Shown here: positions 1-32,600 of the stretch, piece by piece
Numbering within the stretch: position 1 is the first letter of the stretch
Layout of the letters: each line of letters begins with the position of its first letter
DNA from: a bacterium
GTDB taxonomy: Bacteria > JAMCPX01
NCBI GenBank assembly: GCA_021792615.1
Contig: JAJYUJ010000030.1
Location: 1-32,600, forward strand
Direction of reading: 5' to 3'
DNA length: 32,600 nt
Made by a program: the position numbers and the translations under genes
The notes under the pieces: generated by a model
Seen by the model: only the letters and a program-made list of their open reading frames with translations
Told to the model about the DNA's origin: nothing
Database searches by the model: none

Positions 1-636
1 TCTTATATAACAGCTATAACCTTGGTTTTTATTTTAGTTATACCGATAAAATCTCGCTGTGATCAAAGTAGTCCAAAAGAAGTAATAAAAAAATATTATC
101 GGTTAATGATGAACTCGTGTTGGTGCTGCAATCCTCATGATTGGTCGTGTCCTAATAATCCTTTTTTTGCGATGTTACTTACAAAAAAATTTAATCCAAT
201 AGGAGAAAGAGAAGAATTGCAAGTTTCATTACCTTTACGAATTAATAATTGCAAAAAAAAGAAAAATAAAGCATCGTGCGATGTTACCTATTTCATTATT
301 GGCGAATTGACCACTATTTATGGTGTCCCCTTTGCTGAAAAAAATCATAAAGAAACGGTTACCTTTCAGTTAATAAAAAAGTCTGGCGTATGGAAAATTG
401 ATAGCATTATGCAGGATGGAATAGAGCGTAATGTGGATGGCAGTAATGTTGTGGCTGTTACATATGCACTAATAAACATTAAAAAAGATATCAAATATAT
501 ACATAAAGAAATAAATGAGAAGAAAGATAAAACAGATAAGACTCTCGATCTATTGAAAGAGCGCCTTGAATCTCTTCAGGAAGCGAAAAAGATAATCGAG
601 AAAAGAGAACAATACGGTGTAAAGGCATGGAATTAA
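1..636 (+). CDS. Exported NTF2-like protein, candidate immunity protein (5' partial)
   Basis: The reading frame is open from base 1. It begins inside a hydrophobic signal-like segment, so the true start lies just left of the window; the TTG at 22 is probably internal. The protein is homologous to those at 1767 and 3724. All three have an export segment ending in [K/R]-C, then a VI(E/K)KYY..MM motif, a Cys pair, a 'NNP' turn, VSLPL.INNCK, CDVTYFIIG, and a closing W-K-I.S strand typical of NTF2-like folds. Conserved cysteines suggest a disulfide-bonded periplasmic protein. Inference: immunity protein for an NlpC/P60 toxin encoded left of the window. The C-terminal coiled-coil tail is cut short (..YGVKAWN) relative to the paralogs, and the last 10 nt overlap the next gene. 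This looks like a recombination junction. Confidence 0.72.
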   Translation, partial: SYITAITLVFILVIPIKSRCDQSSPKEVIKKYYRLMMNSCWCCNPHDWSCPNNPFFAMLLTKKFNPIGEREELQVSLPLRINNCKKKKNKASCDVTYFIIGELTTIYGVPFAEKNHKETVTFQLIKKSGVWKIDSIMQDGIERNVDGSNVVAVTYALINIKKDIKYIHKEINEKKDKTDKTLDLLKERLESLQEAKKIIEKREQYGVKAWN

Positions 637-1763
637 TAACCCAAAATACTTGTATAAGGCCCGATACCTACCTGTTTGGGACAATGTCAAAGGTAGATAA
701 AGGTGGAGTAAGCATAGATGTTAAGAGAGACATAGATATACCTTTGCCTATAGACGGAAACACGGGCAGGAGCATAGACTACATGAATGTCTCGGGGCTT
801 GGAAGCTCATCATGGGAGAGTTCAATACTTGGAGGCTTTTTCTCAATGCCAACGGTATCGGCAGTAAAGCTTTTAAATGCAGCCTATAAACAGGGTATTC
901 CGATCTACACGATCACCAGTAGCAACATGAATACAATCCTTTCCCAGCTTAATGTTGATCCATCAGTTATTTCAGCCATACAGAATGCAATCAATGCTGG
1001 TTATGAAGTAATCATCTCCCAAACTAATGTACAGTATTACGACTGGAACGGAGTAGGCTACATTGTATATGATCCATCCACAGGGGCAGGTGGGTATATG
1101 ATAAACGGTGGGTTGATGGGGGCGGGAACAGCATGTCCTTTGCCTAAACCAGGAGCATCTGATCCACCGGGACAAACATGTCCCTCAACAGTTCCACTTA
1201 CATCTATTTTTGCTGTGGATAGCTATGGTCAAACACAGCTTACTTCTGTAGCAAGAAATGATATAGTAGATTGTGCGGCATCACAAATAGGTGCCCCATA
1301 TATAGGGGGATGCCCATATGGACAAAATTGCCAAAACAATTGTAGTCCTCTTTCAAATGCATCAAGGAATTGTTTCGATTGCTCTGGATTAGTAGCTTAC
1401 TGTTATAGCATAGCAGGTTTTAAACAATTTGAGGTAATCTCAAAGGATTCTGGCACAAAGTATTCTGGAAATGGAGCAACACGTTACTATAATTTTCTAG
1501 AACAATGTGGTGGAATTACAGCACACCCTCAGGATGGAGATATCTATTTCTTTGCCGTTGCTACTGGTAAAAATAAGGGATATATGGATCACGTAGCAAT
1601 AGCATTCGCAGATGGCAGTGGTTTCTTAATAGATGCCTCACAACCAATTGGGTTTGTATTTCCTAGGACTATCGACGATGTAATAAGGGCAAGTGGTAAC
1701 TATGTAACACTTGAAGCGATTGGTGATTTGTTAGATAATTCATATCAATGTCAGGTGAAATAA
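627..1763 (+). CDS. NlpC/P60 toxin-cassette protein, copy 1
   Basis: This 378-aa protein has two parts. Residues ~14-206 are a constant region (GVSIDVKRDIDIPLPIDG, WNGVGYIVYDP, GAGGYMI.GGLMG, CPLPKPGASDPPGQ) nearly identical to copy 2. I recall similar blocks near the ends of large transglutaminase-like deltaproteobacterial proteins. Residues ~207-378 form an NlpC/P60 (papain-like) peptidase: Cys252 in FDCSGLV, His322 in MDHVAIA, and a polar third residue probably near Asp336 in LIDA. Such domains cut peptidoglycan stem peptides. There is no signal peptide. The partner gene starts 3 nt downstream. The start codon overlaps the preceding gene and the N-terminus is 42 residues shorter than copy 2, so this is a 5'-truncated cassette; its Shine-Dalgarno is poorly placed (AAAGG, 1 nt spacing). 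Toxin role and delivery are inferred; the NlpC/P60 fold is well supported. Confidence 0.82.
   Translation: MELITQNTCIRPDTYLFGTMSKVDKGGVSIDVKRDIDIPLPIDGNTGRSIDYMNVSGLGSSSWESSILGGFFSMPTVSAVKLLNAAYKQGIPIYTITSSNMNTILSQLNVDPSVISAIQNAINAGYEVIISQTNVQYYDWNGVGYIVYDPSTGAGGYMINGGLMGAGTACPLPKPGASDPPGQTCPSTVPLTSIFAVDSYGQTQLTSVARNDIVDCAASQIGAPYIGGCPYGQNCQNNCSPLSNASRNCFDCSGLVAYCYSIAGFKQFEVISKDSGTKYSGNGATRYYNFLEQCGGITAHPQDGDIYFFAVATGKNKGYMDHVAIAFADGSGFLIDASQPIGFVFPRTIDDVIRASGNYVTLEAIGDLLDNSYQCQVK
666..1244 (+). repeat. Constant block of the toxin cassette, copy 1
   Basis: This 579-nt block aligns without gaps to 2617-3195. Positions 780-886 are identical to 2731-2837 over 107 nt, silent sites included. Outside the block (beginning of the NlpC/P60 domain) the two genes diverge strongly. 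The pattern points to recent duplication or gene conversion of the 5' part, with diversification of the 3' toxin part. Confidence 0.9.
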
Positions 1764-1766
1764 ATT

Positions 1767-2432
1767 ATGAAACGATATCAAATATTTATTTTATTGTTTT
1801 TTGTTTTGATGTTGCCTACACTTTCCAAGTGTAAAACGAGTAATCCTAACCAAGTAATAGAGAAATATTATAAAATAGTTATGAATACATGCAGGGCTTG
1901 TGGCACTCCGCAAACTGATTTGTCTCGTCCACAAAATAATCCTGGATTAGCAAAACTGTTGACCAGACAATTTTCTCCCATAGCAGAAAAAGATTTTGAG
2001 CAAGTCTCATTACCTTTACACATCAATAATTGTAAAGAAAAAAATAATAAAGCAACATGTGATGTTACTTATTTTATTATAGGACAATGGAATTATTATG
2101 ATCCATTTTGTGAACGACATTTTATAAGAACAGTAACATTTAACTTATTGAAAATATCTGGAACATGGAAAATCAATAGTATAATAGAAGACGGTATAGA
2201 GCATAATAGTGATAATAGTAACTTGATATCCATACCTTTTATCTTAAAAAGAATTGATAAAGATATAAAATATTCATGTAGTAAAAAATGGCTTAAAAAA
2301 TGGTGTATAACACTAAAGCTAGATAAAAGAGCGATTAAAAAGATAGAAAAAAGAGCATTAAAGTACGAAATTAAGAATAATGAGGTGTTTATAAAAAAGT
2401 TGGCATGTCCACAAATAAGTAAACAAAGATAA
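1767..2432 (+). CDS. Exported NTF2-like protein, candidate immunity to copy 1
   Basis: This 221-aa protein starts 3 nt after the NlpC/P60 gene, with AGGTGA in the end of that gene as a possible ribosome site. Residues 1-23 are a signal peptide (MKRYQ, then a hydrophobic stretch ending LSKC). The body is NTF2-like: QVIEKYYKIVMNTC..C, NNPGLAKLLT, VSLPLHINNCK, CDVTYFIIG, TWKINSI. A lysine-rich helical C-terminal tail follows. Cysteines are conserved with both paralogs. The cysteine at the signal-peptide end is preceded by Lys, not Gly/Ala/Ser, so a classic lipobox is not met; it may be a disulfide cysteine. Inferred role: periplasmic immunity protein protecting the producer from the adjacent peptidoglycan-targeting toxin. 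The function is untested; exported status and paralogy are clear. Confidence 0.75.
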   Translation: MKRYQIFILLFFVLMLPTLSKCKTSNPNQVIEKYYKIVMNTCRACGTPQTDLSRPQNNPGLAKLLTRQFSPIAEKDFEQVSLPLHINNCKEKNNKATCDVTYFIIGQWNYYDPFCERHFIRTVTFNLLKISGTWKINSIIEDGIEHNSDNSNLISIPFILKRIDKDIKYSCSKKWLKKWCITLKLDKRAIKKIEKRALKYEIKNNEVFIKKLACPQISKQR

Positions 2433-2451
2433 AGGCTAAAAGGAGCCAAAG

Positions 2452-3720
2452 TTGTCTAAAAACAATATTGATATACAGAACTTTTATAGTTTACCTAACA
2501 TCGGCATATCTTATTTCAGCCATCTTGATTTTGAACAAGCTCTCTATGGAAAGAACCTACAGGTAGTTGACATCAAGCAGCCTTCGGAGGCACTGGTCAG
2601 TGCAGATGTGATACCCACGTATTTGCTTGGAACGGTATCAAAGGTCGATGAAAGTGGAGTGAGCATAGATGTCAAGAGAGACATAGATATACCGTTGCCT
2701 ATAGATGGGAACACAGGCAGAAGCATAGATTACATGAATGTCTCGGGGCTTGGAAGCTCATCATGGGAGAGTTCAATACTTGGAGGCTTTTTCTCAATGC
2801 CAACGGTATCGGCAGTAAAGCTTTTAAATGCAGCCTACAAACAGGGTATTCCGATCTACACTATCACCAGTAGCAACATGGATAGTATCCTTCCCAAGCT
2901 TAGCGTTGATTCAACGGTAATCTCAGCAATACAAGACGCCATTAATGCTGGCGATGAAGTCATCATCTCCCAGAGTAACATCCAATACTACGATTGGAAC
3001 GGAGTAGGCTACATCGTATATGATCCAGCAACAGGTGCAGGTGGGTATATGATAAGCGGTGGGTTGATGGGGGTGGGGACAGCATGTCCTTTGCCTAAAC
3101 CAGGAGCATCTGATCCACCGGGACAGGTTTGTCCTGCAACAGTACCACTTACATCTCTTTTTGCCGTGGATAGTTACGGTGAAACACAACTTACTGCTGA
3201 AGCAAGAGAAAATATAATAATGAATGCAGCGTCTGCACTCGGTTCTTCATATGTCCCAAGTTGTCCATTTGGTGGCGAGACGTGTACAAATCATTGTCCG
3301 GCTGGACAGATTTGCTTCGATTGCTCTGGATTAGTTTCTGCCGTTTATGCTTTTCAAGGTTTTACACAATATTATAAGCTCACAAATGGCTTAGCACCGA
3401 GCGTTGCAGGAGGGGGAGCGACGAAGATTTATGCATTTTTAGTTGGATGTGGTGCAATGGAATCAATCAACACACTTCCTCAAAATGGTGACATTTATTT
3501 CTTCAAAAAAAATAAAACTGGTATAAATAATAATCCTGTTCCGATGGATCATGTTGCAATTGCAGTAGGTACCTACGGCGCTTTAATTGATGCAGTAGTC
3601 CCAACTCATATGGTAAGTTGGAGAACAATCGATGATGTAATAAGTAAAAGTGGTTATACTGTAACATTTTATGGCATAGGTAATCTGTTAGATAATTCAA
3701 ATCAGTGTCTGTTGAAGTGA
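2452..3720 (+). CDS. NlpC/P60 toxin-cassette protein, copy 2
   Basis: The 422-aa protein starts at TTG 2452, supported by AGGAG at 2441-2445 with a 6-nt spacer. Residues 1-55 are absent from copy 1. Residues 56-248 are the constant block. Residues ~250-422 are a second NlpC/P60 domain with Cys291 (FDCSGLV), His367 (MDHVAIA) and LIDA around Asp380. The toxin domain shares only its catalytic motifs and its end (TIDDVI..SG, IG.LLDNS.QC) with copy 1. It is thus a divergent allele of the same family. The partner gene follows after 3 nt. There is no signal peptide, so secretion would have to depend on a parent protein or a dedicated apparatus not seen here. A housekeeping hydrolase is unlikely because such enzymes carry signal peptides and no such constant block. 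Confidence 0.83.
   Translation: MSKNNIDIQNFYSLPNIGISYFSHLDFEQALYGKNLQVVDIKQPSEALVSADVIPTYLLGTVSKVDESGVSIDVKRDIDIPLPIDGNTGRSIDYMNVSGLGSSSWESSILGGFFSMPTVSAVKLLNAAYKQGIPIYTITSSNMDSILPKLSVDSTVISAIQDAINAGDEVIISQSNIQYYDWNGVGYIVYDPATGAGGYMISGGLMGVGTACPLPKPGASDPPGQVCPATVPLTSLFAVDSYGETQLTAEARENIIMNAASALGSSYVPSCPFGGETCTNHCPAGQICFDCSGLVSAVYAFQGFTQYYKLTNGLAPSVAGGGATKIYAFLVGCGAMESINTLPQNGDIYFFKKNKTGINNNPVPMDHVAIAVGTYGALIDAVVPTHMVSWRTIDDVISKSGYTVTFYGIGNLLDNSNQCLLK
2617..3195 (+). repeat. Constant block of the toxin cassette, copy 2
   Basis: This is the gapless counterpart of 666-1244. Both blocks end at the codons for TQLT, immediately before the peptidase domain begins. This marks the likely point at which toxin tips are exchanged. 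Confidence 0.9.
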
Positions 3721-3723
3721 CTT

Positions 3724-4404
3724 ATGAAAAATTATCTAACACTTATTTTTTTGTTATTTGTTTTGCTATCAACGCATATTACTAAATGTGATGAACTCAC
3801 CCCAAAACAAGTTATAGAAAAGTATTATAAGATAATGATGGGTACGTGCTGGGGATGCTGGTATGGTTCTTTAGCTTTTCCGGAAAATAATCCCTCATTA
3901 GTCAAATTGATTACTAAGAATTTTCACCCAGTAGGAGGGGTAGAGACGTTGTCTGTAGCATTGCCGCCAATCATTGACAACTGTAAAATTAAGGGAAACG
4001 AGGCTTCATGTGGTATGACGAATTATATTTTAGGTGAACAAACACCAGACTATAACACTTTCTGTGAGCTACACCAAGTTACAAAAACAATATATAAATT
4101 AAAAACAATTTCCGGAACCTGGAAGATAAGTAGCGTCAAAAACAGCGGGGGAAAAGAAGGTTTGTATGACAATAGTAAATTAATATCCGTTACAACTGCC
4201 TTAAAAAGGATCGATGAATATATAGCTATATATCGCAAAACAGTGCGAAGAAAAAACGCTGCACAGGCAGATATTAATATAGCAAAGGTAAATATTAAAA
4301 TGCTCGAAAAAGATAAAAAGGGTATTAAGGAAATAGAAAGTAAAGCATTAAAATACGGGCTTAGAGAGAACGAGGTATTTGTAAAAGATTTGGTGTGTAA
4401 CTAG
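3724..4404 (+). CDS. Exported NTF2-like protein, candidate immunity to copy 2
   Basis: This 226-aa protein starts 3 nt after the second NlpC/P60 gene. The signal peptide covers residues 1-22 (MKNYL, then a hydrophobic core ending HITKC). The same core motifs are present: QVIEKYYKIMMGTCWGC, ENNPSLVKLIT, a central INCK/DNCK-type segment, a conserved Cys before a short strand, and TWKISSV. The tail, residues ~150-226, is a lysine-rich probable coiled coil ending ALKYGLRENEVFVKDLVC, which matches the 1767 paralog and shows what the 5'-partial copy has lost. It is inferred to be the cognate periplasmic immunity protein for the toxin at 2452. Divergence from its paralogs parallels the divergence of the toxins. 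Confidence 0.74.
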   Translation: MKNYLTLIFLLFVLLSTHITKCDELTPKQVIEKYYKIMMGTCWGCWYGSLAFPENNPSLVKLITKNFHPVGGVETLSVALPPIIDNCKIKGNEASCGMTNYILGEQTPDYNTFCELHQVTKTIYKLKTISGTWKISSVKNSGGKEGLYDNSKLISVTTALKRIDEYIAIYRKTVRRKNAAQADINIAKVNIKMLEKDKKGIKEIESKALKYGLRENEVFVKDLVCN

Positions 4405-4489
4405 CCAAAATACAGAAACAATGAAGTTAATAATATGTAATAAAAGTAATTGAAGCAGTATAGTTTAACCAAAAACTGATGATAAAAAG

Positions 4490-5002
4490 ATGAAGAACTT
4501 ATTTAAAGTCTCAATTTTAGTCTTTTTTGCATTCATATCTGCAACCTCCTCATTCGCAGACACCACCGCAATCACTAACGGTCTTTCCTGGCTTACAACA
4601 AATCAGAACTCCGATGGCAGTTTTGGGATAACAGAAACTACGATACTGGATACGACAAATGTGTTGGATACGCTCAAGTTTTTGCAGCCTACAAGCACTT
4701 CTTATTTAACCGGTGTTACATGGCTCAGTTCCCAGAGCGTGACTTCGACAGACTTTCTTGCAAGGCAGATAATAAGTCTTTCATCAGTGGGTGTAGGTAT
4801 TACATCTGATTTAACAAACCTTCTTGGGATTGAGAATATAGATAATGGATGGGGTGGGGATATAAGCTCCACAAGCATGATAATCGACACCACCCTTGCC
4901 CTTTCTGCGCTGAAATCGGTCAATTACTCAAATCAGACTACGATCAGCAATGCGGTTTTATATCTTGTAACCAACCGGATACAAAACAGGATTTTCATAT
5001 GA
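4490..5002 (+). pseudogene. Truncated N-terminus of a secreted alpha/alpha-toroid (prenyltransferase/squalene-cyclase-like repeat) protein
   Basis: The 170-aa frame begins with a signal peptide (residues 1-23, ending FISATSSFA). It continues with repeats of the prenyltransferase/squalene-oxidase toroid type: WLTTNQNSDGSFG, TDFLARQIISLSSVG, IDNGWGGD, DTTLALSALKSVNYS. The next repeat is broken. After LVTN the expected repeat continues in a different frame (QPDTK from 4972) and then in a third (TGFSYEANS from about 4986), followed by stops. At least two indels therefore ended the gene. Such toroids occur, as I recall, at the N-termini of very large secreted deltaproteobacterial proteins, some of which may carry the constant block seen in the cassettes. 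It could be the decayed head of another parent toxin; that link is inference. Confidence 0.62.
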
Positions 5003-5118
5003 AGCAAATAGTTAAATTAACCGCATCTTCTAACAGGGCAGGGCGAGTATAGCGGAAGCCAGGAATGAAATATAATAACCAACATCGGACAGCGGGTAGC
5101 CAAGGGACTCAGTCTCTG

Positions 5119-5153
5119 TCATTGCGAGAAGCTGAAAGCGACGAAGCAATCCC
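5119..5153. repeat. Dispersed interspersed repeat of the TCATTGCGAG...CGAAGCAATC type
   Basis: This short element has terminal complementarity (ATTGC at 5121-5125, GCAAT at 5146-5150). Its sequence style (tcattgcgag..gaagcgacgaagcaatccc) is a familiar dispersed intergenic repeat in many bacterial chromosomes. It lies in the 394-nt gap between the toroid remnant and apt. Confidence 0.6.
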
Positions 5154-5171
5154 AGACAATGTAACCCCCAT

Positions 5172-5315
5172 CCCCCCTTGTCAGGGGGGCTTCTTTCCAC
5201 TCTCCCCCTGTTAAGGGGGACGAAAGGGGGTTTGATTTCCTGTCCCCTCTAAAAAGAGGGGATAAAATGGGTGTGTTAACCGTAACTCCCCTTGCCCCTC
5301 TTACCCTAAGAGGGG
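5172..5315. repeat. Cluster of four C-rich/G-rich palindromes
   Basis: Four separate hairpins sit in 144 nt: 5172-5189 (7-bp stem CCCCCCT/AGGGGGG), 5203-5220 (stem TCCCCCT/AGGGGGA), 5243-5262 (8-bp stem TCCCCTCT/AGAGGGGA) and 5295-5315 (9-bp stem CCCCTCTTA/TAAGAGGGG). The arms share a CCCCTCT/CCCCCTT theme but the loops differ. They look like mobile or REP-like extragenic palindromes and not like a terminator. No gene is visible in 5053-5446. Confidence 0.65.
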
Positions 5316-5361
5316 GATTAAAAAATAACAGACAATACCCTTAATAAACATCCTTCCCGAT

Positions 5362-5400
5362 AAAAAACCGCACTCATCGAGGTTGAGGATGTATGAAGTG
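5362..5400 (-). terminator. Candidate rho-independent terminator of apt
   Basis: Read on the minus strand, CACTTCAT (5393-5400) pairs with ATGAGTG (5371-5377) with one bulge. A TTTTTT run follows at 5362-5367. The loop is long (15 nt), so the call is tentative. Confidence 0.4.
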
Positions 5401-5446
5401 AGGGTATCGTGCTGGCGATGAAAATCCCGTAACTACTTCAATTCAC

Positions 5447-5971
5447 CTATTTGTACTGTATCAACGAGAACACAGGGTGCGGTTTTATCCTCTCCCTGCC
5501 TTTTAAGCCGAGCAACTCGATGACAAATGCACATTCAACGACCTTTCCGCCGGACTTTTTGACGAGTTGTACAGCGGCCGAGGCTGTACCGCCCGTTGCG
5601 AGAAGATCGTCAACAATGAGCACCTTGTCGCCTTTTTTTACGGAATCCTTGTGCATCTCTATCTCATCGACACCGTATTCGAGTTTATAGCTTGCCTTTA
5701 CGGTTTTGTACGGAAGCTTTCCCGTTTTTCTCACCAGGATAATACCTTTGCCAAGTTTGTATGCAAGTGCAGAGCCGATTATGAAGCCACGCGCATCTAT
5801 GGCAAGGATCACGTCTATGTCACGGTCGATATATCTGTTGCCGAAAATATCTATGGTGCGCTGGAAAGACCTTGCGTCTTTGAGAAGCGTGGTAATATCG
5901 TAAAATAGTATGCCCTTCTTGGGAAAATCCGGTATCTCCCGTATAGCCTTTTTCAGATCAAATTCTTCCAT
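5447..5971 (-). CDS. apt: Adenine phosphoribosyltransferase
   Basis: This cytosolic purine-salvage enzyme converts adenine and PRPP to AMP and pyrophosphate. It is 174 aa, the usual length for Apt. The PRPP-binding loop is VLIVDDLLATGGT at residues ~118-130. The N-terminal IREIPDFPKKGILFYDITTLL and the flexible RKTGKLPY segment (residues 81-88) are typical of bacterial Apt. The ATG is supported by GGAGGT at 5977-5982 with a 5-nt spacer. It is transcribed away from the ACT gene, from a promoter at 5991-6018. Confidence 0.95.
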   Translation of the reverse strand: MEEFDLKKAIREIPDFPKKGILFYDITTLLKDARSFQRTIDIFGNRYIDRDIDVILAIDARGFIIGSALAYKLGKGIILVRKTGKLPYKTVKASYKLEYGVDEIEMHKDSVKKGDKVLIVDDLLATGGTASAAVQLVKKSGGKVVECAFVIELLGLKGRERIKPHPVFSLIQYK

Positions 5972-5990
5972 GTTCTACCTCCACTTTACG

Positions 5991-6030
5991 TATATAAACT
6001 CAATGCTTAAAAATGCAATAAAAATTTACC
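5991..6030 (-). promoter_or_regulatory. apt promoter with conserved TTATTGCATTTTT element
   Basis: On the minus strand a -35 box TTGCAT (6013-6018) is followed by a 16-bp spacer and a -10 box TATATA (5991-5996). The -35 sits in a longer element (6007-6030) reading GGTAAATTTTTATTGCAT plus TTTTAAG, also found before proS and near 32437. The spacing to -10 is identical to that of proS. Confidence 0.6.
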
Positions 6031-6040
6031 GCTCACTTAC

Positions 6041-6069
6041 TTGAATTAGCTTTCTTTTTATTTTATATA
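6041..6069 (+). promoter_or_regulatory. Candidate promoter of the ACT-domain gene
   Basis: TTGAAT (6041-6046), a 17-bp spacer and TATATA (6064-6069) lie 16 nt before the ATG at 6086. The AGGAGGT ribosome site is at 6075-6081, so the leader would be short. Both hexamers match the sigma-70 consensus at 4 of 6 positions. Confidence 0.4.
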
Positions 6070-6085
6070 TGGATTAGGAGGTCTT

Positions 6086-6511
6086 ATGGCACAGCAGATA
6101 TCCGTTTTTATAGAGAATACGCGGGGCAGGCTGCGGGAAATCACCCGGTTATTGAAAGATGCCCGCATCAATATAAAGGCCCTTACTATTGCCGATACGC
6201 CGGACTTCGGTGTTGTCCGGATGATAACCGATAACAATCAGTACGCCCTGAAGATCCTCAAGGACGGCGGATTTACGACCAGGACCACGGACGTCATCGC
6301 AGTCAGGATCGAAAATAAGCCCGGCAGCCTGTTCGATATACTGTCCGTGCTTGAAAAGAAAGACCTTAATATAGAATACCTTTATTCTTACGCAGCAAGC
6401 CCTCACGAGCAGGCCATTCTGCTGTTCAGATTCGATGATAATGAATCTGCACAAAAGGCGCTGTCGGATTCAAACATACCGGTATTGTCTTCAGAAGAAC
6501 TGGTAAAATAA
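6086..6511 (+). CDS. Tandem ACT-domain protein
   Basis: The 141-aa protein consists of two ACT domains, residues ~4-68 (ISVFIENTRGRLREITRLL) and ~70-138 (IAVRIENKPGSLFDILSVL). It has no enzyme domain. ACT pairs bind small ligands, usually amino acids, at dimer interfaces. Stand-alone tandem-ACT proteins of this type are commonly encoded next to phenylacetate-CoA ligases, but none is present here; the nearest adenylating enzyme is the acyl-CoA synthetase at 7485. The ATG has a strong GGAGGT site. The ligand is unknown. Confidence 0.85.
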   Translation: MAQQISVFIENTRGRLREITRLLKDARINIKALTIADTPDFGVVRMITDNNQYALKILKDGGFTTRTTDVIAVRIENKPGSLFDILSVLEKKDLNIEYLYSYAASPHEQAILLFRFDDNESAQKALSDSNIPVLSSEELVK

Positions 6512-6595
6512 AAGGTTCTCGTTCCCTTCCCTTTTTATTTTACAAATAGTATGATGATTCGTGAGAGAAAAACCAAATAAAAGAAGGAGGGCTTT

Positions 6596-6655
6596 ATGAA
6601 AAAATCCTTTCCAAATCGGATCGGCGATCCCGGGCTGACAGGAGGCGTGTTATGA
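6596..6655 (+). CDS. Short leader ORF translationally coupled to the lipase gene
   Basis: A 19-codon ORF (peptide MKKSFPNRIGDPGLTGGVL) has a near-perfect AAGGAGG at 6584-6590, 5 nt before its ATG. It ends in an ATGA overlap with the next gene's start at 6652. The next gene has its own AGGAGG. Such an arrangement can couple translation or act as an attenuating leader. The peptide itself may have no function. Confidence 0.45.
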   Translation: MKKSFPNRIGDPGLTGGVL

Positions 6656-7482
6656 CGACAACCAAAGAGGGTATTATAAAATCCAAAGACAATACAGAGA
6701 TATTTTACAAATACATCCTTGCAGATAAGCCAAAGGCCTCCGTATTCATTGTGCACGGACTCGGAGAGCACCTCGGCAGATACGACAACGTAACAAACAC
6801 ACTCAAAGAGTACAACCTTTTCCTCCTCGACCTCAGGGGACATGGCAAGTCGGGGGGCAAAAGAGGGCACGTTATGCGTTTCGACGAGTATCTTGATGAT
6901 ATAGATTCGCTCAGAAATGAGGTGAAGGGGTTTATCAAGGGGAAAACATTCATTCTAGGCCATAGCATGGGAGGGCTCATCGTTCTGCGGTATGCTATCT
7001 ACAGGCCCGAAGGCATCTCCGGCGTTGTAGCATCGGGCCCATTGCTTGGAGTGAACGTGAAGGTACCGAAGATAAAGGATGTGATCGGCAGGCTTGTTGC
7101 CAATCTCGCGCCGGGCCTGTCCATGAGCAATGAGATAGATACGGGCAAACTATCTCACGATAAGGCTGTGGTCGATGCATACAACAACGACCCCCTTGTC
7201 CATGCAAAGGTCAGTGCACGATGGTACGTCGAAATGGTAAAGGCAATGGAAGATACAAACGAAAACGCAGGCAGATTATCCATGCCGTGCCTGATACTGC
7301 ACGGCAGTGCAGACGCGCTTACAAACCCGAGGTCATCGAGGGAGTTTTTCGAAAAAGCCGGCTCCAAAGACAAAACGTATAAACTGTACGAGGGTTATTA
7401 CCACGAGGTATATAATGAGGTCGAAAAGCAGAAGCCGCTTTCCGATATGGCGGAATGGCTGAACAAGAGAGCCCAGGAGTAA
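6652..7482 (+). CDS. Alpha/beta hydrolase, monoacylglycerol lipase-like
   Basis: This 276-aa cytosolic hydrolase belongs to the Hydrolase_4 / monoglyceride lipase family. Motifs are HGLGEHLGRY (residues 35-44, oxyanion region), DLRGHGKS (60-67), nucleophile elbow GHSMGG with Ser105, Asp221 in HGSADALT, and His251 in GYYHEVYNE. The full catalytic triad is present. It probably hydrolyses monoacylglycerols or related esters to free fatty acids. The acyl-CoA synthetase starts 2 nt after its stop, so the pair could release and then activate fatty acids. The exact substrate cannot be read from sequence. Confidence 0.88.
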   Translation: MTTTKEGIIKSKDNTEIFYKYILADKPKASVFIVHGLGEHLGRYDNVTNTLKEYNLFLLDLRGHGKSGGKRGHVMRFDEYLDDIDSLRNEVKGFIKGKTFILGHSMGGLIVLRYAIYRPEGISGVVASGPLLGVNVKVPKIKDVIGRLVANLAPGLSMSNEIDTGKLSHDKAVVDAYNNDPLVHAKVSARWYVEMVKAMEDTNENAGRLSMPCLILHGSADALTNPRSSREFFEKAGSKDKTYKLYEGYYHEVYNEVEKQKPLSDMAEWLNKRAQE

Positions 7483-7484
7483 CC

Positions 7485-9050
7485 ATGTACAAATACAAAA
7501 CCATTAAAGAACTGATATCCGGTCAGGCAAAATCAAAGCCGGACAAGGTATTCATGTATTATAAGGATATGACAAAAACCCTGCGGGAGCTCGATGATAT
7601 ATCGAATAGAATAGGGAACGGCCTGCTTTCGCTGGGTATTCAAAAGGGTGACCGGGTAACCATGCTCATACCCAACAGGCCGGAGTTTATCTATGCATGG
7701 TTTGCCTTGATGAAGATCGGCGCGGTCATGGTACCGGTCAATACACAGTTCAAACCGGACGAGATAAAATATATTATCAGCAATTCCGAGGCGCGTATTC
7801 TGATAACGACCGGCCAGTTCCAGGACACGGTCACAAAGATACGGGGCGAACTGCCGCAGCTGCAGCATATCATCGTCATCGATCCAAAAGATAAGGCAGG
7901 CATAATTCCCTTTGAAGATGTAGTATCGGAGAATCCGTCAGAGCCGGCCGTTGCTGTCGGTGAGTATGATTATGCATCATTCATCTATACCTCGGGCACC
8001 ACGGGTTATCCCAAGGGAGTGATAGATACAAACCGCAATTACATCGCGAATGCCCACCAGATTGCCGAGGCCGCCGATTTCACCGAAAAGGACAGGGCGA
8101 TGCTGATACTGCCATTGTTCCATTGCAATGCACAGGTCGTTACGGTACTCGCACCGCTGTACGCAGGAGCAAGCTTTGTTCTCATGGAAGGGTTTTCTCC
8201 AAAGGAATTTTTGCCGGCGATCGATAAATACAAGCCCTCGACATTCAGCGCCGTCCCGACTGTCTACGCAATACTGAACAGCCTGCCGGATGCAGAGAAG
8301 TACGACCTTTCATCCCTGCGGTTTGTTATATGCGGAGCGGCACCCATGCCGGTCGAGGTGTTCAACACATTCGAGAAAAAATATAAGGCATTCATACTCG
8401 AAGGCTATGGTCTTTCAGAGGCAGCCTGCGCCAGCATCATTAACCCGTTGAAGGGCAAGAGGAAGATAGGTTCTATCGGCAAGCCCCTCCATGGCCAGGA
8501 AGCAAAGATTCTCGATGAAAACAACAAGGAGCTGCCGCAGGGGCAGATCGGGGAGATCTGCATAAAAGGTGATGTTGTCATGACCGGTTATTACAAGAAT
8601 CCGGAGGCAACCGCATCCGCGATAAAGGACGGCTGGCTGCATACCGGAGATCTCGGTTATATGGACGAAGAAGGGTATATCTTTATCATCGGTAGAAAAA
8701 AAGAGATGATCATTCGCGGCGGCGAAAACATCTACCCGAAAGAAATAGAAGAGGTGTTATACAAGCATCAAGGCGTGCAGGATGCCGCGGTCGTCGGGAT
8801 CCCGGACCCAAAATGGGGAGAGGAGGTTTTCGGCTTTGTTGTGCCCAAACAGGGGATGCAACTGTCTGAGCAGGAACTTGTAGGCTTCTTAAAGGAAAAG
8901 ATAGCGGACTACAAGATACCGAAGAAATTCATCGTTTCGGCGGCCTTCCCGAAGACGGCAACCGGCAAGATACAAAAGAACAAGATCATCGGGCAGTACG
9001 CACAGGAACACGGGATCGATCTTTCAAAGAAGTTCGCCGCAAAAAAATAA
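7485..9050 (+). CDS. Fatty-acid/acyl-CoA synthetase (AMP-binding, ANL family)
   Basis: This 521-aa enzyme activates a carboxylic acid to its acyl-CoA through an acyl-AMP. It has the P-loop YTSGTTGYPKG (residues ~168-178), EGYGLSE, TGDLGYMDEEG (~386), GRKKEMIIRGGENIYP, and the C-terminal catalytic lysine in PKTATGKIQK (~488). An in-frame ATG lies at 7455, but the ATG at 7485 has AGGAG at 7475-7479 and does not run into the upstream gene, so 7485 is chosen. Context with the lipase suggests a medium- or long-chain fatty acid; aromatic or other acids cannot be excluded. Confidence 0.92.
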   Translation: MYKYKTIKELISGQAKSKPDKVFMYYKDMTKTLRELDDISNRIGNGLLSLGIQKGDRVTMLIPNRPEFIYAWFALMKIGAVMVPVNTQFKPDEIKYIISNSEARILITTGQFQDTVTKIRGELPQLQHIIVIDPKDKAGIIPFEDVVSENPSEPAVAVGEYDYASFIYTSGTTGYPKGVIDTNRNYIANAHQIAEAADFTEKDRAMLILPLFHCNAQVVTVLAPLYAGASFVLMEGFSPKEFLPAIDKYKPSTFSAVPTVYAILNSLPDAEKYDLSSLRFVICGAAPMPVEVFNTFEKKYKAFILEGYGLSEAACASIINPLKGKRKIGSIGKPLHGQEAKILDENNKELPQGQIGEICIKGDVVMTGYYKNPEATASAIKDGWLHTGDLGYMDEEGYIFIIGRKKEMIIRGGENIYPKEIEEVLYKHQGVQDAAVVGIPDPKWGEEVFGFVVPKQGMQLSEQELVGFLKEKIADYKIPKKFIVSAAFPKTATGKIQKNKIIGQYAQEHGIDLSKKFAAKK

Positions 9051-9064
9051 GCATACCGGCATAC

Positions 9065-9085
9065 AGGGGGTGTACCCCTTGTTTT
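9065..9085 (+). terminator. Weak candidate terminator after the acyl-CoA synthetase
   Basis: AGGGG (9065-9069) and CCCCT (9075-9079) form a 5-bp stem, followed by TGTTTT. The stem is short, so this is only a possibility. Confidence 0.3.
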
Positions 9086-9106
9086 CAACTGCCCCCTTTC
9101 TTCTTG

Positions 9107-9135
9107 TGGACGCGGGTTTACGTTTACGGTATAAT
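9107..9135 (+). promoter_or_regulatory. Promoter of the DUF218-asnB-DegT-pilD-kinase unit, giving a leaderless mRNA
   Basis: A perfect TATAAT at 9130-9135 lies 17 bp after TGGACG (9107-9112, 4 of 6 to TTGACA). The GTG start at 9144 begins 8 nt after the -10 box. Initiation at the usual distance would put the start codon at or within a base or two of the mRNA 5' end. No Shine-Dalgarno is present. Confidence 0.55.
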
Positions 9136-9143
9136 GATCCCCT

Positions 9144-9737
9144 GTGAAACGTTTAATTGTTTATACATGTCTTGGGCTCATTGTTGTGCTGATAGCACTG
9201 TTTTTAATTTATCCTTTCCTGGAAAGGATACTCTATCTGGGGGATACGCCGCATCATGCAGACGCCATTATCGTTCTGAGCGGAGACACGGAGCCATATT
9301 TTCTTCGTACAAAAAAGGCAGTCGAGCTTTATAAGCAGGGATATGCGCAATATATCATCTTCTCGGGATACGGCTCCGGGGGTGACAATGCAGAATTCCT
9401 GTCGAAAATAGCCTTGCATTACCATATACCGAAGCATGCAATCATCATAGAGCCGAATGCCAGGACTACATATGAGAATTTTTTCTTCTCAAAACCTCTT
9501 ATTTTAAAACACGGGTTCAAATCAATCATGATTGTCACGTCTCCCTATCATCAGCTGCGGGCTTACCTTGTCGCGAAAAAACTGTTCAAGGGTACGGGCG
9601 TCATGATCTACAATTGTGCTTCTCACACACCGTATGGCAGTACAGGCGGTCTGAACAACAGAATACGCGAGGCGAGGTTCGTAATGATGGAATATTTTAA
9701 AATAGTGGGTTATTACCTGTTAGGGAGGATAGAGTAG
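9144..9737 (+). CDS. YdcF-like DUF218 membrane-anchored protein
   Basis: The 197-aa protein has an N-terminal membrane helix (residues ~4-26). A DUF218/YdcF domain follows: ADAIIVLSGD, YIIFSGYGSGGDNAEFL, IEPNARTTYENFFFSK, and IMIVTSPYHQLRAYLVAKKLF. Family members include SanA/ElyC-type envelope proteins tied to cell-wall or carrier-lipid homeostasis. Its biochemical role is not established. The start is GTG without a ribosome site. The stop overlaps the asnB start by one base, so it heads a five-gene unit. Confidence 0.85.
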   Translation: MKRLIVYTCLGLIVVLIALFLIYPFLERILYLGDTPHHADAIIVLSGDTEPYFLRTKKAVELYKQGYAQYIIFSGYGSGGDNAEFLSKIALHYHIPKHAIIIEPNARTTYENFFFSKPLILKHGFKSIMIVTSPYHQLRAYLVAKKLFKGTGVMIYNCASHTPYGSTGGLNNRIREARFVMMEYFKIVGYYLLGRIE

Positions 9738-11662
9738 TGTGCGGCATTGTTGGTGTAGCATATTCCGGCGGTAAAAAAGTCGACAAACAGGCACTTGAAG
9801 CTGCTGCAAACAAACTTGTCCACCGGGGACCTGATGCCTCGGGCATTTATATCGATAATGCGGGAGTGCCGAGTGTAGGTCTTGGGCACAGAAGACTTTC
9901 GATCATCGATCTGTCTGCCTCTGCAAATCAGCCGCTGCCCAATGAAAACAAAGACGTGTGGGTTGTTTTCAACGGAGAGATCTACAACTTTCAAAAGCTG
10001 AGGAACCAACTGAAAAAGGACCACCGGTTTGTTTCCAACAGCGATACCGAGGTTATTGTCCACCTCTACGAGCAATACGGCGAAAACGCTATAGCAATGC
10101 TCGACGGTATGTTCGCAATAGCCCTCTACGATCAGAAGAAACACCGGCTTATCCTTGCCCGTGACCGGGTCGGGAAAAAACCGCTCTACTATTATTACGA
10201 CAGGGAAAAAATGATATTCGCCTCGGAGATAAAAGCTATTCTGCCCTTACTTCCCGCAAAGGACATTGTCATAAACGAGCAGACCCTGCCATTCTACCTC
10301 GTGTACGGGTATTCCAGACCGCCGCATACCTTTTATAAAGGAATAAACCAGCTTGCACCTGCAAACTATGCCCTCTACGAGAGTGACGGAAGCATGGAAA
10401 TAAAAAGCTACTGGTCTTTGAAGGAACACATCCTGAACAATGACACACCGGCGCGTGAATTCACGAAAGACGACCCTATGCTCCGGTTTAAGCTTACCGA
10501 GGCCGTAAAGAACAGGCTTATTTCGGATGTGCCGCTCGGCGCATTTTTAAGCGGCGGTATAGATTCGAGTATCGTGACGGGTCTGATGAGCAGGCTCACG
10601 GACGAACCCGTAAAGACATTCTCGATAGGGTTTTCGGAGGATGCCCGGTATGACGAAACGGCGTATGCAAACATCGTTGCCAAGCGGTTCAAAACAGACC
10701 ATCATGTTTTCGTCGTTACGCCGTCAACCATAGATCTTATCGACAAAATCATTTATCATTATGACGAACCGTTCGGCGATGCATCGGCAATACCGACCTA
10801 TATTGTATCCAACCTCACGCGGCAGCATGTGACCGTGGCACTCAACGGTGACGGCGGCGACGAACTGTTCGCAGGGTATACACGGTTTATCGCTGCAACG
10901 ATGTCGGAGAAAATTCCCCCTCCCATGCGTAAGCTGCTTTCGGACGTGTCCGCACTCATCCATGCGCCCCATTCGGAAAAAAGCCTGCTGGCAAGGTCAA
11001 AACGGCTGCTCTCCGTGTTAAACAAACCTCTCATGGAAAGATATCTGAACTGGATATCGTACACGAGGTTCGATGACGTTGCAACCCTGGTTAATCCCGC
11101 GGTGTTCTCCGGATCCGTTCAATACAATTATAGGGACGATGTGTATTCTTACTTTACACAGCACCTCAAGGGTATGGAAGGAACATCCCTGCTGACACAA
11201 CTGCTCTATCTGAATTTTAAAACATACCTGCCCGACGATCTGCTCGTTAAGATGGACAGGATGAGCATGGCAAACAGCCTCGAGGGGAGGTCGCCTTTCC
11301 TTGACCGGGAGCTCATTGAGTATGCGTTTACCATTCCTGACGGTCTGAAAATGAAAGGTTTCAATACGAAATACAACCTCAAACAAACGTTCAAGGACAT
11401 CCTGCCGAAAGAGATCATGCGCCGGGGGAAAATGGGGTTTGGGGTCCCGCTGGGGGCATGGTTCAGAACAAAGCTCAGGGACTACCTCCAGGAACATCTC
11501 ATTTCAGGGGATCCGGCGATCAATACGTATCTCAATGCAAAAGAAGTCCAGCGTATTTTTCATGAACACCAGCAAGGCGTACGGGATCACGGTTTAAAAT
11601 TATGGATGTTTTTGTCCCTCGAATTATGGCTGAGGAATTTAAAGAAAGGAACTATACAATGA
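9737..11662 (+). CDS. asnB: Asparagine synthetase, glutamine-hydrolysing
   Basis: The 641-aa enzyme makes asparagine from aspartate, ATP and glutamine. The GTG start gives Met-Cys2-GIVG, the N-terminal-nucleophile glutaminase. Also seen are HRGPDASG, GHRRLSIIDLS, FNGEIYNF and SDTEVIVHLYE, then ARDRVGKKPLYYYY. The synthetase domain has the PP-loop LSGGIDSS near residue 272 and GDGGDELFAGY. Many AsnB-like proteins work in surface-polysaccharide or exopolysaccharide clusters. The neighbouring DegT aminotransferase and DUF218 protein fit such a role, but a simple biosynthetic role is equally possible. It overlaps the next gene by 4 nt (ATGA). Confidence 0.93.
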   Translation: MCGIVGVAYSGGKKVDKQALEAAANKLVHRGPDASGIYIDNAGVPSVGLGHRRLSIIDLSASANQPLPNENKDVWVVFNGEIYNFQKLRNQLKKDHRFVSNSDTEVIVHLYEQYGENAIAMLDGMFAIALYDQKKHRLILARDRVGKKPLYYYYDREKMIFASEIKAILPLLPAKDIVINEQTLPFYLVYGYSRPPHTFYKGINQLAPANYALYESDGSMEIKSYWSLKEHILNNDTPAREFTKDDPMLRFKLTEAVKNRLISDVPLGAFLSGGIDSSIVTGLMSRLTDEPVKTFSIGFSEDARYDETAYANIVAKRFKTDHHVFVVTPSTIDLIDKIIYHYDEPFGDASAIPTYIVSNLTRQHVTVALNGDGGDELFAGYTRFIAATMSEKIPPPMRKLLSDVSALIHAPHSEKSLLARSKRLLSVLNKPLMERYLNWISYTRFDDVATLVNPAVFSGSVQYNYRDDVYSYFTQHLKGMEGTSLLTQLLYLNFKTYLPDDLLVKMDRMSMANSLEGRSPFLDRELIEYAFTIPDGLKMKGFNTKYNLKQTFKDILPKEIMRRGKMGFGVPLGAWFRTKLRDYLQEHLISGDPAINTYLNAKEVQRIFHEHQQGVRDHGLKLWMFLSLELWLRNLKKGTIQ

Positions 11663-12813
11663 TTAAACAATTGGATTTGTCGGAACAGTACAAAAAACTG
11701 AATGTAGAAATCCTTGACAGAGTAAAACAGGTTTTCGAGACACAGCAATTCGTTATGGGCAATTTTGTCGGCGAGTTTGAAAAGGCGTGCGCGGACTACT
11801 TTGAAGCAAAACACGCTATCAGCGTTGCATCGGGGTCCGATGCATTGTTGATAGCCCTTTTGTCCATAGGTATCCAAAAGGGTGACAAGGTCATAACGAC
11901 CCCGTTCACATTCTTTGCAACGGCCTCGGCAATAACAAGGCTTGGCGGAACACCCCTGTTTGTGGACATAGAACCGGAAACATTCAATATATCCGTGCCT
12001 GCAATCGAACAGGCTCTGAAAAAAAACCGCGGGGTAAAAGCAATACTGCCCGTGCACCTGTACGGAAGGAGCGCTGATATGGAAGGCATCATGAAGCTTG
12101 CAAAAAAGTACCGGGTGAGGGTCATAGAAGATGCAGCGCAGGCATTCGGGGCCAGAAGCAGGTACAAAAACGAATACAGGAAGGCAGGTACTATAGGCGA
12201 CATCGGCTGTTTTTCTTTTTATCCGACAAAGAACCTTGGCGGCGCAGGCGACGGCGGTATGATGGTGACGAACAACGACAAGCTTGCAGCACTTTTAAAA
12301 ATGCTCAGGGCGCACGGTTCTCCCGAAAGGTATATCCACAAATATCACGGGATCAACAGCAGGCTGGATGCCCTCCAGGCTGTTGTGCTGTCGGTAAAAC
12401 TCAACCATATAGAACAGTGGAACCATACAAGGATGGAGCTCGCGCGAAGGTACAACGATCTCTTCTCCGGAGCAGGACTAACCGGCAGCATCACCTGCCC
12501 TGATGTCCCGGACGATCTAACCCATATAGTGCATCAATACACCGTGCGGATAAAAAACAGGGACAGCATCCGGCAGGCGTTAAAGGAAGACGGTATCGGA
12601 ACGGAGGTTTATTATCCCATCCCGCTGCATCTGCAGCCTGTCTTCAAATACCTCGGCTATAAAAAGGGAAGTTTAAAACAAACCGAGCTTGCAGCAAAAG
12701 AAGTGTTAAGCCTTCCCCTGTATCCGGAGATGACCGTTGAACAGCAGGTACAGGTCGTCGATAGCTTTAAAAAGATTCAAGAGTCAAGATTCAAAACTAA
12801 AGATTCAAAATGA
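11659..12813 (+). CDS. DegT/DnrJ/EryC1/StrS-family PLP aminotransferase
   Basis: The 384-aa sugar aminotransferase family member transfers an amino group to a keto-sugar nucleotide using PLP. Seen are ASGSDALLIAL (residues ~57-67, PLP phosphate site), TPFTFFATA, VEDAAQ-type IEDAAQAFGA (~156-165), and the Schiff-base Lys191 in FSFYPTKNLGGAGDGG. The ATG at 11659 is chosen because it overlaps the asnB stop (ATGA) and follows AAAGGA at 11645-11650; an upstream in-frame ATG at 11602 would extend into asnB. The C-terminus ends in a lysine-rich tail encoded by a 14-bp tandem repeat. The substrate is unknown. Confidence 0.92.
   Translation: MIKQLDLSEQYKKLNVEILDRVKQVFETQQFVMGNFVGEFEKACADYFEAKHAISVASGSDALLIALLSIGIQKGDKVITTPFTFFATASAITRLGGTPLFVDIEPETFNISVPAIEQALKKNRGVKAILPVHLYGRSADMEGIMKLAKKYRVRVIEDAAQAFGARSRYKNEYRKAGTIGDIGCFSFYPTKNLGGAGDGGMMVTNNDKLAALLKMLRAHGSPERYIHKYHGINSRLDALQAVVLSVKLNHIEQWNHTRMELARRYNDLFSGAGLTGSITCPDVPDDLTHIVHQYTVRIKNRDSIRQALKEDGIGTEVYYPIPLHLQPVFKYLGYKKGSLKQTELAAKEVLSLPLYPEMTVEQQVQVVDSFKKIQESRFKTKDSK
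12772..12808 (+). repeat. Three tandem 14-bp repeats at the end of the aminotransferase gene
   Basis: AAGATTCAA occurs at 12772, 12786 and 12800, exactly 14 nt apart, with variable intervening 5 nt. It encodes the non-conserved tail (KIQESRFKTKDSK) and abuts the prepilin-peptidase start. It looks like slippage-generated padding. Confidence 0.8.
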
Positions 12814-13586
12814 TGGTTGCAGTGATTGTATTTGTTTTTATTTTCGGCCTGGTCATCGGAAGCTTCCTCAACGTCGTGATCTACAGGCTGCCGGAACACC
12901 AATCCATCGTAAGCCCGGGGTCCCATTGTCCTCATTGCGGCAAACCGATAAAACCCTATGACAATATCCCGCTCATGAGTTATCTAATCCTGCACGGCAG
13001 GTGCAGGTATTGCGGGAACAGGATTTCCCCCAGGTATCCCGCCGTAGAACTTATAACCGGGCTGCTTGCTGCAGGTTTGTTTATAAAATACGGACTGACC
13101 ATTGACCTGATGGTGTTTTTCATACTCTCTGCCGGTCTTACAGCCATTACGTTCATAGATATCGATCACGGTATTATCCCGAACACCCTGTCGTATCCCG
13201 GCATTATCATAGGTTTTGCATCGAGCTTCTTCGTGAGCATAAACAATCCGATCAGCTCCGTTATAGGCATGCTGACCGGCGCAGGGATCCTGTTTGTCAC
13301 GGCCTTCACCTATAAGGCGGTTACCGGTGTAGAAGGCATGGGCATGGGCGATGTAAAGCTGATGGCAGCGATCGGGGCGTTCCTTGGATGGGAAGCGGCA
13401 ATATTCACCGTTATCATAAGTGCATGCATAGGCGCACTCGCAGGGGTAGCTCTCATACTTTTTGCAGGCAAGGGCAGGAGATATGCTATTCCGTATGGTC
13501 CTTTTATATCGCTATCTGCCGTTGTTTATCTTTTTTATGGACATGCCTTGATCTCTTTGTACCTCAGGTTGATAGGCTATGCTTAG
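12810..13586 (+). CDS. pilD: Type IV prepilin peptidase / N-methyltransferase
   Basis: The 258-aa polytopic membrane aspartyl protease cleaves prepilin-like leader peptides and methylates the new N-terminus. The N-terminal methylase region has the two zinc-type pairs C40-PH-C43 and C65-RY-C68 after GSFLNVVIYRLP. The peptidase region has FIDIDHGIIP (Asp117/119) and GMGMGDVKLM (Asp181). There are about seven hydrophobic segments. It starts at ATG 12810 in a 4-nt overlap (a second ATG at 12813 is also possible) and ends with an 8-nt overlap onto the kinase. No pilin genes lie in the window, but the MshEN protein at 21707 hints at type IV pilus or type II secretion elsewhere. Confidence 0.94.
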   Translation: MMVAVIVFVFIFGLVIGSFLNVVIYRLPEHQSIVSPGSHCPHCGKPIKPYDNIPLMSYLILHGRCRYCGNRISPRYPAVELITGLLAAGLFIKYGLTIDLMVFFILSAGLTAITFIDIDHGIIPNTLSYPGIIIGFASSFFVSINNPISSVIGMLTGAGILFVTAFTYKAVTGVEGMGMGDVKLMAAIGAFLGWEAAIFTVIISACIGALAGVALILFAGKGRRYAIPYGPFISLSAVVYLFYGHALISLYLRLIGYA

Positions 13587-15063
13587 AGGTCTGAGAACCA
13601 GGGTCATCCTTATTCAGAGTACGGTTATAGCAGCAGCCTTACTCCTGATGGGAATGGTGCTGTATCAGATCCAGAAAAATGATATTATCCGGCAATTCGC
13701 AGATAATGCTCAAACAACGCAAAGGCTTATCCGGAGCCAGATACAGGGAAGCGGACTCGATCTCGGAAAGGTTGCCCGGGGTGTCCAAGCAGCCCGTGTT
13801 TCTCCCCTGTTTTCAAGTATACAACTGATGGAAAGCAGCGATAGGCCCGCGATCGCAAAAATGACACAGGGCCTTCCGCCGGCATTCTCAGAAAAGGTGC
13901 AATCGCATCTCACGGAATGCAAACCTGGTTTCATGAATATGTCGAACATGAACCTTATCAGTGTTGCGCCTGTCTACGAGTCGCACGGTGCCTGCATAAG
14001 CCTCGCCATAGTATCAAACAGGTCGTACCTTATGCAAAGGCTTTTTTTGCTTATAGAGGTCCTCGGTGCATATATGCTGTTCAATTTTATCATTTTAAGC
14101 ATAATCGCATGGTTTATCATTGACCGGTATGCCGTTATGCCGCTGCGCAGAATTGAGCAGGCAGTGGAAGGGGTAAGCAGCGGTGATTATCCTCAAATGA
14201 AGGAGATGCCCGATGCCAAAGAACTGCACGAGATCGTAAAGGCTTTCAATACCATGACATCGGCCATTCAAACGAAAGAACAGCGTCTTAAAAATACCAT
14301 TCAGGAGTTGAAAGAAATGCAGTCCCTCATCATACAACGGGAGAAGCTTGCGACCATCGGCAGCTTTGTATCCGCCATATCGCATGAAATCGGTAATCCG
14401 TTAAGTGCGATAATCTCCCTGCTTGAATCGGAAAAATCAGCAACATCCTCCGTCAAGAAAGGAGCCGATCGTGAATCCGGCCGCGTGCAGGCCGGCCGGC
14501 CGACAGATATGACAGGCCGCTCCCTGAATGAGGCGTACAGAATAGATGCATTGATAAAACAACTGCTTTTATATGTACGGCAAAAACCACCGGTCTTCCT
14601 CGATGTCAATATAAAGGCCCTTTGCGACGACGTACTCGTCAGCGCAGGGCTGGTAAGGGATCTAAAAGATGTGGCGATTTCGCTCGATGTTGCGGCCGGT
14701 ACCGTGTGGAAAACAGACTATGAAAAACTGCGGCAGGTACTTTTAAACCTTGTCACGAACGCCGTCGACGCCATGCAGGGACGGGGGAGGCTTGCCATAA
14801 AAGCAGCGGTCAGCAGTGGTCAGCTCATTCTTGAGGTTTCGGATACGGGAGAAGGCATCGAAAAGGCACACCTTGAAAAAATCTTCGATCCGTTTTTTAC
14901 GACCAAGGGTTCGGGGAAAGGGACAGGCCTTGGGCTTGCCATAGTTAAAAATAGTGTTCAGGATCTTCACGGAGAAATATCGGTGGGCAGCAAAAAAGGC
15001 GAAGGTACGGTATTTACGATAAAGCTCTCTTTGGTCCCGATTGCAAATTTACATCATGTATAA
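13579..15063 (+). CDS. Membrane sensor histidine kinase (orphan)
   Basis: The 494-aa kinase has a membrane helix at ~8-28, a periplasmic sensor region at ~29-155, a second helix at ~157-181, and a HAMP region (~183-235, [22 protein letters not shown]). A coiled coil leads to the H-box [11 protein letters not shown] with His269. The catalytic domain has the N-box [10 protein letters not shown] (Asn394), G1 DTGEGI (~422-427), FDPFFTTK, and G2 [10 protein letters not shown]. Between H- and N-boxes is a basic, Ser/Gly/Arg-rich insertion (residues ~285-315), unusual for the dimerisation domain. There is no response regulator next to it. Overlap with pilD and the pstS gene 57 nt downstream suggest a surface or phosphate signal, but neither can be assigned. 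Confidence 0.92.
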
Positions 15064-15120
15064 GCCCTTGTAATACGGAATTTACACAGAGAGTATACCC
15101 TTGAGACAAGGAGGAACAAA

Positions 15121-16224
15121 ATGAAAAGATTAAAACTAAAATTAAAGGGTAACTATCCGTTGTTGGTAACGGATAAAAGGTTGAAGATAATAAGGATGTT
15201 GAGAGGCATAGCCTTGCCGGGACTTGCCGCAGTTATGCTGGGCCTGCTGGCATTGCCGCGTACCGCTGTTGCAGGGCAGCCCCTGAGCGGGGCCGGCTCG
15301 ACATTCGTTTATCCGGTCATGACAAAATGGGCGTACGAATACGCACAAAAAACCGGTGTTAAAATCAACTATCAACCCATTGGCAGCGGGGGAGGAATCC
15401 AGCAGATCATAGCAAAGACCGTTGATTTCGGCGCAAGTGATGCACCGCTTACCGCACAGATGATGAAGGAGCACGGGCTTGTGCAGATGCCGGATACTTC
15501 CGGAGGTGTTGCGATAGCATATAACATACCCGGCGTCGGGAAAGGGCTCAAGTTTACTCCCGGGCTTCTAGCGGACATCTACCTCGGCAAGATAACCAAT
15601 TGGAATGACCCGAGAATAAAGGCTGTCAACCCCGATGTAAAATTGCCGGACTTCCCGGTCATCGTTGTCCACCGTTCGGATGGCAGCGGCACAACGTTTA
15701 TTTTCACCTCATATCTCAGCGATGTAAGTCCGGATTGGGCAAAGAAGGTTGGCCGGTCGATATCCGTAAACTGGCCGGTTGGCATCGGCGGCAAAGGGAA
15801 TCCCGGTGTTGCAGGTTTCATCACCAAAACGCGGGGCAGCGTCGGTTATGTCGAGCTCGCCTATGTACTGCAAAACAGTATGACCTATGGACCCGTGAAA
15901 AACAAGTCCGGTGCGTTTGTGTGGCCTACCATCGCGACATCACAGGCAGCGGCAGCAACGGTAAAGAGGATCCCATCCGATTTCAACATAATGTTTGTCA
16001 ATGCACCGGGGAAAGACTCTTACCCCATTGCAGGGTTTACCTATCTGATTATCTACAAGCACCAGACGAATCCCGGGAAGGCACATGAGCTTCTGAATTT
16101 TGTCAAATGGATTTATACGGCGCAGGGACAGGCCATGGCGAAATCCCTTGATTACGTTCCACTGCCCGCGAGTATCATTCACAAGATAAACGAGCAGCTC
16201 AAAGAGGTAACGATTCAAAAATAA
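15121..16224 (+). CDS. pstS: Phosphate ABC transporter substrate-binding protein
   Basis: The 367-aa periplasmic protein binds phosphate for an ABC importer. The start at 15121 has AAGGAGGA just upstream. The signal peptide is long, with a ~27-residue basic n-region, a hydrophobic core (~29-46) and a probable cleavage after AVA51. The mature protein begins GQPLSGAGSTFVYPVM and has IGSGGGIQQI, FGASDAPLT, LGKITNWNDP and HRSDGSGTTF, the phosphate ligands of PstS. An internal Met26 could start a shorter signal peptide but lacks a good ribosome site. pstC, pstA and pstB are absent from the window. Confidence 0.93.
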   Translation: MKRLKLKLKGNYPLLVTDKRLKIIRMLRGIALPGLAAVMLGLLALPRTAVAGQPLSGAGSTFVYPVMTKWAYEYAQKTGVKINYQPIGSGGGIQQIIAKTVDFGASDAPLTAQMMKEHGLVQMPDTSGGVAIAYNIPGVGKGLKFTPGLLADIYLGKITNWNDPRIKAVNPDVKLPDFPVIVVHRSDGSGTTFIFTSYLSDVSPDWAKKVGRSISVNWPVGIGGKGNPGVAGFITKTRGSVGYVELAYVLQNSMTYGPVKNKSGAFVWPTIATSQAAAATVKRIPSDFNIMFVNAPGKDSYPIAGFTYLIIYKHQTNPGKAHELLNFVKWIYTAQGQAMAKSLDYVPLPASIIHKINEQLKEVTIQK

Positions 16225-16260
16225 GGATTGTCATTGCGGGGAATTATATGACGGGGAAGG

Positions 16261-17979
16261 TCAGGGCAAAAGGCTTTTACGCAGCGCTGTAATCTTTTCG
16301 ACCAATGCCTGCGTTGTCGATGTTATGACCTCTCCCGTTTTTCTTGTCTTGATCTCCACGACACCTTCGTTTTTAAATTTTTTTCCTATGACGATCCTCA
16401 CCGGAAAGCCAAGGAGGTCCGCATCCTTCAGTTTCATGCCGGGGGAGATGTCCCGGTCATCGTAGATGATGTCAAATCCCCTGTCCTTCATTTCCCTGTA
16501 CACCGACTCTGCAGTATCGCTGATATCCTTGTCCTTCATATTGATGGCGATGAGCTCTATTTCGTACGGGGCTATGGTTATCGGGAAAATAATCCCGTCA
16601 TTGTCGTTATTTTGTTCAATGGAGGCCGCAAGGGTCCTGCCCACACCTATGCCATAGCATCCCATAACAAATGGCTTTGACACGCCGCTTTCATCGAGGT
16701 ATTCCGCATGCATCTTGAGTGAATATTTTGTGCCGAGCTTGAATATGTGGCCGACCTCTATGCCCCTCGTGATACCGAGAGGTTTAAAACAATGAGGGCA
16801 TCGGTCACCGGCAACAGCGTTCCGGATATCCGCGATCAAGGCCGGCTGGAAATCCTTGCCGGGAGTGATCCCCGTATAGTGATGGTCGTCCTGATTTGCA
16901 CCGGCGACAGCGTTGTGCATGGCTGCTATTTCCCTGTCTGCAATGATTTTTATTTTCAACCCGACGGGACCAATCGAGCCCGCATGAGCTCCGGAAATCC
17001 CGACACAGTCCGCATCGGCGGCAAGCTGTACCTCGTTTGCATTGAGCGCGTTTTTCAATTTTATGGGGTTGAGCTCACGGTCGCCGCGAACGAGAGCAGC
17101 GACGAAGGTATCGTCCGCTTTTACGATCATGGTTTTTATGATGTCCGAAGACCTGATCTTGAGAAACCCGGAAACCTCTTCCACGGTGTGCTTGCCGGGT
17201 GTTTCGACCAATGCAGGGGCAGGACTCTCTTCGCCTGCTGCACCGGTTTCGGAATCCGGATACCCTATTTCCGCCTTCTCCACGTTTGCGGCATACCCGC
17301 ACGCTTCACAGGAGACTATGGCCTCTTCGCCGGTGTTTGCAAGAACCATAAATTCATGCGAAAATTTCCCGCCTATGGTCCCGGTATCTGCCTCAACAGC
17401 CCTGAAATTGAGTCCGCATTGTTTGAATATCCAGTTGTACGCATCGTACATTCTCTGATATGTTTTATTGGCCTGCTCTTCATCCATGTCAAAGCTATAT
17501 CCGTCTTTCATAATGAATTCCCTGCCGCGCATAAGTCCGAATCTCGGTCTGATCTCGTCCCTGAACTTCGGGGCAATCTGGTAGAGGTTCAGGGGCAGTT
17601 GTTTGTACGACTGAACATCATTCCGCACAAGATCGACGATGGCTTCTTCATGTGTCGGGCCCAGGGTAAACCATTTTTCGTGCCTGTCCTGAAACCGCAG
17701 AAGCTCCTTTCCGTACGCCTGCCACCTTCCGCTTTCCTCCCAGAGGTCTTTCTGGAGAACAAGCGGTAGTAAAACCTCCCGGGCACCCCACGTTCCCATG
17801 CCTTCCCGGATGATATTCGAGATCTTCTGAATCGACCTCAGGCCAAGGGGTAGATAAGAGTATATGCCGGACGAGAGTTTTCTGATAAGCCCGGCCCTGA
17901 ACAAAAGTTTGTGGCTTATGATTTCCGCGTCTTTTGGCGCATCTTTTAATGTCGGGATGAATGTCTGTGTAAATTTCAT
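16261..17979 (-). CDS. proS: Prolyl-tRNA synthetase (bacterial type)
   Basis: This 572-aa class II aminoacyl-tRNA synthetase charges tRNA-Pro. It has the class II motifs TLGPTHEEAI, RPRFGLMRGREFIMKDGYSFD-type motif 2 (~residues 140-160), and motif 3 GIGVGRTLAAS (~440). The editing insertion between motifs 2 and 3 (about residues 225-400) is present, as in standard bacterial ProS. The C-terminal anticodon-binding domain starts at ~475. AGGA lies about 7 nt before the ATG. The gene is convergent with pstS, with only 36 nt between stops, and is transcribed from the promoter at 18055-18082. Confidence 0.96.
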   Translation of the reverse strand: MKFTQTFIPTLKDAPKDAEIISHKLLFRAGLIRKLSSGIYSYLPLGLRSIQKISNIIREGMGTWGAREVLLPLVLQKDLWEESGRWQAYGKELLRFQDRHEKWFTLGPTHEEAIVDLVRNDVQSYKQLPLNLYQIAPKFRDEIRPRFGLMRGREFIMKDGYSFDMDEEQANKTYQRMYDAYNWIFKQCGLNFRAVEADTGTIGGKFSHEFMVLANTGEEAIVSCEACGYAANVEKAEIGYPDSETGAAGEESPAPALVETPGKHTVEEVSGFLKIRSSDIIKTMIVKADDTFVAALVRGDRELNPIKLKNALNANEVQLAADADCVGISGAHAGSIGPVGLKIKIIADREIAAMHNAVAGANQDDHHYTGITPGKDFQPALIADIRNAVAGDRCPHCFKPLGITRGIEVGHIFKLGTKYSLKMHAEYLDESGVSKPFVMGCYGIGVGRTLAASIEQNNDNDGIIFPITIAPYEIELIAINMKDKDISDTAESVYREMKDRGFDIIYDDRDISPGMKLKDADLLGFPVRIVIGKKFKNEGVVEIKTRKTGEVITSTTQALVEKITALRKSLLP

Positions 17980-18054
17980 ATTTTTTTCCTGTTCTGTTTA
18001 AAAATAGTTGCAATCGCGCTCATTGTTGCAAGCACCCGTTCTTTGCTTTTTGCA

Positions 18055-18096
18055 AATATAAACCTTAACCTTAAAAATGCAATAAGAAAATTTGCC
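18055..18096 (-). promoter_or_regulatory. proS promoter with conserved TTATTGCATTTTT element
   Basis: On the minus strand TTGCAT (18077-18082), a 16-bp spacer and TATATT (18055-18060) form a promoter with a ~70-nt leader. The surrounding element at 18069-18096 matches that at 6007-6030 almost base for base: GGCAAATTTTCTTATTGCAT followed by TTTTAAG. The 16-bp spacing is the same as for apt. Confidence 0.62.
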
Positions 18097-18150
18097 GGCA
18101 ATAAATATGTTGTATTATTATCGGACATGTGCTTTCTATAGGAGAAAGTC

Positions 18151-18179
18151 TTTACAAGGAAGATTTATATTGCTATCCT
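18151..18179 (+). promoter_or_regulatory. Candidate promoter of the SWIB gene
   Basis: TTTACA (18151-18156), a 17-bp spacer and TATCCT (18174-18179) lie ~75 nt upstream of the ATG at 18261. The -35 matches 5 of 6, the -10 4 of 6. Confidence 0.4.
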
Positions 18180-18260
18180 GTAAAAAGGACGAATCAGGGG
18201 GCAACGGTTGAAGATAATTCGGATGCAAATGCATCTTAAAATAATAAAGGAGGAGTAAAA

Positions 18261-18545
18261 ATGGCTACAAAGAAGAAAGCTGCAAAATCAAAGAGGAAGC
18301 CAAATCCTGAATTCATGAAACCCATGGAGATCAGTGAGGAATTGGCATTAGTAGTGGGAAGCAAGCCGCTACCGAGGACCCAGGTTGTCAAGAAACTCTG
18401 GGAGTACATCAAGAAACACAAGCTGCAGGACACAAAGAACAAGAGAAATATCAACGCCGACGAAAACCTGAAAGCTGTCTTCGGAGGGAAGAAAACTGTA
18501 TCAATGTTCGAAATGACAAAGCTCGTAAGCAAACACCTCAGTTAA
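18261..18545 (+). CDS. Stand-alone SWIB/MDM2-domain protein
   Basis: The 94-aa protein has a lysine-rich tail at residues 1-15 (MATKKKAAKSKRKP). A complete SWIB fold follows (FMKPMEISEELALVVG, LPRTQVVKKLWEYIKKHKLQD, NINADENLKAVFGGKKTVSMFEMTKLVSKHL). SWIB domains are best known from eukaryotic chromatin remodellers and from chlamydiae. Small free-standing forms occur in deltaproteobacteria, where they are presumed to be DNA- or chromatin-associated. The basic tail fits nucleic-acid contact. A strong AAGGAGGAG ribosome site suggests high expression. It is followed by an 11-bp-stem hairpin. Confidence 0.9.
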   Translation: MATKKKAAKSKRKPNPEFMKPMEISEELALVVGSKPLPRTQVVKKLWEYIKKHKLQDTKNKRNINADENLKAVFGGKKTVSMFEMTKLVSKHLS

Positions 18546-18584
18546 TTGAACGCATCTTCGGTTTATTAAATAACAGATCATTCG

Positions 18585-18611
18585 GCAGCGGCAGAGAGCA
18601 TCTGCCGCTGC
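18585..18611 (+). terminator. Candidate terminator of the SWIB gene
   Basis: A perfect 11-bp stem, GCAGCGGCAGA (18585-18595) with TCTGCCGCTGC (18601-18611), encloses a 5-nt loop. It is followed by GACATTTAAATT, a weak U-tract, so termination may be factor-assisted. Confidence 0.55.
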
Positions 18612-18656
18612 GACATTTAAATTATCTTCCCCGGAAAAACAATTTCCTCACATAAC

Positions 18657-18687
18657 GTTTGACAATTTTGTCAAACACGTATACATT
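18657..18687 (+). promoter_or_regulatory. Promoter with perfect palindromic operator upstream of the MaoC pair
   Basis: Arms GTTTGACAA (18657-18665) and TTGTCAAAC (18668-18676) form a perfect 9-bp inverted repeat around TT. The left arm contains a consensus -35 box TTGACA (18659-18664), and TACATT lies 17 bp on (18682-18687). A repressor bound here would cover the -35 box. The leader to the ATG at 18817 is about 125 nt. Size and placement fit a dimeric TetR- or MarR-type site; the regulator is not in the window. Confidence 0.55.
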
Positions 18688-18816
18688 ATCCATACCCTGC
18701 ACGTTATCCCTGTTGCGAACAAGACACCGGGTAATAGCCGGACGAAGGAAAAAGCCGCCGGGGCCTGAGATCAGAATGACGGGTAACGCAGTATCATAAA
18801 ATTTGAGGAGGCAAAA

Positions 18817-19257
18817 ATGGCTGTAGACAAAAAATTTATTGGTAAGAAATACCCTCCGGTAGAGTATGAGGTGTGCAAGGAGAAGGTCAAGGAATATGCA
18901 ACTGCTATAGGGGATCTTAACCCGCTGTACATCGATGAACAAAAAGCAAAGGAGAGCCGTTACAAAGGTATTGTAGCGCCGCCGATGTTCGCTGTCGTTT
19001 ATACAAAGGATGCCGTTGCAGAGGTTATGTTTGACCGTGAACTCGCATTAAATCTTCCCATGCTCGTCCACGGGGAGCAGGATTATGAATTTATTGGTGT
19101 CGTAAGGCCGGGAGACGTCATCATCACGGAAGCCTACGTCGCCGATATCTATGAAAAGGGAGACAAGGATTTTGTTGTTGCAGGAGGCATCTCGAAGAAA
19201 AAATCAGACGGGAGTATTGTCACGAAAGGCAAGTGGACGTTTGTAATAAGAAGATAA
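18817..19257 (+). CDS. MaoC-like dehydratase subunit, HadA-type (N-terminal MaoC fold)
   Basis: This 146-aa hot-dog-fold protein resembles the FAS1-type/MaoC N-terminal dehydratase family. The hydratase motif is degenerate: IGDLNPLYID has Asp33 and Asn35 but Tyr38 in place of the catalytic His. It has YKGIVAPPMFAVVY and VHGEQDYEFIGVVRPGD, typical of HadA. In this family the degenerate subunit pairs with an active one, here the next gene 16 nt downstream. Together they would dehydrate or hydrate 3-hydroxyacyl/enoyl thioesters. GAGGAGG precedes the ATG. Confidence 0.87.
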   Translation: MAVDKKFIGKKYPPVEYEVCKEKVKEYATAIGDLNPLYIDEQKAKESRYKGIVAPPMFAVVYTKDAVAEVMFDRELALNLPMLVHGEQDYEFIGVVRPGDVIITEAYVADIYEKGDKDFVVAGGISKKKSDGSIVTKGKWTFVIRR

Positions 19258-19273
19258 TTATAAGGAGGCTATT

Positions 19274-19672
19274 ATGGCATTAACTGCAAAGATCGGAGAT
19301 ATATTCACCTTACAAAAAGAGGTAGACAAATACAGACCTATTTTCTACGCCGGGGCTTCGGGAGATTTTAACCCCATCCATATAGATGCGGAATTCGGAA
19401 AAATGGTTGGCCTGGGAGGCGCAATACTCCAGGGCCTGTGTACGATGGCGTTTGTTATGCAAACGGTATCCGAATGGTCTCATGACCCCTACAAAGTAAA
19501 GAAGCTCAAGGTAAGATTTGCCAAACCGGTCCTGCCGGAAGATACCATCACCATAACAGGAACAGTAACAAAGATAGAGAACAATACGGCACACTGCGAA
19601 CTTATTGCAAAAAAACAAACCGGCGATGAGGTCATAAACAATGCTTTTGCAGAAGTAGAATTGGGCTCATAA
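19274..19672 (+). CDS. MaoC-like (R)-specific enoyl-CoA hydratase / dehydratase subunit, HadB-type
   Basis: This 132-aa hot-dog-fold protein has the complete hydratase-2 motif FYAGASGDFNPIHID (Asp31, His36). It also has GGAILQGLCTMAFVMQTV and VRFAKPVLPEDTITITGTV. It is the probable catalytic partner of the preceding HadA-type protein. The heterodimer would act on (R)-3-hydroxyacyl thioesters in fatty-acid synthesis or breakdown. AAGGAGG lies before the ATG and the gene is cotranscribed with its partner. Acyl-CoA versus acyl-ACP substrate cannot be told from sequence. Confidence 0.88.
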   Translation: MALTAKIGDIFTLQKEVDKYRPIFYAGASGDFNPIHIDAEFGKMVGLGGAILQGLCTMAFVMQTVSEWSHDPYKVKKLKVRFAKPVLPEDTITITGTVTKIENNTAHCELIAKKQTGDEVINNAFAEVELGS

Positions 19673-19846
19673 GAGAGAAAAGATAGTTAACGCTGCTTAC
19701 CCCTCCTGCGCTGTAGTGCATTGTGGGTCGAACCGTGTGCAGTGACACAGGGCGATGCCCGGCAGCTCCGAAGACTAAAAGCCTTGCATATTCCGCAAAA
19801 CTGTTGTTAAGCTCTAAAACCCGCAATAAATATTTAGGAGGCAAGA

Positions 19847-20419
19847 ATGCTTATACCATCAACCGCGATAAGGGTCGGTATGATTATAGAGTTTAACAAA
19901 GACCTTTACAGAGTTTTGAGTATCAACCATGTTACGCCGGGAAACTGGCGCGGTATGGTTCAAACAAAACTCAAGAATATCAAGACCGGATCGAATCTTG
20001 AAAACAGATTCAGACCGGAAGACAAGGTAGAGAAGGTTACGTTCGACGAAAAAGAAATGGAATATCTCTATAAAGAGGACGATCATTATGTATTCATGGA
20101 TACCGAGAACTATGAACAGTTTACTCTCGGAGAAGAAATCGTCGGCGATGCCATACAATACATAGTGCCGAACTCAAAGGTGGCTGTTTCGTTCTACGAA
20201 GACAAGCCCCTGAACATAGATCTGCCTATGACCGTCGAATTAGAGGTTGTTGAGACAGAGCCGAACCTCAGGACTGCAACGATCACCAACACAACGAAAC
20301 CCGCGAAACTTGAAACAGGCCTGGTGGTTCAGGTACCGCAGTTCATAGACGTTGGTACAAAGATAAAGGTCGACACTGCTGAAGGTAAGTATATAGAAAG
20401 GGTACAGACCAAAAAATAA
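19847..20419 (+). CDS. efp: Elongation factor P
   Basis: The 190-aa translation factor relieves ribosome stalling at polyproline. Its three OB-like domains are full length, with DNVGTKIKVDT-like IDVGTKIKVDTAEGKYIERV at the C-terminus. The loop that reaches the peptidyl-transferase centre reads TPGNWRGMVQTK (residues 30-41), where canonical EF-P has PGKG. The residue aligned with modified Lys34 is Asn33, and the loop carries Trp-Arg. Neither the EpmA lysine type nor the EarP arginine type is evident. No modification enzyme is encoded nearby. AGGAGG precedes the ATG. The 174-nt upstream region holds small hairpins only. Confidence 0.95.
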   Translation: MLIPSTAIRVGMIIEFNKDLYRVLSINHVTPGNWRGMVQTKLKNIKTGSNLENRFRPEDKVEKVTFDEKEMEYLYKEDDHYVFMDTENYEQFTLGEEIVGDAIQYIVPNSKVAVSFYEDKPLNIDLPMTVELEVVETEPNLRTATITNTTKPAKLETGLVVQVPQFIDVGTKIKVDTAEGKYIERVQTKK

Positions 20420-20429
20420 CTTGGCATAA

Positions 20430-20445
20430 GCTTTTTATCAAAAGC
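20430..20445 (+). terminator. Weak hairpin after efp
   Basis: GCTTTT and AAAAGC form a 6-bp stem around TATC immediately after efp. There is no U-tract, so termination is doubtful. Confidence 0.25.
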
Positions 20446-20513
20446 GCCGGTTATTCATACACGATCATTCCCCTGCGCGATAGTACTTATTTTCAGGGTA
20501 AGGGAGGATTTAC

Positions 20514-21659
20514 ATGGATGATAGGATAACACCGGAAGCGCGGCATTTTATAGAGATCATTAGCCGGTTTGTTCAGGATGAATGTATGCCGGTAGAAGAT
20601 GCTATCGAAGATACCGGCAGGCTGCCGGATCCGCTCGTCCGCACCATGAAGCACCTCGGACTGTTTGGTCTGCGCATACCGGTCGTTTATGGCGGTTCGG
20701 GCATGAATCTGCTGGATTACTGTTTCGCTTTAAAAGAACTGTCCAAATCCCATGATGCAATCAGGGCGATCATGAGTGTCAATAACGGCATAGGCTCGAT
20801 GGCAATTGTCAACGACGGTACGGAAGATCAGAAGGCCCATTACCTCCCTCTCCTTGCAAGCGGCGAATATATCTCTGCATTCGCACTCACGGAGCCGGGC
20901 GCCGGGTCGGATGCGTCGGCCATAGCAACCACTGCAGCGAAGTCCCCGGGAGGATGGGTGCTCAACGGCATGAAACATTTTATAACCAACGCTCCCATCG
21001 CGGACATCTTCACCGTTATAGCAGTGACAGACAAAGAAAAAAGAGCAAAGGGCGGTATCACCGCATTCATCGTGGAAAAGGGATCGAAAGGTCTTACCAT
21101 CGGAAATATCCACAACACCATGGGCGGCAAGGGTTGGCTGCAGGCAGAGGTAATCTTCGACGATTGTTTCGTACCCGACAAAAACCTCGTCGGCAGTATC
21201 GGCAGCGGATTTAAAATAGCGATGAAGACCCTGAACGAGGGACGGCTTTCCGCGGCAGCATCGGCAATCGGCATCGGCGAAAGGCTGTTATCCATGGGTG
21301 TTGAATATGCAAAGCTCAGGAAACAGTTCGGGAAAGCGATCGGCGAATTCGAGGCTATCCAATGGATGCTCGCCGACAGTGCTATGGAACTCTATGCAGC
21401 GGACAGGATGCTTGCGGATACCGCGTACAGATTCGATCACGGAGAAGATATACGAACACAGTCGAGTATGACGAAACTTTTCGCAACAGAATCGGCGTTC
21501 AAGGTTGCAGACCGGATGCTTCAATTGCACGGCGGCATGGGTTTCATGAAGGAAACCAAGGTGGAGCGGATGTTCAGGGACATAAGGGCATACAGGATTT
21601 TTGAAGGCACGTCGGAGATCCAGAGGTTCATGATTGCGAGAGAGCTGCTGAAGAATTGA
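20514..21659 (+). CDS. Acyl-CoA dehydrogenase
   Basis: This 381-aa FAD enzyme oxidises acyl-CoA to trans-2-enoyl-CoA and passes electrons to ETF. Seen are FALTEPGAGSDA (~residues 123-134), the KHFITNA segment, RKQFGKAIGEFEAIQ, LHGGMGFMKE, and the catalytic base Glu364 in RIFEGTSEIQR. The length and the position of Glu fit short/medium-chain or glutaryl/isovaleryl-like families. Substrate is not determined. GGGAGG precedes the ATG. With the lipases, acyl-CoA ligase and MaoC pair it suggests beta-oxidation capacity spread across the window. Confidence 0.94.
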   Translation: MDDRITPEARHFIEIISRFVQDECMPVEDAIEDTGRLPDPLVRTMKHLGLFGLRIPVVYGGSGMNLLDYCFALKELSKSHDAIRAIMSVNNGIGSMAIVNDGTEDQKAHYLPLLASGEYISAFALTEPGAGSDASAIATTAAKSPGGWVLNGMKHFITNAPIADIFTVIAVTDKEKRAKGGITAFIVEKGSKGLTIGNIHNTMGGKGWLQAEVIFDDCFVPDKNLVGSIGSGFKIAMKTLNEGRLSAAASAIGIGERLLSMGVEYAKLRKQFGKAIGEFEAIQWMLADSAMELYAADRMLADTAYRFDHGEDIRTQSSMTKLFATESAFKVADRMLQLHGGMGFMKETKVERMFRDIRAYRIFEGTSEIQRFMIARELLKN

Positions 21660-21706
21660 CCCCGGCTCCTGTGGCATTTTTGTCAAAATTCTGATACGCT
21701 CATATC

Positions 21707-22912
21707 ATGTTCGGAGACTTTCTCGTAAAACAAAAAATTATTACCAATGACCAGCTCACTGAGGCCATGAATGCCCAGGTCATCTTCGGAGGCAGGCTTG
21801 GAACAAATCTGATAGAATCGGGTTCGCTCAATGAAGACGATCTCGAGAAATATCTGGCACAGTATCATCATGTGTCATCGGTTTCCATGGTGACGCTGAA
21901 TAATATCCACACCAACGCCTTAAAACTCATACCGGTTAAGTTTGTCAAAAAGCTCAAGGCAATCCCCTTTGATTACAAAGACAAGCAGTTGTATGTTATC
22001 ATGATGGACCCCGGCCGGCTTGATGCTATAGATGAACTTTCCTTTGTCACGGGCATGAATATAAAACCCCATGCGATCCCGGAGATACGTTTCCTCCTTC
22101 TTCTGGAAAAATATTATCATATCAAAAGGGATATACGTTACATTACCCTGTCGAAGCAGGACACTGCCCAGTTCTTGTCCGACAGGTTAAATAAAAAACC
22201 TGTACCACCGGAACAAAAGCCGGAGAATAAAATCGCCGCAAAGCCACAAAAACAGCAAGGGGAAGATTCCCCGTTGAAACCGCTTCCACCGGATGAAGAA
22301 TTCACGGCCGAAGAGGACTTTCAGAACAGCGTAAAGGCCGGGGTATCCGCAGCCGAGCCCGTTACGACAACAGTCGAACTTTCCCATGAGATGGAAGTCG
22401 AGGAAGCCCTCACTCTGAAGCATCCTGCAAACCTGCAGGATGCGATCACGCTCATCATGGATTCAGAATCAAGGGACGATATAGCGTCGGTTGTACTCGG
22501 TTATGCTTTGTCCATATTCAGGAGGGCCGCAATATTTATGATTCAGAAAGGCCTTGCAATAGGGTGGGAAGGGGCGGGCGATGGGGTAAACCGCTTTAAC
22601 ATAAAACAGCTCGTTATCCCGCTTGATCAGCCGTCCGTTTTTAAGTTCGTGAATGATACCGGTGCACACTTTGTCGGCCCGCCGCAGCCGGCAGAATTAA
22701 ATAAAGATTTCTTTCTTTTGCTCGGAGGAAAACCGCCCCGTACGGTCGTCATCATTCCCGTACATTTTATGGGTAGGGTCGTGCAGATGCTGTACGGTGA
22801 TAATGGAGAGGGTGCATTTGCTTCAACGGACATAGGTGAACTGCTCATATTGCTGCAGAAGGTACCCGGGGTCATAGAATCGCTTGTTCTTAAAAAGAGG
22901 AGAATGTCATGA
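21707..22912 (+). CDS. MshEN (GspE N-terminal)-domain protein with C-terminal GAF-like domain
   Basis: This 401-aa protein starts with a MshEN/T2SSE-N domain (residues ~1-145). It carries the RLG..L...G.L...DL..YLAQ pattern used by MshE-type proteins to bind c-di-GMP, somewhat degenerate. A charged, proline-rich linker spans ~160-235. The C-terminal ~160 residues (LQDAITLIMDSESRDDIASVVLGYAL, then a strand-rich region) look like a GAF-type sensor domain. The secretion ATPase domain is absent, so it is a regulator or adaptor and not a motor. No clear ribosome site precedes the ATG. It overlaps the lipase gene by 4 nt. Confidence 0.75.
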   Translation: MFGDFLVKQKIITNDQLTEAMNAQVIFGGRLGTNLIESGSLNEDDLEKYLAQYHHVSSVSMVTLNNIHTNALKLIPVKFVKKLKAIPFDYKDKQLYVIMMDPGRLDAIDELSFVTGMNIKPHAIPEIRFLLLLEKYYHIKRDIRYITLSKQDTAQFLSDRLNKKPVPPEQKPENKIAAKPQKQQGEDSPLKPLPPDEEFTAEEDFQNSVKAGVSAAEPVTTTVELSHEMEVEEALTLKHPANLQDAITLIMDSESRDDIASVVLGYALSIFRRAAIFMIQKGLAIGWEGAGDGVNRFNIKQLVIPLDQPSVFKFVNDTGAHFVGPPQPAELNKDFFLLLGGKPPRTVVIIPVHFMGRVVQMLYGDNGEGAFASTDIGELLILLQKVPGVIESLVLKKRRMS

Positions 22913-23727
22913 TTGTATTGGATATCCTTGTATGGATCTTTATTGTTGTCCTTATTTTTCTCGTCAGCCAGTTTGCCATAGTTATCTACGATGCTCTGAA
23001 CACCAGTAAAAAACCAGTCGGACAGATGCCGGCCATTGCGCTGGAGGTCCTTCAGGAGGCTGTTTTTACGTTTATTTCTTTTATAACCTATGTCATCGGC
23101 TTTATAAACTATGATGCTGTTTTTCTGAAAAAGGACAATAAAAAATACCCGCCCATATTGCTCGTGCACGGCTATATGATGAACAGGGCTTGTTTTTTCT
23201 ATATACACCTGAGACTGGTGATTGACGGCTTCAGAGTATTCACCGTCAACCTTTATCCCCCGGTGAAGTCCATTACGGAACTCTCCGAACGCGTGGCGGA
23301 TAAGATGGACGAGATAGCGGACAAAACAGGAGAAAAGGAAATATATTTAATTGGACACAGTATGGGAGGGCTTGTATCCCGGTATTACAGCAGTTCGCCC
23401 CGCGGTGCCGGAAGGGTAAGAGGGATTATAACCATTGCGAGCCCCTACAAAGGTACGCGTATCGCTGTACTGGGCATTGGCAAAAATGCAAAAGAAATGG
23501 TACCGGGCAGCGAATTTCTCAATGAACTCAACAAAAAAACAATGCCGAAGATCTACGCGCTATGGTCGACGCTGGACAATCTTATCGTCCCCCCGGAATA
23601 CGCCTTTATGGAAGGTATGCCGAATGATTCCCTGCCGTTGAAGGGGCACATTGCCATGCTGTTTTCAAATGTGGTTTACCGCCATATTGTCGGTTACTTG
23701 AAAGAGAATAGTGCATCGGTGAAATAA
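22909..23727 (+). CDS. Membrane-anchored lipase-like alpha/beta hydrolase
   Basis: The 272-aa protein has one or two N-terminal hydrophobic segments (residues ~5-27 and ~50-66). An alpha/beta hydrolase follows: oxyanion region LLVHGYMMNR (84-93), nucleophile GHSMGG (Ser151), Asp223 in STLDNLIVP and His247 in KGHIAML. The triad is complete. It resembles triacylglycerol lipases of the LipA/PGAP1-like group, acting on membrane-associated esters. It starts in an ATGA overlap with the MshEN gene, so the two are translationally coupled. Confidence 0.85.
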   Translation: MIVLDILVWIFIVVLIFLVSQFAIVIYDALNTSKKPVGQMPAIALEVLQEAVFTFISFITYVIGFINYDAVFLKKDNKKYPPILLVHGYMMNRACFFYIHLRLVIDGFRVFTVNLYPPVKSITELSERVADKMDEIADKTGEKEIYLIGHSMGGLVSRYYSSSPRGAGRVRGIITIASPYKGTRIAVLGIGKNAKEMVPGSEFLNELNKKTMPKIYALWSTLDNLIVPPEYAFMEGMPNDSLPLKGHIAMLFSNVVYRHIVGYLKENSASVK

Positions 23728-23781
23728 GCACGTTTGTACGTTCACCGCAAAGAGAGAGTTCGAGACGGTGCGAAGGGAGTA

Positions 23782-24444
23782 TTACGACCCTTTAAAGAGT
23801 TGCTGAATTTTATCGATATGCTCTTTTTTGACAATCGCTATAACCTCATCATTCTGTTTGAAAATTGTTTCACCTTTCGGGATGAGCGTTTTGTCCTCCC
23901 GGTAGATAGTAACAATGATAATGCCTTCAGGAAGCCCGAGGTCCTTGATCTTTTTGTCGATGATATACGATCCCCTGGGTACGTCCACCTGCACCAGTTC
24001 AACATCCCCGCCCTTGAGTGGAAATAGAGGGACGACAACATCGCCTGCCTGCACCTGTTCTTCGATGAGGTAGTTGAGGATTCTTGTGGAATTGATGGTC
24101 GCATCAACACCGATACTCTGGAATATTTCCTCGTTTGCAGGGTCTGATACCCTCGATATCGTCCGCGGTGTCATAAACATCAGTTTGGTAAGCTGACAGA
24201 TAACAAGGTTTGTTGCGTCATCTCCGGTCAGTGCGGCCACGACATTGGCCCGGTTAGCGCCGGCAACCTTTAATACAGAAGCATTTGCACCGTTGCCGAG
24301 CATTATGGCATCCCCGAAGTTTTCCGATAACAGTGTTACCTTTGTTTTATCCTGATCGATGATAGTAACCTCATGTCCGCCGGATAAGAGCGTTTTTGCG
24401 AGATTGACACCTGCTTTGCTTGCGCCAACGATAATGATATACAT
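23782..24444 (-). CDS. TrkA-type RCK protein with N and C domains
   Basis: The 220-aa cytosolic regulator has a TrkA-N Rossmann domain (residues 1-~125; glycine motif IIVGASKAGVNLAKTLL and acidic IIDQD for NAD). A TrkA-C ligand domain follows (~140-218; YIIDKKIKDLGLPEGIIIVTIYREDKTLIPKGETIF). RCK pairs gate K+ transport in response to nucleotides. E. coli TrkA has N-C-N-C in one chain; here the function is split between this gene and the next (9-nt gap). No TrkH/KtrB pore gene is adjacent; the transporter of the operon is an APC-family protein. Confidence 0.88.
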   Translation of the reverse strand: MYIIIVGASKAGVNLAKTLLSGGHEVTIIDQDKTKVTLLSENFGDAIMLGNGANASVLKVAGANRANVVAALTGDDATNLVICQLTKLMFMTPRTISRVSDPANEEIFQSIGVDATINSTRILNYLIEEQVQAGDVVVPLFPLKGGDVELVQVDVPRGSYIIDKKIKDLGLPEGIIIVTIYREDKTLIPKGETIFKQNDEVIAIVKKEHIDKIQQLFKGS

Positions 24445-24453
24445 AATCCCCCC

Positions 24454-24855
24454 TTATGATAATCCCGGCATTTTCAGAAGTGCGTCGATGGTAAGACTGG
24501 TAGGACATACGACTTCGATTCCGAGCTCCGTGTACACGGTAACAAGGTTTATGTCAAACAACCGCATGATGACCTTTATTGTTTTGTCTACGAGCTTTAT
24601 TTTCTGCGCTATCATGATGTTCGTGTAATCGTTCCCTGTAATCACGAGTACGAGATCCGCGGGTTTTTTTAATGCCTGACGTATAATCTTCTCATCCGTA
24701 CTGTCTCCTACAAGGAATTCGACCCCTTGTTTATCCTCGATGTACATAAATTTGCTCTCGTTTTGTTCCAGAACGAGCACGCTGTCGCCCCGTTTGGAAA
24801 AAACACTGACAAGTCTTGAACCAAGCCTGCCTGAACCTATGATAACAACACGCAT
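24454..24855 (-). CDS. TrkA-N domain-only RCK protein
   Basis: The 133-aa protein is a single Rossmann domain: VVIIGSGRLGSRLVSVFS (glycine-rich nucleotide loop), VLVLEQNE (acidic end of strand 2), GDSTDEKIIRQA, and VLVITGNDYTNIMIAQ. The TrkA-C domain is missing. The stop of the preceding UspA gene directly abuts its ATG. It may pair with the 220-aa TrkA protein to make a two-chain equivalent of TrkA. Confidence 0.87.
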   Translation of the reverse strand: MRVVIIGSGRLGSRLVSVFSKRGDSVLVLEQNESKFMYIEDKQGVEFLVGDSTDEKIIRQALKKPADLVLVITGNDYTNIMIAQKIKLVDKTIKVIMRLFDINLVTVYTELGIEVVCPTSLTIDALLKMPGLS

Positions 24856-25419
24856 TTACGTTTCCTCCTCCCCGGGTAGTTTGTCGATGATGACCTCGCA
24901 CGGTGCCTTTCTCAGGACTATGTCCGATGTCCTTCCGAGTATGTTTTCTTTGAGCCCGATGTGCTGGCGTATACCCATGACGATAACGTCCGCATCCTGT
25001 TCTCTGGCCAGCTTTACTATCTCTTCCCCGGCTGAACGCGATCGTACGATAAGGGATTTGTTTTTCATTTTATGCAATGCTGCAAGCTGCTCTCCATGGG
25101 AAATGGCCTCCTGGGCAACTTTGTCCTCATTTTCCATCTCGGCATTTAACGGGAGTGTCCTCGGGACTTCTATGACATAAGCAAATATAAGGGTTGCATT
25201 CTGCTCCGTCCCGAGTCTGCAGGCAAGCTCAACGCCCCGTTCCGAGTATGCCATGCCCTGTGTCGGTATGAGCAGGTTTTTTAAGGCCTCGACCTCCCGG
25301 TGAGCCCGCGCAGCCACCTGGGGGATGATAGGCGGGACATGGAGCATCCACCAAAGAAGGGATATAATGGATATCAAAAAGAACGCTGCAATAATAACGC
25401 CAAGCGTTGACTGGATCAT
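24856..25419 (-). CDS. Membrane-anchored universal stress protein (UspA family)
   Basis: The 187-aa protein has an N-terminal membrane helix (residues ~7-27, IIAAFFLISIISLLWWML). A UspA fold follows (KNLLIPTQG, GVELACRLGTEQNATLIFAYVIEVP, ADVIVMGIRQHIG, GRTSDIVLRKAPCEVIIDK). The ATP-binding G-x2-G-x9-G[ST] loop is only partly kept (GIRQHIGLKENILGRTS). UspA-like domains attached to transporters bind nucleotides and sense energy or c-di-nucleotide state. It overlaps the two-helix gene by 4 nt. Confidence 0.87.
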   Translation of the reverse strand: MIQSTLGVIIAAFFLISIISLLWWMLHVPPIIPQVAARAHREVEALKNLLIPTQGMAYSERGVELACRLGTEQNATLIFAYVIEVPRTLPLNAEMENEDKVAQEAISHGEQLAALHKMKNKSLIVRSRSAGEEIVKLAREQDADVIVMGIRQHIGLKENILGRTSDIVLRKAPCEVIIDKLPGEEET

Positions 25420-25619
25420 TGCCTGCCTCTTACGTAGTTGAGAACGAACCGTATCCTGTATATGCCAAAGGCTATAAAGCTTATGCCGACGAGCAACGGA
25501 AGCCAGATATGGATTCCGGCGGCCAACGTGGCCGAACGTATAATAATTACTATACCGATGACGACAAACAGAGCGCTGTTTATTGCCTTGAACTTATCTG
25601 TCAGTTTTAATCTGTTCAT
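25416..25619 (-). CDS. Small two-helix membrane protein
   Basis: The 67-aa protein has hydrophobic segments at ~15-33 and ~38-55, with positive residues outside. It is unrecognised. It starts inside the end of the transporter gene (26-nt overlap) and overlaps the UspA gene by 4 nt, so it is certainly part of the operon and may be an accessory subunit of the transporter. Confidence 0.75.
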   Translation of the reverse strand: MNRLKLTDKFKAINSALFVVIGIVIIIRSATLAAGIHIWLPLLVGISFIAFGIYRIRFVLNYVRGRQ

Positions 25620-27189
25620 GCTTCTTCAGCTTTTCATCGCGTTCTTTTAATGCAATCCTGTACTCCTCTGCAAGGTCGAATTCCTCTGCCGAGATCAGTA
25701 CATCCATCTGGTGTGCCTCCCAGTTCCGCTCGATGCTTTTTGTCACGGGCATGTTGTTCTTTTTTTTGAAGTAGATAAAGTAAACAATTCCCAGCACTAC
25801 CCATGCCGGGCCTGCGATCCTTCCAATCTTATGCGTTAGTATCACCTCAAACAGCACCATGCCGACACCAAGGAATCCCAGAATACCAAGTACGGGAAAA
25901 TCGACAATCCTGTCTTTGTAATGAATTTTTAGGTTGAGCGGCATCTTGTATGGCCTTGGTGTATACGGATCGGAAAAGCGCAGGCGTATCAATGCTACGA
26001 AAACAATAAGGTAACCCAGGGTAGCGCCGAACGCATACATATTGCCGAGCGTATCCATGGCCTGAGGTGTCAGGAATGACAATAGCATCTCCACGATACC
26101 GATAACAGAAAAAACAACGATGGTTCTTACCGGGGTCCTGTATTTTGGACTCACCTTATCAAACCACTTTGTTATAAGGCCGAACTCGCTCATGGAGTAC
26201 GTCAATCTTGATGCGCTCATGACGCCGGAGTTGGCAGAGATAAGCAGTATGGTCGCACCAAGCAGTGCCGTTACCGGACCTGCAAAGAGTCCTATGTAGG
26301 GTATCGCATGTGCAAGCGTCGCGATGGGATCACCTATATGCTGTTGAAAGGTTTGCCAGGGCAGCACACCGAGGCTCAGGGTCGAGAATGCAGTTGCAAA
26401 AATAAACACGGTAAAGATCAGGGTTACGGACGTCCGCGGTATTATTGTTGCAGGCCTTTTGGTTTCCTGCGCTGCCTGTGATATGGATTCGAGCCCTACG
26501 AACGATATGATACCGAGCGACGAGCCGTACATAAACTGATGGAGTGTCGGAAAGGATGTCTGCCACTGCTGAATAAGGTACTCTGGCTTCCATGCAAATA
26601 AAAAGCCGAAAATAATGACGGATGATTCTATAGAAATATCAAAGGCGCCGATAAGTTCGTTAAAGAGCGAAGATTCTTTTATACCTATGATATTCAACCA
26701 GATTAAAAAAAGGATAAAAGCAAAAGATTCCGAAAGCCACAGATAATTTATTTTCAGGGATCCGAGCATAAAGACAAAATGGGACGGCTCGATGCCAAAA
26801 TAAGGCAAAAAGAAATTTACATATCCGGCAGATGCAACGGCAAACAGGGCAATATCAATGGTGTAATCGAGCAAAAGCGCGACTCCGGTCGTAAATCCCC
26901 AAAAATCCCCGAGTCCCCGAAGGGCAAAGTAGTGCCCGCCGCCTGCAACCGGGTATGTTGCTGCAAGCTCTGTGTAGGCAAATCCGATCATAATATAGAC
27001 AATGCCTGCTGCTGCAAACGCAAGGCTTGCTGCGCCCTGTGCTGCTGCTATGACAAGTCCAAGGGCAGCATAGATATCTGCTCCGACATCTGCGTATCCC
27101 CACATGTAAGAGCCCCATACGGTGATATCCCTTCTGAGTTCGTGCGGAAGTTCTGGAGATGGAGGTGTACTGGTATTGTCGCTGACCAT
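25594..27189 (-). CDS. APC-superfamily permease (amino acid or K+ transporter)
   Basis: The 531-aa protein has about twelve hydrophobic segments. TM1 reads WGSYMWGYADVGADIYAALG in place of the usual APC GSGIF-type loop. GGGHYFALRGLGDFWGFTTG and LLLDYTIDIALFAVASAGY follow, then an extended cytosolic tail with a charged helix (~490-531). Members with this TM1 and LLxDY signature resemble the APC-fold potassium transporters (KimA-like) as well as uncharacterised amino-acid permeases. Genes for UspA and TrkA proteins immediately downstream favour a nucleotide-regulated cation transporter, but that is inference. No clear ribosome site precedes the ATG. Confidence 0.85.
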   Translation of the reverse strand: MVSDNTSTPPSPELPHELRRDITVWGSYMWGYADVGADIYAALGLVIAAAQGAASLAFAAAGIVYIMIGFAYTELAATYPVAGGGHYFALRGLGDFWGFTTGVALLLDYTIDIALFAVASAGYVNFFLPYFGIEPSHFVFMLGSLKINYLWLSESFAFILFLIWLNIIGIKESSLFNELIGAFDISIESSVIIFGFLFAWKPEYLIQQWQTSFPTLHQFMYGSSLGIISFVGLESISQAAQETKRPATIIPRTSVTLIFTVFIFATAFSTLSLGVLPWQTFQQHIGDPIATLAHAIPYIGLFAGPVTALLGATILLISANSGVMSASRLTYSMSEFGLITKWFDKVSPKYRTPVRTIVVFSVIGIVEMLLSFLTPQAMDTLGNMYAFGATLGYLIVFVALIRLRFSDPYTPRPYKMPLNLKIHYKDRIVDFPVLGILGFLGVGMVLFEVILTHKIGRIAGPAWVVLGIVYFIYFKKKNNMPVTKSIERNWEAHQMDVLISAEEFDLAEEYRIALKERDEKLKKHEQIKTDR

Positions 27190-27217
27190 AATGTTTGATG
27201 ACTACTGTCTGGTAAAG

Positions 27218-27952
27218 TTAATCTGTTGTAGTTTGCGTGAATCTGGCAAGTAATGCTTTGTTTGTTTGTATATTCATCGTGCTTTCGATACTTTTAATCC
27301 ATGTATCATAAGCTGACTTTGCCAACGAGTAGCGTAACTGTTCTTCTGTCTGCCCCGGATTTTTCTGCTGCTTTGTGGTATCGAGAGCATTTAATATCCT
27401 GACTTCACCATCGCTCAGAAAAACATTGTCATAGAACAGGTTCTTCAATTTCAACATCAGGATGTCGTTGCTGACATCATTCTGAAAATTTTCCGGCGTA
27501 ATATTGTTTTCCCTCAGCACGGCATAATATATTCTGGGATCGAACTGATGCTCCTTGTTCAGAAACGCCGGGGTGTGACTTATTTGATCCATGAGCTCTT
27601 GTGTCGTAACCATAAACCCGATGCTGTGCGCCTGCTGGGTAGCAACTTCATTCGAAATAAGATTGTTCAACACTTGATCCGGTATATCCAATTTATTCAG
27701 CATTCCCTGCGTCATTTCCCCTTTGAACTCCCTGCGGTATGCCTTTACCGTGTTTCTGTAAGCACGGGAAAAATCATCGATGGATATGGCATCCCGGTTT
27801 ACGACTGCCACAGTCCCTTCAGAAAGCCCGGTACCGCAACTCTTCATGATGCCGAATATGCCGCCAAACCCTCCGAGGAAGGTAAGTGCGATAATAAAAT
27901 AGAGGACTTTTAAGCCCCAATTGCCAGTGTATTTTCTGATGTAATTTAACAT
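27218..27952 (-). CDS. SurA N-terminal/PpiD-like membrane-anchored protein lacking the PPIase domain
   Basis: The 244-aa protein has a short cytosolic N-terminus, one membrane helix (~13-35, VLYFIIALTFLGGFGGIFGIM) and a periplasmic SurA_N-type chaperone region (VAVVNRDAISIDDFSRAYRNTV, DQVLNNLISNEVATQQAHSIGF). PpiD proteins are about 620 aa and carry a parvulin domain; this one stops before it. It may be a minimal periplasmic chaperone. It lies 28 nt upstream of the permease on the same strand and could head that operon. No ribosome site is seen; the start is 8 nt after a -10 box. Confidence 0.82.
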   Translation of the reverse strand: MLNYIRKYTGNWGLKVLYFIIALTFLGGFGGIFGIMKSCGTGLSEGTVAVVNRDAISIDDFSRAYRNTVKAYRREFKGEMTQGMLNKLDIPDQVLNNLISNEVATQQAHSIGFMVTTQELMDQISHTPAFLNKEHQFDPRIYYAVLRENNITPENFQNDVSNDILMLKLKNLFYDNVFLSDGEVRILNALDTTKQQKNPGQTEEQLRYSLAKSAYDTWIKSIESTMNIQTNKALLARFTQTTTD

Positions 27953-27960
27953 AAGTAGCT

Positions 27961-27988
27961 AGTATAGTAAGTGATAATTAAAAAGCAA
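27961..27988 (-). promoter_or_regulatory. Promoter of the SurA-N gene, giving a leaderless mRNA
   Basis: On the minus strand TTGCTT (27983-27988), a 16-bp spacer and TATACT (27961-27966, 5 of 6) precede the ATG at 27952 by exactly 8 nt. No Shine-Dalgarno lies in those 8 nt. Confidence 0.55.
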
Positions 27989-28200
27989 GTAATTTGCTAC
28001 CGTATCCATAGTACAGCTCTTCTTCAAGGACTTAATAGTATAAGCAAAACATATGCCACGTTTCATTTAAGAAAAAAATGTGCTTGTTTTGGTAAAAAAG
28101 CAGACAATTTTGAACGTACAATGCGTTTGTGTATGAACGCCCCTGTCAAAATTGGAACCATTTATGGCAGAGGATTCTATGATAATTTTAGTTCCATAGA

Positions 28201-28231
28201 GAAAGGGCATGGTTTAAAGCCATGTCCTTTC
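28201..28231. other. Strong 31-nt hairpin in the gap before tRNA-Arg
   Basis: GAAAGGGCATGG pairs with CCATGTCCTTTC (12 bp with one G-U), and the TTTAAAG between can extend the stem. No U-tract follows, so it is not an intrinsic terminator in either direction. The 27953-28342 gap otherwise holds the minus promoter at 27961 and the tRNA promoter; the 113-codon open frame across it shows no family features. Confidence 0.6.
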
Positions 28232-28297
28232 CAACGGGTGTATGCCCCAGTAGCCTCGCGGCAAATCCTTTCATCCATCTCAAGGCGATGTTTGTTA

Positions 28298-28326
28298 TTG
28301 TATTTCCGATAGTGGTGTATTATAAA
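28298..28326 (+). promoter_or_regulatory. Promoter of tRNA-Arg
   Basis: TATAAA at 28321-28326 (5 of 6) lies 17 bp after TTGTAT (28298-28303). Initiation would fall ~10 nt before the mature tRNA 5' end at 28343, leaving a short leader for RNase P. Confidence 0.5.
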
Positions 28327-28342
28327 AAGTAAAACAATCTTT

Positions 28343-28415
28343 GCGCCCGTAGCTCAGTGGATAGAGCGTCGGACTACGAATCCGCAGGCCGGGGGTTCAA
28401 ATCCCCCCGGGCGCA
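28343..28415 (+). tRNA. tRNA-Arg (anticodon ACG)
   Basis: This 73-nt cloverleaf has acceptor arms GCGCCCG/CGGGCGC with discriminator A, a D-arm GCTC...GAGC, an anticodon loop CTACGAA (anticodon ACG) and a T-arm GGGGGTTCAAATCCCCC. CCA is not encoded. The outermost anticodon-stem pair is U-C, a mismatch. ACG is normally deaminated to ICG by TadA and then reads CGU, CGC and CGA. A single transcription unit with its own promoter is likely. Confidence 0.95.
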
Positions 28416-28444
28416 TTTGTTTTTCATGTCCTCGGTATACCTGT

Positions 28445-28473
28445 TTGACAATGCATTGCCGGCACGGTAGAGT
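28445..28473 (+). promoter_or_regulatory. Promoter of the first DUF2378-like gene, giving a leaderless mRNA
   Basis: A perfect TTGACA (28445-28450), a 17-bp spacer and TAGAGT (28468-28473, 4 of 6) precede the ATG at 28482 by exactly 8 nt. There is no Shine-Dalgarno. Confidence 0.5.
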
Positions 28474-28481
28474 TTCTCATT

Positions 28482-29051
28482 ATGGGTACATCCTTTATAA
28501 AGGGAAGTTCAATAAAAGCCATAAAAGAGTTTCTTATAAAGAAAGGCGGCAATGGTTTGTATCAACAGGTCATAGACGGTATGTCAATCGAACATAGATC
28601 TGTTTTGGATGTGAAAACCATACTTTCTTCAACATGGTATCCAATGGAAACGTACGTTGATTTTTTAAGATCCATCAAAAAAATACTAGGAAAAGATAAT
28701 CAAAATATTCTCTATGAAATAGGAAGCAACATCATAGAATATGGTTACAACGCATTCTATAAGTTATTCTACAGGTTTGGAAGTACAGAATTTATACTCA
28801 AGAATTCTAAATATCTCTGGTCAAGCTACTTCAAGCCAAGCAGGATTACCGTTGTGAAAACAACCAGCACATCGGCACTGCTCAGGGTGGAAGGAGAGCC
28901 GTTGCCGGACAAGGTCCTCTGCGAGAGTATTGCAGGTGGTATGGAACAGTCTGCCAAGTTCTCCGGTGCTAAAAATATAAAGATAAAAGAAACGCAGTGT
29001 AGAACTACAGGCAGTGTATACTGCGAATATGATATAACATGGGACCTTTGA
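28482..29051 (+). CDS. DUF2378-like (HNOB/V4R-superfamily-like) protein, paralog A
   Basis: The 189-aa soluble protein matches the overall plan of the DUF2378/TIGR02265 family first seen in Myxococcus. The plan is a KG..I..I..FL..K N-terminus, a central WYP...Y.D.L..I..ILGK segment (~residues 52-71), an alpha-helical middle with YLWSSYFKPS (~109-118), a strand-rich middle, and a C-terminal Cys-x-x-x-G-x-x-x-C segment (C172, C180). The family's relatives bind small hydrophobic ligands or haem; no function is established here. The paralog at 31759 shares WYP, ILGK, the YF turn and the closing Cys/Gly motif. It starts 8 nt after a -10 box. Confidence 0.65.
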   Translation: MGTSFIKGSSIKAIKEFLIKKGGNGLYQQVIDGMSIEHRSVLDVKTILSSTWYPMETYVDFLRSIKKILGKDNQNILYEIGSNIIEYGYNAFYKLFYRFGSTEFILKNSKYLWSSYFKPSRITVVKTTSTSALLRVEGEPLPDKVLCESIAGGMEQSAKFSGAKNIKIKETQCRTTGSVYCEYDITWDL

Positions 29052-29145
29052 CAGGGAGTCGCTTCATGGAACCGCTTTAAACCTAAAGTATGTCTTCCGG
29101 CAATAAAGTATAGAAAAGAGAAATGCCGGTAATTCTGGTTCGTTT

Positions 29146-29174
29146 TTGACAAATAAGGAGTTGCTTGTTATGGA
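29146..29174 (+). promoter_or_regulatory. Candidate promoter of the two-helix membrane protein gene
   Basis: A perfect TTGACA (29146-29151) lies 17 bp before TATGGA (29169-29174, 3 of 6). The leader to the ATG at 29258 would be ~75 nt. Confidence 0.3.
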
Positions 29175-29257
29175 TTGCGAAAGATGAGGCAATTTAAGAA
29201 TGAGAGGTTTGCCTTCCATTATCTCCTGCATATCGCTGCTGTTCAATCGAGGGACAT

Positions 29258-29800
29258 ATGGATGAACAAACAGGGGTAATCTTTCAAGAGTCCCAAAGGT
29301 TCGGTCATACGTTTGTGTGGATGTGTGTCATCATAGTGTTTCTGGTTTTTGCAGGACTCACGGGCTATGATTTGGCAATCCATCTTGCAATGCATCCACC
29401 GTCTGCCGGCAAGACAATACCGCATTCCGCTCTTATGATCATGGGCATAGCCCAGATTTTAACCATCCTTTTTATCTTTGGGATTTTATATACTGCGCAG
29501 TTGATGACCGAGGTGCGGACCGACGGGCTGTATATTCGCTTCAAGCCCTTTCATGCTTCTTACCGTAGATTTGGATTTGAATCTTTGAAAACCTATACCG
29601 CGTGTACCTACAGGCCTATTATGGATTATGGCGGCTATGGCATTCACCGCGGATGGAAAGGCTGGGCATATAATGTCAGCGGTAACCGCGGTGTACAGAT
29701 CGAGCTTGTCAACGGGAAAAAGATAATGATAGGATCACAAATGCCCGAGGAGCTTGTCCATGCGCTCGATATTGCAGCAGGCGGAAGGCGCACGCCATGA
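29258..29800 (+). CDS. Two-helix membrane protein with PH-like C-terminal domain (DUF6141-like)
   Basis: The 180-aa protein has a short FQESQRF start, membrane helices at ~18-38 and ~59-80, and a soluble C-terminal region. That region (EVRTDGLYIRFKPFHASYRRFGFESLK, then YGGYGIHRGWKGWAYNVSG and VQIELVNGKKIMIGSQ) has the strand pattern of bacterial PH-like domains. It is a conserved membrane protein of unknown function, and the family assignment is from memory of the pattern. The DsbA-type gene follows 48 nt later on the same strand. Confidence 0.7.
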   Translation: MDEQTGVIFQESQRFGHTFVWMCVIIVFLVFAGLTGYDLAIHLAMHPPSAGKTIPHSALMIMGIAQILTILFIFGILYTAQLMTEVRTDGLYIRFKPFHASYRRFGFESLKTYTACTYRPIMDYGGYGIHRGWKGWAYNVSGNRGVQIELVNGKKIMIGSQMPEELVHALDIAAGGRRTP

Positions 29801-29848
29801 AATCAAGGGCACAAGAGGGATTGAATATTTTCAAAGGAGGATCTTTTG

Positions 29849-30562
29849 ATGAAAGATAGTTACATATCCGGGATTGCAAGTGTTATTGTTGCAGTGGTTT
29901 TAGGCTTTGCCCTATGGTTTTCTGCAAAAGAAATACGGATGGGGTTAGAAAGAGGGGCTGTACAAAGGGTAGCACAAGGGGTCGATGCCCCCGCTCCGTC
30001 GCCACAGCAACCGCGGCAGCCTGACCCAACAGGAAATCCTTCTCAACTAACGGTTGCCGGCAGTCCTTATGAAGGGAAGAAGAATGCACCGGTAACCATT
30101 ATCGAGTGCTCTGACTTCCAATGTCCGTTTTGCGCGAGATTCTATCATGACACAGAAATGCAATTACGGGAGAACGAGATTAAGGACGGAACGGTCAAAC
30201 TTGTATTTAAAAACTTCCCCTTGCCATTTCATCAGTATGCCGAGAAAGCAGCAGAGGCTGCAGAGTGTGCCAACCAACAGGGGAAATTCTGGCAGATGCA
30301 TAACCTCCTGTTCAGTTCCGGGGGAAGGCTGGATATCGATAGTCTTAAATCGTATGCAAAAAAGATTGGACTTAACCAGGATAAGTTCGATCATTGCCTT
30401 GACAGCGGCGAAACAGCAGGCATCGTCAGTTCGGATAAATCGCAATGCGCTGCAGCAGGGGTACAGGGCACACCAACGTTCTTTATCAACGGGAAGATGC
30501 TTGTCGGTGCCCAGCCATATGAGCAATTCAAACGTCTTATTGAAGAAAGCAAGCCCCGTTAG
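29849..30562 (+). CDS. DsbA-type thioredoxin-fold protein, membrane-anchored
   Basis: The 237-aa protein has an N-terminal helix (~6-26) that anchors or exports it, then a Pro/Gln-rich linker (~45-65). A DsbA-like domain follows with active site C92-PF-C95 (CSDFQCPFCARF) and cis-Pro loop GVQGTPTFFING (~208). The PFC active site and DUF953-free layout place it with the DsbA/BdbD 'thioredoxin_4' group, which oxidises or isomerises periplasmic disulfides. A TTG at 29846 is in frame, but the ATG at 29849 follows GGAGG (29836-29840) with an 8-nt spacer. Its substrates could include the cysteine-rich exported proteins of the 5' island, though no direct link is seen. Confidence 0.9.
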   Translation: MKDSYISGIASVIVAVVLGFALWFSAKEIRMGLERGAVQRVAQGVDAPAPSPQQPRQPDPTGNPSQLTVAGSPYEGKKNAPVTIIECSDFQCPFCARFYHDTEMQLRENEIKDGTVKLVFKNFPLPFHQYAEKAAEAAECANQQGKFWQMHNLLFSSGGRLDIDSLKSYAKKIGLNQDKFDHCLDSGETAGIVSSDKSQCAAAGVQGTPTFFINGKMLVGAQPYEQFKRLIEESKPR

Positions 30563-30584
30563 AAAGGAGACGGTAGTTTCTTTC

Positions 30585-30719
30585 CTACACATTTAAAAAC
30601 AGATACAGGGAAAATAGAATCAATATAAAGCCCATAAGGATCATCACATAATAATCTCTTTTCCTATGGGGACGTCTTTTTAAATGACGGTGGGAATGCA
30701 GCCCTTTGTGGGGTTTCAA
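30585..30719 (-). CDS. 44-aa His/Arg-rich single-helix membrane peptide
   Basis: Start TTG at 30717-30719 follows a TAGGGA site on the minus strand. The basic N-terminus (KPHKGLHSHRHLKRRPHRKR) is followed by one hydrophobic helix (VMILMGFILILFSLYLFL). The sharply bipartite composition, a His/Arg cytosolic tail plus a helix, is not expected of a chance frame. Unrecognised. It lies 6 nt from the 30-aa ORF at 30726. Confidence 0.5.
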   Translation of the reverse strand: MKPHKGLHSHRHLKRRPHRKRDYYVMILMGFILILFSLYLFLNV

Positions 30720-30725
30720 AAATCC

Positions 30726-30818
30726 CTATATCAACGCACTGATCAATAAAAAAATGCCAAAGACAAGAACAGAAGATATGGCAATAAAGAGTACAAGAGA
30801 GTACAGTAAGGTACTCAT
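30726..30818 (-). CDS. 30-aa hydrophobic membrane peptide
   Basis: MSTLLYSLVLFIAISSVLVF plus GIFLLISALI, almost wholly one membrane helix. Its TAG stop overlaps the probable ribosome site of the 44-aa ORF, suggesting coupling. It has no good ribosome site of its own. The frame extends upstream as QRFGGQLNDV before a stop, so it may be the 3' part of a frameshifted longer gene starting near 30894. Confidence 0.38.
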   Translation of the reverse strand: MSTLLYSLVLFIAISSVLVFGIFLLISALI

Positions 30819-30822
30819 AACG

Positions 30823-30894
30823 TCATTGAGCTGTCCACCAAAGCGCTGGTTCTGGAATTGATCTCATTCGCGTTATTGGTTTGAAAGCTTCCAT
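30823..30894 (-). CDS. Short ORF with good ribosome site, possibly the 5' part of a frameshifted gene
   Basis: A 23-codon ORF (MEAFKPITRMRSIPEPALWW...) is preceded by AAGGGAG at a proper distance. It ends 4 nt before the 30-aa ORF. A single frame change would join them into one ~55-aa membrane protein. It may equally be an independent leader ORF. Confidence 0.28.
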   Translation of the reverse strand: MEAFKPITRMRSIPEPALWWTAQ

Positions 30895-31047
30895 ATCGGC
30901 ACTCCCTTATCAAAGAAATCTATTCACTGTCAACATCCGGCATTCTACCCGCGCAGGGTACTTATGCATACATACCGTAACAGGTGTCGGGATGGAGGGA
31001 TATCGGGGAAGCAAATAAAAATGCTCTAACCGGCAGCAGGGTTATCG

Positions 31048-31230
31048 TTATTTGTAGATATAGGCATTCAGTCCGATAGTTAATGGTTTCCCATCTACCA
31101 TGCAGGATGTTTTTATGTTGCCTCTTGTGCTGACGACGACCAGTGTTTTCCCGGATGCGCTCGGTGTGGGTTTTTCCAGGTCGCACGTGATAATGAGCTT
31201 ATTCCCTTCGATTTTTGCTTCAATTGCCAT
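31048..31230 (-). CDS. Conserved 60-aa protein of unknown function
   Basis: MAIEAKIEGNKLIITCDLEK begins a compact, strand-rich sequence that continues through PTPSASGKTLVVVSTRGN to DGKPLTIGLNAYIYK. The start at 31230 is chosen because AGAGGTG lies ~8 nt upstream; an in-frame ATG ten codons earlier is weaker. I recall close relatives of this pattern as short hypothetical proteins in other proteobacteria. No membrane helix or catalytic motif is seen. It belongs to a minus-strand run of small genes. Confidence 0.72.
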   Translation of the reverse strand: MAIEAKIEGNKLIITCDLEKPTPSASGKTLVVVSTRGNIKTSCMVDGKPLTIGLNAYIYK

Positions 31231-31281
31231 GTGTTTCACCTCTGCGTATTGGCGCCCCATATTTATACCGCATTATGCAAG

Positions 31282-31368
31282 TCAGTATGCACCGTAGATC
31301 AATCCTGCGATTGATGCGATAATGAAAGCCCATTTCCTTTTATGGGGGATCTTCAGCTGTCCATCCAT
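31282..31368 (-). CDS. 28-aa single-helix membrane peptide
   Basis: MDGQLKIPHKRKWAFIIASI plus AGLIYGAY. A basic segment leads into a short membrane helix. AAGGG lies ~6 nt upstream of the ATG. The ORF is 17 nt downstream of the desulforedoxin-like gene and on the same strand, so it is probably cotranscribed. Confidence 0.5.
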   Translation of the reverse strand: MDGQLKIPHKRKWAFIIASIAGLIYGAY

Positions 31369-31385
31369 GCTGGTCCCTTACCCAT

Positions 31386-31574
31386 CTACCTCTTTTTCTT
31401 CATTTTCACGCCGCAGCAGACAAGCTGACTGAATTCAGGGCCGCATGCCGTCATAATGACCTCGGTGCCGCACGGAACACAGACATACCTCGTCCCCTTG
31501 AGCTTCGCGCTTGCCTTGCCTGCTTTCACCTTATGTGTTTTTACTTTGCTTGATTTTGTTATTTTTGCGGGCAT
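31386..31574 (-). CDS. Desulforedoxin-like iron/zinc-site protein with lysine-rich tail
   Basis: The 62-aa protein has a basic tail (residues 1-29, nine or more Lys; KITKSSKVKTHKVKAGKAS). A small metal domain follows with C32-VP-C35-G and LV-C53-C54-G-VKM. The Cx2C...LVCCGxxM pattern is that of the desulforedoxin / desulfoferrodoxin N-terminal FeCys4 site. An extra Cys44 lies between the pairs. AGGAGG (31581-31586 on the minus strand) supports the ATG. It could carry electrons or bind zinc. The tail resembles nucleic-acid-binding tails such as that of the SWIB protein. Confidence 0.7.
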   Translation of the reverse strand: MPAKITKSSKVKTHKVKAGKASAKLKGTRYVCVPCGTEVIMTACGPEFSQLVCCGVKMKKKR

Positions 31575-31682
31575 ATCAAACCTCCTCTTCCGTATTGTAC
31601 TGTGCTTTTAAAAGAATATATCCTCTGCGCTTATAAGTCAAAGCCCCGAATCGTCAAAACAGCGAAGTTTTGTAAAGGCGCA

Positions 31683-31726
31683 GTCAACATGCAAATTGTT
31701 GACAATGAATAATTGATCGATTAAAT
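31683..31726 (+). promoter_or_regulatory. Promoter with inverted repeat, upstream of the second DUF2378-like gene
   Basis: GTCAACA (31683-31689) and TGTTGAC (31697-31703) form a 7-bp inverted repeat with a 7-nt gap. Its right arm runs into a perfect -35 TTGACA (31699-31704), followed after 16 bp by TTAAAT (31721-31726). A dimeric regulator bound here would overlap the -35 box. Confidence 0.42.
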
Positions 31727-31758
31727 ACCTTAAGGTCTTTTGAGGAGAGGGGATAATC

Positions 31759-32328
31759 ATGCCGCAGGTAAAGGGTGTAGCGATACTCGGGCTCATAAAG
31801 TTTATAAAAAAGCAGCCAGGTGATCTGATGCCCAGAGTTAAAAGTATGCTTTCACAGGATTCCGTTGGATATCTGGATGAACACATACTCATGGCAAAGT
31901 GGTATCCATACAGGCTATACACGGATATGCTCAAGGCACTCGATTCTATTCTGGGAAAAGAAAAGCCCGAATTTTGTATTGAACAGGGTAGAATGGCAGC
32001 ACAGGATAATATATCGACTCTTTTCAAAGTTTTCATAAAATTTATCAATATAAAGATACTGCTTACCCAGGTAATGAACATGTGGAATAGCTATTTCGAC
32101 ACAGGAAAAGTGGAAGTCTCCAGTTATTCCGAACACGGGAAAGACAGGCATCTCACTATTATCATAAAAGATTTTCCCGATATAGATATAAACCACGTCA
32201 AGAGCGTGATGGGATGGATCGAGCAATTCCTTATCATGAGCAAATTTACGACAACGGTGAAATCCAGACTCGTCAAGTGCCAGTCTTCAGGGGATCCTAT
32301 AACCGAAATGCATTTTACCGAGGAATAA
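31759..32328 (+). CDS. DUF2378-like (HNOB/V4R-superfamily-like) protein, paralog B
   Basis: The 189-aa protein is paralogous to the 28482 gene and of the same length. Both have the KG..I..I..FIKK start, the WYPYRLYTDMLKALDSILGKE segment, and a helical middle with a W.SYF turn (MWNSYFDTGK). The end motif is CQSSGDP, where paralog A has a Cys pair. Ligand or signal binding is likely but undetermined. GGAGAGGGG precedes the ATG. Unlike paralog A it has a leader and a palindromic promoter, so the two are regulated differently. Confidence 0.65.
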   Translation: MPQVKGVAILGLIKFIKKQPGDLMPRVKSMLSQDSVGYLDEHILMAKWYPYRLYTDMLKALDSILGKEKPEFCIEQGRMAAQDNISTLFKVFIKFINIKILLTQVMNMWNSYFDTGKVEVSSYSEHGKDRHLTIIIKDFPDIDINHVKSVMGWIEQFLIMSKFTTTVKSRLVKCQSSGDPITEMHFTEE

Positions 32329-32423
32329 CCTTGCTTTTCGAGACCGTGTGTTTTTGCCCTTTTTAGGGTCCAACTCCCGCCGCCTCCATTATTTATCTAA
32401 GTATAATCAGATCTCTAATTTAC

Positions 32424-32450
32424 CCGAAAAATGCAATAAGGAAGTTTACT
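32424..32450 (-). repeat. Third copy of the TTATTGCATTTTT element
   Basis: The minus strand reads AGTAAACTTCCTTATTGCAT followed by TTTTCGG, matching the apt and proS elements. Here the nearest -10-like box (TATACT on the minus strand) is ~25 bp away, so a promoter of the same spacing is not present. No gene is visible in 32329-32600; a small CGTTTC/GAAACG hairpin lies at 32487-32504. Confidence 0.5.
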
Positions 32451-32600
32451 TATTCGCTCAATCCCGCGATCCTCCTGATATCTATACGTTTCCTTATAGA
32501 AACGAGCTTTTAGTCCTCTGTATGTTTATATGCTATTACCCGGTATGGTTTCCTCATCGGACTTTCGAAGAATACCTTTGTTTGACGCGGCCTTTTCGCT

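Follow-up and report, generated by a model that had tools for sequence, protein, structure and literature searches.

A probable array of displaced tip–immunity cassettes from a polymorphic toxin family with an inactive transglutaminase trunk

Why are NlpC/P60 proteins and small exported proteins encoded in strict alternation at the edge of a contig, and are such genes cell-wall hydrolases with their accessory proteins or displaced pieces of a toxin system? The question is raised by the window, the whole of contig C54 (32,600 bases), of which base 1 is the contig end and which belongs to a source genome of 2.54 Mb in 77 contigs. In the ORF list, bases 1-4404 carry five genes, all on the plus strand, in the order imm1–tox1–imm2–tox2–imm3. 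Very probably, bases 1-5302 are the right-hand part of an array in which a polymorphic (tip-swapping) toxin system has left displaced cassettes. The features are as follows.

1 to 636, plus strand: imm1, exported NTF2-like partner, 5' end lost at the contig end; its own toxin would lie left of base 1
627 to 1763, plus strand: tox1, orphan tip protein with an NlpC/P60 tip, without signal peptide and starting within the block
666 to 1124, plus strand: constant (pre-toxin) block of tox1, the C-terminal three quarters of the block, by block profile match
1125 to 1763, plus strand: variable tip of tox1, a linker common to tox2 only, then the NlpC/P60 domain
1767 to 2432, plus strand: imm2, exported NTF2-like, predicted immunity protein of tox1, 3 nt past tox1
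2438 to 2444, plus strand: Shine-Dalgarno-like AAAGGAG read in the sequence, 7 nt upstream of the tox2 TTG start
2452 to 3720, plus strand: tox2, orphan tip protein without signal peptide, with an NlpC/P60 tip bearing Cys291 and His367
2488 to 3072, plus strand: constant (pre-toxin) block of tox2, a predicted ordered alpha/beta domain
3073 to 3720, plus strand: variable tip of tox2, where DNA similarity to the syntenic G004 locus stops
3724 to 4404, plus strand: imm3, exported NTF2-like, predicted immunity protein of tox2, 3 nt past tox2, from model and Foldseek
4490 to 5002, plus strand: truncated TED-like exported ORF, 170 aa with a signal peptide, the 5' piece of a large TED/squalene-cyclase-repeat gene
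about 4991 to 5302, plus strand: decayed parent-toxin fragment, transglutaminase region (residues about 240-332) with stops
5447 to 5971, minus strand: apt, the conserved right flank; the array sits in the rnc-apt interval

The alternation of three homologous exported proteins with two NlpC/P60 proteins, described in the first-pass annotation, is confirmed by the reading frames and by the identities, with imm1, imm2 and imm3 being pairwise 37-47% identical (imm1 47% to imm2 and 37% to imm3). The gap of exactly 3 nt that had been reported between NlpC/P60 gene and exported partner was found again in both pairs, tox1-imm2 and tox2-imm3. The first 10 nt of tox1 lie within the 3' end of imm1, tox2 starts with TTG behind a ribosome-binding site of its own (AAAGGAG), and all five frames are intact. 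Such repetition, spacing and identity is far beyond chance. The array extends past base 4404, as the truncated TED-like ORF and the decayed parent fragment adjoin imm3.

Between tox1 and tox2, identity is 89% in the block and 56% in the region past it, which agrees with the near-identical N-terminal block and divergent catalytic domains noted at the outset. The Pfam family NLPC_P60 matches tox1 above its curated cut-off (E=4e-5) and tox2 just under it (E=2e-3), and while a sequence search of the PDB with tox2 gave nothing convincing, a structure search with its AlphaFold model hits solved NlpC/P60 domains, the best at E=7e-5. The catalytic Cys and His (Cys291 and His367 of tox2) are invariant in 12 homologous tips. 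An NlpC/P60 fold with a catalytic Cys-His pair is thus predicted for both proteins, for tox2 by modelled structure and alignment only. By a simple hydropathy rule neither protein has a signal peptide, so that both, as they stand, would stay in the cytoplasm.

The same rule detects N-terminal signal peptides on imm1, imm2 and imm3, that of imm1 being visible in part only. None of the three belongs to a Pfam family, and a sequence search of the PDB with the immunity proteins returned nothing convincing. The model of imm3, built from a five-sequence alignment, has a pLDDT of 79.6, and its top Foldseek matches are largely NTF2-like with modest scores (E 1e-3 to 7e-2, TM on the target about 0.4-0.55). 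The early guess that the small proteins are NTF2-like therefore gains support from predicted structure at modest scores, and from no sequence family. A survey of the immunity family in 395 genomes returned the known L027 partner, a fragment at a contig start (L213) and L214, the last being a marginal match to a generic exported NTF2-like protein beside valS with no toxin adjoining. An immunity gene of the DUF4424-like type, which is also the type employed in G004, lies as an orphan beside a truncated block (L064 5437-6213, G000:C26), and here immunity is retained without its toxin.

The block shared by tox1 and tox2 is about 200 aa long and has no match in Pfam, NCBIfam or the PDB; a fold search with the tox2 model, in which the block reaches a pLDDT mostly above 80-90, returned NlpC matches only and no known fold for the block. 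Relatives by block profile occur in Nitrospirota, Desulfuromonadota and others, with Geobacter argillaceus and Geothermobacter among the cultured carriers, and of 396 genomes sampled in one phylum, 46 have the block. It is missing from 5 of 9 family genomes. A phylum survey around the window's own genome covered 9 genomes, and wider surveys were centred on related loci. Complete parents of about 1,000-1,200 aa, found in several phyla, consist of an N-terminal signal peptide or membrane segment, a coiled coil, a Transglut_core domain (E 1e-14 to 1e-18), the block and a variable tip. The transglutaminase catalytic Cys has given way, in most cases to Phe or Met, in all 43 scorable trunks of the toxin clade, whereas 11 of 17 distant relatives with long tails retain it (p=4e-8 for the comparison), and judged by these residues the toxin-clade domain is catalytically dead.

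The distant trunk relatives (L169-L189 in the surveyed phylum, G004:C98 and the start of G000:C12) mostly keep the Cys, have long fixed C-terminal tails and are often followed downstream by exported proteins with the motif VIDAETxxPIEG; they are probably a non-toxin sister family and possibly the ancestor of the toxin family. Within the coiled-coil region of parent N-termini (e.g. L063 82-900) there are low-complexity inserts (PSFPRNRESS, VIPVKTGIQS) that look like dispersed repeats. The match of window bases 4991-5291 to L063 was itself considered as a dispersed repeat and this was ruled out, the segment being the decayed parent fragment. A further instance of the same trunk and block is found on a Paraglaciecola plasmid (L200 6602-10613, profile E=3e-42), with a soluble partner, a tip that we read as nuclease-like and annotation as hypothetical proteins only.

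From 114 block ORFs, 67 complete sets of block, tip and next gene were obtained, and these fall into 39 tip clusters and 46 partner clusters with a median gap of 3 nt, which upholds the earlier statement that variable tips each have their own downstream partner. Recognisable tips include NlpC/P60, CHAP-like, phospholipase A2 (PLA2), M15 peptidase, colicin-pore and ART-HYD1 domains, while beta-propeller, DUF4424 and YARHG proteins are found among the partners; NlpC tips alone are combined with six partner clusters, every one of them exported. With topology and signal peptides called by the simple hydropathy rule, a membrane protein comes after 33 of the 37 membrane-type tips and an exported or soluble protein after 21 of the 23 other tips (Fisher p=3e-10), leaving 4 and 2 exceptions, respectively. 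When duplicates are collapsed to one per distinct pair, the counts become 27/30 and 12/13 (p=3.5e-7). Partner topology as called from sequence thus agrees with tip type. Related tips also have related partners, in 24 of 90 pairs against 1.2 by permutation (p=2e-4). Orphan tip-immunity cassettes occur in the window and in L011, L012, L023, L025 and L058-L061.

Two tip clusters without a Pfam match (L034, L157, L158 and L160, and L032) carry the motif YYAGHG ... LNSCxS, from which we read them as caspase-like, and an exported partner family is common to four of them. Another cluster (L029, L138, L130) has a soluble, non-exported partner family and may, on our reading, be ART-like; among all tips there is one Tox-ART-HYD1 match.

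An exchange is seen in the congener G004, whose contig C67 is syntenic with the window. From base 5202 onward the two are 96% identical in DNA; the block is 89% identical, bases 3081-4484 with tip and immunity gene are unalignable, and the TED piece aligns again at 83-91%. At the protein level, tox2 and the G004 toxin share 96% identity in the block and 30% in the tip. Tip and immunity gene have, from these alignments, been exchanged together between conserved flanks. The presence of the block in parents, the variable tips, the matched partners and the G004 swap imply that the window holds displaced polymorphic-toxin cassettes, and the joint replacement with retained flanks supports the tip-swapping array proposed in the first-pass annotation. 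Four hallmarks of polymorphic toxins are found in the sequences: a constant secreted carrier with many unrelated tips, a predicted immunity gene directly after the toxin, orphan cassettes and joint replacement; the tip would be toxic and the partner protective. The source genome and G004 form a natural before-and-after pair for the swap of tip and immunity gene at one site.

In G006, which belongs to another genus, a long array of full parents, orphans, immunity genes and TED pieces ends in a remnant of a tip of the tox1/tox2 type, 3 nt before a homologue of the small proteins of the window. That region (L058/L059, G006:C54, about 70-103 kb) contains several full parents, tip-only genes of 207 aa and a TED/CarboxypepD_reg gene of 2,304 aa; its orphans are internally deleted, with the first 20 or so aa fused to the pre-block.

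Where, then, is the rest of the array? In four relatives (G002, G003, G007, G008) apt and rnc are direct neighbours. In the source genome, contig C62 has rnc close to its end, and after rnc come a membrane immunity-type gene and a TED piece. As C62 carries rnc and a TED piece with the junction of the window, the array fills the rnc-apt interval with its middle unassembled, and C62 and C54 adjoin across an assembly gap, a join made by synteny that no assembled sequence spans. A parent directly left of base 1, the place first suggested for it, was set aside, because C54 ends there and synteny places the other side on C62. Further pieces of the toxin system are found on contigs C13, C6 and C26. 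No complete parent toxin is present among the assembled contigs of the source genome, where a 226-aa parent 5' end lies at the end of contig C36.

The TED-like ORF of the window (170 aa) is the truncated 5' end of the gene that is 2,304 aa long in G006, and such a gene lies downstream of the toxin in 39 of 61 loci with enough sequence. The fragment ends at the same junction in C54, C62 and G004 (window 4960-5000; L202 3240-3322; L061 about 4870-4950). A junction common to both flanks of the array and to G004 implies that one truncated copy was inherited or duplicated, and it was probably this repeated copy that broke the assembly. Tentatively, and with the odds somewhat against it, the dead-transglutaminase trunk and the adjacent giant TED-like/carboxypeptidase-regulatory protein could form an undescribed two-part, RHS-independent surface delivery class for envelope-targeting tips, in which the TED-like gene would double as the right-hand homology arm for cassette exchange. 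If this neighbour is a partner, the toxin system has a delivery apparatus that can be tested.

The following model is proposed for toxicity, neutralisation, delivery between cells, the role of the TED-like protein and the reuse of orphans. The complete toxin would be a Sec-exported protein of about 1,000-1,200 aa presenting its variable C-terminal tip to other bacteria, while the next gene would encode a protector located where the tip acts. An NlpC/P60 tip would cut peptidoglycan, and its exported NTF2-like protector is predicted to act in the periplasm by binding and blocking the tip to which it is cognate. A new pair of tip and immunity gene would enter by recombination, on the left within the block and on the right perhaps within the TED-like gene, and the old pair would stay behind as leaderless orphans. 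Retained immunity genes would still guard against siblings bearing the old tip, and retained tips may serve as a reservoir.

The same cassettes could instead be mere relics, that is leaderless, non-functional pieces that tandem duplications and deletions have left of a toxin locus active in the past, with neither a reservoir nor a protective role. Leaderless orphans beside a decayed parent fragment with stops and a truncated TED piece, in a genome with no complete parent assembled, are what such erosion would leave, but none of the five frames is broken, the NlpC domains retain their Cys and His, a separate ribosome-binding site precedes tox2 and the same tip-partner pairing persists across genera. 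We consider erosion alone unlikely.

NlpC/P60 enzymes commonly remodel the cell wall, and an amplified family of housekeeping hydrolases with exported accessory or inhibitor proteins would fit the exported partners. However, the genes are not the ordinary single secreted hydrolases with signal peptides that would have spoken against the first-pass annotation: tox1 and tox2 have no signal peptide, one and the same block bears tips of many unrelated kinds, whose partners are unrelated as well, the congener shows a joint replacement of tip and partner, and the block is absent from more than half of the family genomes. The survey likewise contradicts a block found solely on NlpC tips in single-copy core genes. 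Housekeeping hydrolases are rejected on account of the missing signal peptides, the unrelated tips and the joint swap, and we give them next to no credence. Effectors against protists or other eukaryotic predators, rather than competing bacteria, are conceivable for the ART-like and phospholipase tips, which could act on eukaryotes too; yet peptidoglycan hydrolase and M15 tips require a wall of the bacterial type, and the existence of dedicated protectors that fit the place where the tip acts points to bacterial targets, which makes a eukaryotic target highly improbable. Displaced cassettes of a toxin system directed at bacteria remain our preferred reading, and it is as such that the array is compared with known systems below.

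In CDI and Rhs orphan modules the toxin gene precedes the immunity gene, and displaced orphan pairs lie downstream. CDI (CdiA/CdiB/CdiI) and Rhs modules (PMC3150448, PMC3967940) resemble the block family in combining a constant carrier with a variable C-terminus. Unlike theirs, the carrier of the block family has no filamentous haemagglutinin and no RHS, and since no haemagglutinin or RHS families (nor a TPS secretion domain) were found by family search in the 8 parents scanned, CDI or Rhs proper is rejected. SitBAI of Myxococcus (PMC5562445) is likewise a polymorphic secreted toxin with cognate immunity, an accessory gene and several cassettes per genome; SitA, however, is a lipoprotein delivered by outer-membrane exchange, and neither such a carrier nor such a route was seen in the block family.

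Polymorphic toxins were defined by Zhang et al. 2012 (PMC3482391), who listed both NlpC/P60 toxin domains and NTF2-fold immunity proteins. Their Tox-NLPC (Hoch_2166, section 16) is similarly an NlpC/P60 peptidase tip predicted to degrade the walls of target cells, whereas the block family has a different carrier and a dedicated exported NTF2-like partner. Imm-NTF2 and Imm-NTF2-2 (Table 3) are NTF2-fold immunity proteins that pair with Tox-NucA and Tox-JAB-2, while the small proteins of the window, NTF2-like by predicted fold at modest scores, have signal peptides and an NlpC/P60 tip as their counterpart. In the literature searched, whose coverage leaves out many subscription papers, no description was found of an NlpC/P60 toxin with an exported NTF2-like partner, of this combination of block, toxin and immunity protein (which had been suspected to be undescribed) or of an RHS-free inactive-transglutaminase class.

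The closest likeness is to the inactive-transglutaminase RHS toxins (PMC3482391), which also have a secreted N-terminus, a transglutaminase domain with a lost catalytic residue and a variable C-terminal toxin. In the account of that paper, RHS repeats always come after such inactive domains (section 19). In the block family, by contrast, the tip follows directly after the block, with no RHS in any of the 8 parents scanned, the dominant tips are membrane- or wall-directed, the partners are exported or lie in the membrane, and downstream there is a TED-like gene. An RHS protein on a Methylomonas plasmid, a distant relative in which the repeats are present, has the same trunk, a block-like region (profile E=2.5e-15) and the same change from Cys to Phe. 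The initial claim that the block belongs to large transglutaminase-like secreted proteins and not to Rhs or CdiA therefore holds for the architecture and the lack of RHS, but not for descent, as the trunk is homologous to that of the inactive-transglutaminase RHS toxins. With the general definition of polymorphic toxins applying, the same trunk in an RHS protein and RHS itself absent, the family is best described as an RHS-free form of a known kind of toxin and not as a new category. As such it extends the polymorphic toxins by a branch of considerable size that seems to be unnamed, in lineages with little-studied contact-dependent or secreted antagonism, and its pre-toxin block offers a handle for finding new families of toxins and immunity proteins, the majority of which have no Pfam match.

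Follow-up and report, generated by a model that had tools for sequence, protein, structure and literature searches.

Gene organization and spread of the cassette

In the window, the whole stretch of 32,600 nucleotides analysed here, five co-directional genes were found on the minus strand from position 27189 to 23782, encoding in order an APC-fold permease (APC), a two-helix protein (TM67), a membrane-anchored UspA protein, a TrkA-N protein and a TrkA-N+C protein (Table 1). The TM67 ORF overlaps the APC gene by 26 nt and the UspA gene by 4 nt, and gaps of 0 nt and 9 nt separate UspA from TrkA-N and TrkA-N from TrkA-N+C, respectively, exactly as the initial annotation had described from the ORF coordinates. 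A homolog of the SurA/PpiD-like ORF lies upstream of APC in all six home-phylum contigs examined, and this ORF is probably in the same transcription unit as APC in the home phylum.

Table 1. Features of the operon and of the ORF preceding it.
Feature	Position	Strand	Evidence
SurA/PpiD-like N-terminal domain ORF, named by sequence reading	27218..27952	-	ORF 28 nt before APC start
APC-fold permease, 531 aa, conserved cytosolic C-terminal tail, putative K+ (K+/H+) transporter	25594..27189	-	Pfam AA_permease_2 9.6e-37
TM67, 67-aa two-helix micro-subunit	25416..25619	-	ORF; no Pfam match above cut-off
UspA-domain protein, 187 aa, N-terminal membrane anchor	24856..25419	-	Pfam Usp 4.8e-22
TrkA-N (RCK_N) only protein, 133 aa	24454..24855	-	Pfam TrkA_N 8.9e-20
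TrkA-N+C (RCK_N + RCK_C) protein, 220 aa	23782..24444	-	Pfam TrkA_N 2.3e-26, TrkA_C 1.6e-16

Alignment across phyla showed that the TM67 reading frame and a G-x-Y-R motif are kept, and the window ORF differs from that of locus L015 at 16, 7 and 25 first, second and third codon positions, respectively, indicating that TM67 is a real gene. The membrane anchor of UspA and its LGRTSD..LLR.APCEV tail are conserved in 21 aligned sequences.

The five-gene order, whose conservation had been suggested as a check, is complete in five of the six home-phylum contigs, the sixth stopping inside the UspA gene, and this recurrence shows that the grouping is above chance. Related APCs were found at 49 named loci in about a dozen phyla, frequently with the same gene order. 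Among 55 APC ORF rows for which 3 kb or more of downstream sequence is available (rows, not loci: a broken Moorella APC is counted twice and locus L130 has two APCs), a profile search placed a TM67 family member beside APC in 36 and UspA lies beside it in 43, whereas a TrkA gene is near APC in only 24 (20 downstream, 4 upstream). Thus, the order underlying the proposed five-gene unit is real, but the tight core consists of APC, the micro-subunit and UspA, with TrkA in part of the family only. In the plasmid collection, no APC match was obtained at 1e-30, and matches to TrkA-N+C led only to Nonomuraea, Streptomyces and Halococcus loci. No published description of an APC-UspA-TrkA cassette was found in a literature search that most subscription papers lay outside, which leaves such an absence unproven.

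The patchy occurrence of TrkA raises the alternative that the genes are merely neighbors, the TrkA proteins serving another channel, for example an unlinked one, and the permease being unrelated to them. TrkA is missing from many APC loci and its linkage to APC requires at least nine changes on the tree, but the order is kept in about nine phyla, TrkA occurs both upstream and downstream, the genes overlap or abut, and in relatives a riboswitch precedes the whole gene set (see below). Moreover, the TrkH genes checked have their own RCK, and the RCK K+ channel of the home genome (L001) has a fused one. We consider this the least probable of the readings weighed here, with a very low likelihood.

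The split TrkA pair

RCK_N/RCK_C (TrkA/KtrA) regulatory subunits were recognized in the operon by Pfam and by a match of TrkA-N+C to PDB 3l4b chain C (TM1088B) at 1.4e-27. The Thermotoga maritima pair TM1088A/TM1088B in 3l4b has the same composition as the operon, namely an RCK_N-only chain plus an RCK_N+RCK_C chain, and at three loci (L040, L048 and L068) the equivalents of TrkA-N and TrkA-N+C are fused into one gene. The natural fusions and the solved pair together back the earlier suggestion of a two-chain RCK.

In Trk/Ktr systems, the partner of such subunits is a TrkH/KtrB pore, whereas no match to this pore was found in the home genome and the partner would be the APC protein. The initial annotation had considered that the TrkA genes might be linked to a distant TrkH in relatives; no such link emerged, as an RCK gene of its own accompanies each of the five distant TrkH/KtrB genes checked. 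An orphan TrkH as the TrkA partner was therefore ruled out in five of the seven TrkH-positive genomes, G023 and G047 lying outside this check.

Affiliation and putative binding site of the permease

A profile search of the PDB placed GkApcT and CAT1 at the top (GkApcT, 8.8e-30), and KimA was not in the list at 1e-5. Foldseek likewise ranked amino-acid transporters first, with GkApcT (6f34/5oqt) on top, making GkApcT/CAT the nearest solved relatives by both searches. When compared by VIA-align, in which absence from the matches ruled out no family, KimA (KUP family, B. subtilis, 6s3k/8b71; Z 41.6) and GkApcT (Z 41.5) were tied, and KimA shares the APC fold of the permease, whose AlphaFold model had a pLDDT of 87.9. 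Pfam returned only AA_permease_2 and AA_permease, with no match to PF02705, the model that defines Kup/TrkD. The scores lay well under the curated cut-offs of the amino-acid families, at 174.4 vs 556.8 bits for TIGR00909 and 147.9 vs 690 bits for BcaP. In a tree setting the Kup/KimA against the amino-acid side, with 16 of 17 cassette rows included (without L063; L107, whose TM10 is missing from the alignment, was also left out), an SH-aLRT of 99 spoke against the amino-acid clade, yet the AU test did not reject a clade uniting the family with CAT/ApcT (p 0.268) and the branches are long. The clear placement among amino-acid permeases that the initial annotation had named as contrary evidence was thus not obtained.

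On these grounds, APC could be an amino-acid (CAT/ApcT-like) or polyamine transporter for osmoadaptation, tuned by RCK and UspA to the K+ or nucleotide state and placed under riboswitch control as an osmolyte transporter. The PF13520 and TIGR00909 matches, the top rank of GkApcT and the unrejected CAT/ApcT clade favor this reading, and ydaO-yuaA RNAs are described as controlling a wide variety of transporters with a possible role in osmoregulation (PMC3766115). We nevertheless regard it as unlikely, given the score far under the curated cut-off and the residues at the binding site, as well as the rarity of TrkH where cassette-type APCs occur (see below).

The unwound TM1 G-x-G is the substrate motif of CAT/ApcT amino-acid transporters. 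A G-[STA]-G motif was present in all seven amino-acid-side APCs compared, including two Bacillota proteins (L053 and L056) with no assigned substrate, whereas the cassette family has G-A-D/N at the same place: in the TM1 stretch G36-A37-D38, residue 38 is Asp in 63 and Asn in 2 of 65 family rows, a table that omits four broken or truncated sequences. In the same rows, the KUP-like acidic and Tyr residues are conserved, with D112, E234, N320 and Y385 each found in 65/65 and D34 in 63/65. D34 and Y385 match the acidic TM1 residue (Kup D23/KimA D36) and the TM10 Tyr (KimA Y377), the essential residues of KimA being taken from PMC6994465, and an hhalign alignment with a KimA homolog (E 1.4e-6) brought the TM3, TM6 and TM10 sites together. 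KimA and APC are alike in having a TM1 Asp, a TM3 Asp-Tyr, a TM6 Glu and a TM10 Tyr at the K+/H+ sites. ApcT and CAT4 lack both the TM1 Asp and the TM10 Tyr; however, E. coli YjeH has a Tyr in the same TM10 column, so that this Tyr is not exclusive.

The initial annotation had reported a KimA-like TM1 and an LLxDY pattern. In TM1, KimA has DALSSVAY where APC has ADVGADIY, and the resemblance is closer to the GDIG of E. coli Kup/TrkD (VYGDIGTSPLY vs GYADVGADIY, with the Asp in register) than to KimA. The LLxDY pattern is present (LLLDY, residues 105-109), but as a K+ signature it was rejected, because plant CAT4 has LDYTI. Furthermore, in the TM1 register set by MAFFT, with its one-residue difference to the Tyr of KimA/Kup, the spacing between Asp and Tyr is 6 instead of 7. 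In addition, D112 occupies the position of KimA T121; ion selectivity may therefore differ.

Kef efflux systems are RCK-regulated. The operon might accordingly be read as a K+/monovalent-cation exporter or exchanger, or as a Mg2+/divalent transporter, with the extra acids D38 and D112 implying another ion or direction, since KimA/Kup have no counterpart of these two carboxylates there and RCK proteins control efflux too (Kht/Cpe; PMC10117811). This reading appears highly improbable, considering that c-di-AMP riboswitches precede importers in B. subtilis and B. thuringiensis (see below) and that the home genome has no other recognized importer, yet has a KefC-like protein (L003).

Riboswitch linkage, importer inventory and proposed function

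At eight loci, the c-di-AMP riboswitch RF00379 precedes the APC ORF by 55-275 nt, and at L029 it lies just upstream of APC. It precedes 9 of 14 testable TrkA-bearing cassettes outside the home phylum (a count omitting L031, which has 84 nt upstream) vs 0/31 loci without downstream TrkA seen (Fisher 2e-6, loci not independent), the 31 including five whose contig ends soon after APC and four with TrkA-N upstream (L061-L063 and L115). In a genome-wide search covering 46 genomes, the full set of 51 minus G002-G005 and G008, the cassette site was the sole RF00379 site in five genomes. No RF00379 was found at the window, at four other home-phylum loci or anywhere in the home genome (G000), nor was a degenerate riboswitch detected upstream of the window operon at a permissive threshold; a c-di-AMP cyclase is encoded in 46/51 genomes, G000 included. 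Within the home family, the sole RF00379 site of G006 precedes kdpA. This riboswitch precedes the importers kimA and ktrAB in B. subtilis (PMC5573677), a control that the cassette relatives share with KimA, and kdp in B. thuringiensis (PMC6488665). That relatives in many bacterial groups carry the cassette behind an RNA switch of the K+-uptake type argues for a K+ importer.

K+ uptake is generally essential. RCK proteins are well known to take part in K+ transport, a point that also weighs against an amino-acid substrate. In G000 (99.55% complete), no match to TrkH, Kup, KdpA or KimA was found, and TrkH/KtrB was not detected in the nine home-phylum genomes. All four importers were lacking in 16 of the 51 genomes searched, which are APC-family holders or home-phylum members (G003 and G005 without an APC match), among them the near-complete G022 (cassette contig 2.12 Mb of ~2.1 Mb), and Kdp was present in 26/51. 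In a sample of 251 Chloroflexota, TrkH occurs in 1/19 genomes with a cassette-type APC vs 90/212 with neither such an APC nor the bridge group. TrkH exclusion is not general, however, as four of the seven TrkH-positive genomes are TrkA-bearing Bacillota, and the RCK K+ channel L001 in G000 makes another K+ entry route possible.

Taken together, the riboswitches of relatives, the residues at the putative binding site and the fact that the home genome has no other recognized K+ importer give strong, if indirect, support to K+ over an amino-acid substrate, the choice that had been left between the two. The operon, judged from sequence, probably encodes a KUP-like K+ importer under RCK and Usp regulation, of APC fold rather than TrkH type, and the five genes, whose database label is amino-acid transporter, most likely represent a hitherto undescribed kind of regulated K+ importer. 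We infer that K+ is the substrate, that transport is coupled to protons, that the proteins assemble into a complex and that UspA and RCK act as sensors. For the membrane part we propose a secondary transporter with the APC fold that resembles KUP/KimA and most likely works by K+/H+ symport; in it, K+ may be bound by D34 and Y40 (TM1), D112 (TM3) and Y385 (TM10), with E234 (TM6) as the putative proton site by analogy with KimA. TM67 and the membrane-anchored UspA are predicted to be accessory subunits on the permease. TrkA-N and TrkA-N+C would form an RCK ring that gates or inhibits transport in response to a sensed nucleotide, for instance NAD(H), ATP or ADP, and in many relatives cassette expression would be under the c-di-AMP riboswitch. 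To our knowledge, Kup has no RCK or UspA partners. KimA has a HUP-like domain in the same chain, with no RCK or UspA partners mentioned in the sources consulted, whereas the operon has separate UspA and RCK chains, and UspA may be the separate-chain counterpart of the cytoplasmic domain of KimA.

More broadly, the chances seem about even that the family is an additional class of K+ importers in bacteria, spanning about a dozen phyla, a symporter of the APC/KUP side built from separate permease, two-helix and membrane-anchored UspA sensor chains, controlled by an RCK ring in its TrkA-bearing part and acting as the main importer in the organism of the window in place of Trk/Ktr/Kup/Kdp/KimA. It would provide a candidate K+ importer for near-complete genomes without a recognized one (G000 and G022), and the automatic "amino acid permease" annotation of a widespread family would be corrected. 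RCK rings are known from channels and CPA-type exchangers; if our reading is true, the operon and the KimA-TrkA pairs of Actinobacteria would indicate that they also regulate LeuT-fold transporters, and this would suggest which membrane protein works with mycobacterial CeoBC and similar orphan TrkA pairs. As in the operon, an APC-fold transporter lies beside two TrkA genes at the Nonomuraea locus L020 and at M. tuberculosis ceoB with the adjacent Rv2690c. Unlike that of the operon, the L020 APC is of true KimA type (3e-120 to 6s3k) and divergently transcribed, and neither UspA nor the micro-subunit was matched at L020. In M. tuberculosis, ceoB and Rv2690c have a common transposon phenotype, according to PMC12216072.

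Composition and spread of the cassette

In the window, the five genes were found on one strand in the order given by the initial annotation (APC permease, micro-subunit, UspA, TrkA-N and TrkA-N+C), with exactly the overlaps (26 and 4 nt) and gaps (0 and 9 nt) described there, and Pfam confirmed the families of all but the micro-subunit. A SurA/PpiD-like ORF lies 28 nt upstream of the permease gene on the same strand. Upstream of the SurA-like/APC operon is a tRNA gene (28343-28415, + strand), and loci L015, L018 and L043 likewise have tRNAs close to the cassette.

Features of the cassette region in the window
Feature	Coordinates	Strand	Remark
APC permease	27189..25594	-	ORF; Pfam AA_permease_2
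67-aa micro-subunit	25619..25416	-	ORF; no Pfam family over cut-off
UspA-domain protein	25419..24856	-	ORF; Pfam Usp
TrkA-N protein	24855..24454	-	ORF; Pfam TrkA_N
TrkA-N+C protein	24444..23782	-	ORF; Pfam TrkA_N + TrkA_C
SurA/PpiD-like ORF	27952..27218	-	name from our own reading of the sequence

The gene order is conserved in the home phylum, represented in the genome collection by nine genomes of one family, seven of which carry the APC gene: the six contigs fetched showed identical order, five being complete and one stopping within UspA. Elsewhere, named genomes scanned with an alignment of seven sequences yielded 49 related loci (51-99% identity), with record titles naming Bacillota/Clostridia (Moorella thermoacetica being one isolate among them), Nitrospirae, Zixibacteria, Chloroflexi, Methylomirabilota, WOR-3, Myxococcales, Terriglobia, Armatimonadetes, Proteobacteria, Coprothermobacterota and Melainabacteria; individual phylum labels may be wrong because most records are metagenome bins. 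The APC-UspA-TrkA cassette is real, widespread and apparently not described in the literature searched.

Profiles built from the window proteins were searched against the 55 rows of APC ORFs that are followed by 3 kb or more of sequence, the broken APC of Moorella being entered twice. The micro-subunit was found near APC in 36 rows and UspA in 43, while TrkA lay downstream in 20 and TrkA-N upstream in 4. Therefore, the core of the cassette is APC, micro-subunit and UspA, with TrkA frequent but not universal. The micro-subunit shows a conserved pattern ending in G-x-Y-R in the alignment, and its codon changes are biased to the third position. In M. thermoacetica DSM 21394 (L067:5977-7169), two ORFs (79 and 257 aa) replace a single APC gene, which is either a pseudogene or affected by a sequencing error, while the micro-subunit, UspA, the TrkA pair and the riboswitch look intact. 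In TrkA-less Bacillota (L053:8250-9554, L054, L056-L059, L065), a second APC of 405-442 aa, assigned to AA_permease_2 in L056, soon follows UspA.

Putative substrate site and placement of the permease

The AlphaFold model of the APC permease was good (mean pLDDT 87.9). In VIA-align, KimA (8b71) and GkApcT (6f34) scored alike, at Z 41.6 and Z 41.5, and amino-acid transporters ranked first in the Foldseek and PDB profile searches. At the sites reported as functionally important in KimA (D36, Y43, D117, Y118, T121, E233 and Y377; PMC6994465), the window permease has D34, Y40, D108, Y109, D112, E234 and Y385, matched by hhalign in TM3, TM6 and TM10 and by MAFFT in TM1, where the KimA column was shifted and D36 was matched by eye. 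D34 is in MAFFT register with the Kup motif GDIGTSPLY. Across 65 family rows, the residues were counted in TM1 (D34 63, D38 63, Y40 62) and TM3 (D108 61, Y109 52 with F in 13, D112 65), and E234, N320 and Y385 were invariant (65/65 each). Where the cassette family has G-A-D/N, G-[STA]-G stands in every one of the seven APCs compared from the amino-acid side. The TM1 acid is missing from all seven and the TM10 Tyr from six; the exception, E. coli YjeH, has Tyr in that column.

In a tree of 37 APCs, the amino-acid side was split from the cassette family, bridge APCs, KimA and Kup (SH-aLRT 99), a split also recovered without Kup; however, a clade of the cassette family with CAT/ApcT was not rejected by the AU test (p 0.268). 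The family is thus KUP-like at the putative substrate site and ambiguous in its deep placement. Two Chloroflexota copies without UspA/TrkA (L116, L117) have Ala instead of Asp at residue 34, possibly reflecting changed or lost function; genome G063, the source of L116, also holds a copy with the TM1 Asp (L115).

The bridge APCs (L132:3129-4616, L133:3088-4593, L134:2899-4749, L104, L107, L109; about 500-690 aa) carry YG[DN]VGSSIYYALG in TM1, LDYIITIAIS in TM3 and LYSFGA in TM10. The group looks intermediate between the cassette family and KimA/Kup, and is possibly another, undescribed K+ transporter.

Riboswitches and recognised K+ importers

Rfam placed the c-di-AMP riboswitch RF00379 directly upstream of APC in nine loci (L029, L030, L032, L033, L034, L036, L048, L067, L068), at 71-95 bits against a gathering threshold of 38 and 55-275 nt from the ORF in the eight measured. 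Outside the home phylum, 14 cassettes with TrkA had their upstream sequence searched, and these nine are among them; L039, L040, L043, L124 and L125 had none upstream, and L031 was excluded because only 84 nt precede APC. RF00379 was found at 0 of 31 loci with no TrkA seen downstream, and the Rfam searches of the loci gave no further sites. Genome-wide, 25 of 46 genomes were positive (54 sites over gathering), and in G010, G012, G016, G027 and G046 the sole site is the one ahead of the cassette. The only site in G006, of the home family, lies just before kdpA (C7:86921-87056, L146), and sites adjoin kdpA in six more genomes (G033-G036, G042, G043). The window genome, G000, had no RF00379 in the genome-wide search, nor did the region upstream of its cassette even at a permissive threshold. 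In B. subtilis, this riboswitch is reported to control kimA and ktrAB (PMC5573677). Of 51 genomes, 46 encode the c-di-AMP cyclase (PF02457), G000 among them; an enzyme this common is weak evidence.

TrkH was found in 7 of the 51 genomes searched (those with the cassette together with the home phylum), KdpA in 26 and KimA-like genes in 11. Kup passed the cut-off in 6, clearly in three and with low scores, at KimA-like genes, in the other three. All four were absent from 16, including G000 (99.55% complete), G001 and G007 (92%), as well as G022, in which the contig with the cassette is by itself 2.12 Mb long. The alternative that the TrkA genes serve a distant TrkH was not borne out, as TrkH/KtrB adjoins its own RCK gene in 5 of 5 cases examined from the 7 TrkH-positive genomes. 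Across 251 sampled Chloroflexota genomes, TrkH was present in 1 of 19 with a cassette-family APC and 0 of 20 with a bridge APC, versus 90 of 212 others (Fisher 0.001 and 4e-5, respectively, uncorrected for relatedness). Against a simple reading of importer absence, G000 also has a K+ channel with a fused RCK domain and the filter sequence TVGYS (L001:1165-2178, contig C46), another possible K+ route, and four of five TrkA-bearing Bacillota genomes (G009, G013, G014 and G045, not G011) have TrkH/KtrB. Between the two substrates initially suggested, K+ is favoured over amino acids for the putative importer, being well supported, though indirectly, by the riboswitches ahead of relatives' cassettes, the site residues and the absence of other recognised importers from G000.

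Proposed mechanism and an actinobacterial parallel

We propose that the operon would encode a K+ importer that is probably coupled to protons and is equipped with a two-chain RCK ring (TrkA-N and TrkA-N+C) and a UspA-type sensor. Chains of RCK_N only and RCK_N+C have a solved precedent in T. maritima TM1088A/B (3l4b), and both TrkA genes are joined in one ORF in L040, L048 and L068, that of L048 having two TrkA_N stretches and one TrkA_C by Pfam. These support the pairing suggested initially; the ring itself is the best reading. The KimA cytoplasmic domain is described as sharing a fold with PPAT and with the cytoplasmic domain of a cation-chloride cotransporter (PMC6994465), and UspA may be its separate-chain counterpart. 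The RCK_C signature for c-di-AMP, as given in PMC10117811, was not evident by eye in the window TrkA-C, so we make no claim that c-di-AMP acts directly on the ring. The cassette is best read as a variant of K+ uptake assembled from known modules.

In Nonomuraea (L020:2176-5660), a KimA homologue (3e-120 to 6s3k) lies 70 nt from a TrkA pair and divergent from it, an arrangement comparable to M. tuberculosis ceoB and Rv2690c, the latter presumably a KimA-like APC. In three CeoBC papers, searches by term did not bring up the names TrkH or Rv2690. A common transposon phenotype is reported for ceoB and the adjacent Rv2690c, both placed by the authors in the Trk system (PMC12216072). The Nonomuraea and M. 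tuberculosis loci do not belong to the cassette family but are analogues of it.
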